Assembly (NCBI RefSeq): GCF_000177635.2
Contig: NC_014836.1
Location: forward strand, 2,588,001-2,652,000
DNA: 64,000 nucleotides
DNA from: Desulfurispirillum indicum S5
GTDB lineage: Bacteria > Chrysiogenota > Chrysiogenetes > Chrysiogenales > Chrysiogenaceae
Reading direction: 5' to 3'
Part shown: positions 1-64,000 of the stretch, in pieces
How the letters are laid out: the number at the start of each line of letters is the position of its first letter
Numbering within the stretch: position 1 is the stretch's first letter
Position numbers and translations under genes: made by a program
The notes under the pieces: generated by a model
What the model was told of the DNA's origin: nothing
Seen by the model: the letters and a program-made list of their open reading frames with translations, nothing else
The model's database searches: none

Positions 1-807
1 AAGGACTGGCTCAAGTTTGTGCGCACCAACCGCGCCAGAATCCGCATCACCTCATATCTGAACAAAGTGGAACGCCAGAAGGCCATTGAAAGCGGCAAAG
101 ATATTCTGGAAAAGGGACTGCGCAGCTACCGCAAATCCCTGGACAGCATCGGCCCCAAGAACCGTAGCAAGCTGCTGGAACTCTCCCACATGCCCAGCCT
201 TGATGAACTCTACCGCAACGTGGGCCTGTATAAGATCAACTGCAAGACCCTGCTGGAGCGGCTTTTTGAGGACGATATCGCCAAACGCCAACAGCAGGAT
301 GAGCACGGCAAGCATAAGGATGAAGCAGTTTTCGAAGGGGCCAAAGAGCGCCATCAGGAATCGGTACGCGGCTCGACCATTGAAATCAAGGGCATCTCTG
401 ATGTTCTCATCCGCGTGGCCAACTGCTGTTCCCCCCTGCCCGGGGACCCCATCATCGGCTATGTCACCCATGGCCGTGGCATCAGCATCCACAAACAGGA
501 CTGCCCCCAGATGCGAGACGCCTTCAGCGAGCGCCTGATCGAAGCCAGCTGGAGTGAAGCCGCCACAAAAAATATCTATGCCGTGAATTTCACTGTTCTG
601 TGCAAGGATCAGCCTGGAGTCCTGGCCGGAGTCAGCAGTGTGCTGGGCGACAACAAGGCCAATATCACCAATATCCGCATGGTCAAGCAGGACATCAACC
701 GCGCTGAAGTCTTGCTGGAATTCACCATTGAAGTCAACCACAAGGACCAGCTGACCCACATCCGCAACCGGGTCAAGGGGCTCGATTTTGTGCTGGAAGT
801 GAAATAA
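1..807 (+). CDS. RelA/SpoT-family (p)ppGpp synthetase/hydrolase, C-terminal part
   Basis: This is the 3' end of a gene that begins before the window; the frame is open from base 1. The 268 visible residues are the regulatory C-terminal half of a stringent-response enzyme that makes or breaks down (p)ppGpp in the cytoplasm. The Cys-rich stretch NCCSPLPGD, the GRGISIHKQDC segment and a terminal ACT domain (about the last 75 residues) are typical of the family. The catalytic HD and synthetase domains lie outside the window, so relA and spoT cannot be told apart. A hairpin follows the stop codon. Confidence 0.93.
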   Translation, partial: KDWLKFVRTNRARIRITSYLNKVERQKAIESGKDILEKGLRSYRKSLDSIGPKNRSKLLELSHMPSLDELYRNVGLYKINCKTLLERLFEDDIAKRQQQDEHGKHKDEAVFEGAKERHQESVRGSTIEIKGISDVLIRVANCCSPLPGDPIIGYVTHGRGISIHKQDCPQMRDAFSERLIEASWSEAATKNIYAVNFTVLCKDQPGVLAGVSSVLGDNKANITNIRMVKQDINRAEVLLEFTIEVNHKDQLTHIRNRVKGLDFVLEVK

Positions 808-825
808 CGGAAGTTCCGCACCCTG

Positions 826-844
826 CCACCTCGGCTTCAGGTGG
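826..844 (+). terminator. Weak hairpin terminator after relA/spoT
   Basis: A 6-bp stem CCACCT/AGGTGG with a 7-base loop starts 18 bases after the stop codon and is followed by a T-rich stretch (ttgtt). The T-run is short, so the call is tentative. Confidence 0.4.
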
Positions 845-910
845 TGTTGTTATGAGCTGAAGTTTCGCATTGCACCATCCCGGGTTAAGGCATCATTATA
901 CTGACACTTA

Positions 911-1330
911 TCACGCCAAGACAGTATTGATTTTGCATGTTTGACTCATCTGGCACTCCTGTTTTCGTTTGTGGATATTGCCCTTTTTGACCGCGCAAAA
1001 AGGACTCAAAAACGCGCCCGTTTTTTTCTTTGCTTCGCCTGCAGGCAATCCTTCGATATTGAATTGATCAATGAATAAATCAATTGGCACACCACGAACG
1101 AGAACACAATCACCGGAATCTGAGCTATAGCTCTTTACATACCATTGCTCGATATCAAGAAGTCGTCTATCAGCACTTGACTTAGTAGCACTTGAATCTC
1201 TTCTTCCACCGTCACAAATTATTACTCTTACAGGCCAATTAAGACGAGCTGCCTTTTGTAGAGAAAAATCCATTTTCGTTGCTCGCCGAGACTGGGGCGA
1301 ACTAGCAGCGTTTTTTGCTGTCTCTCTCAA
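911..1330 (-). CDS. Unrecognised protein, 5' end cut by an IS element
   Basis: I do not recognise the family. The 139-residue frame begins at a TTG, but it stays open upstream to base 1390, where the IS5-family element begins. The intact gene therefore probably started beyond the insertion. Across the 5' extension the reading is LNLWYENLSVQ followed by a Lys/Arg-rich stretch. The body has a WPVRVIICDGGRR segment and a WYVKSY...CVLVRG segment, which suggests a compact beta-rich domain. It points away from the DUF262-HEPN pair on the other side of the IS, so both may once have shared a divergent control region. It is probably a broken gene. Confidence 0.4.
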   Translation of the reverse strand: MRETAKNAASSPQSRRATKMDFSLQKAARLNWPVRVIICDGGRRDSSATKSSADRRLLDIEQWYVKSYSSDSGDCVLVRGVPIDLFIDQFNIEGLPAGEAKKKTGAFLSPFCAVKKGNIHKRKQECQMSQTCKINTVLA

Positions 1331-1393
1331 GTTTAGCTTTTGAACTATCTCGCCATCTTGTACTGATAGGTTTTCATACCAAAGATTAAGAAC

Positions 1394-1798
1394 TTATCCA
1401 TAAATTACGCCGATTTTCCTGTATGTGATTATGGCTGCCGCAAGACACGTCAACCCGTAGTGAGTGACCTCAAGCTTCTCAAAGCGCACATGAATCTTCC
1501 TGAAACGGTTGAACCAGGAAATAGATGCTTCCACTATCCAGCGCCTCGCCTTCTTTGATGGGTCACGCTTCTTGTCCTCGATCTCTTCTTTTCGCTGCTT
1601 TACATGGGGTATGTATCCGCGCTGAAGAATGCTGCTGAGCGCCTGCTTTCCCTTGTAGCCACAATCTGCGCAAAGATGCTGCTCCTGCTCTGCAGGCTTC
1701 TCGAAGACTACGCCATCAAGAACAGCTTCAAGCTGGCTCACATCATGCCGGTTCGCTCCGGTTACGACGATGGACAACGGGACGCCACGACCGTCCAC
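1394..1798 (-). CDS. IS5-family transposase, frame B (catalytic C-terminal half)
   Basis: This frame supplies the rest of the DDE domain: VDGRGVPLSIVVTGANRHDV contains the conserved post-DDE strand, LCADCGYKG carries the second catalytic Asp, and the ARRWIVEASISWFNRFRK block contains the YREK-like Glu region. It has no convincing start of its own (the first ATG is internal to the conserved region), which supports production by -1 frameshifting from frame A. The last codons lie in the left terminal inverted repeat. Confidence 0.88.
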   Translation of the reverse strand: MDGRGVPLSIVVTGANRHDVSQLEAVLDGVVFEKPAEQEQHLCADCGYKGKQALSSILQRGYIPHVKQRKEEIEDKKRDPSKKARRWIVEASISWFNRFRKIHVRFEKLEVTHYGLTCLAAAIITYRKIGVIYG

Positions 1799-2231
1799 CA
1801 GGACATGACGCTTGCTCCCGTTTTTTTCCCCGATCCGTCGGGTTCTTCCCTACGGTTTCAAGAGCCATTGGTGCTTTGTACATTCCGCCATCTATGCTTT
1901 GCCACTCCCAGGCAATTCCCTCCATCTCGTCGTACTCAGCCAGCCCTTGACGCCAAATAGCTTCGAATACACCGGCCTTACTCCACTCAATGAAGTACTT
2001 GTGCACGGCACTGGCGCAACCAAACTGCTCCTTGGGTATCGCTTTCCACTGACAACCGGTGCGCAGAACATAGACAATGCCGGAAAACGCCTTCCTGGGG
2101 TTAAGTCGCTTGCGCCCACCACCAGGCTTGCGCTTGTAGACCTTGTCAAGATCTCTTTGCTGGATTGGCAGCAAAGGCTCAACTCTTTGCCAGAAAGCAT
2201 CTGAGACTTCCCATGATTGCACTTTAGACAT
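1743..2231 (-). CDS. IS5-family transposase, frame A (N-terminal half)
   Basis: This 162-residue frame holds the DUF4096-like N-terminal part of an IS5-type transposase (WEVSDAFWQRVEPLLP, RKAFSGIVYVLRTGCQWKAIP) and the first catalytic Asp in WQSIDGG. Near codon 130 the mRNA reads G-GGA-AAA-AAA-CGG, a run of seven A. Slipping back one base there joins frame B and restores the usual DRGK-NGSKRH sequence. Beyond the slip site the C-terminal residues of frame A look non-native. The frames overlap by 56 bases. Confidence 0.88.
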   Translation of the reverse strand: MSKVQSWEVSDAFWQRVEPLLPIQQRDLDKVYKRKPGGGRKRLNPRKAFSGIVYVLRTGCQWKAIPKEQFGCASAVHKYFIEWSKAGVFEAIWRQGLAEYDEMEGIAWEWQSIDGGMYKAPMALETVGKNPTDRGKKREQASCPGGRSWRPVVHRRNRSEPA

Positions 2232-2292
2232 AAATCACCGCCATGAATGATCTCTCACTGAATCATTCTATAGCAAACTATCATGATGGTCA

Positions 2293-3342
2293 ATGATTAT
2301 TTATGGACAAGCTCTAAGCGGTCGAAACAGTTTGTCAGCTGATCGGCTCGACATGTCATTTGGCGAGCTAATGAACATGTATTCGAACGATGAGCTAGTT
2401 ATTGATCCTGAATTCCAAAGATTGTTCCGGTGGGATTTAGAGCAAAGGTCTAGGTTCATCGAATCAATACTTCTAGGCATTCCGATACCGTCAATTTTTG
2501 TTGCCGAAGACACAGATGGCAGGTGGGAGATTGTAGATGGCCTTCAAAGGCTATCCACAATACTTTCTTACTTCGGAATGCTTAAGCACACTCCTGAAAA
2601 GAATGGGTGGGCTCTTGTTGCCGGAGATGTGGTTGAGTCGCTCGAAGGGCTTCAAGTTGCAGACCTCCCAGTTAAATATCAGCTGAATATAAAGCGCTCA
2701 GTATGTCGAATTGAAGTTGTTAAATGGGATAGTAATTATGATATGCGTTACGAGCTTTTTAACAGATTGAATACAGGTGGCTCTCCCTTGACTGATCAAG
2801 AAATACGAAATTGCATATTTCGTGGTATTTCAGTTGAGTTTACCAACTTAATTAAACAGCTTTCATCAAAAAATGACTTTGCTGAGCTTATTCAGCCAAC
2901 GCAAAAACAGAAAGATGAACTGTACCTAGATGAGCTGGTTCTTCGGTTTTTTTCTCTCTTTCAGAATCATGAAAAAGTTAATAAAAACCTCTCAGATCAT
3001 ATGACTGAGTATATGAAAATGGCGACAAGGAAAGAAGTTGATTATGAGGGAAAGATGGAGGCATTTAATCGCGTTGTTGAAATTGTAGGACCGATTGGTC
3101 GAAGCGCCCTAAGCGGTAAAAATGGACAGCTGTCCACCAGTCTTTATGACGGGGTTTTTAATGGAGTAGCTGGAAACATTGATTTTTATGAGAAAGCGGG
3201 TGAAGCCAAACTCCGAGAAAAAATTGAAGCCCTCAAAGAGGATGAGGAGTTCAAGAAGGTTTCTGGTGTGGCATCTAACTACAAGGAAAGGGTTAAAAAG
3301 AGAATTGAAAGAGCCATAGAGGTCTTCGCACCGAATGAGTAA
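2293..3342 (+). CDS. DUF262-domain protein of a DUF262-HEPN pair, probable defence or TA-like module
   Basis: The protein is a DUF262 (GmrSD N-terminal-like) family member: PEFQRLFRW near residue 39, the GIPIPSIFV segment, and the ParB-like signature VDGLQRLST (DGLQR at 82-86). The family is found in nucleotide-dependent DNA restriction and anti-phage proteins. The first eight codons (from 2293) are supplied by the end of the upstream IS element. The family normally begins before the conserved SADRLDMSFGEL, so the native start has been lost. ATG 2353 would give a shortened version. The stop overlaps the start of the HEPN gene by 8 bases. Codon use is AT-richer than in the chromosome core. Confidence 0.85.
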   Translation: MIIYGQALSGRNSLSADRLDMSFGELMNMYSNDELVIDPEFQRLFRWDLEQRSRFIESILLGIPIPSIFVAEDTDGRWEIVDGLQRLSTILSYFGMLKHTPEKNGWALVAGDVVESLEGLQVADLPVKYQLNIKRSVCRIEVVKWDSNYDMRYELFNRLNTGGSPLTDQEIRNCIFRGISVEFTNLIKQLSSKNDFAELIQPTQKQKDELYLDELVLRFFSLFQNHEKVNKNLSDHMTEYMKMATRKEVDYEGKMEAFNRVVEIVGPIGRSALSGKNGQLSTSLYDGVFNGVAGNIDFYEKAGEAKLREKIEALKEDEEFKKVSGVASNYKERVKKRIERAIEVFAPNE

Positions 3343-3970
3343 TTTGCAATCGCTTCTCTGTTGCGAGCTAGATGCTTTGCAGAGCAAGATGTATAAGTGT
3401 AAAACGGTACACCTTCGTTACTCAATGCTCCCAGAGCACCGGCACTTCCTGCTTCGTCAGTCAATTTTAGGAATATATGCGGAATGGGAAGGTTTTTTGA
3501 AGAAGTCTGTCGCTCTTTATTTACAGGAAATAAACAAAGAGCGCGTTCCATTCTCAAATTTGCATGATCATTACATATCCTACCAAACTGACAATGTCGC
3601 CAAATTCAAGTCACCAAAGACGGACTTTGGAACGATAACTAAGTTATCTAGAAATTTGTTCGATATGTATCGGGGGCATGTGGTTTTCAGTACCGCTGTC
3701 AATACAGAGTCAAATGCCAATTTGAAGGTGACAAACACTATATTAAAAAAACTGTGTTTGAAATGTCTTAGCTCTGAATATGAAACTCCACTTAATAAGC
3801 TATTGAAATTTAGAAACTCTATCGCTCATGGTGATGAGGGTATTCCCGTCAAACAGAGTGATGTCGATGATTTCACCTTGCTCGTTCAAGATTTAGCAAC
3901 AGATCTTGTTCTGTCCGTCAATGAAGGCTTTCAGGATAAAGTTTACTTAACCCATAACATCGCGTTGTAG
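3335..3970 (+). CDS. HEPN-domain protein (MAE_28990/MAE_18760-like), partner of DUF262
   Basis: This 211-residue alpha-helical protein has an Rx4H HEPN ribonuclease motif, RNSIAHGDE (Arg160, His165), preceded by an EWEGFLKKS helix. HEPN proteins of this group are predicted RNases that act as toxins or abortive-infection effectors. The ATG overlaps the stop of the DUF262 gene (ATGAGTAA), so the two are translationally coupled and likely act together. The stop codon falls at the left edge of a putative attC site, as expected if the pair is or was carried on an integron cassette. Function is inferred from family and pairing. Confidence 0.75.
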   Translation: MSNLQSLLCCELDALQSKMYKCKTVHLRYSMLPEHRHFLLRQSILGIYAEWEGFLKKSVALYLQEINKERVPFSNLHDHYISYQTDNVAKFKSPKTDFGTITKLSRNLFDMYRGHVVFSTAVNTESNANLKVTNTILKKLCLKCLSSEYETPLNKLLKFRNSIAHGDEGIPVKQSDVDDFTLLVQDLATDLVLSVNEGFQDKVYLTHNIAL

Positions 3971-4022
3971 GTGATGTCCGGCCCGCTACGCGCGCCAGCT
4001 GCACCTGACGGGGGCGTTAGAA
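3952..4022 (+). other. Putative integron attC site 1 (after the HEPN gene)
   Basis: A right-hand core GGCGTTAG (4014-4020) pairs with a left-hand ATAAC box (3954-3958). Inner arms GTAGGTG and CACCTGAC pair across a GC-rich centre. The outer pairing is imperfect, so this is less certain than the other attC calls. Confidence 0.5.
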
Positions 4023-4062
4023 AGCCGAGTTATCCACAAGTAGTAAACCAAAAGGATCTTTG

Positions 4063-4167
4063 ATGCCGTCATCACAAAACAATAGGACACCCACTTTGTC
4101 CTATTGGAGGATTGGAACTGGTGATAATCTACTTTTCTTGCGGTATGGCGAATATGAGAACACTTAA
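4063..4167 (+). CDS. Small cassette ORF, 34 residues, containing a RAYT hairpin
   Basis: ATG 4063 opens a 34-codon frame whose TAA stop (4165-4167) overlaps the TTAAC box of the next attC, a layout typical of cassette genes. A 27-base hairpin (4080-4106) of the RAYT repeat family lies in frame inside it. I recognise no domain. It may be a real small protein or the remnant of a cassette gene rebuilt around an inserted hairpin. Confidence 0.3.
   Translation: MPSSQNNRTPTLSYWRIGTGDNLLFLRYGEYENT
4080..4106. repeat. RAYT/REP-like hairpin, best copy (10-bp stem)
   Basis: Perfect arms CAATAGGACA and TGTCCTATTG flank a 7-base loop CCCACTT. The core GGACA-CCCACTT-TGTCC recurs near 4850 and 5126, and in half-hairpin form near 44780 and 48130. 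A RAYT transposase gene is encoded at 5204. This copy has the longest stem and is followed by GAGG. Confidence 0.8.
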
Positions 4168-4245
4168 CCAGGCCAAGCACGGCGACAGCTTTTTCGTTAC
4201 GGCTTCGCCTCCACTACAAAGCTGCGCGTGTTGGCGGCGTTATGT
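4163..4245 (+). other. Integron attC site 2
   Basis: The left half CTTAACCAGGCCAAGCACG (4164 on) pairs with the right half GCGTGTTGGCGGCGTTATG. The outer TTAAC and GTTATGT boxes match, the inner GGCCAAGCAC/GTGTTGGC arms match, and one unpaired G on the left arm is the expected extrahelical base. The stop codon of the preceding ORF overlaps the left box. Confidence 0.82.
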
Positions 4246-4263
4246 GTATAAAGGAATTTTGAA

Positions 4264-4785
4264 ATGCAACCACTTATGATGGTCAAAAAACATGAAAACC
4301 AAGAATGGAAAGATGAAGAACCAGAAATTTTTAAAACATTATTAGAAGGATACAGAGAATGTATGCCATCTATCAATGACATGTTACTTGAAACAAGGTA
4401 TTTTATGAATAATCATATATTAAATAATGACTTTAAAATAGTACCAAAATATTTTTTGGCTTTTGACGATAGTACAGCTCAAACAAATGACATAGTGTCA
4501 ATTAGTGCCTTATATGTTTTCCCAAAATTTAGAAATAATGGATTTGCAAAAACGCTATTAGATCAAATAAAATTTTTGGCACAACAAAACATTATATTGC
4601 AAAGTGCAGTCAATGAGAATAAATTTGATGAATTAAAAGATTTTTATTTAAAAATGGGGTTCCAAACAACAGGTGTAGTCAATCCACCTGATAGTTTAGG
4701 AATTAAGTATATTGATTTATTTTGGTGTATTTCTCCAATTAAATTAACATTTACTCCAAATGGTACGGCAATTGAACGAACATAA
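4264..4785 (+). CDS. GNAT-family acetyltransferase cassette gene
   Basis: This 173-residue protein has the acetyl-CoA-binding motif A of GNAT enzymes: ISALYVFPKFRNNGFAKTLL, with the R/QxxGxG/A loop at R90-A95. It is followed by the motif B region LKDFYLKMGFQTTG. The acetyl acceptor (a small molecule, antibiotic or protein) cannot be predicted. The ATG lies 25 bases after the GTTATGT core of attC 2 and the stop lies just before attC 3, so it is a complete single-gene cassette. The gene is strikingly AT-rich compared with flanking chromosomal genes, which indicates foreign origin. Confidence 0.78.
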   Translation: MQPLMMVKKHENQEWKDEEPEIFKTLLEGYRECMPSINDMLLETRYFMNNHILNNDFKIVPKYFLAFDDSTAQTNDIVSISALYVFPKFRNNGFAKTLLDQIKFLAQQNIILQSAVNENKFDELKDFYLKMGFQTTGVVNPPDSLGIKYIDLFWCISPIKLTFTPNGTAIERT

Positions 4786-4788
4786 AAC

Positions 4789-4891
4789 ACATAACAAATC
4801 AGGGGAGCTTATGACTATGGCCACACTAAAGGACACCGGCCACACTACAGGACACCCACTTTGTCATAGAGCTGCGCAGCGCCGGTTAGCT
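4789..4891 (+). other. Degenerate attC site 3, invaded by RAYT hairpins
   Basis: The left box ACATAAC (4789-4795) follows the GNAT stop, and a right box GGTTAGCT (4884-4891) precedes the next cassette gene by about 30 bases. Between them lie a half hairpin and a nearly full hairpin of the RAYT family, so the original palindrome can no longer be aligned well. Confidence 0.4.
4821..4866. repeat. RAYT hairpin copy with duplicated 5' half
   Basis: A near-full copy GGACA-CCCACTT-TGTC (4850-4865) is preceded at 19-base spacing by its own flank plus the first half of the hairpin (ggccacactaaaggacacc, then ggccacactacaggacacc). The same kind of 5'-half duplication, with a different flank, is seen at 44771. 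Confidence 0.7.
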
Positions 4892-4919
4892 CTACATTAG
4901 CCGTATAGAGCAGAAAACT

Positions 4920-5207
4920 ATGCGCGTTTCACTTATCGTTTTATCTTTGATCATTTTTCTTCTAAGTGGGTGCGCGAGCACAAAGATTGATGTGACAGGC
5001 CTTTCACTGAAAGAGCCTCTGTGTAAATTGGATGCACAGCCGATAACCGCGCATGTCTATTGGACAGCTCAATGGCGCGCTGACCAAAAGGAACCGGATC
5101 TTCGTGAAGCTGCCAGAGCGCTAAAGGACACCCACTTTGTCCGTGATAGCCTCACCATATATCCGCTACACTCAACCACCAAATTCCCAGCAGGAGGTGC
5201 CCCATGA
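4920..5207 (+). CDS. Small lipoprotein, C-terminus replaced by a RAYT hairpin
   Basis: The first 19 residues are a clear lipoprotein signal ending in the lipobox LSGC, so the product would be membrane-anchored in the periplasm. After residue 66 (REAARA) the frame runs into the RAYT hairpin, which is translated as LKDTHFV, and then into unrelated sequence up to a stop that overlaps the RAYT start (ATGA). The native 3' end and any attC have therefore been lost. The start lies 29 bases after the GTTAGCT core of attC 3. I consider it a truncated cassette gene. Confidence 0.55.
   Translation: MRVSLIVLSLIIFLLSGCASTKIDVTGLSLKEPLCKLDAQPITAHVYWTAQWRADQKEPDLREAARALKDTHFVRDSLTIYPLHSTTKFPAGGAP
5122..5142. 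repeat. RAYT hairpin copy upstream of the transposase
   Basis: GGACA (5126-5130), loop CCCACTT and TGTCC (5138-5142), preceded by TAAA. It lies 61 bases upstream of the RAYT start and disrupts the small lipoprotein gene. Confidence 0.8.
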
Positions 5208-6205
5208 CCATTTCCAGAAGTCAGATTATTGCCCTGGATTCCACGCCCTACTATCACTGCGTCAGTCGTTGTGTGCGGCGGGCCTTTCTGTGTGGCATCG
5301 ACAGCGTAACGGGGCAGAGTTTTGATCATCGCAAGCAGTGGATTCTGGATCGGCTGGGGATGCTGACTGAGGTCTTTGCCATCGATATCTGCGCCTACGC
5401 TCTGATGAGCAACCACTACCATCTGGTGCTGCGGGTTGACCGGGAGCGGGTGGAGGCGATGTCTGACCATGAGGTACTCGGACGCTGGAATGTGCTCTTT
5501 TCCGGTAATCCGCTGATCAGGATGTTCCTGGCGGGGCAGAAGCTCAGCACGGTGCAGGAGCAGATGCTGGCGGCTTTGATTCGGGATATTCGACCCCGCC
5601 TGTATGATATTTCCTGGTTTATGCGCAGTCTCAATGAGTGGATTGCCCGGCAGGCCAACAAGGAAGATGGCTGCAAGGGGCGTTTCTGGGAGGGGCGATT
5701 TCGCACCCAGGCGCTGCTGGATGAATACGGTCTGCTGACGTGCATGGCCTATGTGGATCTGAATGCCATACGGGCGGGGATTGCCGATTCACCGGAGCAT
5801 TCTGACTTTTCTTCCATTCAGGCGCGCATAGGAGCCTGGGGAAAGGCTTTGGGGAAAGAGGCGGCGGCTCAGTGTCCGCCTTTACTGGGTTTTAACGACA
5901 GTGGCACTGATGACGCTCTGCTGCCCTTTACCACCCTGGATTATATGGAACTGGTGGACTGGACGGCGCGCAATGTGCGGGCCGACAAGGCCAGCGCCAT
6001 GGATGAGGACGCGCCGCCGATTCTGGTGCGCATGGGCATAGACAGTGAGCGCTTTACCAGGCAGATGCGGGGTGAAGGTGGCAGCTTCCCAACCTTTATA
6101 GGAGCCTACCACTGTCTGCGCGATGCGGCCAGAGAGCGGGGGTTGCACTATGTGCGAGGCAGTGGTACGGCCAGGCGATTGTTCTGCGGCGAGATGGTTT
6201 CATAA
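5204..6205 (+). CDS. REP-associated tyrosine transposase (RAYT, Y1/HUH family)
   Basis: This 333-residue single-strand DNA transposase-like protein has the HUH metal-binding motif SNHYHLVL (His71 and His73) and the downstream YVDLNAIRAG block with the probable nucleophile Tyr183, the signature of TnpA_REP proteins. RAYTs are single-copy domesticated relatives of IS200/IS605 transposases that cut and spread small REP hairpins. A strong ribosome site (CAGGAGGTG) precedes ATG 5204. Copies of a matching hairpin family cluster just upstream and in distant cassettes. No IS200-type ends are seen around the gene. Confidence 0.88.
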   Translation: MTISRSQIIALDSTPYYHCVSRCVRRAFLCGIDSVTGQSFDHRKQWILDRLGMLTEVFAIDICAYALMSNHYHLVLRVDRERVEAMSDHEVLGRWNVLFSGNPLIRMFLAGQKLSTVQEQMLAALIRDIRPRLYDISWFMRSLNEWIARQANKEDGCKGRFWEGRFRTQALLDEYGLLTCMAYVDLNAIRAGIADSPEHSDFSSIQARIGAWGKALGKEAAAQCPPLLGFNDSGTDDALLPFTTLDYMELVDWTARNVRADKASAMDEDAPPILVRMGIDSERFTRQMRGEGGSFPTFIGAYHCLRDAARERGLHYVRGSGTARRLFCGEMVS

Positions 6206-6259
6206 AAATGCCATATCGCATCCAGGAGCTGCATTTTATCGGCACCGCCAGCTGTTGCC

Positions 6260-7441
6260 TCAATCACTGGCCACTGCCAGCACCTCCTGAATAATCTGCG
6301 ACTGCCAATCAAAATAGGGATTGAAGGTGAGGCGCGCATGAATCTTGCCCGGCTCACGGTAGTCCCAGTCGGAATACCAGACCGGATCACCAGCCTGGCA
6401 GCGGGCGGTGTCCTCGTCTGTCTGTCCATTGAAGCAGATGCGTTCACTGCCATCCCGCCCATACAGCGGATTCTGAGGTGAGAACAGGATGCCCATGTGC
6501 GAAAACTGGCTGATGCGCTCCTGGGGCAACACATCGGTGCGCACCAGCACGCGTGCCGAGGAGGTTGATCTGGGCGGGGGGCTCCCATACCAGATCAAGC
6601 GGCTGGAAGCATGGGTGAAATGGCGCTCAAAGATGTTTCGTACATAACGCACATCGACGACCGAATCATGCTGGGCCAGCACAATGACCGTTGGGCGGTC
6701 GAAGGTTCGACCCTTCAGGCTTTTGCGCACCGCCACGCTGCTGCGGTAGAACTGTGCCAGGCCGTTGGTGGGTACGATGTGGTAGCGAAGCGGTGATTGC
6801 AGCGGGTGCCTCTCAGGGGAAAGCAGCCAGGGCTTAATATGTACGAGCCAGGGCGTGGCCCAGTCAAACAGCTCGTTCGAACGCAGCGCGGGGGAGAACA
6901 GCACCAGGCCCTGGATCTGAGGGTCGTCCAGGGCGTATTCGAGCACCAGGTTGGCACCGGTTGAAAAGCCGCCCAGCCAGACGTCCGGAAAATCCCGTTG
7001 CAGCAAGCTGATCTGTTCACGCACCAGTTGTTGCCAGTCTTCCAGCCGAATGCCGATCAGGTCGGCGGGCTGGGTGCCGTGTCCAGGCAGCAGCAGTGTG
7101 CGTACCACATAGCCTTGTTCAGCAAGACGGTGCGCCACATCGGTGAAAGACCAGGGTGAATCGCCCAGGCCATGCACCAGCAGGATGGCTTTGGTGGTTG
7201 GCGTGGGCGGGTGGAGCTCAAAGGGAGCATTCCACTCGATTTCATGGAGCGGATTTTCCGTCTGAAAACTGCGCTGTGCTCCAAGCAACTGCCGTGTCGT
7301 TTCGGTATAAGCCTGAAAAGCCGAAAGGTGAGTTGTGGGTACAGCAATATCCGTTTGCGCGGAACACCCCATTGCCATTCCCAGCAGCCCAGTGGCCACA
7401 AAGACGAACATGGAAGCAAGGGAGCGGATCTGCCGATTCAT
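6260..7441 (-). CDS. Lipoprotein alpha/beta hydrolase (carboxylesterase-like)
   Basis: I place the start at ATG 7441 because residues 1-26 then form a lipoprotein signal ending in AMGC (Cys26); the open frame upstream of it looks non-coding. The 393-residue protein is an alpha/beta hydrolase: LLVHGLGDSPWSF forms the oxyanion loop, GFSTG (158-162) holds the nucleophile Ser160, AQHDSVVD gives the acid, and FSHMG probably the His. It would hydrolyse an ester or lipid at the outer membrane; the substrate is unknown. It lies downstream of marR on the same strand. Confidence 0.82.
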   Translation of the reverse strand: MNRQIRSLASMFVFVATGLLGMAMGCSAQTDIAVPTTHLSAFQAYTETTRQLLGAQRSFQTENPLHEIEWNAPFELHPPTPTTKAILLVHGLGDSPWSFTDVAHRLAEQGYVVRTLLLPGHGTQPADLIGIRLEDWQQLVREQISLLQRDFPDVWLGGFSTGANLVLEYALDDPQIQGLVLFSPALRSNELFDWATPWLVHIKPWLLSPERHPLQSPLRYHIVPTNGLAQFYRSSVAVRKSLKGRTFDRPTVIVLAQHDSVVDVRYVRNIFERHFTHASSRLIWYGSPPPRSTSSARVLVRTDVLPQERISQFSHMGILFSPQNPLYGRDGSERICFNGQTDEDTARCQAGDPVWYSDWDYREPGKIHARLTFNPYFDWQSQIIQEVLAVASD

Positions 7442-7625
7442 AAACGTATCTCCATGGTGACTCCGTGTCTTGAATGAGCGTAGCAAACGGGCGTGAAACA
7501 CACCAACCCCCTCTTCTTTTCTGTGTTTCATGATAATCACGAACAGGGCACCTATATAATTTCGGAAGAACTCCATTGCCTGAGCTTCCCATCGCCTGCT
7601 TGATTTCAGGTGTTTCAGCAGGCTG

Positions 7626-8057
7626 TCAGCCCTTCCGGCTTTCGAGCATGCGCAGAAGCAGTTCCTGGAGAAGCTGCTGATCCGGTGCGCTGAGCCCTTC
7701 GATAATCGGTGCCAGTGCCTGCTGAGCCTGGGCACGTACCCGCTTTACAAGCTCGACTCCGTCACTCGTCAGGAACACATCCGTCGCTCTCCCATCCTCC
7801 TTATTTGGCGCTCGCGCCACCAGCCCCCGTTTTTCTGCTCGGGCGATCAGTCCCGACATCGTCTGTTTCTCCAGACCAAGGTATTTGGCGAGTTCTGCCA
7901 TGCGCGGGCGCCGATCCCACAGTATTCCCAGGACGCGAATCATCGAGAGGGACAGGTCGTTTTCAGCACCGATCTTATTGATGACAGCCATCGTGACAAA
8001 GGAACTTACTACAAGTGCGTCGGCCAGTTCCTCGTTGGATGGAGGGGCTTGTTCCAT
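7626..8057 (-). CDS. MarR-family transcriptional regulator
   Basis: This 143-residue winged-helix regulator has the MarR fold: a recognition-helix region RMAELAKYLGLEKQTMSGLIARAEKRGLV-like segment (residues 53-81) and the wing NKEDGRATDVFLT. It is preceded by GGAGACC 5 bases before ATG. It is divergent from the RND pump genes, and palindromes of type TTCG-N5-CGAA lie between them. This is the standard arrangement for an autoregulated repressor of an efflux operon; the inducer is unknown. Confidence 0.9.
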   Translation of the reverse strand: MEQAPPSNEELADALVVSSFVTMAVINKIGAENDLSLSMIRVLGILWDRRPRMAELAKYLGLEKQTMSGLIARAEKRGLVARAPNKEDGRATDVFLTSDGVELVKRVRAQAQQALAPIIEGLSAPDQQLLQELLLRMLESRKG

Positions 8058-8086
8058 TGAGGTCTCCTTTCGTATCGCAATTCAAC

Positions 8087-8144
8087 TTGACATAGTTCGC
8101 AATGCGAGTCAATAATAGGTTCGCAATACGAATTATTGACTCGC
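8087..8144 (+). promoter_or_regulatory. Promoter and operator region of the RND pump operon
   Basis: TTGACA (8087-8092), an 18-base spacer and AATAAT (8111-8116) form a plausible promoter. Perfect 13-bp arms GCGAGTCAATAAT (8104-8116) and ATTATTGACTCGC (8132-8144) overlap the -10 box. Two TTCGCAAT-NCGA palindromes lie inside. Binding by the divergent MarR protein is inferred. Confidence 0.6.
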
Positions 8145-8166
8145 GTTTTCGCCGAAGGAGAACCCC

Positions 8167-8244
8167 ATGAAAGCCACATCCAAGCGGTGCGAGTGCGTCC
8201 TCGCCACTTCGACTCCCACTGATCAGTGGATATTCCGGCCATGA
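8167..8244 (+). CDS. 25-residue leader peptide ORF coupled to the pump operon
   Basis: ATG 8167 has the best ribosome site in the region (AAGGAG, 8155-8160). Its 25-codon frame ends in a TGA that overlaps the adaptor start as ATGA (8241-8244). The adaptor gene itself has no visible ribosome site, so its translation probably depends on this small upstream frame. The peptide has two Cys (CEC) and no recognised domain. It could equally be a pure coupling device with no function of its own. Confidence 0.45.
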   Translation: MKATSKRCECVLATSTPTDQWIFRP

Positions 8245-9359
8245 AGCGTCACCTCGTCACCATCTTCGTCGTCGCTGGCGTTTTCGCCGCCTGTGTCGCA
8301 CTGCTTCTGGGCATGCGCAGTGCTGCTCCTTCCATCCCACCCACCTCTGCGGCACCGGCGCTGACGGTCAAGCGTACCTTTGCCACGGCACAGCAGTGGC
8401 CACAAACCCTGCACGCCGTCGGCAGCATCGCCGCCTGGCAGGAGGTCATCATCGGCGCGGAAATTGGCGGACAGCGGCTGTCACGCCTGCTGGTCGATGT
8501 CGGCGATCATGTGGAAAAGGGACAGCTTCTGGCGCAGCTTAACCCCGGCACGCTTGAAGCGGACTTGAACGCCAGTCGCGCGGCACTTCAAGAGGCCGAG
8601 GTCGATGCGGCCCAGGCGCAGCGTGCCGCCGATCGTGCCCGGGCGTTGCAGCGCACCAATGTCTTATCTGACCAGGCCCTCGACCAGGCCCTGTCCACTG
8701 CCGAGACGGCACAGGCGCGCCTGGCTGCCGCCCGCGCGCGGGTGCAGGCGGATTCGCTGCGTCTGGCGTATACCGAGGTGCGCGCCCCGGACGAGGGGGT
8801 AATCAGCGCCCGACCCGCCGTCGAAGGCGCGCTTGTGCAGGCCGGAGCGGAACTCATGCGCCTGCAGCGCCAGGGCCGGCTGGAGTGGCGTGCCGAGCTG
8901 CCTGGCCCGGAGCTTACGCAGATTGCACCTGGTCAGGCTGTTCGCATCACATTCGGTGCTCCACAGTTTGTTGAAGGGCGCGTGCGCAGGGTTTCGCCGC
9001 AGGTTGATCCGCACACGCGCACCGGCATTGTGTACGTGGATATTGATCCTTCAGCGCTGGTGCGCGCCGGGCTGTTCGCACGCGGCGAATTTCTGCTGGC
9101 GCAGCACCGGGTGCTGACGCTGCCGGAAACCGCTGTCCTGCTGCGCGACGGCTTCAGCTATGTCTTTCGCATCGAAGGCAGCCAGGTGCGGCAGCAGAAG
9201 GTCACCCTGGGCGCCCGGCGTGGTGACCGGGTGGAAATCCGCGAGGGAATCGACGCTGACACGCCGGTCGTCGAGTCCGGTGTGGGCTTCCTGTCCGATG
9301 GCGTGACGGTACGCCTCGTGACCGCAGGCCCAAATACATATCCCGCGCTGAAGGAGTGA
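8241..9359 (+). CDS. RND efflux periplasmic adaptor (membrane fusion protein)
   Basis: This 372-residue member of the HlyD/AcrA adaptor family links the inner-membrane pump to an outer-membrane channel. It has an N-terminal membrane anchor (about residues 4-25), a lipoyl-like half GSIAAWQEVIIGAEIGG, an alpha-helical hairpin rich in Ala/Gln (about 105-165), and the beta-barrel region GRVRRVSPQVDPHTRT. I choose ATG 8241 over GTG 8226 because it overlaps the stop of the leader ORF. The stop is 2 bases before the pump ATG, so they form one operon. Confidence 0.92.
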   Translation: MKRHLVTIFVVAGVFAACVALLLGMRSAAPSIPPTSAAPALTVKRTFATAQQWPQTLHAVGSIAAWQEVIIGAEIGGQRLSRLLVDVGDHVEKGQLLAQLNPGTLEADLNASRAALQEAEVDAAQAQRAADRARALQRTNVLSDQALDQALSTAETAQARLAAARARVQADSLRLAYTEVRAPDEGVISARPAVEGALVQAGAELMRLQRQGRLEWRAELPGPELTQIAPGQAVRITFGAPQFVEGRVRRVSPQVDPHTRTGIVYVDIDPSALVRAGLFARGEFLLAQHRVLTLPETAVLLRDGFSYVFRIEGSQVRQQKVTLGARRGDRVEIREGIDADTPVVESGVGFLSDGVTVRLVTAGPNTYPALKE

Positions 9360-9361
9360 GC

Positions 9362-12300
9362 ATGAACGTCTCCGCCTGGTCGATCCACCACCCGATCCCG
9401 GCCATCCTGCTGTTCGCCATGCTCACGGTGGCGGGCCTCTTCGCGTTCCATGGTGCCAGAATTCAGCACTTCCCGGACGTGGATCTGCCCATGGTGACTG
9501 TGGTGGCCAGCCTGCCCGGCACAGCCCCGGCGCAGATGGAAACCGAAGTGGCACGCAAACTGGAAAACGCCATGGCCACCATGAAAGGGCTGCGACACCT
9601 GCATACGGTGGTGCAGGATGGCGTAGCCACGGTGTCGGCAGAGTTCCGCCTGGAGAAGCCGCCCCAGGAGGCTCTGGACGACACCCGTGCCGCCGTGGCC
9701 CGGGTGCGGGGCGATCTGCCTGCCGCCTTGCGCGATCCCGTCATCAGCCGCATCGAGTTCAAGAACGAGGCGATCCTGACCTACACGGTGGCGTCTTCGC
9801 GTATGGACGAGGAAGCCCTGTCGTGGTTCGTGGAAGATCAGATTACCCGGCGTCTGCTCGCTGTGCCCGGTGTCGGCGCAATTATCCGTGTGGGCGGCGC
9901 GAGCCGTGAAGTGCGGGTGGAACTGGACCCGGATCGACTGCTGGCATGGCGCCTGAACGCCGCCGATATTTCGCGGCAGCTCGCCCAGGTGCAGCGCGAA
10001 GCCCCGGGCGGCCGTGCCCGGCTGGGTAGCGGTGAACAAACGGTGCGCACTGTCGCCACGGTGTCCTCCGCCGAAGCACTGGCAGCGATGGAGATCCCCC
10101 TGCCCGATGGCCAGGTCGTACGCCTGGATCAGGTCGCCACCGTAACCGACACGCTGGCCGAGCGCCGTAGTGGCGCCTTCCTCGACGGCAGGCCAGTGGT
10201 CGGCTTCGAGATCTTTCGCGCCACCGGCGCCAGCGACCTGGACGTAGCCCATGGCGTGCGCCAGGCACTTGCCGAGCTGCGCGAGGAACGCCCCGACCTC
10301 GAACTCACCGAGGCCGTCAACGCCACTGACCAGGTTCTGGAGAATTTCCGGGGCAGCCTGTCGCTGCTCATCGAAGGCGCCCTGCTCGCGGTGCTGGTGG
10401 TGGGTCTCTTTCTGCGCAACCTGCGCGCCACCCTCATCTGCGCGGTAGCCTTGCCCCTGTCCATCATTCCCACCTTCCTGTTCATGCAGTGGATGGGGTT
10501 CACGCTGAACATCATCACGCTGCTGGCCCTGTCACTGGTGATCGGCCTTCTGGTGGATGACGCCATCGTCGAGGTCGAAAACATCATGCGTCATATGGGG
10601 CGGGGCAAGGAGCCCCTCGTGGCGGCGCGCGAGGCCGCCGACGAAATCGGGCTGGCGGTCGTCGCCACCACCTTCACCCTGATCGCCGTTTTTCTGCCCA
10701 CCGCCTTCATGCAGGGCCTGGCCGGCAAGTTTTTCGTACAGTTCGGCTGGACGGCCTCCATCGCCGTGCTCATCTCGCTGGCCGTGGCACGGCTACTCAC
10801 GCCGATGATGGCGGCCTACCTGCTGAAGAAACCCACCCGTCCCCATGTCGAGCCTTTCTGGATACCAACGTACTTGCGGGTCGCGCGCTGGGCGTTCACC
10901 CACAAGAGCGCCACGCTGGCAATCACAGCGGCCTTCATCCTCGTCTGCAGCGTGCCATTGCTCACGGGCGCCATCAAAGGTGACTTCATGCCGCCGAGCG
11001 ACCTGAGCCAGACCATGATCAGCGTCGAGCTGCCGCCGGGCAGCACCTACGCGCAGACGCGAGCGATCGCCGATGAGGCGCGCGCCATCGTGGCAACACA
11101 CCCGCATGTAGAGCAGGTTTACACCGCCATCGGCGGCGGCAGTGCGGGAGACAACCCCATGAGCGGTGCCGCCGAGTCCCGCACAGCCCAGCTGACACTG
11201 AACCTGACACCACGCAAGGAACGCCCGGGCGTAAGCCAGCAGGACATAGAGCGCGAACTGCGCACGCGCCTGCACGCGGTTGCCGGTGCGCGTATCAAGA
11301 TGGCCGCGGGCGAAAGCTATACCCTGGCGATCTCAGGCGAGGACAGCGAGCTGCTGGCGCAGCACGCGGCCACCGTGGAGCAGGAACTGCGCGGACTGGC
11401 CGGAATCGGCCAGGTAACCAGCAGCGCAGGCCTGCAGCGTCCCGAGCTGATTGTGCGCCCGGACACCGCGCGAGCGGCAGACCTGGGGGTAAACACCGAT
11501 GCCATCGCGGAAACCCTGCGCGTGGCAACGCAAGGCGACTACGATCAGTTCCTGCCCAAATTAAACCTCGATCAGCGCCAGATACCCATCATCGTGCGGC
11601 TGCCCGACGAAGCCACGCGGGATCTCCAACTGCTGCGCCAACTCACGGTACCGGGCGCGTGGGGCCCGGTACCACTGCGTGACGTGGCGGACATCGAAAT
11701 CACCAGCGGTCCGGCGCAGATCAACCGCCTCGACCGCTTGCGCAACGTGAACTTCGAAATCGAGCTGGACGGCCAGGCCCTGGGCGATGTACAGCAGCGC
11801 GCCAGCGCGCTGCCCAGCCTGTCGCACCTGCCACCGGGCCTGACAAGGCACGACATCGGTCAGGCGGAAACATCCAACGAACTGGGCCGGAGCTTCCTGC
11901 TGGCAATGGGCACAGGCGTGGCCTGCATCTACATCGTACTGGTACTGCTGTTCCATGCCTGGGCGCAACCAGTGACCATCCTCGGGGCACTGCTGCTGTC
12001 CATTCCGGGGACGATCCTGGCGCTGTTCCTGACCGGCACCCACCTCAGCATGCCCGCCATGATCGGAATGGTCATGCTGATGGGTATCGCCACCAAAAAC
12101 TCCATCCTGCTGGTCGAATACGCCATCATGGCACAGCGTGATCATGGCCTGGCCCGGCTTGACGCACTGCTGGACGCCTGCCGCAAACGCGCACGTCCCA
12201 TCGTGATGACCTCGCTGGCCATGGGCGCCGGAATGCTGCCCATTGCCCTGGGCTTCGGCGCCGACCCAAGCTTCCGCGCGCCGATGGCCATTGTCGTGAT

Positions 12301-12412
12301 CGGCGGCCTCATCACCTCCACCTTCCTGAGCCTGCTGGTGATCCCGGTGCTCTATGAGATAGTTGACGACCTCGTTCAGTGCCTCTCAGCGAAGCGCTGG
12401 TGGCCCAGATGA
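9362..12412 (+). CDS. RND multidrug efflux transporter, inner-membrane pump
   Basis: This 1016-residue proton-driven transporter is of the AcrB/HAE-1 type and has the normal length and topology. There is one N-terminal membrane segment, then two clusters of membrane helices (about 330-530 and 850-1010) separated by two large periplasmic loops. GLLVDDAIVEVENI is the family signature of helix 4 with the proton-relay Asp pair, and ATKNSILLVEYA is its counterpart in the second half. ATG 9362 follows AAGGAG. No outer-membrane channel gene is adjacent. It is regulated with the adaptor, probably by MarR. Confidence 0.95.
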   Translation: MNVSAWSIHHPIPAILLFAMLTVAGLFAFHGARIQHFPDVDLPMVTVVASLPGTAPAQMETEVARKLENAMATMKGLRHLHTVVQDGVATVSAEFRLEKPPQEALDDTRAAVARVRGDLPAALRDPVISRIEFKNEAILTYTVASSRMDEEALSWFVEDQITRRLLAVPGVGAIIRVGGASREVRVELDPDRLLAWRLNAADISRQLAQVQREAPGGRARLGSGEQTVRTVATVSSAEALAAMEIPLPDGQVVRLDQVATVTDTLAERRSGAFLDGRPVVGFEIFRATGASDLDVAHGVRQALAELREERPDLELTEAVNATDQVLENFRGSLSLLIEGALLAVLVVGLFLRNLRATLICAVALPLSIIPTFLFMQWMGFTLNIITLLALSLVIGLLVDDAIVEVENIMRHMGRGKEPLVAAREAADEIGLAVVATTFTLIAVFLPTAFMQGLAGKFFVQFGWTASIAVLISLAVARLLTPMMAAYLLKKPTRPHVEPFWIPTYLRVARWAFTHKSATLAITAAFILVCSVPLLTGAIKGDFMPPSDLSQTMISVELPPGSTYAQTRAIADEARAIVATHPHVEQVYTAIGGGSAGDNPMSGAAESRTAQLTLNLTPRKERPGVSQQDIERELRTRLHAVAGARIKMAAGESYTLAISGEDSELLAQHAATVEQELRGLAGIGQVTSSAGLQRPELIVRPDTARAADLGVNTDAIAETLRVATQGDYDQFLPKLNLDQRQIPIIVRLPDEATRDLQLLRQLTVPGAWGPVPLRDVADIEITSGPAQINRLDRLRNVNFEIELDGQALGDVQQRASALPSLSHLPPGLTRHDIGQAETSNELGRSFLLAMGTGVACIYIVLVLLFHAWAQPVTILGALLLSIPGTILALFLTGTHLSMPAMIGMVMLMGIATKNSILLVEYAIMAQRDHGLARLDALLDACRKRARPIVMTSLAMGAGMLPIALGFGADPSFRAPMAIVVIGGLITSTFLSLLVIPVLYEIVDDLVQCLSAKRWWPR

Positions 12413-12666
12413 AAGGAACGGAGCAGGAACCGTCTCTTCCGTTGCATTTATGCCCCTTGTCCTTGAACAAGAATCATGCAATGCATGAATTCCAGGAATA
12501 TAACAATTGACACAACCAGGACTGATCGGTACATTTTCACTTGTCAGCACCACCACATTCCAAGACGGTATAGTCCCATTTCTTCCAACAGAATGTTACC
12601 ACTTCAGAACAGCTGAACTGAAAGAACTGCTTCCAGACCTTCCATAACCGAAAACAGGAGAAATGT

Positions 12667-13047
12667 ATGGCTATTACAAAGAGACAATGGGGAAACATTC
12701 TGTTGAACATGCTTGGATTGAGAAGTGGCGCAACTCCCGATGATATTGGCAGCGCAGCTTCGTATGCAATGGACTGCGGTGTAACGGCGAGCATTCCATT
12801 TCCACCATCAATTCCGGAAAACTGGGACACCCTTCTCCATGGAACGATTAAACACATGCAGGAGTTTCCAGGCTACCAGAGTCGTTATTTACTGATAGTC
12901 AAACCAAGCTCTTCAACGAACTTTGAATATCAGGACTGCTTTCCGAAGTGCAGCACGAAGCCGACGGAAGTTCTGGCAAGCATAAGTCTGGATAACACCC
13001 CTGAAGAACTCGTGCAATGGGTTGTGGACAGGATACCGAGTGAGTAG
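12667..13047 (+). CDS. Hypothetical protein, 126 residues
   Basis: I do not recognise a family. The frame has a good ribosome site (ACAGGAG) before ATG 12667. It begins with a basic segment (AITKRQWGNILLNMLGLRSG) and has no signal peptide or membrane span. The preceding 254 bases after the pump gene hold no other gene I can support. It sits alone between the efflux operon and another small gene on the same strand. Confidence 0.6.
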   Translation: MAITKRQWGNILLNMLGLRSGATPDDIGSAASYAMDCGVTASIPFPPSIPENWDTLLHGTIKHMQEFPGYQSRYLLIVKPSSSTNFEYQDCFPKCSTKPTEVLASISLDNTPEELVQWVVDRIPSE

Positions 13048-13213
13048 TCCGCAATAAACCCATCAGCACCTTGGCATCCCGGATTACACAAGCGAGTTTC
13101 CCGAACCCGTAACCTTGAACAAAGCGCTCCCCTGACCGCAAGTGAACTGAATGTGCAGAAAGGGGAGCTTCTTCTCAACGAAAGAGTCCCGAACGGCACA
13201 GTGGAAGGAACCC

Positions 13214-13774
13214 ATGTATCACCATCCTGCCGATGAACTGATCGCCATGATGAAGGAGGATCAGCACGTACTGCAGCGGCTTTTCGACTCCGGCGAGCTC
13301 CCTTCTGAGTCGTATCACCCCCGAATGAGAGCCCTGCATGAGCGGAATACTTCCCGCCTGAAAGAGATTATTGACTGCCACGGCTGGCCCGGCATTTCAC
13401 TGGTCGGGGAAGAAGCCGCCAAGGCGGCATGGCTCATCGTCCAGCATTCCGTTTCAGATCCGCAATTCATGGCGGAGTGTGCCGTCCTTCTGGAAGATGC
13501 CGTTGCAAGAGCAGATGCGCCTGGCTGGCAGCTGGCATTCCTTCACGATCGGGTGCGGACGTTATCTGGTCGGCCACAGTACTACGGAACGCAGTTTGAT
13601 GTTGACGAAAACGGCTGGCCGATACCATTGCCCATTGAGGATGCTGCTGCGGTTGATGAACGCCGTGCGCGCCTCGGGCTGAACTCCCTTGAGGAACGCC
13701 AGAATCAAATGGCTGAGCAGGAGCGAAAGCGTCGCGCCAGCAGTGCCAACACGAAAAAGTGCGATACCGGCTGA
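13214..13774 (+). CDS. DUF6624-like protein
   Basis: This 186-residue soluble protein carries the pattern WPGISLVGEEAAKAAWLIVQH, later GRPQYYGTQF and PIEDAAAVDERRARLGL, which I associate with the DUF6624 group of uncharacterised proteins. No catalytic function is known to me. ATG 13214 is preceded by GGAAGGA; the longer frame from 13151 lacks a ribosome site. It stands alone between the hypothetical gene and the MATE pump. Confidence 0.7.
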   Translation: MYHHPADELIAMMKEDQHVLQRLFDSGELPSESYHPRMRALHERNTSRLKEIIDCHGWPGISLVGEEAAKAAWLIVQHSVSDPQFMAECAVLLEDAVARADAPGWQLAFLHDRVRTLSGRPQYYGTQFDVDENGWPIPLPIEDAAAVDERRARLGLNSLEERQNQMAEQERKRRASSANTKKCDTG

Positions 13775-14085
13775 CCCAAGCGCCTGCACCTGTTCCCCTC
13801 CAGGCGAATACCGGCGACCCGAAACTGCCTGCCCGTTGCCGCGTTTGCTTTTTTTCAACTGAAGCGTCAGAATAACTCCTTGAGCCACAAGCCACACGAC
13901 TATTCATATTGACAAAAGTGTCTACGCAAACTACATTCCCAGGCTGTCAAGATCTACCCACTTTGTCGCCAGAGGCTTTTTTCGGCGCTGCAGAGAGTCA
14001 CGCTCCCCTGCAAGGTCACTCCTCACAGAGACAATTCGTTTCATCCATTGCTGCCTGCGAGCCTGGCAGAAAGGGATTTCACTCC

Positions 14086-15438
14086 ATGAAAATCACTTCA
14101 GATAACAAGCACTTTCTAGAGCAAGCCCCGGTCAGCCGGGTCTTCCTGAAATACGCGCTGCCAAGTATCGTCACGATGGTGTTTTTTGGCTTGCAGAGCC
14201 TGGTGGATGGTATTGTGGTGGGCAATCATCTGGGTCCGGACGCCCTGGGCGGAATAAACATCATCCTGCCACTCTTCAGCATCATCATGGTGCTGGCGCT
14301 GATCGTCGGTATCGGGAGCCAGACCCTGGTCAGTATGGAGCTGGGGCGCAGGAATCCCGAAAAGGCGCAGGACGCTATGTCCACTGGCTTCAAGGCCATG
14401 GTGGGCATCAGCGCAATGGCCACGGTGTTGCTGCTGCTGTTCGCAGAACCTCTGATCAGGCTGATGGGCGCTGACGAGCGACTGCTGCCATTCTCCCTTG
14501 CCTACCTTACAGGGCTGACGCCGTTCATCCTGCCGCTGAGTTTGTGTTTTTATTCCGATGCCATGCTCAAAGCGCTGGGGCACCCCAGGTTTTCCATGGT
14601 CATCATGTCGCTGACCGTTGTGATCAATGTACTGCTCAGCCTGTACTTTGTGATCGGGCTGGACTGGGGAACTGCTGGAGCAAGCACGGCCACAGGGGTG
14701 GCCTTCACCGTGGGACTGCTGATCTCCGGCAGTATTACCTTCAACCCCAAACAGCGGCTCTCAATGCTGAAAGGTCGTTTTCGCCTGCCACTCCTGCTGC
14801 GCGCCGCCTACAACGGCTCATCGGAAGGCGTTTCAGAAATGGCGGCGGCAGCCACTATCCTGATCATCAACCTCACTGTCGTGCGGCTTCTGGGAGCCGA
14901 TGGGGTGGCCGCGTTCACGGCGATCAACTACATCAACTTCATGGGTGTGCTGCTGTTCCTGGGTATTTCAGATGGCCTGATCCCGGTGCTGAGTTATAAT
15001 TACGGCGCCAGAAATTATGAGCGTGTCAAGCGCTTCTTCCGCTTTGCCGCAGTGGTCAACACGAGCATCGGCACCGTGATATTCATCCTGCTGCAGGTAT
15101 TTGGGGGCCACGCAATCCTGCTGTTCTTCGACAGCAGCGAAAGCCAGGCGTTTCAGATTGCCGCCGAGGGCTTGCACCTCTTTGCTTTCGTGTTTCTGGC
15201 CAACGGGCTCAATATGCTGATCATTGCCTCCTTCACCGCATTGGGTGAAGCGAAGAATTCACTCGTCATTTCGGTGCTGCGCGGGTTGGTATTCTTGCTG
15301 ATCGGAGTCACCGTACTGCCAGTATTTTTCGGCATTCATGGTGTCTGGCTGGCAATCCCACTGGCGGAAGTGCTGTCACTTGGCGTAGCGTTCCTGCTGG
15401 TTCGCAGGATTTACAAAAGATTGTCTGGAGAGGTATAG
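14086..15438 (+). CDS. MATE-family multidrug/Na+ antiporter
   Basis: This 450-residue membrane protein has about twelve hydrophobic segments in two homologous halves. MATE hallmarks are FFGLQSLVDGIVVGNHLGPDA-like sequence in helix 1-2, GIGSQTLVSMELGRRN, and the matching second-half segment FLGISDGLIPVLSYNYGARN. It would export cationic drugs in exchange for H+ or Na+. The ATG at 14086 has AAAGGGA upstream; the longer frame from 13909 has no signal or ribosome site. It is followed by a strong inverted repeat facing the carbonic anhydrase gene. Confidence 0.93.
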   Translation: MKITSDNKHFLEQAPVSRVFLKYALPSIVTMVFFGLQSLVDGIVVGNHLGPDALGGINIILPLFSIIMVLALIVGIGSQTLVSMELGRRNPEKAQDAMSTGFKAMVGISAMATVLLLLFAEPLIRLMGADERLLPFSLAYLTGLTPFILPLSLCFYSDAMLKALGHPRFSMVIMSLTVVINVLLSLYFVIGLDWGTAGASTATGVAFTVGLLISGSITFNPKQRLSMLKGRFRLPLLLRAAYNGSSEGVSEMAAAATILIINLTVVRLLGADGVAAFTAINYINFMGVLLFLGISDGLIPVLSYNYGARNYERVKRFFRFAAVVNTSIGTVIFILLQVFGGHAILLFFDSSESQAFQIAAEGLHLFAFVFLANGLNMLIIASFTALGEAKNSLVISVLRGLVFLLIGVTVLPVFFGIHGVWLAIPLAEVLSLGVAFLLVRRIYKRLSGEV

Positions 15439-15450
15439 GCATATATCCAT

Positions 15451-15493
15451 CCGGCAGATGTGACGCCGGGGCCCAGGTGATCACATCTGCCGG
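15451..15493. terminator. Inverted repeat between convergent MATE and carbonic anhydrase genes
   Basis: Perfect 13-bp arms CCGGCAGATGTGA and TCACATCTGCCGG are separated by 17 bases. There is no T-run on either side, but the position between two convergent stops suggests a shared terminator. Confidence 0.55.
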
Positions 15494-15516
15494 TGATGCA
15501 CTCTTCAGGGGAGGTT

Positions 15517-16149
15517 TCAGGCCAGCGGGATAAAGTTCCCGGTCTCCTGAGACAAGCCCGAAAGGGTGCCCGCCTGCAGGTCGAAATACCAGCCGTGCAG
15601 TTCCAGGGAGCCGTTTTCCACCCGCTCCTTTATCCATGGAAAACTCAGCAGGTTTTCCAGGGAGAGCAGGATAGCCGCTTTTTCACAGGCCTGGTTCTGC
15701 ACCTCCACAGGTTTGTGACTCAGCTCCTTCAGCACCTTCTCCTTGGCGGCCTGGGCAATCCCGACCCAGCTGCCGATGAAACTCTGCTTGCTGCACTCGC
15801 AGATGCCATCCATCAGCCCCTTGATGCCTCCGCACTGGGAGTGGCCCAGCACAATGATGTGCTCCACATTCAGGTGGCACACGGCATATTCCAGCGCCGC
15901 ACTGACCCCGTGGTGACCTTCGTCGGGCCGGCAGGGAGGAACCAGGTTCGCCACGTTGCGTACAATGAACAGCTCCCCCGGCAGACAGTCGGTGAGAATG
16001 GCCGGATCAACGCGGGAATCGCTGCAGCCGATGAGCATGGCTTTCGGGCTCTGTCCTTCCCGCAATTCATCGAAGAGGGTTTTGTCGGAACCTAGCCAGG
16101 TATTCTGGAAACGTTTGAATCCGGAGATAAATCCTTCAATATCTTTCAT
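15517..16149 (-). CDS. Beta-class carbonic anhydrase
   Basis: This 210-residue enzyme interconverts CO2 and bicarbonate. The zinc ligands are clear: Cys42 with the Asp44-Arg46 dyad in GCSDSRVDP, and His103 and Cys106 in LGHSQCGG. It also has the GELFIVRNVAN segment. Length is normal for the bacterial beta class and there is no signal peptide, so it is cytoplasmic. Bicarbonate made here could feed the biotin-dependent carboxylase encoded further along, though that link is inference. A CAGGAGG ribosome site precedes the start. Confidence 0.95.
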   Translation of the reverse strand: MKDIEGFISGFKRFQNTWLGSDKTLFDELREGQSPKAMLIGCSDSRVDPAILTDCLPGELFIVRNVANLVPPCRPDEGHHGVSAALEYAVCHLNVEHIIVLGHSQCGGIKGLMDGICECSKQSFIGSWVGIAQAAKEKVLKELSHKPVEVQNQACEKAAILLSLENLLSFPWIKERVENGSLELHGWYFDLQAGTLSGLSQETGNFIPLA

Positions 16150-16197
16150 CTTGCAATAACCTCCTGGTGCACTGCTGCAAGTATTGCTGACGGAATA

Positions 16198-16731
16198 TTA
16201 CCCTTTGCTTACAGCTGCCAGCGCTTCTTCGGCTGTCTGGTCGTAGCGCTTGCGATCTTCCTCAGCCAGCTTGGCCAGTGCCTTGTCAATGGCGGGGTAC
16301 TTGATGGCCAGAATGCGCGCCGCCAGAATGGCCGCGTTGCGCGTTCCATCCACGGCAACCGTTGCCACGGGAACCCCTGGAGGCATTTGCACGGTGGAAA
16401 GCAGGCTGTCCCAGCCGCTGAGAGGACCATTGCCCAGGGGCAGGCCAATGACGGGAAGGCGCGTATGGCCAGCAATGACACCCGCCAGGTGGGCGGCCAC
16501 ACCAGCGCAGCCGATCAGCACTTCAACTCCCTCGGCGTGGGCGCGGTCGATATAGGCGAACACCTTGGCCGGAGTCCGGTGGGCGGAAGCAATAACCACC
16601 TCGCTGTGAATTCCCAGCTCGGTCAGAGTCTCCTGAACCTTGATAACCTTGGGCAGATCATTGGGACTTCCGGTCAGAATACCGACCAGGGTTTTTGAAT
16701 CACTTGACTTGGACGCAGCCTTTTTCGCCAT
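16198..16731 (-). CDS. purE: N5-carboxyaminoimidazole ribonucleotide mutase
   Basis: This 177-residue enzyme of purine synthesis converts N5-CAIR to CAIR. Class signature: GSPNDLP for phosphate binding, SAHRTP (49-54) with the catalytic His51, GVAAHLAGVIAGHT, and GLPLGNGPLSGWDSLLS. The Lys/Ser-rich first 11 residues are an extension. I chose ATG 16731, which follows AGGAG; the longer frame has no ribosome site. A terminator hairpin lies upstream, so it has its own promoter. purK is not in the window. Confidence 0.95.
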   Translation of the reverse strand: MAKKAASKSSDSKTLVGILTGSPNDLPKVIKVQETLTELGIHSEVVIASAHRTPAKVFAYIDRAHAEGVEVLIGCAGVAAHLAGVIAGHTRLPVIGLPLGNGPLSGWDSLLSTVQMPPGVPVATVAVDGTRNAAILAARILAIKYPAIDKALAKLAEEDRKRYDQTAEEALAAVSKG

Positions 16732-16774
16732 TGAACACTCCTGTAAAGATTTTGATAGAGCAGCCTGAAAAGAA

Positions 16775-16810
16775 AAAGGGGCCGCCAGCACACATGCTGA
16801 CAGCCCCTTT
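16775..16810 (-). terminator. Intrinsic terminator of the DUF2294 gene
   Basis: Arms AAAGGGGC and GCCCCTTT, with an inner CAGCA/TGCTG stem. On the minus strand the hairpin is followed by TTTTTCTTTT, a strong U-tract. It separates the DUF2294 gene from purE. Confidence 0.8.
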
Positions 16811-16985
16811 GAGATTACCTACACCATGCGGTGACGTTCCATCTGACTCAGGCTATTTCTCTGAAGACACGAACCACCGGCAAAGGCCCATGGCATATCG
16901 CAACTTGCCCGCAGGCCATTTGCGACTCATGTCAAAACAGAATTGATAAAGATATTCAGGCAGATTGTCAAGGAAAATACGCAGT

Positions 16986-17360
16986 TTACTCCGGCAACGC
17001 CTCGGGCCGGGATTCAAGGGAAAAAATGATGATGCGCTCGCCGGTTATGGTGCTCAGATCCGTATGCAGACTCTTGACCCGCGTGCCGAGAATATCATGG
17101 ATAATCGCATCCAGCATTGGCCGTCCCTTTTCCAGCAGGGCATGACGCATGCGCTTGATCAGATCGCGCCCATTATAAGCATCGGTGGACTCGGCAAGCT
17201 GGCACTCGGCCCGGGTCAGCACCCCTTTGAGGCGCACCACCACCAGATCGTCCAGAATATAGGTTTTGGTCTCCAGGGGACCACGCCCCATATACTCCTT
17301 TTCGAAGCGGATGACCGCATCGCTGATCTGCGCTTCCAGCTGCCCCCTGGTCTTCTCCAT
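16986..17360 (-). CDS. DUF2294-family protein
   Basis: This 124-residue soluble protein matches the DUF2294 pattern: an N-terminal helix EAQISDAVIRFEKEYMGRGP, a central TKTYILDDLVVVRLKGVLTRAE, and a closing VKSLHTDLSTITGERIIIF. Family members are uncharacterised; some occur beside regulators or transporters. AGGAGG stands 7 bases before ATG 17360, which decides the start over the longer frame at 17390. It is monocistronic with its own terminator. Confidence 0.8.
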   Translation of the reverse strand: MEKTRGQLEAQISDAVIRFEKEYMGRGPLETKTYILDDLVVVRLKGVLTRAECQLAESTDAYNGRDLIKRMRHALLEKGRPMLDAIIHDILGTRVKSLHTDLSTITGERIIIFSLESRPEALPE

Positions 17361-17479
17361 GCACCCTCCTTTTTCCCGCATCCGGAACACCCGTATCTAT
17401 ACCACGGATTCCACTTTCTGGATACTCAAGGGAGCGCATGGCAGGGTGTCATGAACACACCCCGCCACCGCTGAAAACA

Positions 17480-17656
17480 TCACTTCTTGGCCGGTTCCCA
17501 CTTGCAACGAACGGGCGAGACAATGGCACCTTCTGCCTTGAGCTCCTTGAAGGCCTTATCCACCACGGCGCGATCCAGGCCGGAGTGCTTGACGACTTCC
17601 CCTGCGGAAGCTGGCTTGCCGATTTCCTGCATGGCTTTCAGTACTTCTGCTTTCAT
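17480..17656 (-). CDS. Small winged-helix DNA-binding protein, 58 residues
   Basis: This short gene encodes KAEVLKAMQEIGKPASAGEV followed by a predicted recognition helix around DRAVVDKAFKELKAEGAI and ends in VRCKWEPAKK. The pattern helix-helix-turn-helix-wing is that of minimal winged-helix (MarR/ArsR-like) proteins seen in sulfur- and metal-reducing bacteria. AGAGGTGG stands before the ATG. It probably binds DNA but no target can be named. It is read in the same direction as meaB upstream and the DUF2294 gene downstream. Confidence 0.72.
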   Translation of the reverse strand: MKAEVLKAMQEIGKPASAGEVVKHSGLDRAVVDKAFKELKAEGAIVSPVRCKWEPAKK

Positions 17657-17804
17657 TTTCCACCTCTGATCCAGTAATGAGAGTTATTCCTGAGCGATAG
17701 TAGCATATCTGCACCGGTTTCGCTCGTCAGAAAAGAAGCCACACAGCCCGTTGGATATATCCCGCCGCCTCAGTCAATTTTGCAGCTTGCTGAAGGAAAG
17801 CTCG

Positions 17805-18779
17805 TCAGTGGCGCTTGAACGTTTCCAGGAGCCTTTTGGCCGCCATTCCGGGCGTCGTCACGCCTTCGGCCACACTTTGCTGAATCTGGGGCAGGAGGGC
17901 TGCCACTTTGGGGTGGTGGTGAAAGCTGTACTTCAGGCTCTCCATCACGGTGCTCCACATCCAGTCCACGGCCTGGCGACGGCGCTTTTCCTCGAATTCC
18001 CCCGTTTCACTCATGGCCTCACGATAGGTTTCCAGCATCTGCCAGACGGTTCCCATGCCTTCTTTCTTCAGAGCGCTGACCAGGTGGACGGGAACCTGCC
18101 AGTTGGCGCTTTTGGGCTTCATGATGTGCAGGGCATTTTCAATCTGGCGCCCTGCCAGTTCAGCGCGAGGGCGGTTGTCGCCATCGGCTTTGTTGATGAG
18201 GATGCCGTCGGCTATTTCCATAACGCCTTTTTTGATGCCCTGCAGTTCATCCCCGGCATTGGGCAGCTGCAGAAGCAAAAAGAAGTCCACCATGGCAGCC
18301 ACGGCGGTCTCCGACTGGCCCACTCCCACGGTTTCCACAATGATCACATCAAAGCCGTAGGCTTCGCACAGCAGCATGGATTCGCGGGTTTTGCGGGCCA
18401 CGCCGCCCAGGGTATCGCCGGAGGGGGAAGGGCGGATAAAGGCATTGGTCTCCCGCGACAGCAGCTCCATGCGGGTCTTGTCGCCCAGGATACTGCCGCC
18501 ACTGATCTGGGAGGAGGGGTCCACGGCCAGCACGGCCACCTTTTTGCCCTGCTGCAGCAGGTACATGCCGAAGGCTTCGATAAAGGTGCTCTTACCGGCG
18601 CCAGGCACGCCACTGATGCCAATGCGCAGGCTGCGTCCCGTGCGCGGCAGCAGCTCCTCCAGGATGGCGGCCGCCCGCTGCTGGTCTTCGGGACGCTGGC
18701 TTTCTATGAGGGTTATGGCTTTGGCCAGGGCGCGCAGTTTACCCTGGTGGATGCCCTCAATGATTTGCTGGGGTGTCAT
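17805..18779 (-). CDS. meaB: MeaB/ArgK GTPase, methylmalonyl-CoA mutase chaperone
   Basis: This 324-residue G3E-type P-loop GTPase protects and reloads B12-dependent methylmalonyl-CoA mutase. GVPGAGKST (57-65) is the Walker A loop, AVDPSSQISGGSILGDKTRM is the switch region and family signature, VETVGVGQSE the Walker B region, and NKADGD the guanine-binding motif. It lies downstream of the mutase on the same strand with a 358-base gap that holds a MITE and a hairpin, so co-transcription is less certain than usual. Confidence 0.95.
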   Translation of the reverse strand: MTPQQIIEGIHQGKLRALAKAITLIESQRPEDQQRAAAILEELLPRTGRSLRIGISGVPGAGKSTFIEAFGMYLLQQGKKVAVLAVDPSSQISGGSILGDKTRMELLSRETNAFIRPSPSGDTLGGVARKTRESMLLCEAYGFDVIIVETVGVGQSETAVAAMVDFFLLLQLPNAGDELQGIKKGVMEIADGILINKADGDNRPRAELAGRQIENALHIMKPKSANWQVPVHLVSALKKEGMGTVWQMLETYREAMSETGEFEEKRRRQAVDWMWSTVMESLKYSFHHHPKVAALLPQIQQSVAEGVTTPGMAAKRLLETFKRH

Positions 18780-18807
18780 GATTCTCCTGTTGTCACTTTA
18801 CACGATT

Positions 18808-18963
18808 GTAACTCTTCACGGTGTAGCAGCACTCGCGCCCGCATTCCTCCCGGAGACACTCGCGTTCGTCCGTGGCTCGAATCTCCGTCGTTCGCCATCC
18901 AGGCTCGCTCTCGGAACACAGGCGCTCTTGCTGAAATACAGCTGCGAGACCGTGAATGGTTAC
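18808..18963. mobile_element. MITE copy 1, 156 bp, with 8-bp target duplication
   Basis: The ends are imperfect inverted repeats: GTAACTCTTCACGGTGTAGC on the left and GTAACCATTCACGGTCTCGC on the reversed right. They are flanked by a perfect 8-bp direct repeat ACACGATT (18800-18807 and 18964-18971). The inside folds on itself (GCGCC/GGCGC and TTCC/GGAA arms, GGAGA/TCTCC) and has no ORF. A second copy in inverse orientation lies at 63112-63268 with its own 8-bp duplication. It sits between mutase and meaB. Confidence 0.85.
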
Positions 18964-19074
18964 ACACGATTCTCTGTTGCCAAAGATGGTGCCACCCGCT
19001 TCGTGCCAGGCAAAGGCTCAAAAGCGAGGTTACCACCCACCCCCTTGGGGTTTCTCGGTGTCGAGATAGAACAG

Positions 19075-19092
19075 CCCCGGTTTTCACCGGGG
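19075..19092 (-). terminator. Hairpin after the mutase gene
   Basis: CCCCGG/CCGGGG stem with a 6-base loop, 46 bases past the mutase stop. The following U-tract is poor (ctgttct), so termination would be partial and might allow read-through to meaB. Confidence 0.5.
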
Positions 19093-19137
19093 CATGTTGA
19101 TGATTTCCATTGTGGGCGAAAGCAAAGACCGGTTGCG

Positions 19138-21276
19138 TTACTGCTTATCCAGGACTTCCAGGATGCGCTTGGCCGAATCGGTGATTTTGGTGCCCGGTCC
19201 GAAAATGCAGCTGGCTCCGGCGGCGTAGAGGTCATCGTAGTCCTTGCGGGGGATGACGCCACCCACGACGATGATGATATCGTCTGCGCCCAGTTTTTTC
19301 AACTCGGCGGCCAGCTGGGGCACCAGGGTTTTGTGTCCGGCGGCCAGGCTGGAAACGGCTACCACGTGCACGTCGTTTTCCACAGCCATTTTTGCACTCT
19401 CTTCGGGGGTCTGGAACAGCGGCCCCATGTCCACGTCAAAGCCGATGTCGGCCAGGCCGGTGGCAACGACCTTGGCACCGCGATCATGTCCATCCTGACC
19501 CATTTTGGCAACCAGGATGCGGGGACGGCGGCCATGCTTACGGGCGAATTCTTCTGTCGCTTTCTGCAGTTCTGCAAACATGGTGTCACCCTCATAGGAG
19601 CTGCCGTAGACGCCAGAGATCATCTGGGTATGGGCATTGTGGCGTCCGTAGACTGTTTCCAGGGCGTCGGAGATTTCGCCCACCGTGGCACGCACGCGGG
19701 TAGCCTGTACGGCAAGATCCAGCAGGTTGCCACTGTTGTCGGTGGCGGCCTGGGTCAGGGCGTCCAGGGCCTTTTGCACCGCTGCGCTGTCGCGGCTGGC
19801 GCGGATGGCTTCGAGGCGCTTGATCTGGGACTGACGCACGGCGGTGTTGTCGATGTCCAGAACTTCAATGGGATCTTCCTCCGCCACGCGGTATTTATTG
19901 ACACCGACGATGACGTCTTCAGCACGGTCGATGCGGGCCTGCTTGCGGGCAGCGGTCTCTTCGATCTGCAGCTTGGGCATGCCCGATTCAACGGCCTTGG
20001 TCATGCCACCCATGCGCTCAATTTCGTTGATCAGCGCCATGGCTTCATCGATGAGCTTCTGGGTCAGGTTTTCCATCATATAGGAGCCGGCCCAGGGGTC
20101 AACGATGCGGCAGACATTGCTCTCTTCCTGAATGATAAGCTGGGTATTGCGGGCAATGCGGGCCGAGTGGTCAGTGGGCAGGGCAATGGCTTCGTCCAGG
20201 GCATTGGTGTGCAGGGACTGGGTGCCGCCCATGACCGCCGCCATGGCCTCGATGGTAGTGCGGATAACGTTGTTGTAGGGGTCCTGCTCGGTCAGCGACC
20301 AGCCCGAAGTCTGGCAGTGGGTGCGCAGGGCCGATGACTGGGGATTTTTTGGATTGAACTGCTGCATGAGCTTGGCCCACAGGAAGCGGGCAGCGCGCAG
20401 CTTGGCGACTTCAGTGTAAAAATTCATGCCGATGGCGAAGAAGAAGGAGAGGCGTGGCGCGAAGGCGTCCACATCCAGCCCTTTGCCAAGGGCGCAGCGC
20501 ACATACTCCAGACCATCGGCCAGGGTGAAGGCCAGCTCCTGCACGGCATTGGCTCCCGCCTCCTGAATATGGTATCCGGAGATGGAGATAGAGTTGAAGC
20601 GGGGCATGTATTGGGAGGTGTACTCGATAATATCGGCAATAATGCGCATGGAGGGTTCAGGGGGATAAATATAGGTGTTGCGGACCATGAATTCCTTGAG
20701 AATGTCATTCTGAATGGTTCCCGCCAGCTGCTCCTGGGTGACGCCCTGCTCTTCAGCGGCCACGATGTAGCCTGCCAGAATCGGCAGCACCGCGCCATTC
20801 ATAGTCATGGAGACGGAAACCTGATCCAGGGGGATATCGCCGAAGAGAATCTTCATATCTTCCACGGAATCAATGGCTACTCCGGCTTTGCCCACATCGC
20901 CCACCACGCGGGGATGATCGGAATCGTACCCCCGGTGGGTCGCCAGGTCAAAGGCGACGGAAAGGCCCTGCTGACCTGCCGCCAGATTCCGCTTATAAAA
21001 TGCGTTGGACTCCTCCGCCGTTGAAAAACCCGCGTACTGGCGAATGGTCCAGGGACGCCCGGTATACATGGTGGCGCGTGGACCGCGAATGTAGGGAGCG
21101 AATCCCGGCAGGGTATTGGTATGCTGTACTCCCTCCATGTCCTCGGCGGTCCAGAGGGGTTTCATGTCAATATTCTCCGGAGTGCGCCAGGTCAGATGAT
21201 CCAGACTCTCCTTCTTGCACTCCTTCTTGGCCAGGCTTTCCCAGTCCTGCAGACTTTTGTGGGGAAATTCGCTCAT
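19138..21276 (-). CDS. Methylmalonyl-CoA mutase (single-chain, B12-dependent)
   Basis: This 712-residue cytoplasmic enzyme isomerises (R)-methylmalonyl-CoA and succinyl-CoA with adenosylcobalamin. The N-terminal barrel has [20 protein letters not shown] and the CoA-binding [17 protein letters not shown] region. The C-terminal cobalamin domain has the base-off motif DGHDRG (595-600) with the lower-ligand His597, and the SSLAAGH and GGVIP segments. Length equals that of homodimeric mutases. ATG 21276 follows AGGAG; the frame is open a further 57 codons upstream without a ribosome site. It works with the carboxylase genes and MeaB. Confidence 0.97.
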
Positions 21277-21499
21277 AAATATACACTCCTGGGTTTTTCG
21301 TAAAATGCGCTCCGCGTGGCTGATGACAAACAGCCCGCCGTGATCACGCCAGAGCGACAGAGACCTGGCCCTTGAAAATAAAACACTTTCAGGAAAATCC
21401 AGTTTTCTCTGCGCAATTTCGCTGATCTCGCCGGGCTGAACACACAAAACCGCACCAAAAGGCGTTGGCGCGTTTTAGTGAATAAAAAGCAGTTATAGT

Positions 21500-21529
21500 T
21501 TTATATCCAAAAGCGGGAAAAGCTGTCAA
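21500..21529 (-). promoter_or_regulatory. Promoter upstream of methylmalonyl-CoA mutase
   Basis: On the minus strand TTGACA (21529-21524), 18 bases, then TATAAA (21505-21500). It implies a leader of over 200 bases before ATG 21276. I see no other gene in the 440-base gap. Confidence 0.55.
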
Positions 21530-21716
21530 CGCCCTTTCACGGCGGCATCGGGAGACATTCACCCCAGCTGCACTATTCTCCCGCGAATGACACGAGAGGC
21601 ACCCCAAACGACAGAATATTTATTCAGCGCATCCAGGTGCCAATGGTCTCCATGCGGATGCAACCGGGTTTCACACACCCCGCATCACATCCGGATACCT
21701 GCCCGCACACGCAAAA

Positions 21717-21743
21717 GGCCCCGCAGCCTCTGGCTGCGGGGCC
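21717..21743 (-). terminator. Strong terminator of the biotin carboxylase gene
   Basis: Perfect 12-bp stem GGCCCCGCAGCC/GGCTGCGGGGCC with a 3-base loop, followed on the minus strand by TTTT. It begins 15 bases after the stop of the carboxylase gene. Confidence 0.85.
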
Positions 21744-21758
21744 TGCAAAACACTTCCC

Positions 21759-24662
21759 TTAGCTGAGAACCGCTTTCAGGTACTCAATGGTGCACTCGCG
21801 GCGCTGCTTCTCCAGCTCCTTTGGATCAACTTCCACAAACTTCTCGTCGGGCGTGATCTTGAAGAGCGGCTGCCCTTTGGTCACGATCACCCCTTCACCA
21901 CCTTCAATGAGGATCTTGTCAACGGTTCCCGAGAAGGGCGCGGTGATCTTGTTGAACATCTTCATAACTTCAATGATAAACAGTGGCTGTCCCTTTTCAA
22001 AGTGGTCACCCTCTTTGATGAACTGGGGCATGCCGGGAGCCTCCTGGGCATAGTACATGCCGCCGCAGGGCGAGACGATCTCGTCTGCCTTGGTGGCGGG
22101 AGGCGGAACCAGAATCTTCTTCATGCGAGCCTGCAGGTCAGGGTCATTGAGGTGCTCAGGGATAATGATATCCATGTCCTCATCGACACAGAAGTCATAA
22201 AACTTTGTGCGATCTCCAATCAGGAAGAGGGTTCCCAGTATCTCCACACCGGCTTCGTAACCGAAGTGCGCCGAGCGCACTTGCTGCCAGGTGCTGTCGT
22301 CAAAGCCCTTGGGCGCCTTTTCACTCTGCAGCAGCTCATTGATTTTAAAGAAGTCCTCCTTACCGAGCTTCAGACGCTTGCGCAGCTCGGAATAAAAGGC
22401 CAGGGCATCCTGCAGTACCTTGTTGTCATGATCCCAGATGATTTCTGCGGCAGGTGCCTTGGGGTCGTAGGACATATTCAGGTACTCGTAGGTCTCATCC
22501 AGAATGACCAGCGGATTTCGCAGCCAGACCACGCGACCACCTTCCAGACGGAAGTTGTCTTTGTTGAGGCTCAACCAGCCCGCCAGCAGGTGGGGGTCAT
22601 CCAGCAGAACTTCCATGGGGCGGGTCAGGAGCGTGCCTTTGCGATCCAGGATATTGGAGATATTCTTCAGCTCTGCGGCCTGTGCTTCCGGCTCATCGGC
22701 GAACATCTCGCCAATCCTGGCCGCGTAGTGCTTCTTCATCTGCAGGAAAGCCGTAACCGGATCAAGCTTGTTGGCCTCTTCCTTGAGGGTTCCCACCAGG
22801 GTCAGGTAGGGCACTACAAAGCGCGTCGTGGGCTTGGAGTTGACGCCATTGGCAATAAACCAGTTCACCAGGCCATAGTGGAACTGCAGGTTCGTCGCCA
22901 GGTTGGTGCCGCGCAGTTTGGTCTTGCGCAGGACGCGGGAGAGGTACTGATAGCTCTCCAGGCGATTCTCTCCCTTGGTCAGCAGCAGGGCAATGTTGGA
23001 GTCATAGGCACCGGCTACGGTGTAGGTCATGAACACATCGGTGTCGGGGTTATTCAGGCAGATCCCCTGGTCATCGCGCACCTCGCCCTCAATGGGGGGC
23101 GACCAGTAGCGGATAATACCACCGGCGTGGGGTGAGAGCGAGGCATCGGTCGCGTTCAGGCGAGCTTCAGCGGAAGCGCCGAAACGTTTGATGCGTTCGG
23201 GCTTGGGGACACGTTTCTTATGCCTGGCCAGCAGCGCCATGGCTTCCACCAGCGACTCCACGACAAAGAAGTCGTTGGGGTCGTCAGGGTTCGTGAATTT
23301 CAGGCTGTAGCACAGCTCGGTAACCCGGTGTTCCACCTGGATGCGGGTGTTGACCTCCATGAAGTAGTGACGGTCGCGATCCACAATGCACTCAAAGGTG
23401 GAGGCGGAGTCGAGGCCAACGGCCTGACCAAAGCGCGCCCCTTCCTCTTCCATGCGTCCGAGGATGGTGAGGTCGTTCTGGAGAGACTTGACCTCTTTTT
23501 CGTTACCGGCGGCACGGGCCCTTTCAATGGCGGCCTCCAGCCCCTCCTTGGTAACGGAAACCTCCAGCAGCTTCTGCTCGTGCATCTGCACGGAGCAGTC
23601 GCGACCACCCAGGGAGACGCACCACTCGCCGTTGCCCAGCAGCTGAATTTCATTGTGGCGGGTCTGCTCGATATTCAGCTCCACGAGGACGTTCTTATTG
23701 TCGCCCACGCCATTGGCTTTTACCTCGTTGAGGACTTCGCGCACCAGACCGGGAGCTTCTGCCGCCGCTTTGGCGATAGCCTCCTCGGTTACCTCTTTGG
23801 CCACCAGCAGCGAGGCGCCCAGGATGCGCTGCCCCTTACCGCCACCACCGCCGATGGCTTTGAGGCGCACGCGGCTGCGGGGGTACTTGCGGAACATCTC
23901 GGTGACTTCCACCTGCACCTGAGCACACAGCTCATCGATGCTGAAGAGGTCGATGCCCTTGGCATAAGAGGCGAAGAGAATGTGGTTTGCCAGCGACTCC
24001 AGCGAAACCTTGCTGTCGCCAAGAATCTTCTCGTCACAGCTGAGGCCTTCGCTCTTTACCAGGGCCAGCAGACTTTCGCGGGTGGGGTGCTTTTTGAGCA
24101 GAGTGCGGACGGTGACATCATCAATACCAGGCGTAACGCTGACGTTCACTTCCAGCGCCGTACGCTTGGCTTCGTCCTTTTTCCCGGCGCGGGCCTGGGT
24201 GATGGAGTTGGGGCCGATGAAGTTCAGGCCCGCCTTTTCAATGGCCGCGACGAACTCCTCGTCTTCCGCCATGAAGCCGTATCCGGCAAAGATGGAGTCG
24301 TAGTTGTTGTCCTTGGCGATCTGGATGATCTGATTGATGCGCTCAACCCGCTCTTCCTTGCTGGCGCCAGTGTAGTCGGGAACGCGGTGCACCCGGCTGG
24401 GGTCGGTCAGCTGGCGCAGCTCGGGAGCCAGCGCGTTTGGATAGACGATGGAGTCCTTCTCGGAGAGCAGGATACCGTAGTGGTTGATGCCCATCTCCTC
24501 GTAGACATCCATGGCCTCCTTGCGGATGGGGCCGCGGCAGACGATCAGAGGCCGCAGATCCTCACAGGAAAAGGAGCGCACCCACTTGGATGACGATTTG
24601 CTCAGGCGACGATCCCGGTGGATCAGTGGATTCTTTTTATAGTAGTCGACTTTTTTTGCCAT
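21759..24662 (-). CDS. Large fused biotin carboxylase-BCCP subunit of an acyl-CoA (propionyl-CoA) carboxylase
   Basis: This 967-residue protein carboxylates its own biotin using ATP and bicarbonate. The N-terminal biotin carboxylase has GYGFMAEDEEF, the ATP-grasp loop AIGGGGGKGQRI (near 270), YFMEVNTRIQVEHRVTE and GASAEARLNA. The last 80 residues are a biotinyl domain with EVMKM (Lys901 biotinylated). Compared with ordinary biotin carboxylases there is an extra segment of roughly 80 residues between the VTPGID region and the glycine loop, and about 270 residues link the carboxylase to the biotinyl domain. It pairs with the carboxyltransferase encoded upstream (50-base gap). Confidence 0.92.
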   Translation of the reverse strand: MAKKVDYYKKNPLIHRDRRLSKSSSKWVRSFSCEDLRPLIVCRGPIRKEAMDVYEEMGINHYGILLSEKDSIVYPNALAPELRQLTDPSRVHRVPDYTGASKEERVERINQIIQIAKDNNYDSIFAGYGFMAEDEEFVAAIEKAGLNFIGPNSITQARAGKKDEAKRTALEVNVSVTPGIDDVTVRTLLKKHPTRESLLALVKSEGLSCDEKILGDSKVSLESLANHILFASYAKGIDLFSIDELCAQVQVEVTEMFRKYPRSRVRLKAIGGGGGKGQRILGASLLVAKEVTEEAIAKAAAEAPGLVREVLNEVKANGVGDNKNVLVELNIEQTRHNEIQLLGNGEWCVSLGGRDCSVQMHEQKLLEVSVTKEGLEAAIERARAAGNEKEVKSLQNDLTILGRMEEEGARFGQAVGLDSASTFECIVDRDRHYFMEVNTRIQVEHRVTELCYSLKFTNPDDPNDFFVVESLVEAMALLARHKKRVPKPERIKRFGASAEARLNATDASLSPHAGGIIRYWSPPIEGEVRDDQGICLNNPDTDVFMTYTVAGAYDSNIALLLTKGENRLESYQYLSRVLRKTKLRGTNLATNLQFHYGLVNWFIANGVNSKPTTRFVVPYLTLVGTLKEEANKLDPVTAFLQMKKHYAARIGEMFADEPEAQAAELKNISNILDRKGTLLTRPMEVLLDDPHLLAGWLSLNKDNFRLEGGRVVWLRNPLVILDETYEYLNMSYDPKAPAAEIIWDHDNKVLQDALAFYSELRKRLKLGKEDFFKINELLQSEKAPKGFDDSTWQQVRSAHFGYEAGVEILGTLFLIGDRTKFYDFCVDEDMDIIIPEHLNDPDLQARMKKILVPPPATKADEIVSPCGGMYYAQEAPGMPQFIKEGDHFEKGQPLFIIEVMKMFNKITAPFSGTVDKILIEGGEGVIVTKGQPLFKITPDEKFVEVDPKELEKQRRECTIEYLKAVLS

Positions 24663-24712
24663 GAATCTGTATCTCCCTGTTCAGTGTCGTTGCTTGGTAA
24701 GAGAAGAGGCCA

Positions 24713-26440
24713 TCAGTGGAATTCGCGCTGCACACACTGCATGGGCGAAGGCTTGTAGTGGCGCAGGAAGAAGTTCAGATTCTCACCCAGCACCTTGCGC
24801 AGATCCGTAGGCATGACAATGGAGGAGATTGATCCCAGGGCCAGGCCCTCTTTGGGATTCATGAGCTCCTTCTCATAGCGCTGGTTCAGGAGAGCTTCCT
24901 CAGCCCGCAGCCAGTCGTTCACCTCTTTTTCCGCATCGCGCTTGGCCAGCGCGCCGTCCATTCCGGCAGCAATACGCTCCTGGGTGCCCTGCTTGATCTT
25001 GCCGGCAACCGCAGCGCGCAGCTTGCGAACCTCATCCTTATAGACAAATTCCTTACCGGCAGGGCCCATAACCGCCAGGCGCGTCGTGGGCAGGGCCAGA
25101 ACCAGGTCGGCACCGGTGGGATAGTTGTTGTAGGAGGCATAGGCACCGCCGAAGGCATTGCGCAGGATCAGCAGAATACGCGGAGTGCGCAGGTCAACGA
25201 TGGAGTCCAGCATGGAGCGGCCCGCCTGCACAATACCGCGGGATTCCTGCTCGCGGCCGGGCAGGAAGCCGGTGGTGTCTTCCATGAAGATCACGGGAAT
25301 ATTGTAGATATTGCAGAAGCGGATAAAGCGGGCAATCTTCAGAGCAGCGTCCACGTCGATCTGACCGGAAGCCACCGCACTGTTATTGGCACAGAAGCCC
25401 ACCACATTGCCACCCAGGCGACCGAAAGCCGTGATCACGCAGCGGGCGCGATCGGGCTGCAGCTCGATAAAGTCGCCAAAGTCGCAGATCTGCTGAATGA
25501 TGATGGAGACGTCAAAGGGAGTATTGAAACCGGTTGGCGAATTGAACGCCTTTTTCAGCAGGGTATTGATCTCCCAGGTCTTGCGCTCCAGGGGGTCGCT
25601 GGTGGGCTGGAAGGGTGCCATCACGCTGTTGTTGTCGGGAATGTAGCTGAGCAGACGCACGGCGCGGCGCAGGGCGGCCACTTCATCGGCAACGGTGATA
25701 TCCGCGACGCCGGACTGGCCGTGAACCTGAGGCCCACCCAGCTCTTCAGGGGTAATGTCCTCACCCAGAACCGATTTCACAACACCGGGGCCCGTCAGGC
25801 CGAAAAAGGTGTCATTGGGTTGGATGACAAAGCTGCCCTGACGGGGCAGGTAGCTGCCGCCACCAGCGTTAAAGCCGAACATGCACATGATACTGGGAAC
25901 CACACCACTGATCTTGCGCAGGGCGGTGAAGGCTTCAGCATAGCCGTCCAGACCACCCACGCCGGCCGGAACGAAAGCACCGGCACTGTCGTTCATGCCG
26001 ATCAGGGGAATCCCCTTTTCGCCAGCCATGTAAAACAGGCGGGCCAGCTTGTTGCCATTGGTGGCATCCATGGAACCGGCGCGTACCGTGAAGTCGTGAC
26101 CGTATACGGCCACATCCCGGCCACCGATATTCAGAATCCCCGTGACCAGGGAAGCGCCATCAAGGTTCTTGCCCCAGTTCTGGTAGAGGATATTGGGCTC
26201 CTGATCCGTGAGCACCCGAATGCGCTCCCACACGGTCATGCGCTTTTTGAAATGCTGCTTTTCGATCTGGCCGATGGAAACGGATTTGATGGGACGTTGA
26301 ATAAGCTCGTAGCCTTCTTTCATGGCCTCTTCATAGGGGCCGGTCTTGGCGCTGGCTACTTCGCCTGGAATGTTGAAGTCGATGACTTCAGGTGGAGCAA
26401 AAGGATTTTTTAACGAAGGTCGGACTTTGGTCTTGGACAT
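24713..26440 (-). CDS. Acyl-CoA (propionyl-CoA) carboxylase, carboxyltransferase subunit
   Basis: This 575-residue crotonase-fold carboxyltransferase transfers CO2 from carboxybiotin to acyl-CoA. It has both halves of the AccD/PccB type: the first oxyanion loop in [55 protein letters not shown], and in the second half [17 protein letters not shown] and [14 protein letters not shown]. Placement beside methylmalonyl-CoA mutase and MeaB argues for propionyl-CoA as substrate. ATG 26440 with AAGGA upstream is preferred to 26485. It is first in the operon. Confidence 0.93.
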
Positions 26441-26767
26441 TGCAGCCATCCTTAATGAGATTGATGATAGGAAACTTCCCCCCACTCAACGGATTGCAAA
26501 TCAAACCCAGGCGCAGCCGTGGAAACGACCAGCACCCAGAGGAGCAGCAAACCGGAAAAGCACGGGAGCGCACACGCGACATACGCCGCATCGTGCGGTA
26601 AGGTGACAAGAAAACGCTGAGCCAGAAACGGAACGACGTTCCCCTCGGAAAGCAACAGCGAATAGCCTGCCCCGCCCAATCAGATCACACCATAAATAGC
26701 GCAATCTGCTCGGACATAATGAAACTCATCAGCCAGGCGAAATAGAACTGCTTTTTATTGTTCCTCG

Positions 26768-26796
26768 ACAATAGTTGAAAATGTAAACGTTGTCAA
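26768..26796 (-). promoter_or_regulatory. Promoter of the carboxylase operon
   Basis: On the minus strand TTGACA (26796-26791), 17 bases, TATTGT (26773-26768). The spacer holds the palindrome-like ACGTTTAC next to TTGACAACGTT, a possible operator. The 646-base gap between this operon and tgt holds no gene I can support. Confidence 0.55.
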
Positions 26797-27044
26797 TCAT
26801 TATTTTTACACAGTTACCTGCGGAAATATCGCCCATCGCCAAAACTCAAACTTCGGTAAAAAAAAAGGATATAGAACGGCTCTCGCAAAAATATAACGCC
26901 GTTATCAAATGATACAACCGACTGCACCACAACCGGGCCACACGCACAGCCAGAAGCCAGACTCCCCCGGCACCGGAATGCCCCTCGCACCTTCGCCGGA
27001 TGCTCACCGGTCTGCCTTGCATCCGCGCTCCCAGTGTACTATAG

Positions 27045-28193
<1,149 letters not shown>

Positions 28194-28338
28194 TTTACAT
28201 ACAAATAGTTGCGCTGCGAGCCTAAAAAGAGGGCACTCCCAGCGGAGGCTGCGAGGACAGACGTTTTCCACAGCATTACCAACAAAAACCCCCAGGGTTA
28301 TCAACAATTTTTGTGAAAAAACACAAGGAGCATTTACT

Positions 28339-28617
28339 ATGGAAGGCTTTTCCGCACTCATTCCCCTCATCCTCATGTTCGCGATTTTCTGGTTCCTGAT
28401 CATTGCCCCCCAGCGCAAGCAACGCAAAAAGCACCAGGACATGGTGAACAACCTGCAGGTGGGCGATGAAATCGTCACCCTGGGTGGATTCTACGGCCAT
28501 GTCACCCGCGTTGAACCCGAAGTGATCTTTGTCAAGCTGGGACAGAACATGGAAGCCAAGCTGCGCCGCATGAACGTGGCGGAAGTGGTGCGCAAAGCCC
28601 AGCGTACCGCTGAGTAA
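28339..28617 (+). CDS. yajC: Sec translocase accessory protein YajC
   Basis: This 92-residue protein has one N-terminal membrane helix (about 6-23, LIPLILMFAIFWFLIIAPQ) followed by RKQRKKHQDMVNNLQVGDEIVTLGG, the exact YajC pattern. It associates with SecD-SecF at the inner membrane. AAGGAG stands 8 bases before the ATG. It is followed by secD after 11 bases. Confidence 0.97.
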   Translation: MEGFSALIPLILMFAIFWFLIIAPQRKQRKKHQDMVNNLQVGDEIVTLGGFYGHVTRVEPEVIFVKLGQNMEAKLRRMNVAEVVRKAQRTAE

Positions 28618-28628
28618 GAGCGCGGAGT

Positions 28629-30176
28629 ATGGATGGCAAGCTTATAGCCAAACTCCTGCTCATCGCTGCCGTTATCGGCTTCTGCATTCACCTGGCCACC
28701 CCGCTGAACGAAAAGATCGCCCTTGGCCTCGATCTGCAGGGCGGCATGCACCTGGCCCTTGACGTCGACACCGAGCAGGCCGTCGAGCGCAAACTGGACG
28801 CCATGACCAACGCCCTGCGCCTGGAAGCACAGCAGCAGCACCTGGTCATCGGCACCATCCAGCGCCGTGGCATGCAGATTCTGATACCCGTGCCCTACGC
28901 GGAGGAAAAGGCCGAATTCAAACGCCTGATGCAACGCCGCTATGGTCAGCTTGAACTCCAGGACGAGCAGCCGGAGCTGCTCGTCTATGGGTACACCACC
29001 TACGATATCGAAGAGATCAAGGAGCTGGCCGTAGGCCAGGCCCTTGAGACCATTCGCAACCGTATCGACCAGTTCGGCGTCAGTGAACCCACCGTGCAGA
29101 AGCAGGGCGACCGGCGCATCATCATTGAACTGCCCGGCGTTGAAGACGTGGATCGCGCGGTGGAGCTCATCGGCCGCACCGCCATGCTGGAGTTCCGCCT
29201 GGTAAACGAGAACGTCTCGACCCGGGACGCCCTGGACGGCTTCCTGCCCGAGAACTCCGAGGTTCTCTACCAGCGCCACATGGACCCCCAGACCAACACC
29301 GAAGTGGACCGCACCCCCTTTGTCCTCTACCGCGACGTCATCTTCACCGGTGACCGCCTGCTGGACGCGCGGGTGCGCTTTGACCCCCAGTTCAATACGC
29401 CCTACGTCTCCATCACCCTGGATGGCGAAGGAGCACGCCTGTTCGCCGATGTCACCGGCAGGAACGTGGGCAGACGTCTGGCCATCGTGCTAGACGGCCA
29501 TGTGCACTCCGCCCCGGTCATCAACGAGCGCATTCCTTCGGGACAGGCCTCCATCAGCGGCCAGTTCACCATGGAACAGGCCACGGATCTCAGCATTGTG
29601 CTGCGCTCAGGCAGCCTGCCCGCCCCCGTTGACATCGTGGAGAACCGCACCGTGGGGCCAACCCTGGGGCAGGACTCCATCGACAAGGGCATTCTCTCTG
29701 TCACCATTGGCATGGCCCTCGTTCTGCTGTTCATGGTGGCCTACTACCGACTCTCCGGCCTGCTGGCCAACATGGCTCTGCTGATGAATCTGATTATCCT
29801 GATGGGTCTGCTGGCCTATTTCGGCGCCACTCTCACCCTGCCGGGCATAGCGGGTATTATTCTGACCATCGGTATCGCCGTGGATGCCAACGTGCTGATC
29901 TTTGAACGCATCCGGGAGGAATTGCGTCGGGGAGCTTCACCGCGCCTGGCCATTGAAGAGGGTTACGCCAAAGCGTTCAGCACCATTCTTGACGCCAATA
30001 TCACCACCCTGATTGTGGCAGTGATTCTCTTCCAATTTGGGACTGGACCTATCAAGGGCTTTGCAGTAACCCTGAGCATTGGCATCCTGGCCAGCATGTT
30101 CACCGCCATTCTGTGTACGCGGGCCATTTACGAACTGATACTTGTCTATAAACCCATCCGTAAACTCAGTATATAG
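28629..30176 (+). CDS. secD: Protein translocase subunit SecD
   Basis: This 515-residue RND-superfamily membrane protein uses the proton gradient to complete export through SecYEG. It has an N-terminal helix, the LGLDLQGGMHL motif after it, a large periplasmic domain with EPTVQKQGDRRIIIELPGV-like sequence, and five C-terminal helices with VDANVLIFERIREELRRG. The length is normal. It lies between yajC and secF with short gaps, in one operon. Confidence 0.97.
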   Translation: MDGKLIAKLLLIAAVIGFCIHLATPLNEKIALGLDLQGGMHLALDVDTEQAVERKLDAMTNALRLEAQQQHLVIGTIQRRGMQILIPVPYAEEKAEFKRLMQRRYGQLELQDEQPELLVYGYTTYDIEEIKELAVGQALETIRNRIDQFGVSEPTVQKQGDRRIIIELPGVEDVDRAVELIGRTAMLEFRLVNENVSTRDALDGFLPENSEVLYQRHMDPQTNTEVDRTPFVLYRDVIFTGDRLLDARVRFDPQFNTPYVSITLDGEGARLFADVTGRNVGRRLAIVLDGHVHSAPVINERIPSGQASISGQFTMEQATDLSIVLRSGSLPAPVDIVENRTVGPTLGQDSIDKGILSVTIGMALVLLFMVAYYRLSGLLANMALLMNLIILMGLLAYFGATLTLPGIAGIILTIGIAVDANVLIFERIREELRRGASPRLAIEEGYAKAFSTILDANITTLIVAVILFQFGTGPIKGFAVTLSIGILASMFTAILCTRAIYELILVYKPIRKLSI

Positions 30177-30186
30177 GGGAGGAACC

Positions 30187-31131
30187 ATGCGACTTCGTTT
30201 CTATTACATCCCCTTTATGCGGCTGCGCACCTACGCCGTCGCGGTGTCAGCCATTCTCGTCGCCATTGCACTTATCTCCATGGGAACGCGTGGCCTGAAC
30301 TTCGGTATCGACTTCACCGGCGGTGCCCTGGTGCAGCTGGAGTTCCAGCAGCCACCAGTCATAGAGGAGATTCGCAGTCATCTTTCTGCCGTAGGGTTGG
30401 GGGACAGTACGATTCAGCACTTTGGCTCCGACCGCGAAATCCTGGTACGCGCTCCCATCATCAGCGACGAAAGCGCAGCAGCCATGGAGCTCATTTCCCT
30501 GATTCGCGAGACCCTCAGCGCCCAGTACGGTGATCAGATGGATGTACTGCGCATCGAGACCGTCGGCCCCCGGGTGGGAGGTGAACTGCGTGAGCAGGGA
30601 ACCTACGCCATCCTCTACGCCCTATTAGCCATCGTTGCCTATATCTGGTGGCGCTACGAGCTGAATTTCGGCGTGGCAGCGGTTATCGCCCTGGTGCACG
30701 ATGTCGTCATCACCCTCGGAATCTTCAGCCTGGCGGGTGTAACCTTCTCATTGCCGGTACTGGCTGCCATACTGACCGTCATTGGCTACTCTCTTAACGA
30801 CACGATTGTGGTCTTTGACCGCATCCGGGAAAACCTCTATATCCCGGAAGGAAAAGAAAAGCCGAGCATTATCTCCATTATCAACACCTCCATCACCGAA
30901 ACCCTCTCCCGTACCATACTCACCAGTGGTACGACCCTGATTGTTGTCGCAGTTCTCTACTTCTTCGGCGGGGAAGTGATCAATGGCTTTGCCTTTACCC
31001 TGCTGGTGGGCATTATTGTGGGGACCTATTCCTCCATCTTCGTGGCTTCCCTCCTGCTGGTCTATTGGCGGCCCAGGTATATTGAGCCACACTTGAAGAA
31101 GCTGCAGGAAAAGCCTGAAGAGGTTGTATGA
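30187..31131 (+). CDS. secF: Protein translocase subunit SecF
   Basis: This 314-residue partner of SecD has six membrane helices. FGIDFTGGALVQLEF follows the first helix, and GYSLNDTIVVFDRIRENL and TLSRTILTSGTTL mark the C-terminal helical half. ATG 30187 has GGGGAGG upstream; the longer frame overlapping secD has none. Its stop overlaps the start of the next gene (ATGA). Confidence 0.97.
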   Translation: MRLRFYYIPFMRLRTYAVAVSAILVAIALISMGTRGLNFGIDFTGGALVQLEFQQPPVIEEIRSHLSAVGLGDSTIQHFGSDREILVRAPIISDESAAAMELISLIRETLSAQYGDQMDVLRIETVGPRVGGELREQGTYAILYALLAIVAYIWWRYELNFGVAAVIALVHDVVITLGIFSLAGVTFSLPVLAAILTVIGYSLNDTIVVFDRIRENLYIPEGKEKPSIISIINTSITETLSRTILTSGTTLIVVAVLYFFGGEVINGFAFTLLVGIIVGTYSSIFVASLLLVYWRPRYIEPHLKKLQEKPEEVV

Positions 31132-31922
31132 GTTTTGACCCCGCCCTGATACCCTTGTTTCTGGCCCTCGGCGCCATCACAGGCTTTCTGGCGGCCCTGC
31201 TGGGCATCGGCGGCGGGATTATCTATGTTCCGGTTCTGACCTTCATGCTGCCCTGGCTGACGGGCAATGGCGATGACTTCATCCGGGTCGCCATTGCCAC
31301 CAGCCTGCTGGTGGTTCTCCTCAGCTCCATCTCCAGCAGCCTGGCCAATCTGCGCGCCCACAACGTCCACCTGCCCCTGCTCAGGCGCGCCCTGGTCAGT
31401 GGGCTGATCGGCGCCTTTATCGGCTCCCAGTTCGGCACCCTGCTGCCCGCAGCTCTCCTGAAGATCTCCTTTGCCCTGCTGCTGTTCTACGTGGGCTACC
31501 GCCTGATGGCATCGGCGGGCAAGCCGGAGTATGTGGACGGTGAAGATATCCTGGACTGGCGACGCGTCTTCCCCATCTCCGCCTTTACCGGGCTGATCAC
31601 CTCCACCTTCGGCGTGGGCGGCGGATTTTTCAGTGTGCCGGCCTTCAACCAGTGGTGCCACATCTCCTTGCGCAAGTGCGTGGGCACCTCCAGCACCATG
31701 ATTTTTTTCAACTCCCTGATGGGAGTTTTCGGCTACCTGCTGGGGCAAAGTATCACTGGACTTCCGCTGATTCGTTATGATATTGCAATCGTGATTGCCA
31801 TTGGAGCCATGGCAGCCGCTCCACTGGGCATTCACCTCCTGGGAAAGGTCAATCTCAGCCTCTTCCGCAGGTTCTTCGCACTGCTGGTATTTGCCTCTGC
31901 CATCAACCTCCTGGTACATTGA
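31128..31922 (+). CDS. TSUP (TauE/SafE) family permease
   Basis: This 264-residue protein has about eight hydrophobic helices. Two TSUP repeats each carry a glycine-rich loop (LLGIGGGIIYVPVL near residue 24 and TSTFGVGGGFFSVPAF near 160). Family members export sulfite, sulfoacetate or related sulfur anions, but the substrate cannot be read from sequence. The ATGA overlap with secF suggests coupled translation. A CBS-domain gene follows after 27 bases. Confidence 0.9.
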   Translation: MSFDPALIPLFLALGAITGFLAALLGIGGGIIYVPVLTFMLPWLTGNGDDFIRVAIATSLLVVLLSSISSSLANLRAHNVHLPLLRRALVSGLIGAFIGSQFGTLLPAALLKISFALLLFYVGYRLMASAGKPEYVDGEDILDWRRVFPISAFTGLITSTFGVGGGFFSVPAFNQWCHISLRKCVGTSSTMIFFNSLMGVFGYLLGQSITGLPLIRYDIAIVIAIGAMAAAPLGIHLLGKVNLSLFRRFFALLVFASAINLLVH

Positions 31923-31949
31923 CACGCAAACATTCCCAAAGGAGTTCCC

Positions 31950-32429
31950 ATGACCACAGCCAAGGATATCATGAGCACCAGCCCCATCTGCGTTGCCCCC
32001 GACCACTCCATCAAGGATACCGCCCGCCTCTTTCTGGAAAAGGACATTTCCGGCGCGCCGGTTCTGGATGCCAGCGGCAAGCTGGTGGGCATCATCACCA
32101 AAAAGGATATCATCGACACCATCAAGGAGCTGAAACTGCCCCGCATGATCAACCTCTTTGACGCCATCATCTACCTGGAAAACACCGAAGAGTACAACCA
32201 CGAGCTGGGCAAGATCTCTGCCGTGCAGGTGGCCGAAGCCATGACCCGCAAAGTGGTCACCGTCGATCCCCAGACGGATATCGCCAAAGTGGCCGGCATT
32301 CTTTCGGAAAGCCACGTTCACATGGTTCCCGTTGTGGATGAGGGCAACCGCGTCCAGGGAATCGTCAGCACTACCGATATAATGAGAGCAATTGCCTATG
32401 ACAACGGAAATAAAGGTGACAACCAGTAG
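31950..32429 (+). CDS. CBS-domain protein
   Basis: This 159-residue protein consists of two CBS domains. The first begins ARDIMSTSP-like (residues 3-60, GAPVLDASGKLVGIITKKDI) and the second spans about 90-150 (AMTRKVVTVDPQTDI, HMVPVVDEGNRVQGIVSTTDI). Such pairs bind adenine nucleotides and act as energy sensors. AAAGGAG precedes the ATG. Its 3' end overlaps tsaE by 32 bases. It may regulate the neighbouring permease, but that is only inference from position. Confidence 0.9.
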   Translation: MTTAKDIMSTSPICVAPDHSIKDTARLFLEKDISGAPVLDASGKLVGIITKKDIIDTIKELKLPRMINLFDAIIYLENTEEYNHELGKISAVQVAEAMTRKVVTVDPQTDIAKVAGILSESHVHMVPVVDEGNRVQGIVSTTDIMRAIAYDNGNKGDNQ

Positions 32430-32868
32430 CGAGGATGATACCTTTTCCCTGGGCGAAACAATCGCTTCGAGGATTCCAGGCCCGATCATCATCGGCCTGA
32501 AAGGACAGCTCGGCGCGGGCAAAACCACCCTGGTCAAGGGCATTGCCCGCGGGCTCGGCATAGACCCCGATACGGTGACCTCACCCACCTACTCCATCGC
32601 CCAGCACTATGAAGCTTCGCCCCACTCGCTGTGTCACTGCGACCTCTACCGCCTCCACAGCGAAGACGACTTTTACCACAGCGGTATAGACGAAATGCTT
32701 GAAGATGCCATCGCCGTTGTCGAATGGCCGGAAATGCTGCCAGCAGCCATAACCACATCTTCCGCTTACGGCGAAATCACGCTGAGCGCGATATCTGAAC
32801 ACGAGCGACTGGTTTCGCTCAGACTCCCCTTCTGGGCAGAAGGACAGGAACTCCCTGCAGGTGAATAG
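32398..32868 (+). CDS. tsaE: tRNA threonylcarbamoyladenosine synthesis ATPase TsaE
   Basis: This 156-residue protein works with TsaB and TsaD to make t6A-37 in tRNA. It has the P-loop GQLGAGKTT (36-44), TSPTYSI, the Walker B-like CDLYRL and the family signature VEWPE. Length is normal. The start lies inside the CBS gene (ATG 32398), and the stop is 2 bases before the GTG of the PilZ gene. Confidence 0.95.
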   Translation: MTTEIKVTTSSEDDTFSLGETIASRIPGPIIIGLKGQLGAGKTTLVKGIARGLGIDPDTVTSPTYSIAQHYEASPHSLCHCDLYRLHSEDDFYHSGIDEMLEDAIAVVEWPEMLPAAITTSSAYGEITLSAISEHERLVSLRLPFWAEGQELPAGE

Positions 32869-32870
32869 CA

Positions 32871-34130
32871 GTGCTGAAAAAACTCTTCGGTAAACGCTCC
32901 CAGGAGAGCGTCTCCCCCCAGATACTGGAACTCTTCACCAGAGCCGTTGAACGCAACGAGCCCCTTGACGTGTTTCTGGGGGATACCGATGCCTATGACG
33001 GATACCGCAAACTGGGCAAGGAAGCGCCCTTCCGCAGCTCCGCCATGGCTGAGCTGGACAGCGCGGAGCACATCCTGAAAATCGAGTACGTCTTTCCCCG
33101 CACACCGGTATTCAGGAGCAACCCCATCATGCTCTTCTTCTCCGTGGACGGGGTCATGTTCTACTGCTCCACCACCATAGCCGCCGTTGACCGCGAAAAT
33201 GACATCATCAGCGTCCACCTGCCCACCAAGGTGCACCGCAACGAGCGCCGCAAAGTCTTCCGGGTGCGCATATCCCAGTACAATATCCGCTGCTCCCTGA
33301 AGAACATCTCCAAAACCGAGCTGGCCCACAGCCAGGGCCAGGTCAAGGCCTTTGACTATGACGGCAAGGCCTATGACATCTCGGAAGGCGGCCTCTTTTT
33401 CATGTCCTTTGCCACCATGACCCTGGATATCAACGATGTGGTCTACCTGGAGTTCACCCTGCCCGGCATCGACCTGCTGCCGCGCACCAGCGTCAAGGTG
33501 CTGGCCCGCGTCGCCCACATCAAGAGCTTTAACCGCTTCTGTGGCCTGGAATTCTTTACGGAAAAGTCCAAGAACGTGCCCTACGTCTCCCAGTATCCCT
33601 ACCTGGTGGACAGCTCGCTGATGCAGCACTTTGCCCGCTTCTGCCGCGCCGCCAACATCAGCAACCTGGAATCCGAAAACCTGATGGAGCGCACCCAGCA
33701 ACCCTCAGCCGAAGCCACCCTGCAGGCTGCCGCCCAGGAGCGCCGCGACGTCGTCATCATCGGCGACCGCAGCTCCACCTATTACAACAACGAGGAATTC
33801 GAGCAGCGCTACCGCAAGCACTACCTCAGCGATGAACGGGAAATACTGGATTTTCTTGAGGAAAATGAAGACTGCTTTGTCATATTCGACAACCTGGTCA
33901 CCGCCAAAGAACGCAGGTGCGACTTCACCTGGAGCGCGTTCATCAAGACCCTGCGCTCAAAGAACCTCTTTCACCCCGTCTTTGTCATCGACTCCGACCC
34001 CATGGAAAAGCTGAAAAAGCAGAAGCTGCAGGAGTACAAGATCTTCCACTGCTGCCGTTTCGATATCACCAACCCCGCCGACCTGCTCAAGCAGATCAGA
34101 ACGCTGCTGCCAGCTGTTCAAAAGTCCTGA
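32871..34130 (+). CDS. PilZ c-di-GMP effector with YcgR-like N-domain and receiver-like C-domain
   Basis: This 419-residue three-part protein begins with a YcgR-N-like beta domain (about 30-120). A PilZ domain follows with both c-di-GMP motifs, RRKVFR (126-131) and DISEGG (169-174). The last 125 residues (from RRDVVIIGD, about 293) resemble a receiver fold: alternating hydrophobic strands VVIIGD, CFVIFDN and VFVIDSD, but without the usual MPxxxG after the acceptor position. It starts with GTG right after tsaE. Its 3' end overlaps the convergent MoeB-like gene by 35 bases. It probably controls motility or surface behaviour. Confidence 0.82.
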   Translation: MLKKLFGKRSQESVSPQILELFTRAVERNEPLDVFLGDTDAYDGYRKLGKEAPFRSSAMAELDSAEHILKIEYVFPRTPVFRSNPIMLFFSVDGVMFYCSTTIAAVDRENDIISVHLPTKVHRNERRKVFRVRISQYNIRCSLKNISKTELAHSQGQVKAFDYDGKAYDISEGGLFFMSFATMTLDINDVVYLEFTLPGIDLLPRTSVKVLARVAHIKSFNRFCGLEFFTEKSKNVPYVSQYPYLVDSSLMQHFARFCRAANISNLESENLMERTQQPSAEATLQAAAQERRDVVIIGDRSSTYYNNEEFEQRYRKHYLSDEREILDFLEENEDCFVIFDNLVTAKERRCDFTWSAFIKTLRSKNLFHPVFVIDSDPMEKLKKQKLQEYKIFHCCRFDITNPADLLKQIRTLLPAVQKS

Positions 34131-34869
34131 TCTTCGGACTCTCGCCGCACAGGGGACAGTGGGGATCTCTGCTGATTTTCGTCTTCCGGAAGTGCATCAC
34201 CAGGGCATCAAAGCCCAGCAGCGTATTATAGAGAGGCTCACCGGCACCGGTGAGGTACTTGATGGCTTCCGTCGCCTGAATCGTGCCCAGCATACCCGCC
34301 ACCGAACCCAGCACCCCCAGCTCCACCCGCTTCTCTTCGCGCGCCGGCGCTTCAGGAAAGAGACAGCGCAGACAGGCCGTCTGGCCGGGATTCACCGTCA
34401 GCGTCTGGCCCGTAAACTCCCGGATACCCCCGTGGGAAAAGGGCTGCCCCACCAGCACACAGGCATCATTCACCAGAAACTTCACGTGGATATTGTCCGT
34501 CGCCTCCACCACAAAGTCGTAGGGCTCCATCACCTCGGCGATATTCTCCGGCGTAATCCACTGGTGGTACACCTTCACATCCACATCGGGATTGATATTG
34601 CGCAGACGGGCGCGCGCCGAGAACACCTTGGGCGTATCCAGATCGGGCGTGCCATGGAGAATCTGCCGCTGCAGATTGGAAATATCCACCACATCCGCAT
34701 CGGCAATGCCAAGGTGCCCCACACCCGCCGCCGCCAGATACATGGAAACCGGCGAACCAAGACCCCCGGCACCAATCACCAGCACCCGCGAATCCAGCAG
34801 CCTGCGCTGCCCCGCCTCGCCGATCTGGGGCAATTGCACATTGCGACGGTAGCGACCCTGGACATCCAT
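34096..34869 (-). CDS. MoeB/ThiF-family sulfur-carrier adenylyltransferase
   Basis: This 257-residue E1-like enzyme activates the C-terminus of a small sulfur-carrier protein with ATP. GAGGLG (33-38) is the nucleotide loop, DADVVDISNLQRQ (with the Asp-Arg pair) the family signature, ATDN follows, and two CxxC pairs (CLRC and CPLC) form the zinc site. MoeB (molybdopterin), ThiF (thiamine) and cysteine-synthesis versions cannot be separated here. AGGAGG precedes ATG 34869. No thiS or moaD partner is adjacent. Confidence 0.9.
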   Translation of the reverse strand: MDVQGRYRRNVQLPQIGEAGQRRLLDSRVLVIGAGGLGSPVSMYLAAAGVGHLGIADADVVDISNLQRQILHGTPDLDTPKVFSARARLRNINPDVDVKVYHQWITPENIAEVMEPYDFVVEATDNIHVKFLVNDACVLVGQPFSHGGIREFTGQTLTVNPGQTACLRCLFPEAPAREEKRVELGVLGSVAGMLGTIQATEAIKYLTGAGEPLYNTLLGFDALVMHFRKTKISRDPHCPLCGESPKIRTFEQLAAAF

Positions 34870-35015
34870 GCAAACCTCCTGAAAAGTGTTTTGACCTGTT
34901 TTAAGGAGTGCAGTATAGTGAGTAAACCCGAGAATGTCTACCATCATTGACGGTTTACTCAAGATTCTGTCTCGGGCGAATTTGCGCAGGGACAAAATGT
35001 AACTGCATGGCTCCG

Positions 35016-35041
35016 GTACTTTTTGAACGCGCAAAAAGTAC
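35016..35041. repeat. Hairpin upstream of the class V aminotransferase
   Basis: Perfect 10-bp arms GTACTTTTTG and CAAAAAGTAC around aacgcg. Two longer-range inverted pairs lie just upstream (AGTAAAC/GTTTACT at 34921 and 34953; CCCGAGA/TCTCGGG at 34927 and 34969). Together they fill the 259-base divergent gap and may be regulatory. Confidence 0.45.
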
Positions 35042-35128
35042 AGCGAACGGTCATGAAACATTGCCTTCCTTTGAGCCTTGGTGGCTCTTGTGTAAAACCC
35101 TTCCAAAAAAACAGCGTGATGGATACTT

Positions 35129-36469
35129 ATGAAAAACCTCTTCCGCCGCCTTCTGCCATCGGAGCACCCCTTCCAGGAGCTTCGCCAGAATGTCATAAAA
35201 GCCCCCGATACCTACTACTTCGACTTCACAGCTACAGGCCTTGGCTACCAGCCCATCGAGGAGCGCATCGCCGAGGCGATGCAGGACTACGCCAATACCC
35301 ACTCCAAAATCGCCCGCTCGGCAGCCCTCACCTCGTCGCGCTACGATGTGGCTCGCTCGCGCCTCAAGGATTTCCTCGGCATCAACAACGAGTTTGCCCT
35401 GCTGCCCTGCGGCAATGGCTCCACCGCCGCCATGAAGAAGTTTCAGGAACTGCTGGGCATCTACATTCCCCCCGCCACCCGCAAACGCCTGGGCATTGCC
35501 ATTGACCCCGAGCAGCTGCCCGTCTTTCTCATCGGCCCCCAGGAACACCACTCCAACGAAATCAGCCTGCGGGAAACCGGCGCCACCGTCATCCGCATTC
35601 CCCTGAACGCCCAGGGCACCATCAACCTGGACACTCTGCGCGCCGAAGCCGCCCGCCACGCCCACCGTCAGATCATCGGCTCCTTCTCCACCGCCTCCAA
35701 CGTCAGCGGCGACCTGCTGCCCTGGGAAGAAGTCTCGCGCATCATCCGCCAGCACCAGGGCCTGGTATGCTTCGATATGGCCGCATCTTCGCCCTACATG
35801 AACATCGACAACAGCCTCTATGACGCCGCCTTCCTCTCGCCCCACAAACTGCTGGGCGGCCCCGGCAGCTGCGGACTGCTGGCCATCCGCCGTACCCTGG
35901 TGGACACCAGCCTGCCCCCCACCTTCGGTGGAGGCGGAACCGTGGGATACGTCTCCCGCCAGCAGCACGATTTTGTGGAAAACCTGGAGCAGCGCGAAGA
36001 CGCCGGAACCCCCGGCATCCTGCAACTCCTGCGCGCCAGCTTTGCCTACCAGCTGCGCAACGAAGTGGGCTTCGCCTTCATGGAACAACGCAAAAACAAC
36101 CTCAGCAGCGTCTTCCTGGAAGGCCTGGGAAATATCGGCAGCCACACCATCTACGGCCCCGCCCAGGACATCCCGCGCATCAGCACCTTCGCCCTCAACT
36201 TTGAAGGCGTCAGCCCCTACAGCCTCTGCGAACACCTCTCCGAACTCTACCGCATCGAAACCCGCCCCGGCTGCAGCTGCGCCGGCCCCTACGGCCACGA
36301 CCTGCTGAACATGCCCGACGACCACGACCTCGCCCGCAAACCCGCCTGGTTGCGCGTCAGCATCCACTACACCCACTCCCTCGAAGACGTGGAATACCTG
36401 CTGGAAAGCCTGCGCAAAGCCGTCAACGCCCTGCGCGGCAGGGAAGACCAGAAATGGGAAGCGTGCTGA
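35129..36469 (+). CDS. Class V aminotransferase, cysteine desulfurase-like
   Basis: This 446-residue fold-type I PLP enzyme shows FDFTATGLGYQP at the start, PQEHHSNEI (ring-stacking His), CFDMAASSPYMNID, and the Lys-containing SPHKLLGGPGSCG. These are typical of the NifS/SufS-like group, and RPGCSCAGPYGHDLL supplies Cys near the expected active loop. Whether it is a true desulfurase or a related lyase is open. It is divergent from the MoeB/ThiF-like gene, which fits a sulfur-transfer role. A long repeat region follows. Confidence 0.85.
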   Translation: MKNLFRRLLPSEHPFQELRQNVIKAPDTYYFDFTATGLGYQPIEERIAEAMQDYANTHSKIARSAALTSSRYDVARSRLKDFLGINNEFALLPCGNGSTAAMKKFQELLGIYIPPATRKRLGIAIDPEQLPVFLIGPQEHHSNEISLRETGATVIRIPLNAQGTINLDTLRAEAARHAHRQIIGSFSTASNVSGDLLPWEEVSRIIRQHQGLVCFDMAASSPYMNIDNSLYDAAFLSPHKLLGGPGSCGLLAIRRTLVDTSLPPTFGGGGTVGYVSRQQHDFVENLEQREDAGTPGILQLLRASFAYQLRNEVGFAFMEQRKNNLSSVFLEGLGNIGSHTIYGPAQDIPRISTFALNFEGVSPYSLCEHLSELYRIETRPGCSCAGPYGHDLLNMPDDHDLARKPAWLRVSIHYTHSLEDVEYLLESLRKAVNALRGREDQKWEAC

Positions 36470-36519
36470 AGCTGGGGGATAGGGGCTGGAGAATAGAGAG
36501 AGAGGAAAAGGCAGGGAGA

Positions 36520-36836
36520 GATTGAACCACGGAAAACACGGAAGGCACGGAAAAAGAGAGAAAGACATACCTCTCGCCAAGGCGCAAAGTCGCCAAGGAA
36601 AGGCAGGAGGATAAAACCGCAGAGGGTGTTTTTTACCGCGAATGAACGCAAATGGACGCGAATAACTTCCAGTATGAGCAGCCAGTAAGAGGGTTTACCA
36701 CAGATGAACGCCGATTAACGCAGATGAATGCAGGGGAGCGGGGGTACGGAAAAGAGAGAAAAACATGCCTCTCGCCAAGGCGCAAAGTCGCCAAGGAAAG
36801 GCAGGAGGATAAAACCGCAGAGGGTGTTTTTTACCG
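36520..36836. repeat. Mosaic intergenic repeat block, with the start of a second 198-bp unit
   Basis: The block is built of recurring modules: (ga)accacggaaaacacgga; ctctcgccaaggcgcaaag with ccaaggaaaggcaggagg; ccgcgaatgaacgcaaatgg; and accacagatgaacgccgatt. A unit of 198 bp starting near 36613 is followed by a second copy starting near 36811, which is interrupted by the group II intron at 36837 and resumes at 37543. Related blocks occur at 39310-39560, 44810-45050 and 48200-49020. No coding sense is visible. Confidence 0.8.
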
Positions 36837-37542
36837 GTAGAGTAGAGAGCAGGTTTCACCCTGCTCCCCCTCCTCAAACCGGACATGCGGATTTCCCGCA
36901 TCCGGCTTTCCTGCTGCCTTCACCTGAAGGAACACGCAGAATTATCTGCTTCGCCTGCAGGTACAGCTGCTTCATCAGACCAGGGATTCTTCCGGCAGCA
37001 TGGCTTTTCCATTACGGGTACTCACGACTCTGCAGGGTTTGTTATCGAGTGAGTCCACTCAAGCAAACATCCCATTTGCCAATAACTCAGCATGACAACA
37101 GTAAGGCCCCTTCGCTCCACCAGCATTACCCGGTTTCAGCACTACTATGGGCCTCTCCGACTCCCACATTACAGGAAAACATGGTTATGCATTCCCATGC
37201 ACCCTTTTGGCTCGAAGCCACAGCAATATGGGCCTCCCAGGTTCCTGACCAATCTGTCGGTACGCGCTGCCTCCAACCACCCCGGAGAGTCCGATGCATG
37301 CACTTGTCTGTTGCTTCTGCAACGATTATAGGCTTCACCTCATTCGGCAGGATGGCCACTCTCAATTAGCGTTAACGAGGCCGAATCGAGTTCACTTGCG
37401 TTGCGGCTCGCACCTTCGCAGTTACGGGGCTTCGTACAGAAGATTACTCCGATGCACGCCCGGCTGCTACATAGTCAAACAGACAATTACTATGGTAAGC
37501 TCCTTTCAGCTTACGAGATTGGCCAGACTTAGCCTGGCGCAC
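36837..37542 (-). ncRNA. ORF-less group II intron, 706 bp
   Basis: On the minus strand the element starts GTGCGCC (5' consensus GUGYG) at 37542 and ends CTACTCTAC (AY end) at 36837. A 34-base domain V lies at about 36876-36909: it begins AAGCCGGATGCGG, has a GAAA loop, closes with CCGCATGTCCGG and contains the AGC triad. It is followed by a domain VI stem (AGCAGG/CCTGCT). It interrupts a repeat whose uninterrupted copy stands 198 bp away, so both borders are exact. It is too short to encode a reverse transcriptase, so it must be helped in trans or be a fossil. Confidence 0.85.
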
Positions 37543-37740
37543 CGAATGAACGCAAATGGACGCGAATAACTTCCAGTATGAGCAGCCAGTAAGAGGGCTT
37601 ACCACAGATGAACGCAGATTCACGCAGATGAATACAGGGGAGCGGGGGTACGGAAAAGAGAGAAAAACATGCCCCTCGCCAAGGCGCAAAGCCGCCAGGG
37701 AAAGGCAGGAGGATAAAGCCGCAGAGGGGATATAACCCTC
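37543..37740. repeat. Continuation of the interrupted 198-bp repeat unit
   Basis: Sequence from cgaatgaacgcaaatgg to ggcaggaggat matches the unit at 36637-36810 almost base for base. It is the distal exon-side part of the repeat that carries the group II intron. Confidence 0.8.
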
Positions 37741-37756
37741 ACGGCAGCAAGCCGAC

Positions 37757-37915
37757 CGGAGTTGATCTACGATTACTACGGGTTTCCGGCCGAATCCTAC
37801 CAGGTTGAATACCCTGCCGCCGGTGAACCGCTTCTGGCGCGAACAATAGCGCAGCAACTGGAAAAAAACGGCATTGAAGCAACCCTTCACGCGTCGAGGG
37901 GTTTTGATCACGGCA
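37757..37915 (+). pseudogene. Fragment of a LigB/DODA-type extradiol dioxygenase
   Basis: About 53 codons read LIYDYYGFPAESYQVEYPAA, then a helix RTIAQQLEKNGIEA and RGFDHGILV. This is the N-terminal to middle part of the DODA (YgiD/LigB) ring-opening dioxygenase family, including the metal-site region RGFDHG. There is no start codon with a ribosome site, and the frame degenerates after base 37915. It is a remnant left beside the repeats. Confidence 0.7.
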
Positions 37916-37952
37916 TCCTTGTGTTGTTGTGCGCGCTATGGCCGCCTCGACG

Positions 37953-37988
37953 CACTCCATATCTCGCGCCTGAGAGATATGGAGTGCG
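37953..37988. promoter_or_regulatory. Inverted repeat upstream of the Fic gene
   Basis: Perfect 14-bp arms GCACTCCATATCTC and GAGATATGGAGTGC with an 8-base loop. The TATCTCGCG edge reappears inverted as CGCGAGATA at 38052-38060, just before the fic ribosome site. It could be an operator pair or a terminator remnant. Confidence 0.4.
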
Positions 37989-38074
37989 ACTTTCCTTTCT
38001 TATTTCAAAAAAAATGATATAACCTCTTGGAAGGCTTCCATAAATCGCAGTCGCGAGATAAGAAAGGCAAAGCC

Positions 38075-39229
38075 ATGCGCAGTGGCCAATTTAAAAAAAT
38101 GCCCGTTGGTTACACGGCTTTTTTCCCCGCCCCTCTCCCGCCGGTTCCGCAGATCAGCCTGGAAGGTGATCTTGCTCTGTTGCTTTCCGAAGCGGATCGC
38201 GCCTTGGGGGCGCTGAATGTCGTTGTCACGGTTCTGCCCAATCCCGATCTGCTGGTCGGGATGTTTATACAGAAAGAAGCACTGCTCAGTTCCCAGATCG
38301 AGGGAACGCAATCGTCGCTGGTTGACGTACTGGGTGCGGATGAAGACCATGTTCCGACTGCGGACGTAGGCGAAGTCATCAATTATGTCAAGGCCATGCG
38401 CCATGGATTGAAACGACTCCAGGAGGATGATTTCCCCATGTCGCTGCGCTTGATCCGGGAAATTCACGGGGTGCTGATGCAGCAGGTGCGGGGAGGAAAC
38501 CCCAATCTGACCCCAGGGGAATTCCGCCGCATGCAGAACTGGATCGGTGGGACCAGCCCCGCCAACGCCCGATTTGTTCCGCCGCCCGTCGAGGCCATGC
38601 ACGATGCGCTGGCGGCTTTCGAGCGGTACCTGCACGAGGACGACGCCCTGCCGCCGCTGATCCGCTGTGGCTTGCTCCATTACCAGTTTGAAACCATCCA
38701 CCCGTTCAACGACGGCAATGGCCGGGTAGGGCGTCTGCTGATTACACTTTATCTGGTCTGGAAGGGGATTCTCGATGAGCCGATGCTCTATCTGAGCGCC
38801 TATCTGAAGACCCATCAACAGGAATATTACGATCGCCTGACCCAGGTCAGGGTGGAAGGTAACTTCGAGGCCTGGATCCGTTTTTTCCTCGAAGGAATTC
38901 GTGACGTCTCCCTGATGGTGTTGCAGACGACCAAAAGGATTCAGCTTCTCGAAAGGGAGGATTCGGATCGTCTGGTGGCTCATGGAGAAGGATCTTATGG
39001 TCTCACCCTGCTGCGTGGTTTGATGCGCCAGCCTGTGGTCATGGTCAATGACGTCGCCCGCATGGTCGGTGTCAGTTACACCAAGGCCAATGCCTTGATC
39101 GCCACCTGCGAAGATCTCGGCATCTTGCGCCAACGGGGAACCGGAAAGAGAAACCGGAAGTTTATCTACCATGCCTACGTGGAGATTTTGAGTGAGGGGA
39201 CGGAACTGATTTCGGGTGTTGATGGATAA
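38075..39229 (+). CDS. Fic-family protein (AMPylase), class II
   Basis: This 384-residue protein has the Fic core HPFNDGNGRVGR (209-220), whose His transfers AMP (or another nucleotide group) to a target hydroxyl. The N-terminal inhibitory helix SSQIEG (72-77) matches the class II [S/T]xxxE[G/N] rule, so the enzyme is self-inhibited. A C-terminal winged-helix-like region (about 310-370, NDVARMVGVSYTKANALI) suggests DNA binding and possible autoregulation. The target is unknown. It stands alone, flanked by repeats and a pseudogene, in a probably acquired segment. Confidence 0.92.
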   Translation: MRSGQFKKMPVGYTAFFPAPLPPVPQISLEGDLALLLSEADRALGALNVVVTVLPNPDLLVGMFIQKEALLSSQIEGTQSSLVDVLGADEDHVPTADVGEVINYVKAMRHGLKRLQEDDFPMSLRLIREIHGVLMQQVRGGNPNLTPGEFRRMQNWIGGTSPANARFVPPPVEAMHDALAAFERYLHEDDALPPLIRCGLLHYQFETIHPFNDGNGRVGRLLITLYLVWKGILDEPMLYLSAYLKTHQQEYYDRLTQVRVEGNFEAWIRFFLEGIRDVSLMVLQTTKRIQLLEREDSDRLVAHGEGSYGLTLLRGLMRQPVVMVNDVARMVGVSYTKANALIATCEDLGILRQRGTGKRNRKFIYHAYVEILSEGTELISGVDG

Positions 39230-39309
39230 ATTGGTGGCGGGATTCAGGGAGCGTTGGTCGGGGGAGGGTTTGTGAGGAAGCAGAGTTTGGCCCGGCTGAT
39301 ATAAATTTG

Positions 39310-39560
39310 CTGTGGAACGCCAGCTCCTTAAGCCGCCAAGAAAAGGCAAGAGGATAAAACCGCAGATGTTTTTTACCGCGAATGAACGCAAATGGACGCG
39401 AATAACTTCTAGAATAAACAGCCTGTAAGAGGGCTTACCACAGATGAACGCAGATTCACGCAGATGAATGCAGGAGAGCGAAGGCACGGAAAAAGAGAGA
39501 AAGACATACCTCTCGCCAAGTCGCAAAGTCGCCAAGGAAAGGCAGGAAGACTAGCTACGG
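39310..39560. repeat. Mosaic intergenic repeat block, another copy of the unit
   Basis: The modules cgcgaatgaacgcaaatgg, accacagatgaacgcagatt and the tctcgccaag...ggcagga stretch occur in the same order as at 36613-36810, with scattered changes. It begins just after the fic gene and runs almost to the 327-bp repeat. Confidence 0.75.
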
Positions 39561-39592
39561 GTCGGACCCGTCAATAATTCTGGCACATAAAA

Positions 39593-39919
39593 CCGATCTG
39601 AACGCAGAGCGTTTAAATGAGACGCTCCAAGTATAGAATCACGCATCTGTCAATTCCATGGAAGTTAATGGTATTCCTGTAACATTTATTCTGATACCAT
39701 ACGGACTGAATCAACTGGCGTGGCAATGCAGAGCTTCAGCAGTACGGTTTTTCCAATTGTGGATTTGACGGAGAAACTGGCCCGGATAAAAACCTGACAG
39801 TAAAGCACGGTTTATGAAAGAGTTACAGGGCGCGCAGTCTGGCGGGAATTTTTATCCGTCACTTTGTACGGTTTTCGAAAAAGTGCATAGCGTCACTTTT
39901 GACGCCTAAATATAGTTAG
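39593..39919 (+). repeat. 327-bp repeat, copy 1, ending at a GTTRRRY core
   Basis: This segment matches 45060-45386 over its whole length (327 bp in both) and homology stops right at GTTA: here GTTAGAT, there GTTAAGT. Both fit the integron core GTTRRRY, and a cassette-like gene follows each copy. The sequence cctaaatatagtta before the core resembles the attI layout. The internal frame is broken in this copy (TGA after about nine codons). Confidence 0.7.
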
Positions 39920-39960
39920 ATTGGCGCTGCGCGCGCGGAGAAATAATAGGGAGATAGAAT

Positions 39961-40155
39961 ATGAAAGAGATTGCTCGCTTTAACACAAGAATAGAAGCAG
40001 AAATGTGGTGTGTAGCACTAAAAGAAAAAAATATTCCATATATTCTTCAAGGAAATGATTATGGAGGTGCTAATCCTTTAGTGGGGATGATTAATGGCGT
40101 AAAAGTTCTTGTTGCTGATGAAATGATTGATCAAATAGAAAATATTCTCAAGTAG
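39961..40155 (+). CDS. DUF2007-like small protein, first gene of cassette array
   Basis: This 64-residue protein matches the DUF2007 pattern of putative signal-transducing proteins: FNTRIEAEMWCVALKEKNIP, then YILQGND and VKVLVADEMIDQIENILK. It starts 46 bases after the GTTAGAT core that ends the 327-bp repeat and has GGGAGA upstream. The gene is AT-rich, unlike the chromosome, so it is probably imported on a cassette. No attC is recognisable directly after it. Confidence 0.7.
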   Translation: MKEIARFNTRIEAEMWCVALKEKNIPYILQGNDYGGANPLVGMINGVKVLVADEMIDQIENILK

Positions 40156-40159
40156 CTAA

Positions 40160-40560
40160 AGTGTTGGCTTTATCGCTTCACGTGCGGAAATTAAGAAAAT
40201 CATTAAAAAAGAATTAGTTTTTCAAGAAGAAAAGCAATATTTCATGAAGAAAGAATTTGCTTGTCAAATGGAGAAAAGTTTATTCGAAAAGAAGAAATAA
40301 ATATGAATGGTTTGACAGGAAGAGAACAAATATTTCAGAAAGAAGAACAGGTCAAGTTCCTTATTTGTCATGATTAGAAGATTTGGTTACGCAAAGATAA
40401 ATAGAGAATAGATTAGTTTGTCAAAAGGAAGAAATAGTTCAGAAAAAGTAAAGATAAGATTTTTTTCAGAAAGAGAAGAATATTTCTGTCAAAATAATGC
40501 AAAAAAAATATAGTAATTGGAATGTAAGATACAGGAAGAAGCAGATTTTTCAGGAATGGA
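40160..40560. other. AT-rich, purine-rich non-coding stretch with degenerate repeats
   Basis: No gene is visible in these 400 bases. The strand is rich in A and G and contains loosely repeated words (ttgtcaaa-ggagaaa; atatttcagaaagaagaa; tttcagaaagagaagaata) about four times. It may be decayed coding DNA or the long leader of the next cassette gene. Confidence 0.4.
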
Positions 40561-40587
40561 TTGGGAAGAAAAAAAGAGAGGATGATA

Positions 40588-41334
40588 ATGAAAACTGAGT
40601 TTACAAACTGGATGGTACGCTTCGAAAATAAATCACAAAATACAGCATATCAATATGCTCAATCGATTGATAAAATAAGTCGGCATCATTCTGAAATGAC
40701 AAAAGAATATTATGATTTATATACGTCTACTGATTTATTGAAAATAAAGGGAATCGCTGTAGAATATGGAATTGGTGGGAAATATTCTGATTTTGGTAAT
40801 TATGGAAATGGTACAGTTCGTAACGCAATAGCAACATACGTTCGGTTTTTAGAAAAAAAGAATATTGGCAAAGAAATTAATAAAATTGATTCAGATGATA
40901 TTGAGTTAATGAAAGAAACCAATCAAGCATTAAAAGAAAATAATCTAAATGGAATAAACTTTACATATGAAAGAGATTTACAAAGCTCATTAATACTACA
41001 AGCAGAGCAATTATTTCCATCATATAGAATATTTGGGCAGAATAAAGAGGGGATTGAGTATAATATCGAAGGTAAAAGAATAGATCTTTTACTTGAGCAT
41101 AAAAGTGAAGACAAATTGTTAGTGACTGAACTAAAAGCCGGAGTAGCTGATTTTAAAGTATTTGGGCAAATATCAATGTATCTTGGATTGTTAAGCAAAA
41201 AGTATCCAGAAAAAGAAATAAATGGAGTGATTATAGCAAGTGAAATAGATGAATCTTTAATTAATGCAACGTTAACAACAAAACGTATAACATTGAAAAC
41301 ATATAAAATGCAATTAATGCTTGAAGAAATTTAA
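40588..41334 (+). CDS. Predicted PD-(D/E)XK nuclease (NucS/DUF91-like C-domain), cassette gene
   Basis: This 248-residue protein has an N-terminal helical domain (FENKSQNTAYQYAQSIDKIS, GNGTVRNAIATYVRFLEKK) like those seen in restriction proteins. Its C-terminal domain has RIDLLLEHKSEDKLLVTELK, the D-x(n)-E-x-K pattern of PD-(D/E)XK nucleases, then QISMYLGLL as in NucS/DUF91 proteins. A role in DNA restriction is likely but not proven. AGAGAGG precedes ATG 40588. The stop (TAA) touches the left box of attC 4, as in a gene cassette. It is strongly AT-rich. Confidence 0.72.
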   Translation: MKTEFTNWMVRFENKSQNTAYQYAQSIDKISRHHSEMTKEYYDLYTSTDLLKIKGIAVEYGIGGKYSDFGNYGNGTVRNAIATYVRFLEKKNIGKEINKIDSDDIELMKETNQALKENNLNGINFTYERDLQSSLILQAEQLFPSYRIFGQNKEGIEYNIEGKRIDLLLEHKSEDKLLVTELKAGVADFKVFGQISMYLGLLSKKYPEKEINGVIIASEIDESLINATLTTKRITLKTYKMQLMLEEI

Positions 41335-41397
41335 TCTAACGGATAAGGTTAGATTGTGCTCGCAAAGCGAGCCACGATCTGAACCGTTTGTTGGACG
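41334..41397 (+). other. Integron attC site 4
   Basis: The left box TCTAAC (41335-41340) pairs with the right box GTTGGAC (41390-41396), and inner arms around ggttagattgtgctcgc pair with gcgagccacgatctgaacc across AAA. The right core fits GTTRRRY. The stop of the nuclease gene overlaps its start. Confidence 0.82.
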
Positions 41398-41600
41398 GGC
41401 CCGGTTATAGAAAATAGCTTTTTTGATCTCATGGTTGTTTAATCAGGTTTTCGAGCCGTTGCGATGCGGAAGAGGTGTCAGGCCTTGCAGATTTGCAACT
41501 TCATTGCTCATTAACGGCTGTTTCAGGCGTTTTTCAGGCGCAACTCTCCTATAGCGGCTCGCGCCGCAAGTCAATTTCACAATAATGGTTGTGTTGCGGC

Positions 41601-42710
41601 TTACATGGACAGAGCCTCCGGCTGTGCTGGCTGGTACAGTATGGCCGGAAGGACTCGTGGCCGTGAAACTCTTGTTGCAATGATTCCCATAGCTGCTCCG
41701 CAAACGGGACAAACGATAGATGGCCGTGGTTTTCTGTCGCGCATAAGCAAGCGCCATGGTTTTACTCGCAGTACCACTTGCAGCAGGCGGATCAGCTTTT
41801 TACTGCAGGCATGGAGAAACCCATACGATCTTGCTCGCCGGAATCCTCGGGGGAGTACATGGAGCATGAGCAGATAGAGAAAGTACTCGCCCGTGACGGT
41901 TCTGGTGCGATTTTCTGCGCTTTTGGCGTGGCGATACTGGAAGGTGACCATGCCGTCCTTGCAGTACAGGATGTCTTGTTCTCTGATAACACCTCGATAC
42001 AGGTAGCGACCAAGATAGATCAGTGCCTTTTCGCCATTACCTGCATCCTTGCAGTCAACCACCCACTGTTTCGGGCAATCATACGGAACTGGCAGTGTGT
42101 TTTCGACGAAACTTTGAAGCAACTTGGCTCGAAACACCCTGGCCAGCGCCTTGTGGCTAAACAGATACTTCCCGGACTTTTCCTTCCACATTCTGGTCTT
42201 CAGGTTGATGCTTGCTCCAGGCATGATTACGTGGATATGGGGATGGTAGTCCAGGGTTCTGGAGTGGGTGTGAAGGATAGCGGTAAACCCAGGTGATCCA
42301 CCGAGCTTTTTGTCATTACCGGTAAAGGATTTCAGAAGATCCTGCACGGCCGTGAACATCAGGGTGTAAACGGCTCTCTGGTTTTTCCATGCCATATCAC
42401 GCAACTGCCCAGGCAGGGTAAAGGTGATTAGAAAGTATTGACATGGCAGCCGCTTTTCAAGCTGGTTCTCCAGCCACTGCTGGCTCTCGTGGTTCTGGCA
42501 GTGGGGGCAGTTCCTGTGACCACAGGAATGGGGAATGTAGACATGCTTTGCACACTGGTGATCCGAACAGTGAGCTACCATGTGCGGTCCATGTGCCTGT
42601 CTGCACCGAGCCATGGACTCCAGTGCCTTGATATGGCTTGGCAGGAGGTTCTTCTGGTAAGTGCGCAGAAAGCTTTTCCTGAACTCTTTGATGATTGTGG
42701 AGAGCAACAT
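41601..42710 (-). CDS. IS91-family HUH transposase
   Basis: This 369-residue rolling-circle transposase has an N-terminal zinc ribbon (CSDHQCAKHV, HSCGHRNCPHCQ), the HUH motif in DYHPHIHVIMPG, and YLGRYLYRGVI holding the Tyr residues that cut DNA. Its ATG (42710) overlaps the recombinase stop as TAATG, so the two are translationally coupled; the longer frame from 42728 is not needed. The C-terminus has another CPVCG pair. Length is normal. Confidence 0.93.
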   Translation of the reverse strand: MLLSTIIKEFRKSFLRTYQKNLLPSHIKALESMARCRQAHGPHMVAHCSDHQCAKHVYIPHSCGHRNCPHCQNHESQQWLENQLEKRLPCQYFLITFTLPGQLRDMAWKNQRAVYTLMFTAVQDLLKSFTGNDKKLGGSPGFTAILHTHSRTLDYHPHIHVIMPGASINLKTRMWKEKSGKYLFSHKALARVFRAKLLQSFVENTLPVPYDCPKQWVVDCKDAGNGEKALIYLGRYLYRGVIREQDILYCKDGMVTFQYRHAKSAENRTRTVTGEYFLYLLMLHVLPRGFRRARSYGFLHACSKKLIRLLQVVLRVKPWRLLMRDRKPRPSIVCPVCGAAMGIIATRVSRPRVLPAILYQPAQPEALSM

Positions 42711-43621
42711 TATTTTCGCCCCCTCCACGTCAGGTCGAAAGAGTTCACAATGGAGTTGACGACCACCCTTGTATTATTGGCCGTTGTGGCAGTCAGGTGG
42801 GTGTACCTGGCAGTGGTCAGAATGCTGACATGGCCAAGAATCTGCTGCAGCTCAAGCAGATCTACTCCAGCTTCCAGCATATGGGTGGCATAACTGTGGC
42901 GCAGGGAATAGCATGATATTCTTCTCAGACCAAGATGCCGAACCACGCTTTGCATAGCAGACTGGATACCTCCCCTATCCAGAGGCAGATCAACCAGGTG
43001 GGCATTCTTCAGGCCCCTTTTCCTGCTGGGGAAAAGAAAGCAAGGATGCCGATGCACCGCCCAGAACTCTCGCAAGACCTGCAACGTCTTATCGGGCAGC
43101 GGCACCAAGCGATCCTTGTTCCCTTTGGCATCGCGAATATGCACCCGCATATTGCCTGTATCAATATCATCTACCGTAAGGCGGATACCTTCACCAAGGC
43201 GCAAGCCCATGCTGTAGCAGGTGAAAAAGAAGACCTTATAGCTCAAAGTGCTGGTTGCGGCGAATAACCGTCCGGCCTGCTCCACTGACAGAATATCAGG
43301 GATTCTGGAAGCTTTTGGGGGCTTAATCAGGAGGATATTCTCCCAAGGCTTGCGTAACACCTCGGAATAGAAGAATTTCAGTCCGTAGAGATCGAGCTTG
43401 ACCGCACTCCAGGAGTGCGTATCCAGAAGCTCGGTGAAATAATCAAGTAATTGATCGGATGAAAGATCACAAACGTTGCCATCGAAATAGTGACCAATGC
43501 GCCGGAGCGCACGAGCATAGGCATCAATAGTTTTAGGTTGCAGGCCCCCTAGCTTGAGACATTTGAGGTGCTTCTGGTACAGTTTGTTGAAACTCGGATC
43601 TTGCGGCATGGTGGTGTTCAT
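42710..43621 (-). CDS. Tyrosine recombinase of the IS91-like element
   Basis: This 303-residue XerC/phage-integrase-type protein has an N-terminal SAM-like DNA-binding domain (LQPKTIDAYARALRRIGHYF) and a catalytic half with box I Arg in YSMGLRLGEG, the beta-turn Lys in KGNKDRLVPL, Arg in YSLRHSYATHML, and the nucleophile Tyr in ILTTARYTHLT. It lacks the extra helix insert expected of integron integrases, so I do not call it IntI. It is coupled to the transposase downstream. Confidence 0.92.
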   Translation of the reverse strand: MNTTMPQDPSFNKLYQKHLKCLKLGGLQPKTIDAYARALRRIGHYFDGNVCDLSSDQLLDYFTELLDTHSWSAVKLDLYGLKFFYSEVLRKPWENILLIKPPKASRIPDILSVEQAGRLFAATSTLSYKVFFFTCYSMGLRLGEGIRLTVDDIDTGNMRVHIRDAKGNKDRLVPLPDKTLQVLREFWAVHRHPCFLFPSRKRGLKNAHLVDLPLDRGGIQSAMQSVVRHLGLRRISCYSLRHSYATHMLEAGVDLLELQQILGHVSILTTARYTHLTATTANNTRVVVNSIVNSFDLTWRGRK

Positions 43622-43754
43622 TGTAATCTCCTCGGTACTTGTATAGAGAGCGGTAGACGCTCCGCTGCTACCATTACCGAATACGGTGAGATTACAAGTG
43701 GTTCATCGTGGTGAAATGGGTTCGATCGGTATTTGTCTGCCGCGTAGCGGCTTC

Positions 43755-43811
43755 GTCCAACAAGCAAATGCAGCCGACGCAAAATACGCGCGGCTGATTT
43801 GGGCGTTAGCT
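43755..43811 (+). other. Integron attC site 5
   Basis: The left half TCCAACAAGCAAATGCAGCC pairs with the right half GGCTGATTTGGGCGTTAGC. The outer CCAAC/GTTAG boxes and inner CAAAT-CAGCCG arms match, with one extrahelical G on the left arm. Right core GTTAGCT at 43805. Confidence 0.85.
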
Positions 43812-43831
43812 GTCAAGATTGACCTCCGTGT

Positions 43832-43888
43832 CTTGAACAAGCAAATGCAGCCGACGCAAAATACGCGCGGCTGATTTGGGCGTTAGCT
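43832..43888 (+). other. Integron attC site 6, tandem copy of site 5
   Basis: The site repeats attC 5 base for base from aacaagcaaatg to the core GTTAGCT at 43882, exactly 77 bases later. The 77-bp unit contains nothing but the attC and about 25 bases, so it looks like an empty cassette or a tandem duplication. Confidence 0.85.
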
Positions 43889-43972
43889 GTCAAGATTGAC
43901 CTCCGTGTCTTGCAAGAGTAGTCATAAACCGACAAAAGTGATACTGTAGTGGCACTTTGAAGGAGGTAGCCC

Positions 43973-44230
43973 ATGAAAGTTGAGCTTGTAACCAATCTAA
44001 AGCGTCAAGCGACAAGAATTCTTGCTGATCTGCATGAGAGCAAGGAAGCGGTCCTGATCACAGAACACGGCCAGCCATCCGCTTACCTGGTCGATGTTCA
44101 GGATTACGAATTCATGCAGCGCAGGCTGGCGCTGCTGGAAGGATTGTCCAAGGGAGAAAGGGCCATTCTGGAGGGCAGAACGACCTCCCATGAAAAGGCC
44201 AAAGAGCGGATGCAAAAGTGGCTGAAATAG
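43973..44230 (+). CDS. Phd/YefM-family antitoxin, copy 1
   Basis: This 85-residue type II antitoxin has an N-terminal Phd/YefM DNA-binding fold (VTNLKRQATRILADLHESKE, VLITEHGQPSAYLVDVQDYE) and a charged C-terminal tail (EKAKERMQKWLK) that would wrap the toxin. AAGGAGG stands before the ATG. It overlaps the toxin gene by 13 bases. A second copy at 47331 differs by one residue near position 14 (Arg here, Lys there). Such proteins usually repress their own promoter together with the toxin. Confidence 0.9.
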   Translation: MKVELVTNLKRQATRILADLHESKEAVLITEHGQPSAYLVDVQDYEFMQRRLALLEGLSKGERAILEGRTTSHEKAKERMQKWLK

Positions 44231-44529
44231 TATGGACGGATCCCGCACTGGATCAACTGGAAGAAATCGCAGATTACATCGCGTTGGATAAGCCGGAAGC
44301 TGCCGCAGGGCTTGTTAAGAAAATATTTTCAACCGTGGATCGGCTTGGGCAGTTTCCGGATTCGGGACATGTCCCCCCCGAGATTCCAGGCTCGATATAT
44401 CGTGAAATTTCTGTCAGGCCATGTCGAATATTTTACCGTCAAGACAAGGGTGTGGTTTTCATTGTTCACGTCATGAGGGAAGAAATGTTGTTACGTAAAT
44501 TTCTTCTGGACGAGGAGTTGAACAGCTAA
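44218..44529 (+). CDS. RelE/ParE-family toxin, copy 1
   Basis: This 103-residue toxin of the RelE/ParE superfamily reads IVWTDPALDQLEEIADYIAL, then GLVKKIFSTVDRLGQFPDSG, REISVRPCRIFYRQDKGVVF and HVMREEMLLRKFLL. This is the compact fold that either cuts ribosome-bound mRNA or inhibits gyrase; sequence alone does not decide. It starts at GTG 44218 inside the antitoxin gene. Its stop (TAA) overlaps the left box of attC 7. The protein of copy 2 is identical. Confidence 0.9.
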   Translation: MAEIVWTDPALDQLEEIADYIALDKPEAAAGLVKKIFSTVDRLGQFPDSGHVPPEIPGSIYREISVRPCRIFYRQDKGVVFIVHVMREEMLLRKFLLDEELNS

Positions 44530-44582
44530 CCATCAATTGCACGTGACCAGCTACGCTGGCACGTGAATATGTGCGTTAGGTG
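44525..44582 (+). other. Integron attC site 7
   Basis: GCTAACCATCAATTGCACGT pairs with ACGTGAATATGTGCGTTAGG; the centre is CCAGC-tac-GCTGG. The CTAAC/GTTAG boxes and CACGTG arms match, with unpaired G and A on the left arm. Core GTTAGGT at 44575. Confidence 0.87.
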
Positions 44583-44621
44583 GCCAAGGATGACGCTTGT
44601 ACCAACATACACTGAGTTCGA

Positions 44622-44855
44622 ATGAGCGGAGACTCTTCGATCGATCGTTTGGAAGCGTTTCGCTCTCTTCATCGGGTACACAACACGGTACTCGGATTCG
44701 TCGCCTTGGTGGTTTTTGCCACCTTCATCGTGAATAACGTTGCGGCGGTCGACTTGCCCAGTCGCTGCCGAACTAAAGGACACCCCGAACTAAAGGACAC
44801 CCACTTTGCGCTGTGCGCCCCTTGCCTTCCTTGGCGGGCTTTGCAACCCCGGTGA
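44622..44855 (+). pseudogene. Small membrane-protein cassette gene cut by a RAYT hairpin, copy 1
   Basis: The first about 50 residues look real: MSGDSSIDRLEAFRSLHRVH, then a membrane helix VLGFVALVVFATFIVNNVAA. After SRCRTK the frame enters the RAYT half-hairpins (KGHP, ELKDTHF) and then the intergenic repeats. The start lies 47 bases after the attC 7 core. I take it as a cassette gene truncated by hairpin insertion. A parallel copy is at 47980. Confidence 0.55.
44771..44808. repeat. RAYT half-hairpin with 17-base tandem duplication
   Basis: aactaaaggacacccactttg (44789 on) is preceded by a second cgaactaaaggacaccc, period 17. The 3' arm is incomplete (TTTGCG instead of TTTGTCC). The matching copy at 48129 has only one unit. 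Confidence 0.7.
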
Positions 44856-45050
44856 GCGTAGCGAACGGGCGAGAGATTTGCTTCACTCTTCTGGATTCGC
44901 GTTTATTCGTGTTCATCCGTGGTTTCAGCTGGCTGTTACCCTCCATCGGAAAACACGGAAGGCACGGAAAAAGAGAGAAAGACATACCTCTCGCCAAGCT
45001 CGCAAAGGCACTAAGGAAAGGCAGGAGGATTAACTGCGGAGCGGATTGGG
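44810..45050. repeat. Mosaic intergenic repeat block
   Basis: Same modules as at 36520: ttcgtgttcatccgtgg, gaaaacacggaaggcacgg, and ctctcgccaagctcgcaaag with ggcaggagg. It follows the truncated cassette gene and runs up to the 327-bp repeat. Confidence 0.7.
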
Positions 45051-45054
45051 GTAC

Positions 45055-45264
45055 ATGAGCCGATCTGAACGCAGAGCGTTTAAACGAGCTGCTCCAGGAA
45101 TAAAATCACGCATCTGTCAATTCCATGGAGGTCAATGGTATTCCTGTAACATTTATTCTGATATCATACAGACTGAAGCAACTGGCGCGGCAATGCAACG
45201 CATCAGGAAGACGGTCTTTCCAATTGTGGATTTGACGGAAATACTGGCCCGGATAAAAGCCTGA
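45055..45264 (+). CDS. Unrecognised 69-residue ORF in the 327-bp repeat
   Basis: The frame reads MSRSERRAFKRAAPGIKSRI, then CQFHGGQWYSCNIYSD, and ends FPIVDLTEILARIKA. I know no family. In the other copy of the repeat (39593-39919) the same frame is broken by a stop near its start, and no strong ribosome site is visible. So it may be a genuine small gene of the element or a chance frame. Confidence 0.35.
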   Translation: MSRSERRAFKRAAPGIKSRICQFHGGQWYSCNIYSDIIQTEATGAAMQRIRKTVFPIVDLTEILARIKA

Positions 45265-45386
45265 CAGGAAAGCATATTTTCATGAAAGAGTTACAGGATG
45301 CACAGTCAGGCGGGCATTTTTATCCGTCATTTTGTACGGTTTTTGAGAAAGTGCATAGCGTCACTTTTGACGCCTAAATATAGTTA
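45060..45386 (+). repeat. 327-bp repeat, copy 2, ending at GTTAAGT
   Basis: Matches copy 1 at 39593-39919 with the same length and scattered base changes. Homology ends at the GTTA of the core, after which a different cassette gene follows. A GCGTCA/TGACGC hairpin stands just before cctaaatatagtta. Confidence 0.7.
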
Positions 45387-45405
45387 AGTACACAAGGAGA
45401 AATCG

Positions 45406-46230
45406 ATGAGAATCCTAATTTTATTGGTAGCCGCTATTACTTTGGCTGGGTGTGCTCAAAGTGGATACAAGCAATTCTATAATCCATACGTAGATGCTAG
45501 AACACTGCCTGATGTGGAGCTTATATCAGAAAGTGAAGAGCCACAGGTTTTTGGCACCGATAATTTTGACCGAGATATTCTCATTCTCCGTTCAAAGAAG
45601 TACATACCTGTAGGCTACTCTTCTTTTAATGGTGGTTACGAAGATACGAAAAACGCAGCGGCACAGGCCAAGAGAGTTGGTGCAACTATTGTGCTTGTAA
45701 GCTCTCAATACACAAACACCCAAACAACAACTTCAACATTATTATTACCCGACAATAAGACCACATATCATTCGGGTTCAGTCTACGGCAATACCTCATA
45801 TAACAGTGCCAATAGTGGCTACCTGGGCAATAGCACTACGACAGGCACATACAGCGGCACATCTACGACTTATGGCACTAAGGCTGTTCCAATAACTTCG
45901 CATCAGCGTCGCTATGATCAAAGCGCAGTATATTTTGTTAAGTCAAACCAAAAGTATAAGTTTGGGGTGCAGTTTAACGATCTAACTCCAGCACAAAGAA
46001 CCCAGTACGAACGAAATACTGGCGTTCTTATAAATGTCGTTATAGAAGATAGTCCGGCTTTTTACTCCAATGTTCTTGCAGGTGATGTACTTGTTGCTGT
46101 AGATGGCGCAACAGTCAAGAATACGAATCACGCTATGCAGTTAATGGGAAGTGTCCCGCCCTCTCAAGAACATTCGGTTTTAAAAGTAATTCGAAATGGC
46201 CAAGAAAAAGACATTCAGGTTCAGTTCTAA
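45406..46230 (+). CDS. Cassette-borne lipoprotein with C-terminal PDZ-like domain
   Basis: This 274-residue protein starts with a lipoprotein signal ending in LAGC (Cys16). The middle is rich in Ser, Thr, Tyr and Gly (NTQTTTSTLLLPDNKTTYHS, SGYLGNSTTTGTYSGTS), and the last 90 residues resemble a PDZ domain (GVLINVVIEDSPAFYSNVLA, GDVLVAVDGATV). It would sit in the cell envelope; its role is unknown. It starts 23 bases after the GTTAAGT core and ends just before attC 8, so it is a complete cassette. Confidence 0.75.
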   Translation: MRILILLVAAITLAGCAQSGYKQFYNPYVDARTLPDVELISESEEPQVFGTDNFDRDILILRSKKYIPVGYSSFNGGYEDTKNAAAQAKRVGATIVLVSSQYTNTQTTTSTLLLPDNKTTYHSGSVYGNTSYNSANSGYLGNSTTTGTYSGTSTTYGTKAVPITSHQRRYDQSAVYFVKSNQKYKFGVQFNDLTPAQRTQYERNTGVLINVVIEDSPAFYSNVLAGDVLVAVDGATVKNTNHAMQLMGSVPPSQEHSVLKVIRNGQEKDIQVQF

Positions 46231-46235
46231 AGTGT

Positions 46236-46296
46236 ACTTAACAAGCGCGTCAATTAGGACGCTCGCAAGCTCGCGCCTATTACGCGGGCGTTATGT
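46236..46296 (+). other. Integron attC site 8
   Basis: CTTAACAAGCGCGTCAATTA pairs with TATTACGCGGGCGTTATG, centre GACGCTCGC-aa-GCTCGCGCC. The boxes TTAAC and GTTATG and the arms GCGCGT-AAT/ATTACGCGG match, with unpaired bases on the left arm only. Core at 46290. Confidence 0.87.
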
Positions 46297-46317
46297 GTGG
46301 AAGCGAAGTGTCTGCCA

Positions 46318-47073
46318 ATGAATAGAAAGCAGTTTATCGAATCCCTGGGCGCTACCTGTCGGAATTGGACGTGGAGCTGGTCGTTCGTTAACGAAAAGAA
46401 AAAGGTGGTCATCTTTGGCGCTTGGGACAGGAACACCGATGGCAACACGTCCCTAATCCTCAGTGAAGACTGGGAGGTTGGCCGTAAAGGACGGAAGCAG
46501 CCGGCATATGAACAGGCCAGAGAACACATAAGACTCGTCGAAGAGGAAGGTTATAAGTTGATGACCTTCCCGATGAAGTACTCGGACGCGAACAAGGGTG
46601 AGGATGGCACCGGCCCAGCCAAGATCGAAGGATTCGAGCCGAAACTTACAGAAAAGTCTCTCAAGAAGGTTGCTGGGAAGTGGTACGCGTCCGATGGCCT
46701 GTTGGGAAGCCTTCTTCCCGAAGAGGTCGAGTCGCCTGAGCAGTTCATCGAAGGAGCGTCGAAGGTCATTGCCGTTAACACCTACGAGCGGAACGCCGAG
46801 GCGCGAGCCAAATGCATAAAGCATCACGGCTATGAGTGTGCCGTATGCAAGTTCGACTTTGCGGCGTTCTACGGTTCAATCGGGGAAAAGTACATTCATG
46901 TCCATCATGTGGTCCCGCTCTCGGAGATCGGGCGAGAGTACATTCTGAATCCAATCAAAGACCTCGTTCCGATCTGCCCTAACTGCCATGCCATCATCCA
47001 TCGCACGCGGCCGGCTATAGACGTGGAGCAGTTAAGGAGGCATTTGGAGGAGAGAAATGGCAAAGACACATAA
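46318..47073 (+). CDS. HNH endonuclease cassette gene, probable modification-dependent restriction
   Basis: This 251-residue protein has a C-terminal HNH nuclease: CAVC (174-177), HVHHVVPLSEIG (catalytic His pair 196-197), NPIKDLVPICPNCH with the Asn and second Cys pair (220, 223). This resembles the McrA-type restriction nucleases. The N-terminal half (NWTWSWSFVNEKKKVVIFGA to KVAGKWYASD) resembles the methyl-cytosine-sensing regions found with such HNH domains, which would fit a type IV enzyme; that part is inference. The TAA stop overlaps the left box of attC 9. Confidence 0.8.
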   Translation: MNRKQFIESLGATCRNWTWSWSFVNEKKKVVIFGAWDRNTDGNTSLILSEDWEVGRKGRKQPAYEQAREHIRLVEEEGYKLMTFPMKYSDANKGEDGTGPAKIEGFEPKLTEKSLKKVAGKWYASDGLLGSLLPEEVESPEQFIEGASKVIAVNTYERNAEARAKCIKHHGYECAVCKFDFAAFYGSIGEKYIHVHHVVPLSEIGREYILNPIKDLVPICPNCHAIIHRTRPAIDVEQLRRHLEERNGKDT

Positions 47074-47246
47074 CCAGTCGCTCCATCGGACGCCAAAAAG
47101 GCTAGCGCCTTTTCGGCGCCGCTGAGCTTCGCGAGTTGCTGAACGCTCTGTCCTCGGCGCGCAGCGGCTTCGCCCCACTTCCTTCGCACCGCGCTAAAAG
47201 CGCGGGCTCGGTGCGGGGGTGTCGCTCAACTCGCGCCCCGTTAGCT
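47069..47246 (+). other. Integron attC site 9, long form
   Basis: The left box CATAAC overlaps the HNH stop, and the right core GTTAGCT lies at 47240. The inner stem GGACGCCAAAAAGGC pairs with GCCTTTTCGGCGCC with one unpaired base. A second stem (GCGAGTTG/CAACTCGC) and a CGCACCG/CGGTGCG hairpin fill the rest. The length of 178 bases is long but within attC practice. Confidence 0.7.
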
Positions 47247-47330
47247 GTCAAGATTGACCTCCGTGTCTTGCAAGAGTAGTCATAAACCGACAAAAGTGAT
47301 ACTGTAGTGGCACTTTGAAGGAGGTAGCCC

Positions 47331-47588
47331 ATGAAAGTTGAGCTTGTAACCAATCTAAAGCGTCAAGCGACAAAAATTCTTGCTGATCTGCATGAGAGCA
47401 AGGAAGCGGTCCTGATCACAGAACACGGCCAGCCATCCGCTTACCTGGTCGATGTTCAGGATTACGAATTCATGCAGCGCAGGCTGGCGCTGCTGGAAGG
47501 ATTGTCCAAGGGAGAAAGGGCCATTCTGGAGGGCAGAACGACCTCCCATGAAAAGGCCAAAGAGCGGATGCAAAAGTGGCTGAAATAG
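47331..47588 (+). CDS. Phd/YefM-family antitoxin, copy 2
   Basis: An 85-residue antitoxin identical to copy 1 at 43973 except Lys for Arg near residue 14. The same upstream leader, ribosome site and 13-base overlap with the toxin are present. The cassette starts at the GTTAGCT core of attC 9. Two active copies 3.36 kb apart would share regulation and stabilise the intervening segment. Confidence 0.9.
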   Translation: MKVELVTNLKRQATKILADLHESKEAVLITEHGQPSAYLVDVQDYEFMQRRLALLEGLSKGERAILEGRTTSHEKAKERMQKWLK

Positions 47589-47887
47589 TATGGACGGATC
47601 CCGCACTGGATCAACTGGAAGAAATCGCAGATTACATCGCGTTGGATAAGCCGGAAGCTGCCGCAGGGCTTGTTAAGAAAATATTTTCAACCGTGGATCG
47701 GCTTGGGCAGTTTCCGGATTCGGGACATGTCCCCCCCGAGATTCCAGGCTCGATATATCGTGAAATTTCTGTCAGGCCATGTCGAATATTTTACCGTCAA
47801 GACAAGGGTGTGGTTTTCATTGTTCACGTCATGAGGGAAGAAATGTTGTTACGTAAATTTCTTCTGGACGAGGAGTTGAACAGCTAA
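47576..47887 (+). CDS. RelE/ParE-family toxin, copy 2
   Basis: A 103-residue protein identical to copy 1 at 44218, starting at GTG inside the antitoxin gene and ending in the left box of attC 10. Identity at protein level, and nearly at base level, shows the duplication is recent. Confidence 0.9.
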   Translation: MAEIVWTDPALDQLEEIADYIALDKPEAAAGLVKKIFSTVDRLGQFPDSGHVPPEIPGSIYREISVRPCRIFYRQDKGVVFIVHVMREEMLLRKFLLDEELNS

Positions 47888-47940
47888 CCATCAATTGCAC
47901 GTGACCAGCTACGCTGGCACGTGAATATGGGCGTTAGGTG
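47883..47940 (+). other. Integron attC site 10
   Basis: Same structure as attC 7 with one change near the right box (tatgggcg here, tatgtgcg there). Core GTTAGGT at 47933. Confidence 0.87.
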
Positions 47941-47979
47941 GCCAAGGATGACGCTTGTACCAACATACACTGAGTTCGA

Positions 47980-48276
47980 ATGAGCGGAGACTCTTCGATC
48001 GATCGTTTGGAAGCGTTTCGCTCTCTTCATCGGGTACACAACACGGTACTCGGATTCGTCGCCTTGGTGGTTTTTGCCACCTTCATCGTGAATAACGTTG
48101 CGGCGGTCGACTTGCCCAGTCGCTGCCGAACTAAAGGACACCCACTTTGCGCTGTGCGCCCCTTGCCTTCCTTGGCGGGCTTTGCGACCCCGGTGAGCGT
48201 AGCAAACGGGCGAGAGAATTGCTTCACTCTTCTGGATTTGCGTATATTCGCGTATATTCGTGTCCATTCGCGGTAA
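47980..48276 (+). pseudogene. Small membrane-protein cassette gene cut by a RAYT hairpin, copy 2
   Basis: Identical to the copy at 44622 over the first about 50 codons, including the membrane helix. It then runs into a single RAYT half-hairpin and the repeats. The single hairpin unit here, against the double one in copy 1, shows change since duplication. Confidence 0.5.
48129..48149. repeat. RAYT half-hairpin, single unit
   Basis: aactaaaggacacccactttg without the full 3' arm, at the same place in the duplicated segment as 44789. Confidence 0.7.
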
Positions 48277-49020
48277 ATCCGGCTGCTCCTCCCAACTGCC
48301 TTTCCTTGGTGCCTTTGCGAGCTTGGCGTGAGAAGTTGCCTTTTGCAGGCTGCTGAAAAACCCTCATCTGCGGTGTTGCCTGCGTAGCTTGAGGTATTTC
48401 TGCAAGCTGTTTGGTATTTGCCGCTATCTGCGTTCATCTGCGAAATCTGCGGACAATATGCCTTTCTTCTTCTGCAGTTACGTTTTTTGCCTCGTTGTCT
48501 TTGCGCATCTGTGTTTATCCGTGCCCATCCGTGGTTACAAGTCGCTTCTCTCCCATATTCGCGTTAATTCGTGTCCATTCGCGGTAAATCCGGCTGCTCC
48601 TCCCTCCCCACTGCCTTTCCTTGGTGCCTTTGCGAACTTGGCGTGAGGAATTGCCTTTTGCAGGCTGCTGAAAAGCCTTCATCTGCGGTGTTGCCTGCGT
48701 AGCTTGAGGTATTTCTGCAAGCTGTTTGGTATTTGCCGCTATCTGCGTTCATCTGCGAAATCTGCGGACAATATGCCTTTCTTCTTCTGCAGTTACGTTT
48801 TTTGCCTCGTTGTCTTTGCGCATCTGTGTTTATCCGTGCCCATCCGTGGTTACAAGTCGCTTCTCTCCCATATTCGCGTTAATTCGTGTCCATTCGCGGT
48901 AAATCCGGCTGCTCCTCCCTCCCCACTGCCTTTCCTTGGTGCCTTTGCGAACTTGGCGTGAGGAATTGCCTTTCTCTCTCTCAAAATTCGCGTCTATTGG
49001 TGTCCATTCGCGGTAAATTC
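48240..49020. repeat. Intergenic repeat array with 315-bp tandem units
   Basis: The block repeats with a period near 315 bases: ttgccttttgcaggctgctg occurs at 48337 and 48652, and atctgcggacaatatgcc at 48445 and 48760. A partial third unit ends near 48970. The words are the reverse complements of the modules at 36520 (attcgtgtccattcgcgg, cctttccttggtgcctttgc). No gene is supported here. Confidence 0.8.
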
Positions 49021-49033
49021 CCTCTTTCCACAG

Positions 49034-49077
49034 ACAAAAAAAACGGCCTGCTGACGTTCCAGCAAAGCCGCTTTTCC
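49034..49077 (-). terminator. Terminator of the PepSY-type gene
   Basis: On the minus strand a GC-rich stem (GCGGC..GCTG / CAGC..GCCG) is followed by eight T, directly after the stop of the gene at 49084. Confidence 0.8.
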
Positions 49078-49083
49078 AGAAAC

Positions 49084-50649
49084 CTATTCCTCTGTCTGTG
49101 CGCTTTCCATGCGCTTTTTCTGCTTTGCCTTCCGGCGGCGATACCACCAGTCGTACAGGCCACTGAGCCCGATGATCAGCAGCAGTATGCCTCCGATGGG
49201 AACCACCAGCATGTAGCTTGTGCCCAGCCACTTTTCAAAGATACGCCCGTTATGGAACTCGAAGAGGTAGTGCCACAGGGAGAGGGGGGTGTTGCGGGCT
49301 ATCTCGCGGGGCATGGCGGGTGGAATATCGGCACGCTGGGCGCTGAGGGGCAGCATGCCGTCGTGGTAGTCCAGGCGGAAGCGGGGATACCCTTCCTGCA
49401 GGATCACGCCACTGACCAGGTCGTTGCTCATGAAGGGGTTGCCGCCACGCAGCCCGGGCCTTGGCAGGCGCCAGACTCGCTGCGAGAGTTCCTCCCACAC
49501 GAAGAGGCCGGAAAATGAGCCGACCAGGAAGAGTCCCGGCTCCATCTCTTCCAGCACGGTCGCTCCCATGCCATGGATGGAAATCGGCACTGAGGCGGGA
49601 CGAAAGGGCGCGGAAAAATCAGCTGGCCCACGCCAGAAGCCGCTTTCCGTGGCCAGCAGAATGCTGTTGTCCCAGGTGGAGTAAAGGGCGCGCTGTATCT
49701 TGCCGCCCAGGCCGTGGGAGCGTTCGGAAAAGCTCAGCAGGGGGTGCTCCCGTTCCATGGAATAGGGGGCAATGGCAATGAGCAGGGGCGGACGCAGGAG
49801 GGCGCCACTGATGGCCAGCACGGCCAGGAAGGCCACGGCGTATACGCCCACTTTCAGGTGGTAGCGCCAGTTGAAGCGGAAGAAGGTGCCGGGGTTTCTG
49901 CGCCAGCGGGCAAACCAGCGGTTGCGGCGCGGCACATACCAGATCACCAGGCAGCTGATGCTCAGGAATACCAGGGCCAGTCCGACCACATCCACCAGCA
50001 GTTTGCCGGGCAGGCCGATGATGGTGCCGTTGTGGATGTCGTGCAGTATCCGGAACAGGGGAACCCGTCCACGGAAGTTTTCATCGGCGACGGTCAGCTC
50101 CACGGGTCGGAAAGAGAGTTCATCGGCCTCTGCCACAAACACCTGACGGGCGGTGAAGGCGACGATCTGCTGGCCAGCCCGTACCACGTCCACCACGTGG
50201 GGGGAGCGGCCAGCTCCTGGCAGTTCCAGCTGTCGCCAGGACTGCTGCGAGCGATCAAAGGCATAGAGTCCGCCACGGGTTGCCGCCAGCAGGCCGCCAT
50301 CCAGGGGCAGCAGGGCCGAGGTGTCCCGTTCGTACAGTGCACGGGGAAAACCCTGTTCCAGTGCGGTGAACACGCCGTCGTCACCGCGCAGCACTCCGGC
50401 TTTGCCCGCCACAAACCAGGTGTCGTCGGAGTCAATAAATCCCTGGCGCACCAGCATGCGGTTCCAGTTCTGGTACTCATAGTTGACAGGGGTCAGGTTC
50501 CACGAAACGGACATGGAGCGAATCCAGCCGGGATTGTTCAGCAGAAGGCCGCTGGCTCCCATGGCCAGAAAATACAAACACAGGACGAGTCCGAGATACT
50601 TATGAATAGGTTTTGAAATACGAAAGAAAAAACGGTACAATGTGTTCAA
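49084..50649 (-). CDS. PepSY-associated membrane protein (PiuB-like)
   Basis: This 521-residue inner-membrane protein has helices at the N-terminus (YLGLVLCLYFLAMGASGLLL), two in the middle (VDVVGLALVFLSISCLVIWY; VGVYAVAFLAVLAISGALL) and one near the end (LVVPIGGILLLIIGLSGLYDWWY). HDIHNGT and FHNGRIF are the His motifs of the PepSY-TM (iron-regulated PiuB-like) group. Large periplasmic loops with repeated strand patterns lie between. A role in iron or siderophore handling, or electron transfer across the membrane, is inferred from the family. Confidence 0.8.
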   Translation of the reverse strand: MNTLYRFFFRISKPIHKYLGLVLCLYFLAMGASGLLLNNPGWIRSMSVSWNLTPVNYEYQNWNRMLVRQGFIDSDDTWFVAGKAGVLRGDDGVFTALEQGFPRALYERDTSALLPLDGGLLAATRGGLYAFDRSQQSWRQLELPGAGRSPHVVDVVRAGQQIVAFTARQVFVAEADELSFRPVELTVADENFRGRVPLFRILHDIHNGTIIGLPGKLLVDVVGLALVFLSISCLVIWYVPRRNRWFARWRRNPGTFFRFNWRYHLKVGVYAVAFLAVLAISGALLRPPLLIAIAPYSMEREHPLLSFSERSHGLGGKIQRALYSTWDNSILLATESGFWRGPADFSAPFRPASVPISIHGMGATVLEEMEPGLFLVGSFSGLFVWEELSQRVWRLPRPGLRGGNPFMSNDLVSGVILQEGYPRFRLDYHDGMLPLSAQRADIPPAMPREIARNTPLSLWHYLFEFHNGRIFEKWLGTSYMLVVPIGGILLLIIGLSGLYDWWYRRRKAKQKKRMESAQTEE

Positions 50650-50802
50650 AACAGCGTTCTCCTGTAGGAATGGGACATATTGAACTTCTCAGCACACACT
50701 CCCTGTGCATACCACAGCAGGCGCAGCGGAAAAATTGACCAGGGTCAATTTTTCCCGCACGGGTGACACCTATACTGCACCTATCAACAAAGGGGAAACC
50801 AC

Positions 50803-51279
50803 ATGTTTGACAATAACCGCCGCAAACATATTATCGCCACCACTGTGATATTCGGCATTCTCCTGCTGGCACTGGCTTTCTATTCCGCCAGCTTCTCCTC
50901 ATGGAGTGACGAGGACAAAAGCAACATCATCCATTTCCTGAACTCCCTGGAGGCCAACGGGCAGGCGCATATGCTGATGACCTCCCGCACCAGCGCCCGT
51001 GGCGAGCTGTCTCCCACGGAGATTGAACAGGTCCTTGCCCTGCGGGAACGGGCCCTGGAGCAGGCCCTGCTGGTTGAAGACCGTGTTCTGGAGAAAGCCC
51101 ACCGTGACCTGCCCCACCACTTCCGCCAGGACTATCAGCGCGGTCTGGAGGCGTCCATTCGCAACCTCAAAGGCGTCCGCAGTGGCAGCGCGCAGATCCA
51201 GGAGTCTCACCAGCTGGAAAGCTGGAACCACTGGATCAGCATCAACAAGCACGAAGTGCGCATACCACGGGTGCGCTGA
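50803..51279 (+). CDS. Hypothetical single-span membrane protein, 158 residues
   Basis: I recognise no family. A basic start (MFDNNRRKH) is followed by one membrane helix (IIATTVIFGILLLALAFYSA). The rest is helical and charged (ELSPTEIEQVLALRERALEQ), probably a periplasmic coiled-coil segment. An AAAGGGGAA ribosome site stands before the ATG. It is divergent from the PepSY-type gene and upstream of a small PilZ protein. Confidence 0.6.
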   Translation: MFDNNRRKHIIATTVIFGILLLALAFYSASFSSWSDEDKSNIIHFLNSLEANGQAHMLMTSRTSARGELSPTEIEQVLALRERALEQALLVEDRVLEKAHRDLPHHFRQDYQRGLEASIRNLKGVRSGSAQIQESHQLESWNHWISINKHEVRIPRVR

Positions 51280-51406
51280 ACCCGCCGCCCACAAGCCCGG
51301 AAATACACCACAGCTGAAAATACTCACACAGAACATCCCGGCACCAGGGGAGTGCAGCGTACTTCCCCGCAGATGGATGTTTTCAGGTGCCATGCAAGGA
51401 GCCCCC

Positions 51407-51769
51407 ATGGGAAGAGACAGCCGCAAGGCAACCCGCCGCAATCTTATCTACTACTTCCCCGTCTATACACAGGGGTCCCATCGGCTGCTGGGGCGCATTG
51501 TCGACCTGACCGACAAGGGGTTCATGCTCGTCCACGAGGAGCCCCTGCCCCAGGGTCACTACTTTGATGTGTATGTGAAGTTTCCCGCTGAAGCGCGGGA
51601 GTGGGAGAAAATTCACGTCCCTCTACGCGTTCTGAGCCGCTGGAGCAAGCGCGACATCAACGACAGCCTGCTGGCCACCGGCTTTGAGTTCATCGATAAA
51701 TCCGAAGAGGCGGAATATCACATCAATCGCGTTATCATGACCTATAACTTTGAAAAACAGGTGACCTGA
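51407..51769 (+). CDS. Small PilZ-domain protein
   Basis: This 120-residue protein is essentially one PilZ domain: RKATRRNLIYYFPVY (a variant RxxxR loop), DLTDKGFMLVHEEPLP (D-x-T-x-x-G), then RVLSRWSKRDINDSLLATGF. The first motif is degenerate, so c-di-GMP binding is likely but not certain. AAGGAG precedes ATG 51407; the longer frame from 50999 overlaps the upstream gene and is not credible. A bidirectional terminator follows. Confidence 0.82.
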   Translation: MGRDSRKATRRNLIYYFPVYTQGSHRLLGRIVDLTDKGFMLVHEEPLPQGHYFDVYVKFPAEAREWEKIHVPLRVLSRWSKRDINDSLLATGFEFIDKSEEAEYHINRVIMTYNFEKQVT

Positions 51770-51790
51770 AGGGTCTTCTGGAAAATCAAA

Positions 51791-51814
51791 AAGCCCTCCG
51801 CATGGAGGGCTTTT
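51791..51814. terminator. Bidirectional terminator between the PilZ gene and htpG
   Basis: Stem AAGCCCTCC/GGAGGGCTT with a gcat loop, followed by TTTT on the plus strand and preceded by a run of A (T on the minus strand). It serves both convergent genes. Confidence 0.85.
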
Positions 51815-51846
51815 GTCGTAAAGGTGTCGTGTGCTGAAATACCGGC

Positions 51847-53745
51847 TCAGCGCATGGCATTCTCGGCCATAATGCGCGCGACGGAACGGGCGTAAGCGGC
51901 GGGGTCGGTGGGTTTGGAGCCTTCCAGGATAAGGGCCTGGTCGTAGAGCAGGCGGGCGTACTCCTTCAGGGTGCCGCTGTCCTTGTCCTTTTCGTACAGG
52001 CCATTCATGGCGCTGAAGAGCAGGTGGTCGGGATTCAGTTCCAGGATGCGGCTGCCGGAAGGTACTTCCTGGCCCATGGACTTGAGGATCTTTTCCATCT
52101 GGGGGTCCATGTCGGCTTCCCCGGCCACGAGGCAGCAGGGAGAGTCCTTGAGGCGACCGGAGAGGCGCACTTCCTTGACGCTTTCGCCCAGTTCGTTTTT
52201 GATCAGCTCCAGCAGGTCTTTGTGCTTCTCCTGGGCCTCTTTTTTCTTCTCTTCGTTCTCTTTATCCAGGGTAATGTCGCCCTTGACGGCGGACTTGAAT
52301 TCCTTTTCCTGGTACGTGTGCAGGCTGCTGACGATGAAGTCGTCGATTTCATCCAGCATGAAAAGCACTTCGTAGCCCTTTTCCTTGAAGGCCTCCAGGT
52401 AGGGTGAACCCTCCAGTTCGCGGCGGCTGGCGCCGGTGATGTAGTAGATGTGCTCCTGCTCGGCGGGCATGTGGCCAATGTAGGACTGCAGGTCGGTCAG
52501 CTTGCCCACTTCGGTGTGGGTGGACTCGAAGAGCAGCAGGTCGGCGATGGTGTCCTTGCGGGTGGGATCGTAGTGGATGCCCTCCTTGAGCACCTTGCCG
52601 AACTCCCCATAGAAGCCGAGATAGGCGTCGTTTTCGTCGCGCTTCATTTCACCCAGTGTGTCCAGCACCTTCTTGGTGATGGTCTTGCGCATCTGTTCCA
52701 CCTGGCGGTTTTTCTGCAGGATTTCACGGGAGACGTTGAGGGGCAGGTCGGAGGAGTCCACAACGCCTTTGACAAAGCGCAGGTAGAGAGGAACCAGGTC
52801 TTCGCAGTGCTCCATGATCTGCACGCGGCGCACATAGAGGGTGGGGCCGATTTTGAACTCTTTGTAGAAGAGGTCAAAGGGCGCACGCGAGGGCAGGTAG
52901 AGCAGAGCCGAAAACTCGCTGGTGCCTTCGGCACGGTAGTGGATGACCTTGGCCGGGTCGGTGAAATCGTGGGCGATATGCTTGTAGAACTCGTTGTACT
53001 CTTCGGCGCTGACGTCGGACTTGTCCTTGAGCCAGATGGCTTTCTGGGAGTTGAGGGTCTCCTCGCTGATGACCTTTTTCGCGTCGTCGCCCTCGCCTTC
53101 GGTCTTCTCCACATCCATGACGATGGGATATTCGATATAGTCGGAGTAGCGGCGCACGATACCGCGCAGAGTCCACTGGTCCAGGAACTCCTTCTCGTCA
53201 TCCTTCATCACCAGGGTAATTTCCGTCCCCTTGTTTTCCTTGGTGCAGGCATCGATGGTATAGGAACCATCGGCGGCAGACTCCCAGACCACGCCACTTT
53301 CAGCGGGCTCACCGGCCTTGCGGGTGCGCACGGTGACTTTGGAGGCCACCATAAAGGTGGAGTAGAAGCCGACGCCGAACTGGCCGATCAGCTCAGGATT
53401 ATTCTGCACCTCTTCGCTCTTGAGGGCCTGGATGAACTCCTTGGTGCCGGAGTGGGCGATGGTGCCCAGGGACTTGATGACATCGTCACGGTTCATGCCG
53501 ATGCCGTTATCGCTGATGGTGATGGTGGCGGCATCCTTGTCGATGGCAATTTTGATCTTGCCGTCGCCCTCGCCCTCCAGCAGACCGCTGTTGGTCAGGG
53601 AAAGATAGCGCACCTTGTCGATGGCGTCGGAAGCGTTGGATATGAGCTCCCGCAGGAAGATCTCCTTGTGGGAGTAGAGGGAGTGGATCATCAGGTCGAG
53701 CAGTTGCTGAACTTCCGTCTTGAATTCCATGGTTTGGGCTGTCAT
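51847..53745 (-). CDS. htpG: HSP90-family chaperone HtpG
   Basis: This 632-residue ATP-dependent chaperone has the N-terminal GHKL ATPase motifs: ELISNASDAIDKVRY, TISDNGIGMNRDDV, GTIAHSGTKEF, and GQFGVGFYSTFMVA with the glycine lid. The middle domain has SDLPLNVSREILQ. Length is normal. I chose ATG 53745 (after GGAGG) rather than 53787. A CIRCE operator lies 36 bases upstream of the start, so HrcA probably represses it. Confidence 0.97.
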   Translation of the reverse strand: MTAQTMEFKTEVQQLLDLMIHSLYSHKEIFLRELISNASDAIDKVRYLSLTNSGLLEGEGDGKIKIAIDKDAATITISDNGIGMNRDDVIKSLGTIAHSGTKEFIQALKSEEVQNNPELIGQFGVGFYSTFMVASKVTVRTRKAGEPAESGVVWESAADGSYTIDACTKENKGTEITLVMKDDEKEFLDQWTLRGIVRRYSDYIEYPIVMDVEKTEGEGDDAKKVISEETLNSQKAIWLKDKSDVSAEEYNEFYKHIAHDFTDPAKVIHYRAEGTSEFSALLYLPSRAPFDLFYKEFKIGPTLYVRRVQIMEHCEDLVPLYLRFVKGVVDSSDLPLNVSREILQKNRQVEQMRKTITKKVLDTLGEMKRDENDAYLGFYGEFGKVLKEGIHYDPTRKDTIADLLLFESTHTEVGKLTDLQSYIGHMPAEQEHIYYITGASRRELEGSPYLEAFKEKGYEVLFMLDEIDDFIVSSLHTYQEKEFKSAVKGDITLDKENEEKKKEAQEKHKDLLELIKNELGESVKEVRLSGRLKDSPCCLVAGEADMDPQMEKILKSMGQEVPSGSRILELNPDHLLFSAMNGLYEKDKDSGTLKEYARLLYDQALILEGSKPTDPAAYARSVARIMAENAMR

Positions 53746-53780
53746 GTCTCTATGGCCTCCAGGATTGTATTGCATATTTG

Positions 53781-53807
53781 CTGGCACTCGGATTCCTTGA
53801 GTGCCAG
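53781..53807. promoter_or_regulatory. CIRCE operator of htpG
   Basis: CTGGCACTC-N9-GAGTGCCAG, a 9-bp inverted repeat with the 9-base spacer of the HrcA-binding CIRCE element. It lies just downstream of the -10 box. Confidence 0.9.
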
Positions 53808-53810
53808 CGC

Positions 53811-53838
53811 ATTATACCCATCTGACGTAAAAAATCAA
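53811..53838 (-). promoter_or_regulatory. htpG promoter
   Basis: On the minus strand TTGATT (53838-53833), 16 bases, TATAAT (53816-53811), immediately followed by CIRCE. Confidence 0.65.
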
Positions 53839-53902
53839 CGCAAAGCTTGCGCCCGCGGAGCGGGTAACGTACAAAAGCGCCAGAGACCTCACAGGAGTAC
53901 AC

Positions 53903-54463
53903 ATGCCCTTCAGCGCCATTTTCCTTGACCGCGACGGCACCATCAATCGCGAACTCGAATACCTGCACCGCATTGCGGATTTCGCCTACGAAAAAGAGGT
54001 TCCCCAGGCCCTGCAGGTGCTGCGCGCCCTGTGCGACCACCTGGTGGTGGTCACCAATCAGTCCGGCATCGGGCGCGGCTACTACCGCCAGGAGCAGATG
54101 GATGAGCTGAACCGCTTCATGGTGGATGACCTGCGCGACCGCTACGATGTCGCCATCGACGCCATCTACCACTGCCCCCACCACCCCTCACGAGACGGGG
54201 AGTGCCTGTGCCGCAAACCCTTGCCGGGAATGCTGCTGCAGGCTGCCCGTGAACACGGGATCGACCTGCAGCGGGCGTGGATCATCGGCGACAAGGACGC
54301 CGACATCCTGGCGGGCTACGCCGCGGGATGCCAGGGGGGCATCCTGGTCCAGACCGGCCACGGCAGGGAATATGACAACTTCACGCCCCCCCAGGAGCGT
54401 CCCTTTGCCTTCCAGCGCTGCGCCACCCTGCTGGAGGCCGCCCGCTTTCTGCAAGACCAGTAG
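53903..54463 (+). CDS. gmhB: D-glycero-D-manno-heptose-1,7-bisphosphate 7-phosphatase
   Basis: This 186-residue HAD phosphatase works in ADP-heptose synthesis for the lipopolysaccharide core. LDRDGTIN (8-15) holds the nucleophile Asp, VVTNQSGIGRG is motif II, and CPHHP followed by CLCRKP forms the zinc loop typical of GmhB. GDKDADILAG is motif IV. It stands alone between htpG and dnaJ on the opposite strand. A close alternative is histidinol-phosphatase, but the zinc loop plus length favour GmhB. Confidence 0.9.
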   Translation: MPFSAIFLDRDGTINRELEYLHRIADFAYEKEVPQALQVLRALCDHLVVVTNQSGIGRGYYRQEQMDELNRFMVDDLRDRYDVAIDAIYHCPHHPSRDGECLCRKPLPGMLLQAAREHGIDLQRAWIIGDKDADILAGYAAGCQGGILVQTGHGREYDNFTPPQERPFAFQRCATLLEAARFLQDQ

Positions 54464-54474
54464 CCAGAAAAAAA

Positions 54475-54508
54475 AGCCCGCAACCCCAGGGGGGCGCGGG
54501 CGAAATTT
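54475..54508. terminator. Terminator between gmhB and dnaJ
   Basis: GCCCGC/GCGGGC arms, then aaatttt on the plus strand and a run of A (T on the minus strand) on the other side. It can serve both convergent genes. Confidence 0.75.
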
Positions 54509-54533
54509 TCTCTACTTGCGGCAAGCGGGGCCG

Positions 54534-55664
54534 CTATTCAAACATTCCCTTGACCTTATCCCAGAACCCATTGCCCGATGCGGCGCTGTCACCCAGCTCC
54601 TTCTGCAGCTCAAGCAGCAGCTCTTTCTGGCGAGCGCTCAGTTTAGTGGGGGTGTGCACCACAATGCGCACCAGCTGGTCGCCAATGGTCCGTCCGTGGA
54701 TATCGGCAATGCCCTTGCCCTTGAGGCGGAATATCTTGCCGGTCTGGGTGCCTTCGGGGATCTTCAGTTTGGCTTTCCCGGTCAGTGTCGGCACTTCCAC
54801 TTCTCCGCCCAGGGTCACGGTGACGAAAGAGACGGGGACATCGCAGTAGACGTTATTGCCTTCGCGCTCGAAGATGGCATGGGGCTTCACGGTCAGCTGG
54901 ATGTACAGGTCACCTGCGGGGCCGCCGTTCTGGCCGCTCTCCCCTTCGCCATTGAGGCGCAGGCGGTTGCCGGTCTCCACTCCGGCGGGGATATTGACGG
55001 AGAGGGATTTTTCCACCCGCACCTTGCCGACACCATGGCAGTGGGAGCACTTATTCTTGATCTTCCTGCCGGCACCACGGCAGTCGGGGCAGGTCTGGGT
55101 CAGGCTGAAGAAGCCCTGGGTGCGGCGCACCTGGCCGCGTCCGCCACAGGTGGCGCAGGTCTCCACATCCTCAGGGGAGTTGGCACCGCTGCCACCGCAT
55201 TTGGTGCAGGTTTCCATTTTGGGAACCTTGATCTGCCGGGTAGCCCCGAAGGCCGCTTCCTCAAAGGTGATTTCCAGTTCAAAGAGCAGGTCGGAGCCCT
55301 GGCGACGCTGAGTGCCGCTGCGACCGGAAGAGCGACGTGAACCTCCGCCGCCGAACATATTGAAGATATCCTCGAAGTCACCAAAGATGTCTTCGAAGTT
55401 GACATTGCTGTAACCATGGCTCTGGTAGTTTCCGAAACCGCCATTGGTGGAGTGGCCGAACTGATCGTACTGGGTGCGCTTCTGGGGGTCGCTGAGCACC
55501 TCGTAGGCTTCGCTGGCTTCCTTGAACTTCTCCTCGGCTTCCTTGTCCCCCGGATTCTTATCAGGGTGGTACTGGATGGCCAGCTTGCGGTAAGCCTTTT
55601 TTATTTCGGTCTCCGAGGCGTTCTTGTTGACCCCGAGCACTTCGTAATAATCACGTTTTGCCAT
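54534..55664 (-). CDS. dnaJ: Chaperone protein DnaJ
   Basis: This 376-residue co-chaperone stimulates DnaK. The J-domain has YHPDKNPGD with the HPD triad, followed by a Gly-rich region, a Ser/Arg-rich linker, four CxxCxGxG zinc motifs ([32 protein letters not shown]) and the C-terminal substrate domains. Length is standard. It lies downstream of dnaK, but a strong hairpin stands between them, so its level may be set by read-through. Confidence 0.97.
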
Positions 55665-55840
55665 GTGTGCGTATCCTGGTTGGTTTGGGTTGTCTCAGTT
55701 GAAGAAAGAGGGGTTGTATCACAGGGGAAGGTGGTCTGCAATTCCCCGGAAGTTACCCCTGGAAACAAACTGACACCAATGCATCGGACCTGGAGCCACT
55801 CCCGCGTGCATTCGTGTCAGTTCGCTCAAGCAAGGAAGAA

Positions 55841-55867
55841 GCCGTCCCCGGCTGAGCCGGGGACGGC
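55841..55867 (-). terminator. Hairpin between dnaK and dnaJ
   Basis: Perfect 12-bp stem GCCGTCCCCGGC/GCCGGGGACGGC with a 3-base loop, 9 bases after the dnaK stop. The following T-content is moderate (ttcttcctt), so it is an attenuator or terminator. Confidence 0.8.
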
Positions 55868-55875
55868 GAGTGCGC

Positions 55876-57816
<1,941 letters not shown>

Positions 57817-57857
57817 GATGTATCCTCCATTATTCCTTATTCAGATATGTTGTGAGT

Positions 57858-58382
57858 TTACTTTTTGCAGACCTTGACCATGGCGGGGCGAACCACGCGA
57901 TCGTGGAGCAGGTAGCCTTTCTGCAGTACTGCCACTATATGGTTGTTCTCATGGTCCGGCGATGCTTCCTGCATGACAGCTTCGTGATGGTTGGGGTCGA
58001 ACTCGCCATCGGTGGGCACTTCCTGCAGGCCGTACTTTTCCAGCAGATTGGCGAACTGCTTGCGGGTCATCTCCACTCCATCGCGAATGGCCTTGTACGC
58101 TTCATCGCCAGCGGGAATGTGCGAGATGGCCAGATCAAGGTTATCCAGCATGGTCAGCAGGTCTTTGATGATCTGCTGGTTAGCGAAGCGCACGGCGTCA
58201 TGGCGTTCCTTGTTGTTGCGCTTCTTGAAGTTCTCAAACTCGGCATGCAGACGCAGCAGCTGCTCTTCTTTCTCCTGAACCCGCTTCTCCAGATTGGCCA
58301 GCGCGGCACCCTCGTCGGGAGTAGCTCCTTCAGCTGGCGACTGAGCCTGTTCTGATGCCTCGTTTGTGTTGTGTTCGGACAT
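57858..58382 (-). CDS. grpE: Nucleotide exchange factor GrpE
   Basis: This 174-residue protein has an acidic N-terminus, a long helix (EKRVQEKEEQLLRLHAEFEN, FKKRNNKERHDAVRFA), and the C-terminal beta domain with PTDGEFDPNHHEAVMQ and VLQKGYLLHDRVVRPAMVKV. It drives ADP release from DnaK. It lies between hrcA and dnaK with short gaps. Confidence 0.97.
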   Translation of the reverse strand: MSEHNTNEASEQAQSPAEGATPDEGAALANLEKRVQEKEEQLLRLHAEFENFKKRNNKERHDAVRFANQQIIKDLLTMLDNLDLAISHIPAGDEAYKAIRDGVEMTRKQFANLLEKYGLQEVPTDGEFDPNHHEAVMQEASPDHENNHIVAVLQKGYLLHDRVVRPAMVKVCKK

Positions 58383-58417
58383 GATGTTCCTTCACCTCTT
58401 GTATTGTTCTTGTCTCT

Positions 58418-59440
58418 TCACGACTTCATCAGGTCGTCCAGGCAGGACGCGGTTATGTCCACGATATCAATCACGTGCTGATAGTTCATGGACTTGGGAC
58501 CAATAACGCCGATAGCCCCCAGCGGAGCCTGTTCATCGCTGCCGTAATTGCGCACGACCACTGAATAATCGCTCATGTCCTCCACCGGATTTTCCGCACC
58601 AATGAAGATCTTGATACCCTGGGCCTTCAGGCTGTGATCAATGACGTCGAAGATCATCTTCTTCTCTTCAAAACCCTTCACCAGATCCTGGATTTTCTGG
58701 ATATCCTCCACCCTGCGGCCATCCAGCATGCGCAGCAGACCTTCCATATACACCTGCTGATCACTGCTCTGGGTGTGGACACTCAGCTTTTCCATCAGGC
58801 TGCGAAACTGGCGCATCTCCCGCTCCAGGATCACCCGCAGCTTGCGCTGGGCTTCCTGCAGGGATATTCCCACCAGGTGCTCATTGACAAAGCGATTGAT
58901 CTTTTCCAGATCATCGGCCCGCAACTCTGCTTCGGTGGTAATCACCGCGTTCTGCACCATGCCGGACTCCGTCACCAGGACCACCAGCAGGCGTTTGCCT
59001 CCCAGCCCCAGAAAACTGACCTGACGGATCGGCAGCTGCGACAGCCGTGGCGCACTCACAAGGGCCATGCAACCGGTCATGGCCGACAGGACGCGGGAAG
59101 TCTCCTGCAGCAGCTGGCTCTTGTCGTCGGCCTTGCGGCTGAGGGAATCGGATACATTACTGTAGTCCTGCTGTTTGCGCTGCTCACGCTTTTGGGTGAT
59201 GAGTGTATCCACATAAAAACGGTACCCACTGTCCGTGGGAATCCGTCCCGCCGACGTATGGGGCTGGGTGATAAAGCCCATGTACTCCAGATCGCTCATG
59301 ACATTGCGAATGGAGGAGGCACTGAGCCTGATGGAGGACTGACGCGAGAGCGTACGTGATCCCACCGGCTCCTGGGAGTCGATGTAGAGGCGCACGATGT
59401 CCTGCAAGATCACCTGGCTTCTTTCATCAAATACACTCAT
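58418..59440 (-). CDS. hrcA: Heat-inducible transcription repressor HrcA
   Basis: This 340-residue repressor has an N-terminal winged helix (VRLYIDSQEPVGSRTLSRQS, SASSIRNVMSDLEYMGFITQ) and the family segment AGRIPTDSGYRFYVD, followed by the GAF-like and dimerisation regions. It binds CIRCE and needs GroEL for folding in known cases. I chose ATG 59440 (AAGGAG upstream) over 59494. It represses its own operon through CIRCE at 59458, and htpG through the site at 53781. Confidence 0.96.
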   Translation of the reverse strand: MSVFDERSQVILQDIVRLYIDSQEPVGSRTLSRQSSIRLSASSIRNVMSDLEYMGFITQPHTSAGRIPTDSGYRFYVDTLITQKREQRKQQDYSNVSDSLSRKADDKSQLLQETSRVLSAMTGCMALVSAPRLSQLPIRQVSFLGLGGKRLLVVLVTESGMVQNAVITTEAELRADDLEKINRFVNEHLVGISLQEAQRKLRVILEREMRQFRSLMEKLSVHTQSSDQQVYMEGLLRMLDGRRVEDIQKIQDLVKGFEEKKMIFDVIDHSLKAQGIKIFIGAENPVEDMSDYSVVVRNYGSDEQAPLGAIGVIGPKSMNYQHVIDIVDITASCLDDLMKS

Positions 59441-59457
59441 TGCGCTGCTCCTTGCAA

Positions 59458-59484
59458 TTGGCACTCCTTGAAGTTGAGTGCCAA
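59458..59484. promoter_or_regulatory. CIRCE operator of the hrcA operon
   Basis: TTGGCACTC-N9-GAGTGCCAA, perfect 9-bp arms and 9-base spacer, 18 bases from the hrcA start. Confidence 0.93.
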
Positions 59485-59494
59485 CACGGGGCAT

Positions 59495-59522
59495 ACTATA
59501 GTGGCGGCAGAGTTTTTGTCAA
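59495..59522 (-). promoter_or_regulatory. hrcA operon promoter
   Basis: On the minus strand TTGACA (59522-59517), 16 bases, TATAGT (59500-59495), followed at once by CIRCE. The layout explains repression by HrcA. Confidence 0.75.
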
Positions 59523-59626
59523 GATGTTTCCCCCGTGGTTGTGGTAGGATATTGACCGAGTTTGCGCTATATTTTTTCTCTGTTCGTCATTGCTGAGTTC
59601 ATTTTGAAATACTGGAGGAATTGCAT

Positions 59627-60907
59627 ATGAAGCACATCGAAAGCCAGCTCCTGCACGGCGGCTACCGCCCCGACCACACCGGCGCCTGCATCGCCCCTCT
59701 TTACCAGACGGCCGCCTATGAGTTCAAAAGCCCCGAACACGCCGCTAACCTCTTCGACCTCAAGGAATTCGGTTTCATCTATTCCCGCATCAACAATCCC
59801 ACCCAGGAAGTGCTGGAAAAGCGCGTGGCTGCCGTATCCAAAGGCACTGCCGCCCTGGCCCTTTCCTCGGGCATGTCGGCCATCATGCTCAGCATCCTCA
59901 ATATCGCCCGCTGCGGCCAGAACATCGTATCCACCTCCTGCCTCTACGGCGGCACCTACAATCTCTTCCGCCATACCTTTGCCCGCATGGGCATCGAGGT
60001 GCGCTTTGTGGACTCCTCGAACCCCGAGAACTACCGCCGCGCCGCCGACGAAAACACCCGCGCCTTCTACATGGAGTCCATCGGCAACCCCGGCAACAAC
60101 GTGGACGACATGGACGCCATTGCCGCCATCGCCCACGAGCTGGGCCTGCCCCTGATCGTGGACAATACTGTCTCCCCCATCATCTTCCAGCCCTTTGACC
60201 ACGGCGCCGACATCGCCGTCTACTCAACCACCAAATACATGAGTGGCAACGGCTCCAGCATCGGTGGCGTTATCGTGGAAAAGGGTGACTTCCCCTGGAA
60301 CAACGGCAGATTCGCCGAATTCACCGAGCCCGACCCCTCCTACCATGGCGTTCAGTACTGGAGTGCCTTCGGCGATCACGACCAGGCTGCCGCTCGCGGC
60401 ATGGCCTTCTGCATCAAGGCTCGGGTACAGCTGCTGCGTGACATGGGCTGTGCCATCGCCCCCTTCAACGCCTTTCTGACCATGGAGGGTATGGAAAGCC
60501 TGCCCCTGCGCATGGAAAAGCATACCGACAACGCCCTGAAGGTGGCCCGCTTCCTGGAAAACCACCCCGCCGTCAACTGGGTCAACTATCCCGGCCTGCC
60601 CTCCCACCGCGACCACCAGCGCGCCCAGGCCTATCTTGACGGGCGCTGTGGCGGAGTTATCGGCTTTGGCATCAAGGGCGGACTGGAAGCCGGCAAGCGT
60701 TTTCTGGAAAAGGTGCAGATGATCATCCACCTGGTGAATATCGGTGACGCCCGCACCGTGGTCAGCCACCCCGCCAGCACCACCCACCGCCAGATGACCA
60801 CCGAGGAGCGCCGCGCCGCCGGCATCAGCGACGACTACATCCGCCTCTCCATCGGCATCGAAAATGTGGACGACATCATCGCCGATATCGAGCAGGCACT
60901 GCAGTAG
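59627..60907 (+). CDS. metY: O-acetylhomoserine sulfhydrylase / Cys-Met metabolism PLP enzyme
   Basis: This 426-residue member of the Cys/Met metabolism PLP family has SRINNPTQEVLEKRVAAVSKG, ALSSGMSAIMLSI, DNTVSPIIFQPFDHGADI and the PLP Lys203 in YSTTKYMSGNGS. VSHPASTTHRQMT is the C-terminal signature. The family also includes methionine gamma-lyase; the length and the FGDHDQAAARGM insert favour sulfhydrylation of O-acetylhomoserine. ATG 59627 has GGAGGAA upstream. I see no riboswitch before it. Confidence 0.9.
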   Translation: MKHIESQLLHGGYRPDHTGACIAPLYQTAAYEFKSPEHAANLFDLKEFGFIYSRINNPTQEVLEKRVAAVSKGTAALALSSGMSAIMLSILNIARCGQNIVSTSCLYGGTYNLFRHTFARMGIEVRFVDSSNPENYRRAADENTRAFYMESIGNPGNNVDDMDAIAAIAHELGLPLIVDNTVSPIIFQPFDHGADIAVYSTTKYMSGNGSSIGGVIVEKGDFPWNNGRFAEFTEPDPSYHGVQYWSAFGDHDQAAARGMAFCIKARVQLLRDMGCAIAPFNAFLTMEGMESLPLRMEKHTDNALKVARFLENHPAVNWVNYPGLPSHRDHQRAQAYLDGRCGGVIGFGIKGGLEAGKRFLEKVQMIIHLVNIGDARTVVSHPASTTHRQMTTEERRAAGISDDYIRLSIGIENVDDIIADIEQALQ

Positions 60908-60950
60908 CACTGCCGCTTCACCAGTATTCCCAGTTGCACAGGAGGAACCC

Positions 60951-61442
60951 ATGCCATCGTTTGACATTGTCAGCCAGGTTGATCTGCAGGAAGTGGACAA
61001 CGCCATCAATATGACCAGCAAGCTCGTGGAAAGCCGCTACGACTTCCGGGGCAGCAAGAGCGAAATCACCCTCAACAAGAAGGACAAGGCCATCACCATC
61101 CTCACCGAAGATGACATGAAGCTGCGCGCCATCAAGGACTCCATCATCTCCAACTGCATCAAGCGCAGTGTGGACCCCAAGGTCTTTGCCTTCGACGAGG
61201 CAGAAAAGGCTTCCGGCAATATGATCCGCGTCCACGCCCGCATTCAGGAGGGCATCGACAAGGAGACGGCCAAAAAAGTGGTCAAGATGATCAAGGAGAC
61301 CGGCCTGAAGGTGCAGGCGGCCATTCAGGATGAGCAGGTGCGGGTCACCGCCAAGAAGATCGACGACCTGCAGGAGATCATCCAGGTGATGAAAAACGCC
61401 AACCTGGACATCCCCCTGCAGTACGTGAACATGCGCAGCTAA
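60951..61442 (+). CDS. YajQ-family nucleotide-binding protein
   Basis: This 163-residue protein has two ferredoxin-like folds: MPSFDIVSQVDLQEVDNAIN, YDFRGSKSEITLNKKDKAIT, then GLKVQAAIQDEQVRVTAKK and DDLQEIIQVMK. This is the YajQ (UPF0234) pattern. Some members bind c-di-GMP and act as transcription co-regulators; others bind GTP or tRNA. AGGAGG precedes the ATG. It lies 43 bases after metY and may be co-transcribed. Confidence 0.93.
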   Translation: MPSFDIVSQVDLQEVDNAINMTSKLVESRYDFRGSKSEITLNKKDKAITILTEDDMKLRAIKDSIISNCIKRSVDPKVFAFDEAEKASGNMIRVHARIQEGIDKETAKKVVKMIKETGLKVQAAIQDEQVRVTAKKIDDLQEIIQVMKNANLDIPLQYVNMRS

Positions 61443-61472
61443 CGCCGCAGGCGGCTGCTTTCCGACTGCCGG

Positions 61473-62294
61473 TCAGGGAATGCGCCCGGAGCAGGGAACC
61501 CCGGTCTGGCAGAGCCCGCAGCCGATCTGGGGCAGATCGTACCGGCCCTCCAGGGCTTGCTGGGTGGTGCCATACACATAGCCATTACAGATATCCTTCT
61601 CGTGCCCCGCGGGGCCGATAGCGTGAACGGGACAGCGTCCGGCACAGGCCAGGCAGGTCCCGTTTCGCATATACAGACAGTATTCACCATGAAAAGAGTA
61701 GGGACGGGGAGTGACCTCCACCTCAAGGCTGGTCACGACACTGCCGCAGCGATGGGCAATCCCCCTGGCGCTGATCAGGCCATCGCTGATGGAGAAGGTT
61801 CCCAGCCCGGCGGCATAGGCCGCGTGGCGTTCGGACCAGCTTGAAGCGATGCCCACGGGCGTGTCCTCAAATTTCTGCCACGCCGGGGAAAGTTGGGGAA
61901 CCAGCGCCTGCCCACCCTGCTCCCGGAGAAAATCCGCAAGGGCGCGACGCAGCTCCATGTTGATATCCTCGCCCCGGCTGCGCATATGCGACCAGAGATA
62001 CGCGGGGAAGGTCGCCTCCTGGGCGTTGGCGGTACGCACCGCTTCCGTCGACGGCAGAATCCAGCTGATCACCGCGCGGGGCTGCCAGCTTTCCTGCTGG
62101 GCCGCCACCAGCTCACGGGGAGTCAGATGAAAGAAACCGATGATCTGCTTGTACTGATCAAAAAGTTCATCATCGGCGGCAGCGCAGCCCACCAGCGGGG
62201 CATCGAACATGGCCCCGCTCCCGCCACCGGGCAGGCGATTCAACGGGTGACGAAGGACAAAGTCACTGACAAAGGACTCGATACTCCCCAGCAC
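61473..62294 (-). CDS. QueG-like 4Fe-4S protein (epoxyqueuosine reductase family)
   Basis: The protein has 273 residues if GTG 62294 is used. The N-terminal domain and WSERHAAYAAGLGTFSISDG are like those of QueG and reductive-dehalogenase relatives. The Fe-S part has CLACAGRCPVHAIG and then CNGYVYG, CGLCQTGVPC, giving up to two clusters. Short divergent members of this family are often annotated only as Fe-S proteins; a true epoxyqueuosine reductase is usually longer. The GTG follows the nitroreductase stop by one base, so they form an operon. Confidence 0.75.
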   Translation of the reverse strand: MLGSIESFVSDFVLRHPLNRLPGGGSGAMFDAPLVGCAAADDELFDQYKQIIGFFHLTPRELVAAQQESWQPRAVISWILPSTEAVRTANAQEATFPAYLWSHMRSRGEDINMELRRALADFLREQGGQALVPQLSPAWQKFEDTPVGIASSWSERHAAYAAGLGTFSISDGLISARGIAHRCGSVVTSLEVEVTPRPYSFHGEYCLYMRNGTCLACAGRCPVHAIGPAGHEKDICNGYVYGTTQQALEGRYDLPQIGCGLCQTGVPCSGRIP

Positions 62295-62295
62295 C

Positions 62296-63081
62296 TCACA
62301 CCATCCTGACCCGGGCCTCGTTGCGGGGAGGGATGCGATGACAGGCCACGCGCGGATAGCCAAGCATCAGGGCTCCGCAGAAACGGTGCCCCGGCAGCAG
62401 GTCCACACGGGCCGCGAACTCCCTGTCGGCCTCAACCACATACTGCAGCAAACCGGCCCAGCACACGCCCAGCCCATGGGTTTTGGCCAGCAGTTCAAAA
62501 CAGGTCAGGGCAATGGTGCCGTCCACCTGAGCCCAGGGCTTCTCGCGGGGAGCACTCACCATGACCAGATGGGGAGCGCCGCGCAGCATGGGATCGCGCC
62601 CCTGCTGCAGTGCTTCGCTGATCAGCGGGTTCCTGCGTTTGGCCAGAAACCAGGAGGCCAGCTCCGTGGCCAGGCTTCGCACCCGGGCACTGTCGTGCCA
62701 GATGGTCCAGGTGAGATACTGCTCGTTTTTGGCAGTGGGAGCAAAGCGCGCCTCCGCCAGAATGGCTTCGAAAATCGCAGTATCGACGGGCTTGTCGCGA
62801 AAAACCCGCACGGAGCGACGCTGACGAATCAGCTGGCCGAGACTCTCTGCCGTCGGCAGTGCCCCTTCGTCGGCAACTTCAAACCCCTCATCCGGAAGCC
62901 CTTCGTGACGCAGCGCATCGTGGGGACACACGGCCACGCAGTGGCCACACGCAATGCACAACCCCGCGCGATCTTCACGGGCACAGGGATACCCCTGCTC
63001 ATCCTGGTGAATAATGGCCACCGGGCAGACACTGACGCAGTGACCGTCGCGCCGGCATCGTTGTGAATCGACCTGCAGCAT
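62296..63081 (-). CDS. Nitroreductase with N-terminal 2x[4Fe-4S] ferredoxin domain
   Basis: This 261-residue fused redox protein begins with a ferredoxin domain of about 60 residues with two clusters (CRRDGHCVSVCP and CIACGHCVAVCP). A flavin nitroreductase domain follows (RQRRSVRVFRDKPVD, EARFAPTAKNEQ, GLGVCWAGLL). Such fusions pass electrons from an Fe-S donor to FMN. The substrate is unknown. ATG 63081 follows GGGAGGGAG; the longer frame runs into a MITE. It is first in the two-gene operon. Confidence 0.9.
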   Translation of the reverse strand: MLQVDSQRCRRDGHCVSVCPVAIIHQDEQGYPCAREDRAGLCIACGHCVAVCPHDALRHEGLPDEGFEVADEGALPTAESLGQLIRQRRSVRVFRDKPVDTAIFEAILAEARFAPTAKNEQYLTWTIWHDSARVRSLATELASWFLAKRRNPLISEALQQGRDPMLRGAPHLVMVSAPREKPWAQVDGTIALTCFELLAKTHGLGVCWAGLLQYVVEADREFAARVDLLPGHRFCGALMLGYPRVACHRIPPRNEARVRMV

Positions 63082-63111
63082 GACTCCCTCCCGAACGTTG
63101 TTATTATGGGG

Positions 63112-63268
63112 GTAACCACTCACGGTCTCGCAGTTGTATTTCAGCAGGAGCGCCTGTGTTCCGAGAGCGAACCCGGATGGCGAGCGGCGGAGACGTAGGT
63201 CCTCGGACGAAAGCGAGTGTCTCCGTGAGGAATGCGGGCGCGAATGCTGCTACACCGTGAAGAGTTAT
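63112..63268. mobile_element. MITE copy 2, 157 bp, with 8-bp target duplication
   Basis: The same element as 18808-18963 in inverse orientation, with conserved ends GTAACCACTCACGGTCTCGC and, reversed from the right, ATAACTCTTCACGGTGTAGC. It is flanked by a perfect 8-bp repeat TTATGGGG (63104-63111 and 63269-63276). The centre differs in places but keeps the pairing arms. It lies 31 bases upstream of the nitroreductase start and could influence its transcription. Confidence 0.85.
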
Positions 63269-63432
63269 TTATGGGGAAGCATAGCACAAAAGCCATCAGG
63301 GACGGACAGATCGGGAGAAAAGTCACAAAGGCCACGACCGCGCCGTTGCACCGGACGCATCAAAAACCTTGTCGCTGACCAGCCCCTTGGCGTATAAATT
63401 CACTTCTGTCAATTCTTCGCAGCGGAGTTTTC

Positions 63433-64000
63433 ATGGACGCTCTCTCACTGGAAGCCATACTCTGGGTTCTTTCGGCAGTCGCCCTGGCGGCATTTATCCA
63501 CGGCGCGCTGGGGATCGGATTTCCCATGGTGGTAACCCCGCTGATTGCCCTGGTGACAGACGTGCAGACAGCGATTATCGTCACCCTGGTTCCCAATATC
63601 GTCGTCAATGTGATGAGCATCTACCGGGGCGGACAGTGGGCCCAGAGCATCGGCCGTTACTGGCCCCTGGCCCTGTTCATGCTGACCGGCAGCGTCCTGG
63701 GAACCATTATCCTGGTGAATTCCGACCCCAACCCCTTTCGCCTGATCCTGGCTTTTGCGCTGTTTTTCTACCTGTACACCACCCTGCGCTCCACCCGCAT
63801 CTCATTCCAGTTCCTGCACAGGCACCCCCGCTCCAGCACTGTGGGAACCGGTTTTGTGGCTGGCCTGCTGGGGGGAACTGTCAATGTCAGCGGCCCCATT
63901 CTGCTGATCTACCTGCTGGAGCTGAGCCTGCCCCCCCTGGCCATGGTGCAGATCCTCAACCTGTGCTTTCTGGTGGGCAAAATATCCCAGACCATCACCT
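63433..64000 (+). CDS. TSUP (TauE/SafE) family permease, 5' part
   Basis: The first 189 residues are visible; the gene continues past the window. It has hydrophobic helices from the start, the glycine-rich first repeat FIHGALGIGFPMVVTPLIAL, and a second repeat GFVAGLLGGTVNVSGPILLIYLL. This is a second TSUP member in the window, of a different subgroup from the one at 31128. It would export a sulfur-containing or other small anion. A CGGAG sequence precedes ATG 63433. Confidence 0.85.
   Translation, partial: MDALSLEAILWVLSAVALAAFIHGALGIGFPMVVTPLIALVTDVQTAIIVTLVPNIVVNVMSIYRGGQWAQSIGRYWPLALFMLTGSVLGTIILVNSDPNPFRLILAFALFFYLYTTLRSTRISFQFLHRHPRSSTVGTGFVAGLLGGTVNVSGPILLIYLLELSLPPLAMVQILNLCFLVGKISQTIT

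Follow-up and report, generated by a model that had tools for sequence, protein, structure and literature searches.

The window, a 64,000-nucleotide stretch of DNA from the arsenic- and selenium-breathing bacterium Desulfurispirillum indicum S5, carries two copies of a MITE. Copy 1 (156 bp, plus strand, positions 18808–18963) occupies the intergenic region between the gene for methylmalonyl-CoA mutase, which lies upstream (19138–21447, minus strand; Pfam PF01642 and PF02310), and meaB, encoding the methylmalonyl-CoA mutase-associated GTPase, which lies downstream (17805–18779, minus strand; Pfam PF03308, 370 bits). Its terminal inverted repeats, located by end-pattern search, are GTAACTCTTCACGGT at 18808–18822 on the plus strand and GTAACCATTCACGGT, as read on the minus strand, at 18949–18963; these 15-bp ends are alike at 13 of 15 positions. 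The unstranded 8-bp sequence ACACGATT is read directly on both sides of the element, at 18800–18807 and 18964–18971, so that the 156-bp unit with GTAAC ends and a perfect duplication described in an earlier note on this DNA proves exact.

Copy 2 is inverted relative to copy 1 (minus strand, 63112–63268) and lies upstream of a ferredoxin-nitroreductase gene. It spans 157 bp, including one end base altered to A, and the different flanks reported for it are borne out: the duplication, again perfect, unstranded and read directly, is TTATGGGG at 63104–63111 and 63269–63276. With at most one mismatch, the end pattern GTAACNNNTCACGGT matches the window four times, at exactly the ends of copies 1 and 2, versus a mean of 0.08 and a maximum of 1 in shuffled windows. 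A third copy was looked for in the 64 kb and none was seen. The element is short (156–158 bp), has no coding capacity and is bounded by terminal inverted repeats, as is characteristic of bacterial MITEs.

Distribution, target sites and probable exchange between genera

The class Chrysiogenia was represented by three genomes, namely that of D. indicum itself (G000), that of probably Chrysiogenes arsenatis (G001) and a third (G002) which we take to be Desulfurispira natronophila, of a different genus from D. indicum. A profile built from near full-length copies, and run on fetched stretches of G000 and G002, returned 36 copies in the former and 17 in the latter, 53 in total with differing flanks; a few of these keep the conserved core and have no ends. 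The D. indicum genome, of 2,928,377 bp (PMC3368425), thus holds 36 dispersed copies with unrelated flanks, a further MITE property. With copy 1 as query, BLAST gave 35 matches in G000 and 13 in G002, and in G001 a single match of 42 bp. Among the 27 of 53 copies that were aligned, those near full length that belong to the 156-bp class, identity averages 82% with a maximum of 99.4%.

The end pattern with at most one mismatch was found 54 times in G000, 36 times in G002 and 9 times in G001, compared with 3, 4 and 5 times for the reversed control. Without mismatch it was present in 12 of 384 genomes (19 times in G000, 10 in G002, twice in G001 and once in each of nine others), and about ten of the 384 had a single occurrence of its reversed control. 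Among these genomes the exact pattern is confined to G000 and G002, the other matches being at control level. It was found in none of 41 Desulfuromonadia genomes, chosen from an 80-locus set, and no match to the MITE was returned from the plasmid and phage collections searched. The family appears to be an orphan restricted to two genera. Crude ORF calling around 20 of the 36 D. indicum copies left ten without an ORF across the whole element and ten with one; some spanning ORFs are certainly spurious, copy 1 itself being called inside an antisense ORF, and an intergenic preference is consequently not established.

In 29 of the 53 copies both ends differ from the 14-base end at no more than two positions. 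Among these the flanking 8-bp repeats are exact in ten, differ at one position in five and at two in two, and have three or more mismatches in 12. When each left flank was compared with the right flanks of all other copies, there was no exact match in 812 comparisons, one with a single mismatch and four with two. At lengths of 4–7 and 9–12 bp, at most one exact repeat each was seen in the 29 copies, and the fixed 8-bp length (10 of 29 exact versus 0 of 812 in the control) is that of a MITE target-site duplication. Two of the other 24 copies, at 1018046 and 1063608, also have exact 8-bp repeats. If the ends may differ at up to three positions, the set grows to 32 copies, and the repeats of 17 differ at one base or none; these target repeats are 58% A+T and no motif stands out. 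The rule is true in both genera, as in the G002 examples AAATACTT, CAAGAATC and CACAGGAA. Counting against transposition as a full account, 12 of 29 copies lack a clear in-register duplication, as would be expected if they were old or rearranged. Flank exchange between copies without duplications was considered and discarded, the cross matches being single-mismatch ones of the kind given by chance. The many copies, their different flanks and a duplication far above control uphold the proposal of the earlier note that the segment transposes as a unit. That note had also named two grounds for doubt, a lack of further copies and a lack of an empty-site homologue in relatives; the 36 copies in D. 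indicum remove the former.

The latter is removed by the mutase/meaB pair, which is present without an element in both relatives. The gap between the genes (start codons inferred) is 358 bp in D. indicum versus 10 bp in G002 and 12 bp in G001. Since the element plus one duplication accounts for 164 of the 358 bp, the locus is empty in the relatives without matching an empty site base for base. The mutase and chaperone genes stand close together in both relatives and are split by copy 1 in D. indicum, so that an effect on expression could be tested.

Another copy, at G000:1850800, occupies the same place as the G002 copy C12:38221 within a segment with 95% identity between the two genera. This segment (L132 in G000, L137 in G002) extends over at least 2.68 kb and holds cobalamin-type genes, as judged by eye from translation. 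The MeaB protein, by comparison, is 81% identical, and the difference suggests horizontal exchange in which the MITE travelled with the segment. The copy at 1850800 is itself inserted within a repeat resembling TGGATGCGCTGCGCTTATCCACC, which recurs at several places in G000 and G002 (L132, L137, L145, L165, L192, L196 and L218).

Other repeats were observed in these genomes. A second family, with ends of the MITE kind (GTAACTATTCACGG), is represented by a copy of about 240 bp at G000:1324983–1325222 (L150:1484–1723) and by another at G000:2192793–2193954 (L149:2994–4155) that is broken by an IS4/5-type transposase gene. Near 8-bp duplications, GAAAGGTG/GAAAGGAG and TTGCTTTA/CTGCATTA, accompany this family, the core of which has 42 matching places in G000, mostly without MITE-like ends. 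In G002 there is a longer class of about 190–203 bp (for example L148:1525–1727), with a different core and the same ends, and some of its members have duplications.

Search for a parental element

The IS66 family is described as having a 20–30-bp terminal repeat beginning GTAAGCG and 8-bp direct repeats (PMC11946415), with GTAACCG ends in some members (PMC12888890); its 8-bp duplications are also given in PMC3916326 and tabulated in PMC3281130. Ends starting with GTAA and 8-bp direct repeats are common to IS66 and the MITE, most copies of which start GTAAC. Over the first seven bases the MITE has GTAACTC or GTAACCA rather than GTAAGCG, and past GTAAC its ends are unlike published IS66 ends. 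The remark in the earlier note that its author knew no named element with such ends is answered in part, the combination of GTAA with an 8-bp duplication being a recorded hallmark of IS66. The two also differ in size and content, IS66 elements being about 2.5–3 kb with transposase genes and the MITE 156 bp without any.

The genome-wide transposase search covered one Pfam family, PF03050 (the IS66 TnpC transposase), for which none of the three Chrysiogenia genomes had a match above the cut-off. The sole match in the D. indicum genome (21 bits, below the cut-off) is an IS6-type transposase according to Pfam and not an IS66 parent. At L040 in G000 (about 6.3–9.6 kb), an IS6-type transposase gene assigned by Pfam, presumably IS6100-like, adjoins frames resembling, by eye, a cation transporter, an acetyltransferase and a sul-type dihydropteroate synthase, as in class 1 integron remnants.

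A full-length IS with the same ends, which the earlier note had proposed to look for, was not found in the three genomes by end pattern or by PF03050, the most promising unpaired ends having been read; nor were paired ends (at most one mismatch) enclosing their own transposase seen there. Bacterial MITEs usually have such an autonomous counterpart, although it is no requirement. Several candidates for a long element were rejected. The ends at 129309, 132476 and 135701 on contig 22 of G001 sit in flagellin-like genes (by eye, from translation), the pair 2358003/2361775 encloses ordinary genes, and 2192793–2193954 is the interrupted copy of the second repeat family. In the nine other genomes of the 384 with single end matches, inspection by eye revealed no partner end and no recognisable transposase among the listed ORFs.

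Folding, spread and the mobilising enzyme

The MITE folds into a long hairpin with imperfect pairing. The MFE is −56.2 against a mean of −47.3 for shuffled sequences (z −2.35 as RNA, −1.37 as DNA), and the self-folding attributed to the 156-bp segment is thus real but modest. In the consensus structure 97.5% of 835 cells pair. Pairs with double changes number two, versus 1.6 expected from shuffles; the cells with double changes number five, a count at least matched in 5 of 500 shuffles, but they come from a single helix, and relatedness alone can give such a count. Covariation is not clearly above the shuffles, which leaves selection on an RNA without firm support. Two versions of the hairpin loop occur, TGG-CTCGAG and AGGACCTACG (columns 62–76 of alignment A1). 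Copy 2 carries the AGGACCTACG version (about 63200) and its closest relatives elsewhere in sequence carry the other, a discrepancy that suggests exchange between copies.

The hairpin, its almost complete pairing and the few copies that keep the core without ends would suit a structural intergenic repeat of the ERIC, REP or BIME kind, spread by other means and kept for its RNA or DNA fold. The exact 8-bp duplications already refute this as a full account of the spread, the lack of covariation clearly above shuffles speaks against it as well, and no Rfam family matches the MITE; we regard it as very improbable. A chance repeat or an assembly artefact, already refuted by 53 copies with different flanks in two genomes, has practically no likelihood. 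For a unit with these ends, copy number and duplication length, spread over two genera, the probable explanation is a MITE family mobilised by a trans-acting DDE transposase, seemingly of IS66 type, that was lost or was never resident, leaving the copies stranded. GTAA ends and 8-bp duplications together point to an IS66-type enzyme. Less likely is that the same MITE is moved by another 8-bp DDE family or an undescribed one, possibly still encoded. IS256/Mutator-like elements, ISL3, IS1595, ISAs1 and IS6 also make 8-bp duplications, and both the lack of an IS66 transposase in the three genomes and the single Pfam family spanned by the search leave room for them; against them, their ends usually start with GG or CAGG, not GTAA, and no paired-end element with its own transposase was seen in the three genomes.

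Mobilisation by an IS66-type transposase would start with recognition of the 156–158-bp non-coding palindromic unit at its GTAAC...CACGG ends by an enzyme supplied in trans. The element would be excised or copied and then inserted at sites of little specificity, where an 8-bp staggered cut would yield the 8-bp direct repeats. The most likely parent is an IS66-type element that has been lost; if the enzyme disappeared from the three genomes examined, or never resided in them, the copies would have been stranded. More tentatively, and on balance doubtfully, GTAAC-N3-TCACGG ends may define a Chrysiogenia-specific set of non-autonomous elements with one mover, lost or undescribed, the three genomes being without an IS66 transposase. 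This set would span the 156–158-bp elements, those of about 200 bp in G002 and the second family of about 240 bp.

Comparison with known elements

The MITE family is real and well supported, and it documents such elements in a sparsely sampled phylum, where a transposon family apparently outlives its enzyme. The duplications and the shared 95%-identical segment are markers for transposition and for gene exchange between the two genera. As far as the searches extended, the family is unreported in the Desulfurispirillum group, though ordinary in kind. This claim of novelty is made because the literature searches gave no earlier report: no paper joining Desulfurispirillum with a MITE was found, and none on its insertion sequences or transposases among the matches listed. 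The available portion of the genome paper (PMC3368425) has no word on transposons.

ERIC, REP and Correia repeats are likewise intergenic, palindromic and dispersed, but have other sequences and hosts, and the D. indicum MITE has a demonstrated 8-bp duplication. MITEPsy1 and MITEPsy2 of Pseudomonas syringae are described as small, non-coding, inverted-repeat elements (PMC3189936), as is the D. indicum MITE. For MITEPsy1, of 100 bp, mobilisation in trans has been proposed, with ISPsy2 of the same strain as its likely parent (PMC3189936), whereas no parent was found for the D. indicum element. Both duplicate their target, MITEPsy1 over 4 bp and the D. indicum MITE over 8 bp.

What the first reader, a model, noticed from the sequence alone, without database searches (positions are those of the whole stretch)
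36837..37542. ORF-less group II intron with a neighbouring empty-site copy
The 5' GTGCG, 3' CTAC ends, a 34-base domain V and a domain VI stem define a complete 706-bp intron on the minus strand without reverse transcriptase. It splits one unit of a 198-bp tandem repeat whose intact twin is next to it, so borders are exact to the base. Group II introns without their own protein are uncommon and need help in trans.
Basis: partly seen in the sequence, partly recalled or inferred. Interest (0 to 1): 0.75.

Follow-up and report, generated by a model that had tools for sequence, protein, structure and literature searches.

The report
Orphaned group II intron without reverse transcriptase
A complete self-splicing-type RNA element has copied itself into a scattered repeat family of a bacterial chromosome, yet no gene for the reverse transcriptase that such elements need to move was found anywhere in that closed genome, so it looks like a recently stranded parasite of a lost helper.

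Summary
Window 36837-37542 (minus strand) is a complete 706-nt group II intron without an open reading frame. Rfam finds domains V/VI (57 bits) and D1-D4 (51 bits) between the two borders. A D1-D3 consensus with eight relatives from IEP-encoding introns shows compensatory changes at 63 of 105 pairs. EBS1 (CGAATG) pairs with the 5' exon end (CATTCG), EBS2 (AACGC) with GCGTT, and domain VI has a bulged A at -7. Joining the flanks reproduces a 50-nt stretch of the neighbouring intact 198-bp repeat unit exactly.

The genome is Desulfurispirillum indicum S5 (one closed chromosome). It holds three copies. A second full copy is identical over 696 bp, sits in the same target motif with otherwise different flanks, and carries an IS. 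A third is internally deleted and carries the same IS at the same position. No reverse transcriptase or maturase domain was detected. The target motif belongs to a dispersed repeat: 45 sites against 2 in the control. Domain IV keeps a remnant of the IEP stop-codon region.

Best reading: a non-autonomous group II intron that recently retrohomed into dispersed repeats, driven in trans by a helper now lost. A known kind, but a rare orphan case. Splicing and transcription are untested.

The parts
36837..37542 (-). Complete ORF-less group II intron, 706 nt, GTGCG...CTAC (copy 1)
   Evidence: Rfam RF00029 and RF02005; exact empty-site join
37237..37537 (-). Domain I (approximate)
   Evidence: RNAalifold consensus with 8 relatives, columns 6-340; this intron keeps 85 of 99 ungapped D1-D3 pairs
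37163..37232 (-). Domain II (approximate)
   Evidence: consensus columns 345-436
37103..37155 (-). Domain III (approximate)
   Evidence: consensus columns 444-496, strongly conserved
36914..37100 (-). Domain IV with the IEP deleted; base helix CUGUUGUC / GGCAGCAG retained (approximate)
   Evidence: fold; comparison with IEP-bearing relatives
36920..36936 (-). Remnant of the 3' end of the deleted IEP gene, including the TGA stop position
   Evidence: part of a 71-nt, 86% identical match that begins inside the ltrA CDS of Nitrobacter plasmid NC_007959
36945..37009 (-). Probable frame-shifted remnant of the IEP N-terminus (LMKQLYLQAKQ against LQRKLYCKAKA)
   Evidence: suggestive only: 5 of 500 shuffles reach the score with the Mesorhizobium relative, 0 of 500 with P. 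caledonica, non-significant with most other relatives
37341..37346 (-). EBS1, CGAATG, in a domain I hairpin loop
   Evidence: complement of the last 6 nt of the 5' exon; the same alignment position pairs with IBS1 in relatives with different sequences
37369..37373 (-). EBS2, AACGC, in a domain I loop
   Evidence: complement of GCGTT directly upstream of IBS1
37543..37548 (-). IBS1, CATTCG, end of 5' exon
   Evidence: sequence
37549..37553 (-). IBS2, GCGTT
   Evidence: sequence
36876..36908 (-). Domain V (AGC triad, GAAA loop; two-base bulge reads UG where relatives have CG)
36839..36873 (-). Domain VI with bulged A (branch point) at 36843, position -7
36627..37728 (-). Two 198-bp intergenic repeat units, the first split by the intron; intact junction of the twin at 36638/36639

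Best explanation
This is an ORF-less group II intron derived from an IEP-encoding intron by deletion of nearly the whole reverse transcriptase gene from domain IV. It is a non-autonomous retroelement. Its RNA, spliced with help of an IEP supplied in trans, recognised the motif GCGTT-CATTCG^CGG of a dispersed intergenic repeat by EBS2/EBS1 pairing and retrohomed there at least twice; the two full copies are still identical. The helper is no longer detectable in the closed genome, so the intron is now stranded: it cannot be reverse transcribed by anything found here and, if transcribed, can at most self-splice. Shown: anatomy, exact borders, EBS/IBS complementarity, three copies, shared target motif, no detected RT or maturase domain. 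Inferred: past retrohoming, loss of the helper, present immobility, and any splicing.
For: Rfam hits on both halves. D1-D3 consensus with 63/105 compensatory pairs; this intron keeps 85/99 ungapped pairs against at most 56 in shuffles. DV-DVI z = -6.4 and bulged A at -7. EBS1/IBS1 6-7 bp and EBS2/IBS2 5 bp, with the EBS1 position covarying in relatives. Exact empty site. Copy 2 is 100% identical over 696 bp, in the same motif but with otherwise different flanks, so copying moved the intron and not the locus. 45 genomic sites within two mismatches of the target motif against 2 for the reversed control. No RVT_1 and no GIIM in the closed genome, while the same searches ring in 3 control genomes. 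IEP stop-codon remnant in domain IV. T. elongatus provides an experimentally tested parallel: ORF-less introns with IEP remnants mobilised in trans (PMC2882425).
Against: No RNA or splicing data. Copy 1 lies between two plus-strand genes, antisense to them, so its transcription is unknown. The domain V bulge reads UG in copies 1 and 2 where copy 3, the delta-proteobacterial relative and proteobacterial plasmid relatives read CG; the effect on catalysis is unknown. Identity of the two full copies could in principle come from gene conversion. 14 of 99 ungapped consensus pairs are broken in this intron.
Confidence: 0.8

Rival explanations
1. Dead relic: the intron arrived by horizontal transfer or with a now-lost IEP, and copies 1 and 2 were equalised by gene conversion rather than recent retrohoming; the ribozyme no longer splices.
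For: No RT detected. Copies 2 and 3 are disrupted by an IS, and copy 3 lacks intron positions 171-560. The domain V bulge deviates from relatives.
Against: Copies 1 and 2 share identical introns but unlike flanks, with only the short target motif in common; copy 2 carries the IS and copy 1 does not. Conversion would have to span 696 bp and stop next to the IS. The folding core and the EBS/IBS pairs are intact in copy 1.
Confidence: 0.15
2. Active intron served by an unrecognised helper: a divergent RT or another host factor in D. indicum supports splicing and mobility.
For: Perfect identity of the two full copies implies recent movement.
Against: RVT_1 and GIIM searches of the 99.99% complete single-contig genome are empty while control genomes ring. 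A search with a related IEP is also empty, though that search had no positive control.
Confidence: 0.04

Closest known systems
ORF-less TeI3 introns of Thermosynechococcus elongatus (PMC2882425)
   Different: T. elongatus keeps several intact IEPs that act in trans; here no RT or maturase was detected in the closed genome
C.te.I1 of Clostridium tetani (PMC4424553, PMC3919590)
   Same: ORF-less bacterial group II intron in a genome with no IEP-related gene
   Different: C.te.I1 lies in a surface-layer protein gene and splices alternatively; here there are three copies, two identical, the full-length ones in a dispersed intergenic repeat
IEP-encoding introns on rhizobial and Nitrobacter plasmids (L016, L017, L051), 440-aa IEP with RVT_1 and GIIM only
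   Same: same D1-D3 architecture; about 84-86% identity in patches at domain III and around domain V
   Different: they carry the IEP; overall RNA similarity to this intron is low outside these patches
Intron 3' ends in the delta-proteobacterial MAG JAFGGA01 (L018, L020)
   Same: near-identical domain V, same DVI type and CTCTAC|CGG junction, and flanked by a locally repeated sequence
   Different: contigs stop inside the intron, so presence or absence of the IEP is unknown; the only RT found there is a broken fragment

Membership tests
Group II introns | Domain V with catalytic triad and domain VI with bulged branch-point A | tested here: met
   RF00029 57.1 bits over the 40-bit cut-off; fold with bulged A at -7
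Group II introns | Domains I-IV fold | tested here: met
   RF02005 51.1 bits over the 49-bit cut-off; D1-D3 consensus with 63/105 compensatory pairs, 85/99 pairs kept; domain IV base helix in the fold
Group II introns | EBS-IBS pairing with the 5' exon | tested here: met
   EBS1 6-7 bp, EBS2 5 bp; EBS1 position covaries in relatives
Group II introns | 5' GUGYG and 3' AY ends, with an exact empty site | tested here: met
   GTGCG...CTAC; 50-nt joined site found in the neighbouring repeat
Group II introns | Splicing in vivo or in vitro | not testable with these tools
   needs RT-PCR or in vitro transcription
ORF-less bacterial group II introns mobilised in trans | No IEP, but remnants of one in domain IV | tested here: met
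   IEP stop-codon region conserved; the N-terminal remnant is only suggestive
ORF-less bacterial group II introns mobilised in trans | Related IEP-encoding intron in the same genome | tested here: not met
   no RVT_1, no GIIM; only three intron copies, all without an IEP
IIC introns (insertion after terminator hairpins) | No IBS2; insertion just downstream of a terminator stem-loop | tested here: inconclusive
   EBS2 candidate and repeat-motif target speak against it for the full-length copies; flanks were not scanned for terminators; copy 3 is flanked by an inverted repeat GTCCTTTTTG / CAAAAAGGAC

The most novel reading that the evidence does not exclude
A lineage of non-autonomous group II introns, present in Desulfurispirillum and in a delta-proteobacterial MAG, that uses dispersed intergenic repeats as its homing niche and outlives its helper RT. 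The repeat family gives a harmless, renewable set of target sites, and splicing is fully protein-independent.
Probability: 0.15. Interest if true: 0.65.

Novelty: new member of a known kind. Interest (0 to 1): 0.45.

Why it matters
Bacterial ORF-less group II introns nearly always sit in genomes with a related IEP; a 2015 review names C.te.I1 as the only exception (PMC4424553). This would be a further exception, and one whose copies show recent multiplication, so it catches the step between trans-mobilised satellite and splicing-only element. It makes a question directly testable: whether such an RNA splices without any maturase. The dispersed-repeat target also shows one way in which a retroelement avoids damaging genes.

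Tried and rejected
Phage records gave no related intron. The specific domain V pattern gave no viral contig and one GTDB genome, a delta-proteobacterial MAG whose contigs end inside the intron. Among 60 relatives, only one sister genus has weak relic matches, and neither sister genus reaches RF00029 or RF02005. One sister genome (G001) has three RTs that align to a group II IEP at only 26-29% identity and are not accompanied by RF00029 hits, so they were not taken as helpers. The idea that copies 2 and 3 share one IS insertion event was set aside because copy 2 is identical to the IS-free copy 1 while copy 3 is diverged; independent insertions at a preferred TAA are more likely. The literature search found no paper on group II introns of Desulfurispirillum, but the library holds open-access papers only, and the group II intron database (Zbase) could not be consulted.

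Full report
What was checked. The finding claims a complete 706-bp group II intron without reverse transcriptase at 36837-37542, minus strand, splitting one unit of a 198-bp tandem repeat. Rfam finds RF00029 (domains V/VI) at 36910-36837 and RF02005 (D1-D4) at 37503-37270, both over the curated cut-offs. The element starts GTGCG and ends CTAC. Joining the flanks gives a 50-nt sequence found letter for letter in the neighbouring repeat unit, with the intact junction at 36638/36639. The repeat is real: 281 bp at 95.7% identity, offset 198 bp.

RNA anatomy. DV and DVI fold at -42.2 kcal/mol, z = -6.4, with a single bulged A at -7. The 5' part was aligned with eight introns from proteobacterial plasmids that carry intact or, in some cases, degraded IEP genes. 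RNAalifold gives a D1-D3 structure of 105 pairs, 63 of them with at least one compensatory change. The intron in question forms 85 of its 99 ungapped pairs, against at most 56 in 200 shuffles. EBS1 (CGAATG, intron 197-202) lies in a domain I hairpin loop and is the complement of the last six bases of the 5' exon. The same alignment position pairs with the exon end in several relatives with quite different sequences (for example AAAAATC with GATTTTT in Cupriavidus, TTTTGC with GCAAGA in Nitrobacter). EBS2 (AACGC, intron 170-174) lies in another loop and pairs with GCGTT directly upstream of IBS1. By the anatomy this is a complete group II intron.

Origin. In the relatives, a 440-aa IEP with RVT_1 and GIIM domains and no further Pfam domain lies between two patches that match this intron: domain III, and a 71-nt stretch around domain V that begins inside the 3' end of the IEP gene. 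The TGA stop position of the IEP is still visible in this intron at about 621-623. A remnant of the IEP start (LMKQLYLQAK against LQRKLYCKAK) is suggestive but statistically mixed. The intron is therefore best read as an ORF-deletion derivative.

Genome context. The genome length, 2,928,377 bp in one contig, equals that published for Desulfurispirillum indicum S5, described as a single circular chromosome (PMC3368425). It holds three copies. Copy 2 (C1:1698391-1699086) is identical to copy 1 over 696 bp. Its first 14 bases lie upstream of an IS of about 0.92 kb with short terminal inverted repeats, and its flanks read GCGTTCATTCG | CGGTAAAA, the same target motif in otherwise different surroundings. 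Copy 3 (about C1:1058930-1060180) has the same IS at the same base, lacks intron positions 171-560 and lies at another target, TTTTTG | CGTGG. RVT_1 and GIIM searches of the genome are empty while the same searches ring in three control genomes. A search with a related IEP is also empty, but without a positive control of its own.

Target. The motif CGTTCATTCGCGGTAA occurs 45 times with up to two mismatches, against 2 for the reversed pattern. It is part of a dispersed repeat family. Both full-length copies use it. In a delta-proteobacterial MAG, two homologous intron 3' ends are followed by the same repeated sequence CGGAATCCATA... (about 50 nt alignable between the two sites), so insertion into a dispersed repeat may recur in this lineage.

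Mechanism. The best-supported account is past retrohoming of a non-autonomous intron into dispersed repeats with an IEP supplied in trans, followed by loss of the helper. Copy identity and EBS/IBS complementarity support the movement; the missing helper is an observation in a closed genome. Splicing, transcription and the loss event are inferred. The tested parallel is T. elongatus, where ORF-less introns with IEP remnants are mobilised in trans (PMC2882425).

Novelty. ORF-less bacterial group II introns are known: 281 of 2,381 introns in representative genomes in a 2022 survey (PMC8919778). A 2015 review states that such introns nearly always coexist with a related IEP and names C.te.I1 of Clostridium tetani as the sole exception (PMC4424553). 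The present case belongs to the known kind and adds a further orphan, with evidence of recent multiplication. More orphans may have been found since; only open-access papers could be searched. Structural class assignment and the effect of the UG bulge in domain V were not resolved.

Noticed in passing
window 36544-37728, 39384, 48244-49020; genome-wide: A dispersed modular intergenic repeat family with phrases such as TTCGCGTCCATTTGCGTTCATTCGCGGTAAA; 45 sites with up to 2 mismatches genome-wide, some in tandem arrays (315-bp unit at 48244-48973). Its own nature is unexplained.
   Followed up: partly
L008:7470-8391, L009:6945-7868, window about 1390-2316: An IS of about 0.92 kb with split transposase frames, inserted at the same TAA in the palindrome CCAGGCTAAGTCTGG of intron copies 2 and 3 (98.5% identical); a further copy lies in the window at another TAA.
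   Followed up: partly
window 36884-36885: The domain V two-base bulge reads UG in copies 1 and 2, but CG in copy 3, in the delta-proteobacterial relative and in plasmid relatives.
   Followed up: partly
L011:1501-1621: A degenerate relic of a related intron's domain I (70% over 122 nt) in a genome of another genus of the same family, which also lacks RVT_1 hits.
   Followed up: partly
L013, L014, L015 (G001): Three reverse transcriptases in another genus of the family, only 26-29% identical to a group II IEP; likely other RT types.
   Followed up: no
window 41601-43621 and 43759-43912: A tyrosine-recombinase-like ORF next to an IS91-like transposase ORF, with a perfect 77-bp tandem duplication close by; names are by eye, no family search was run.
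   Followed up: no
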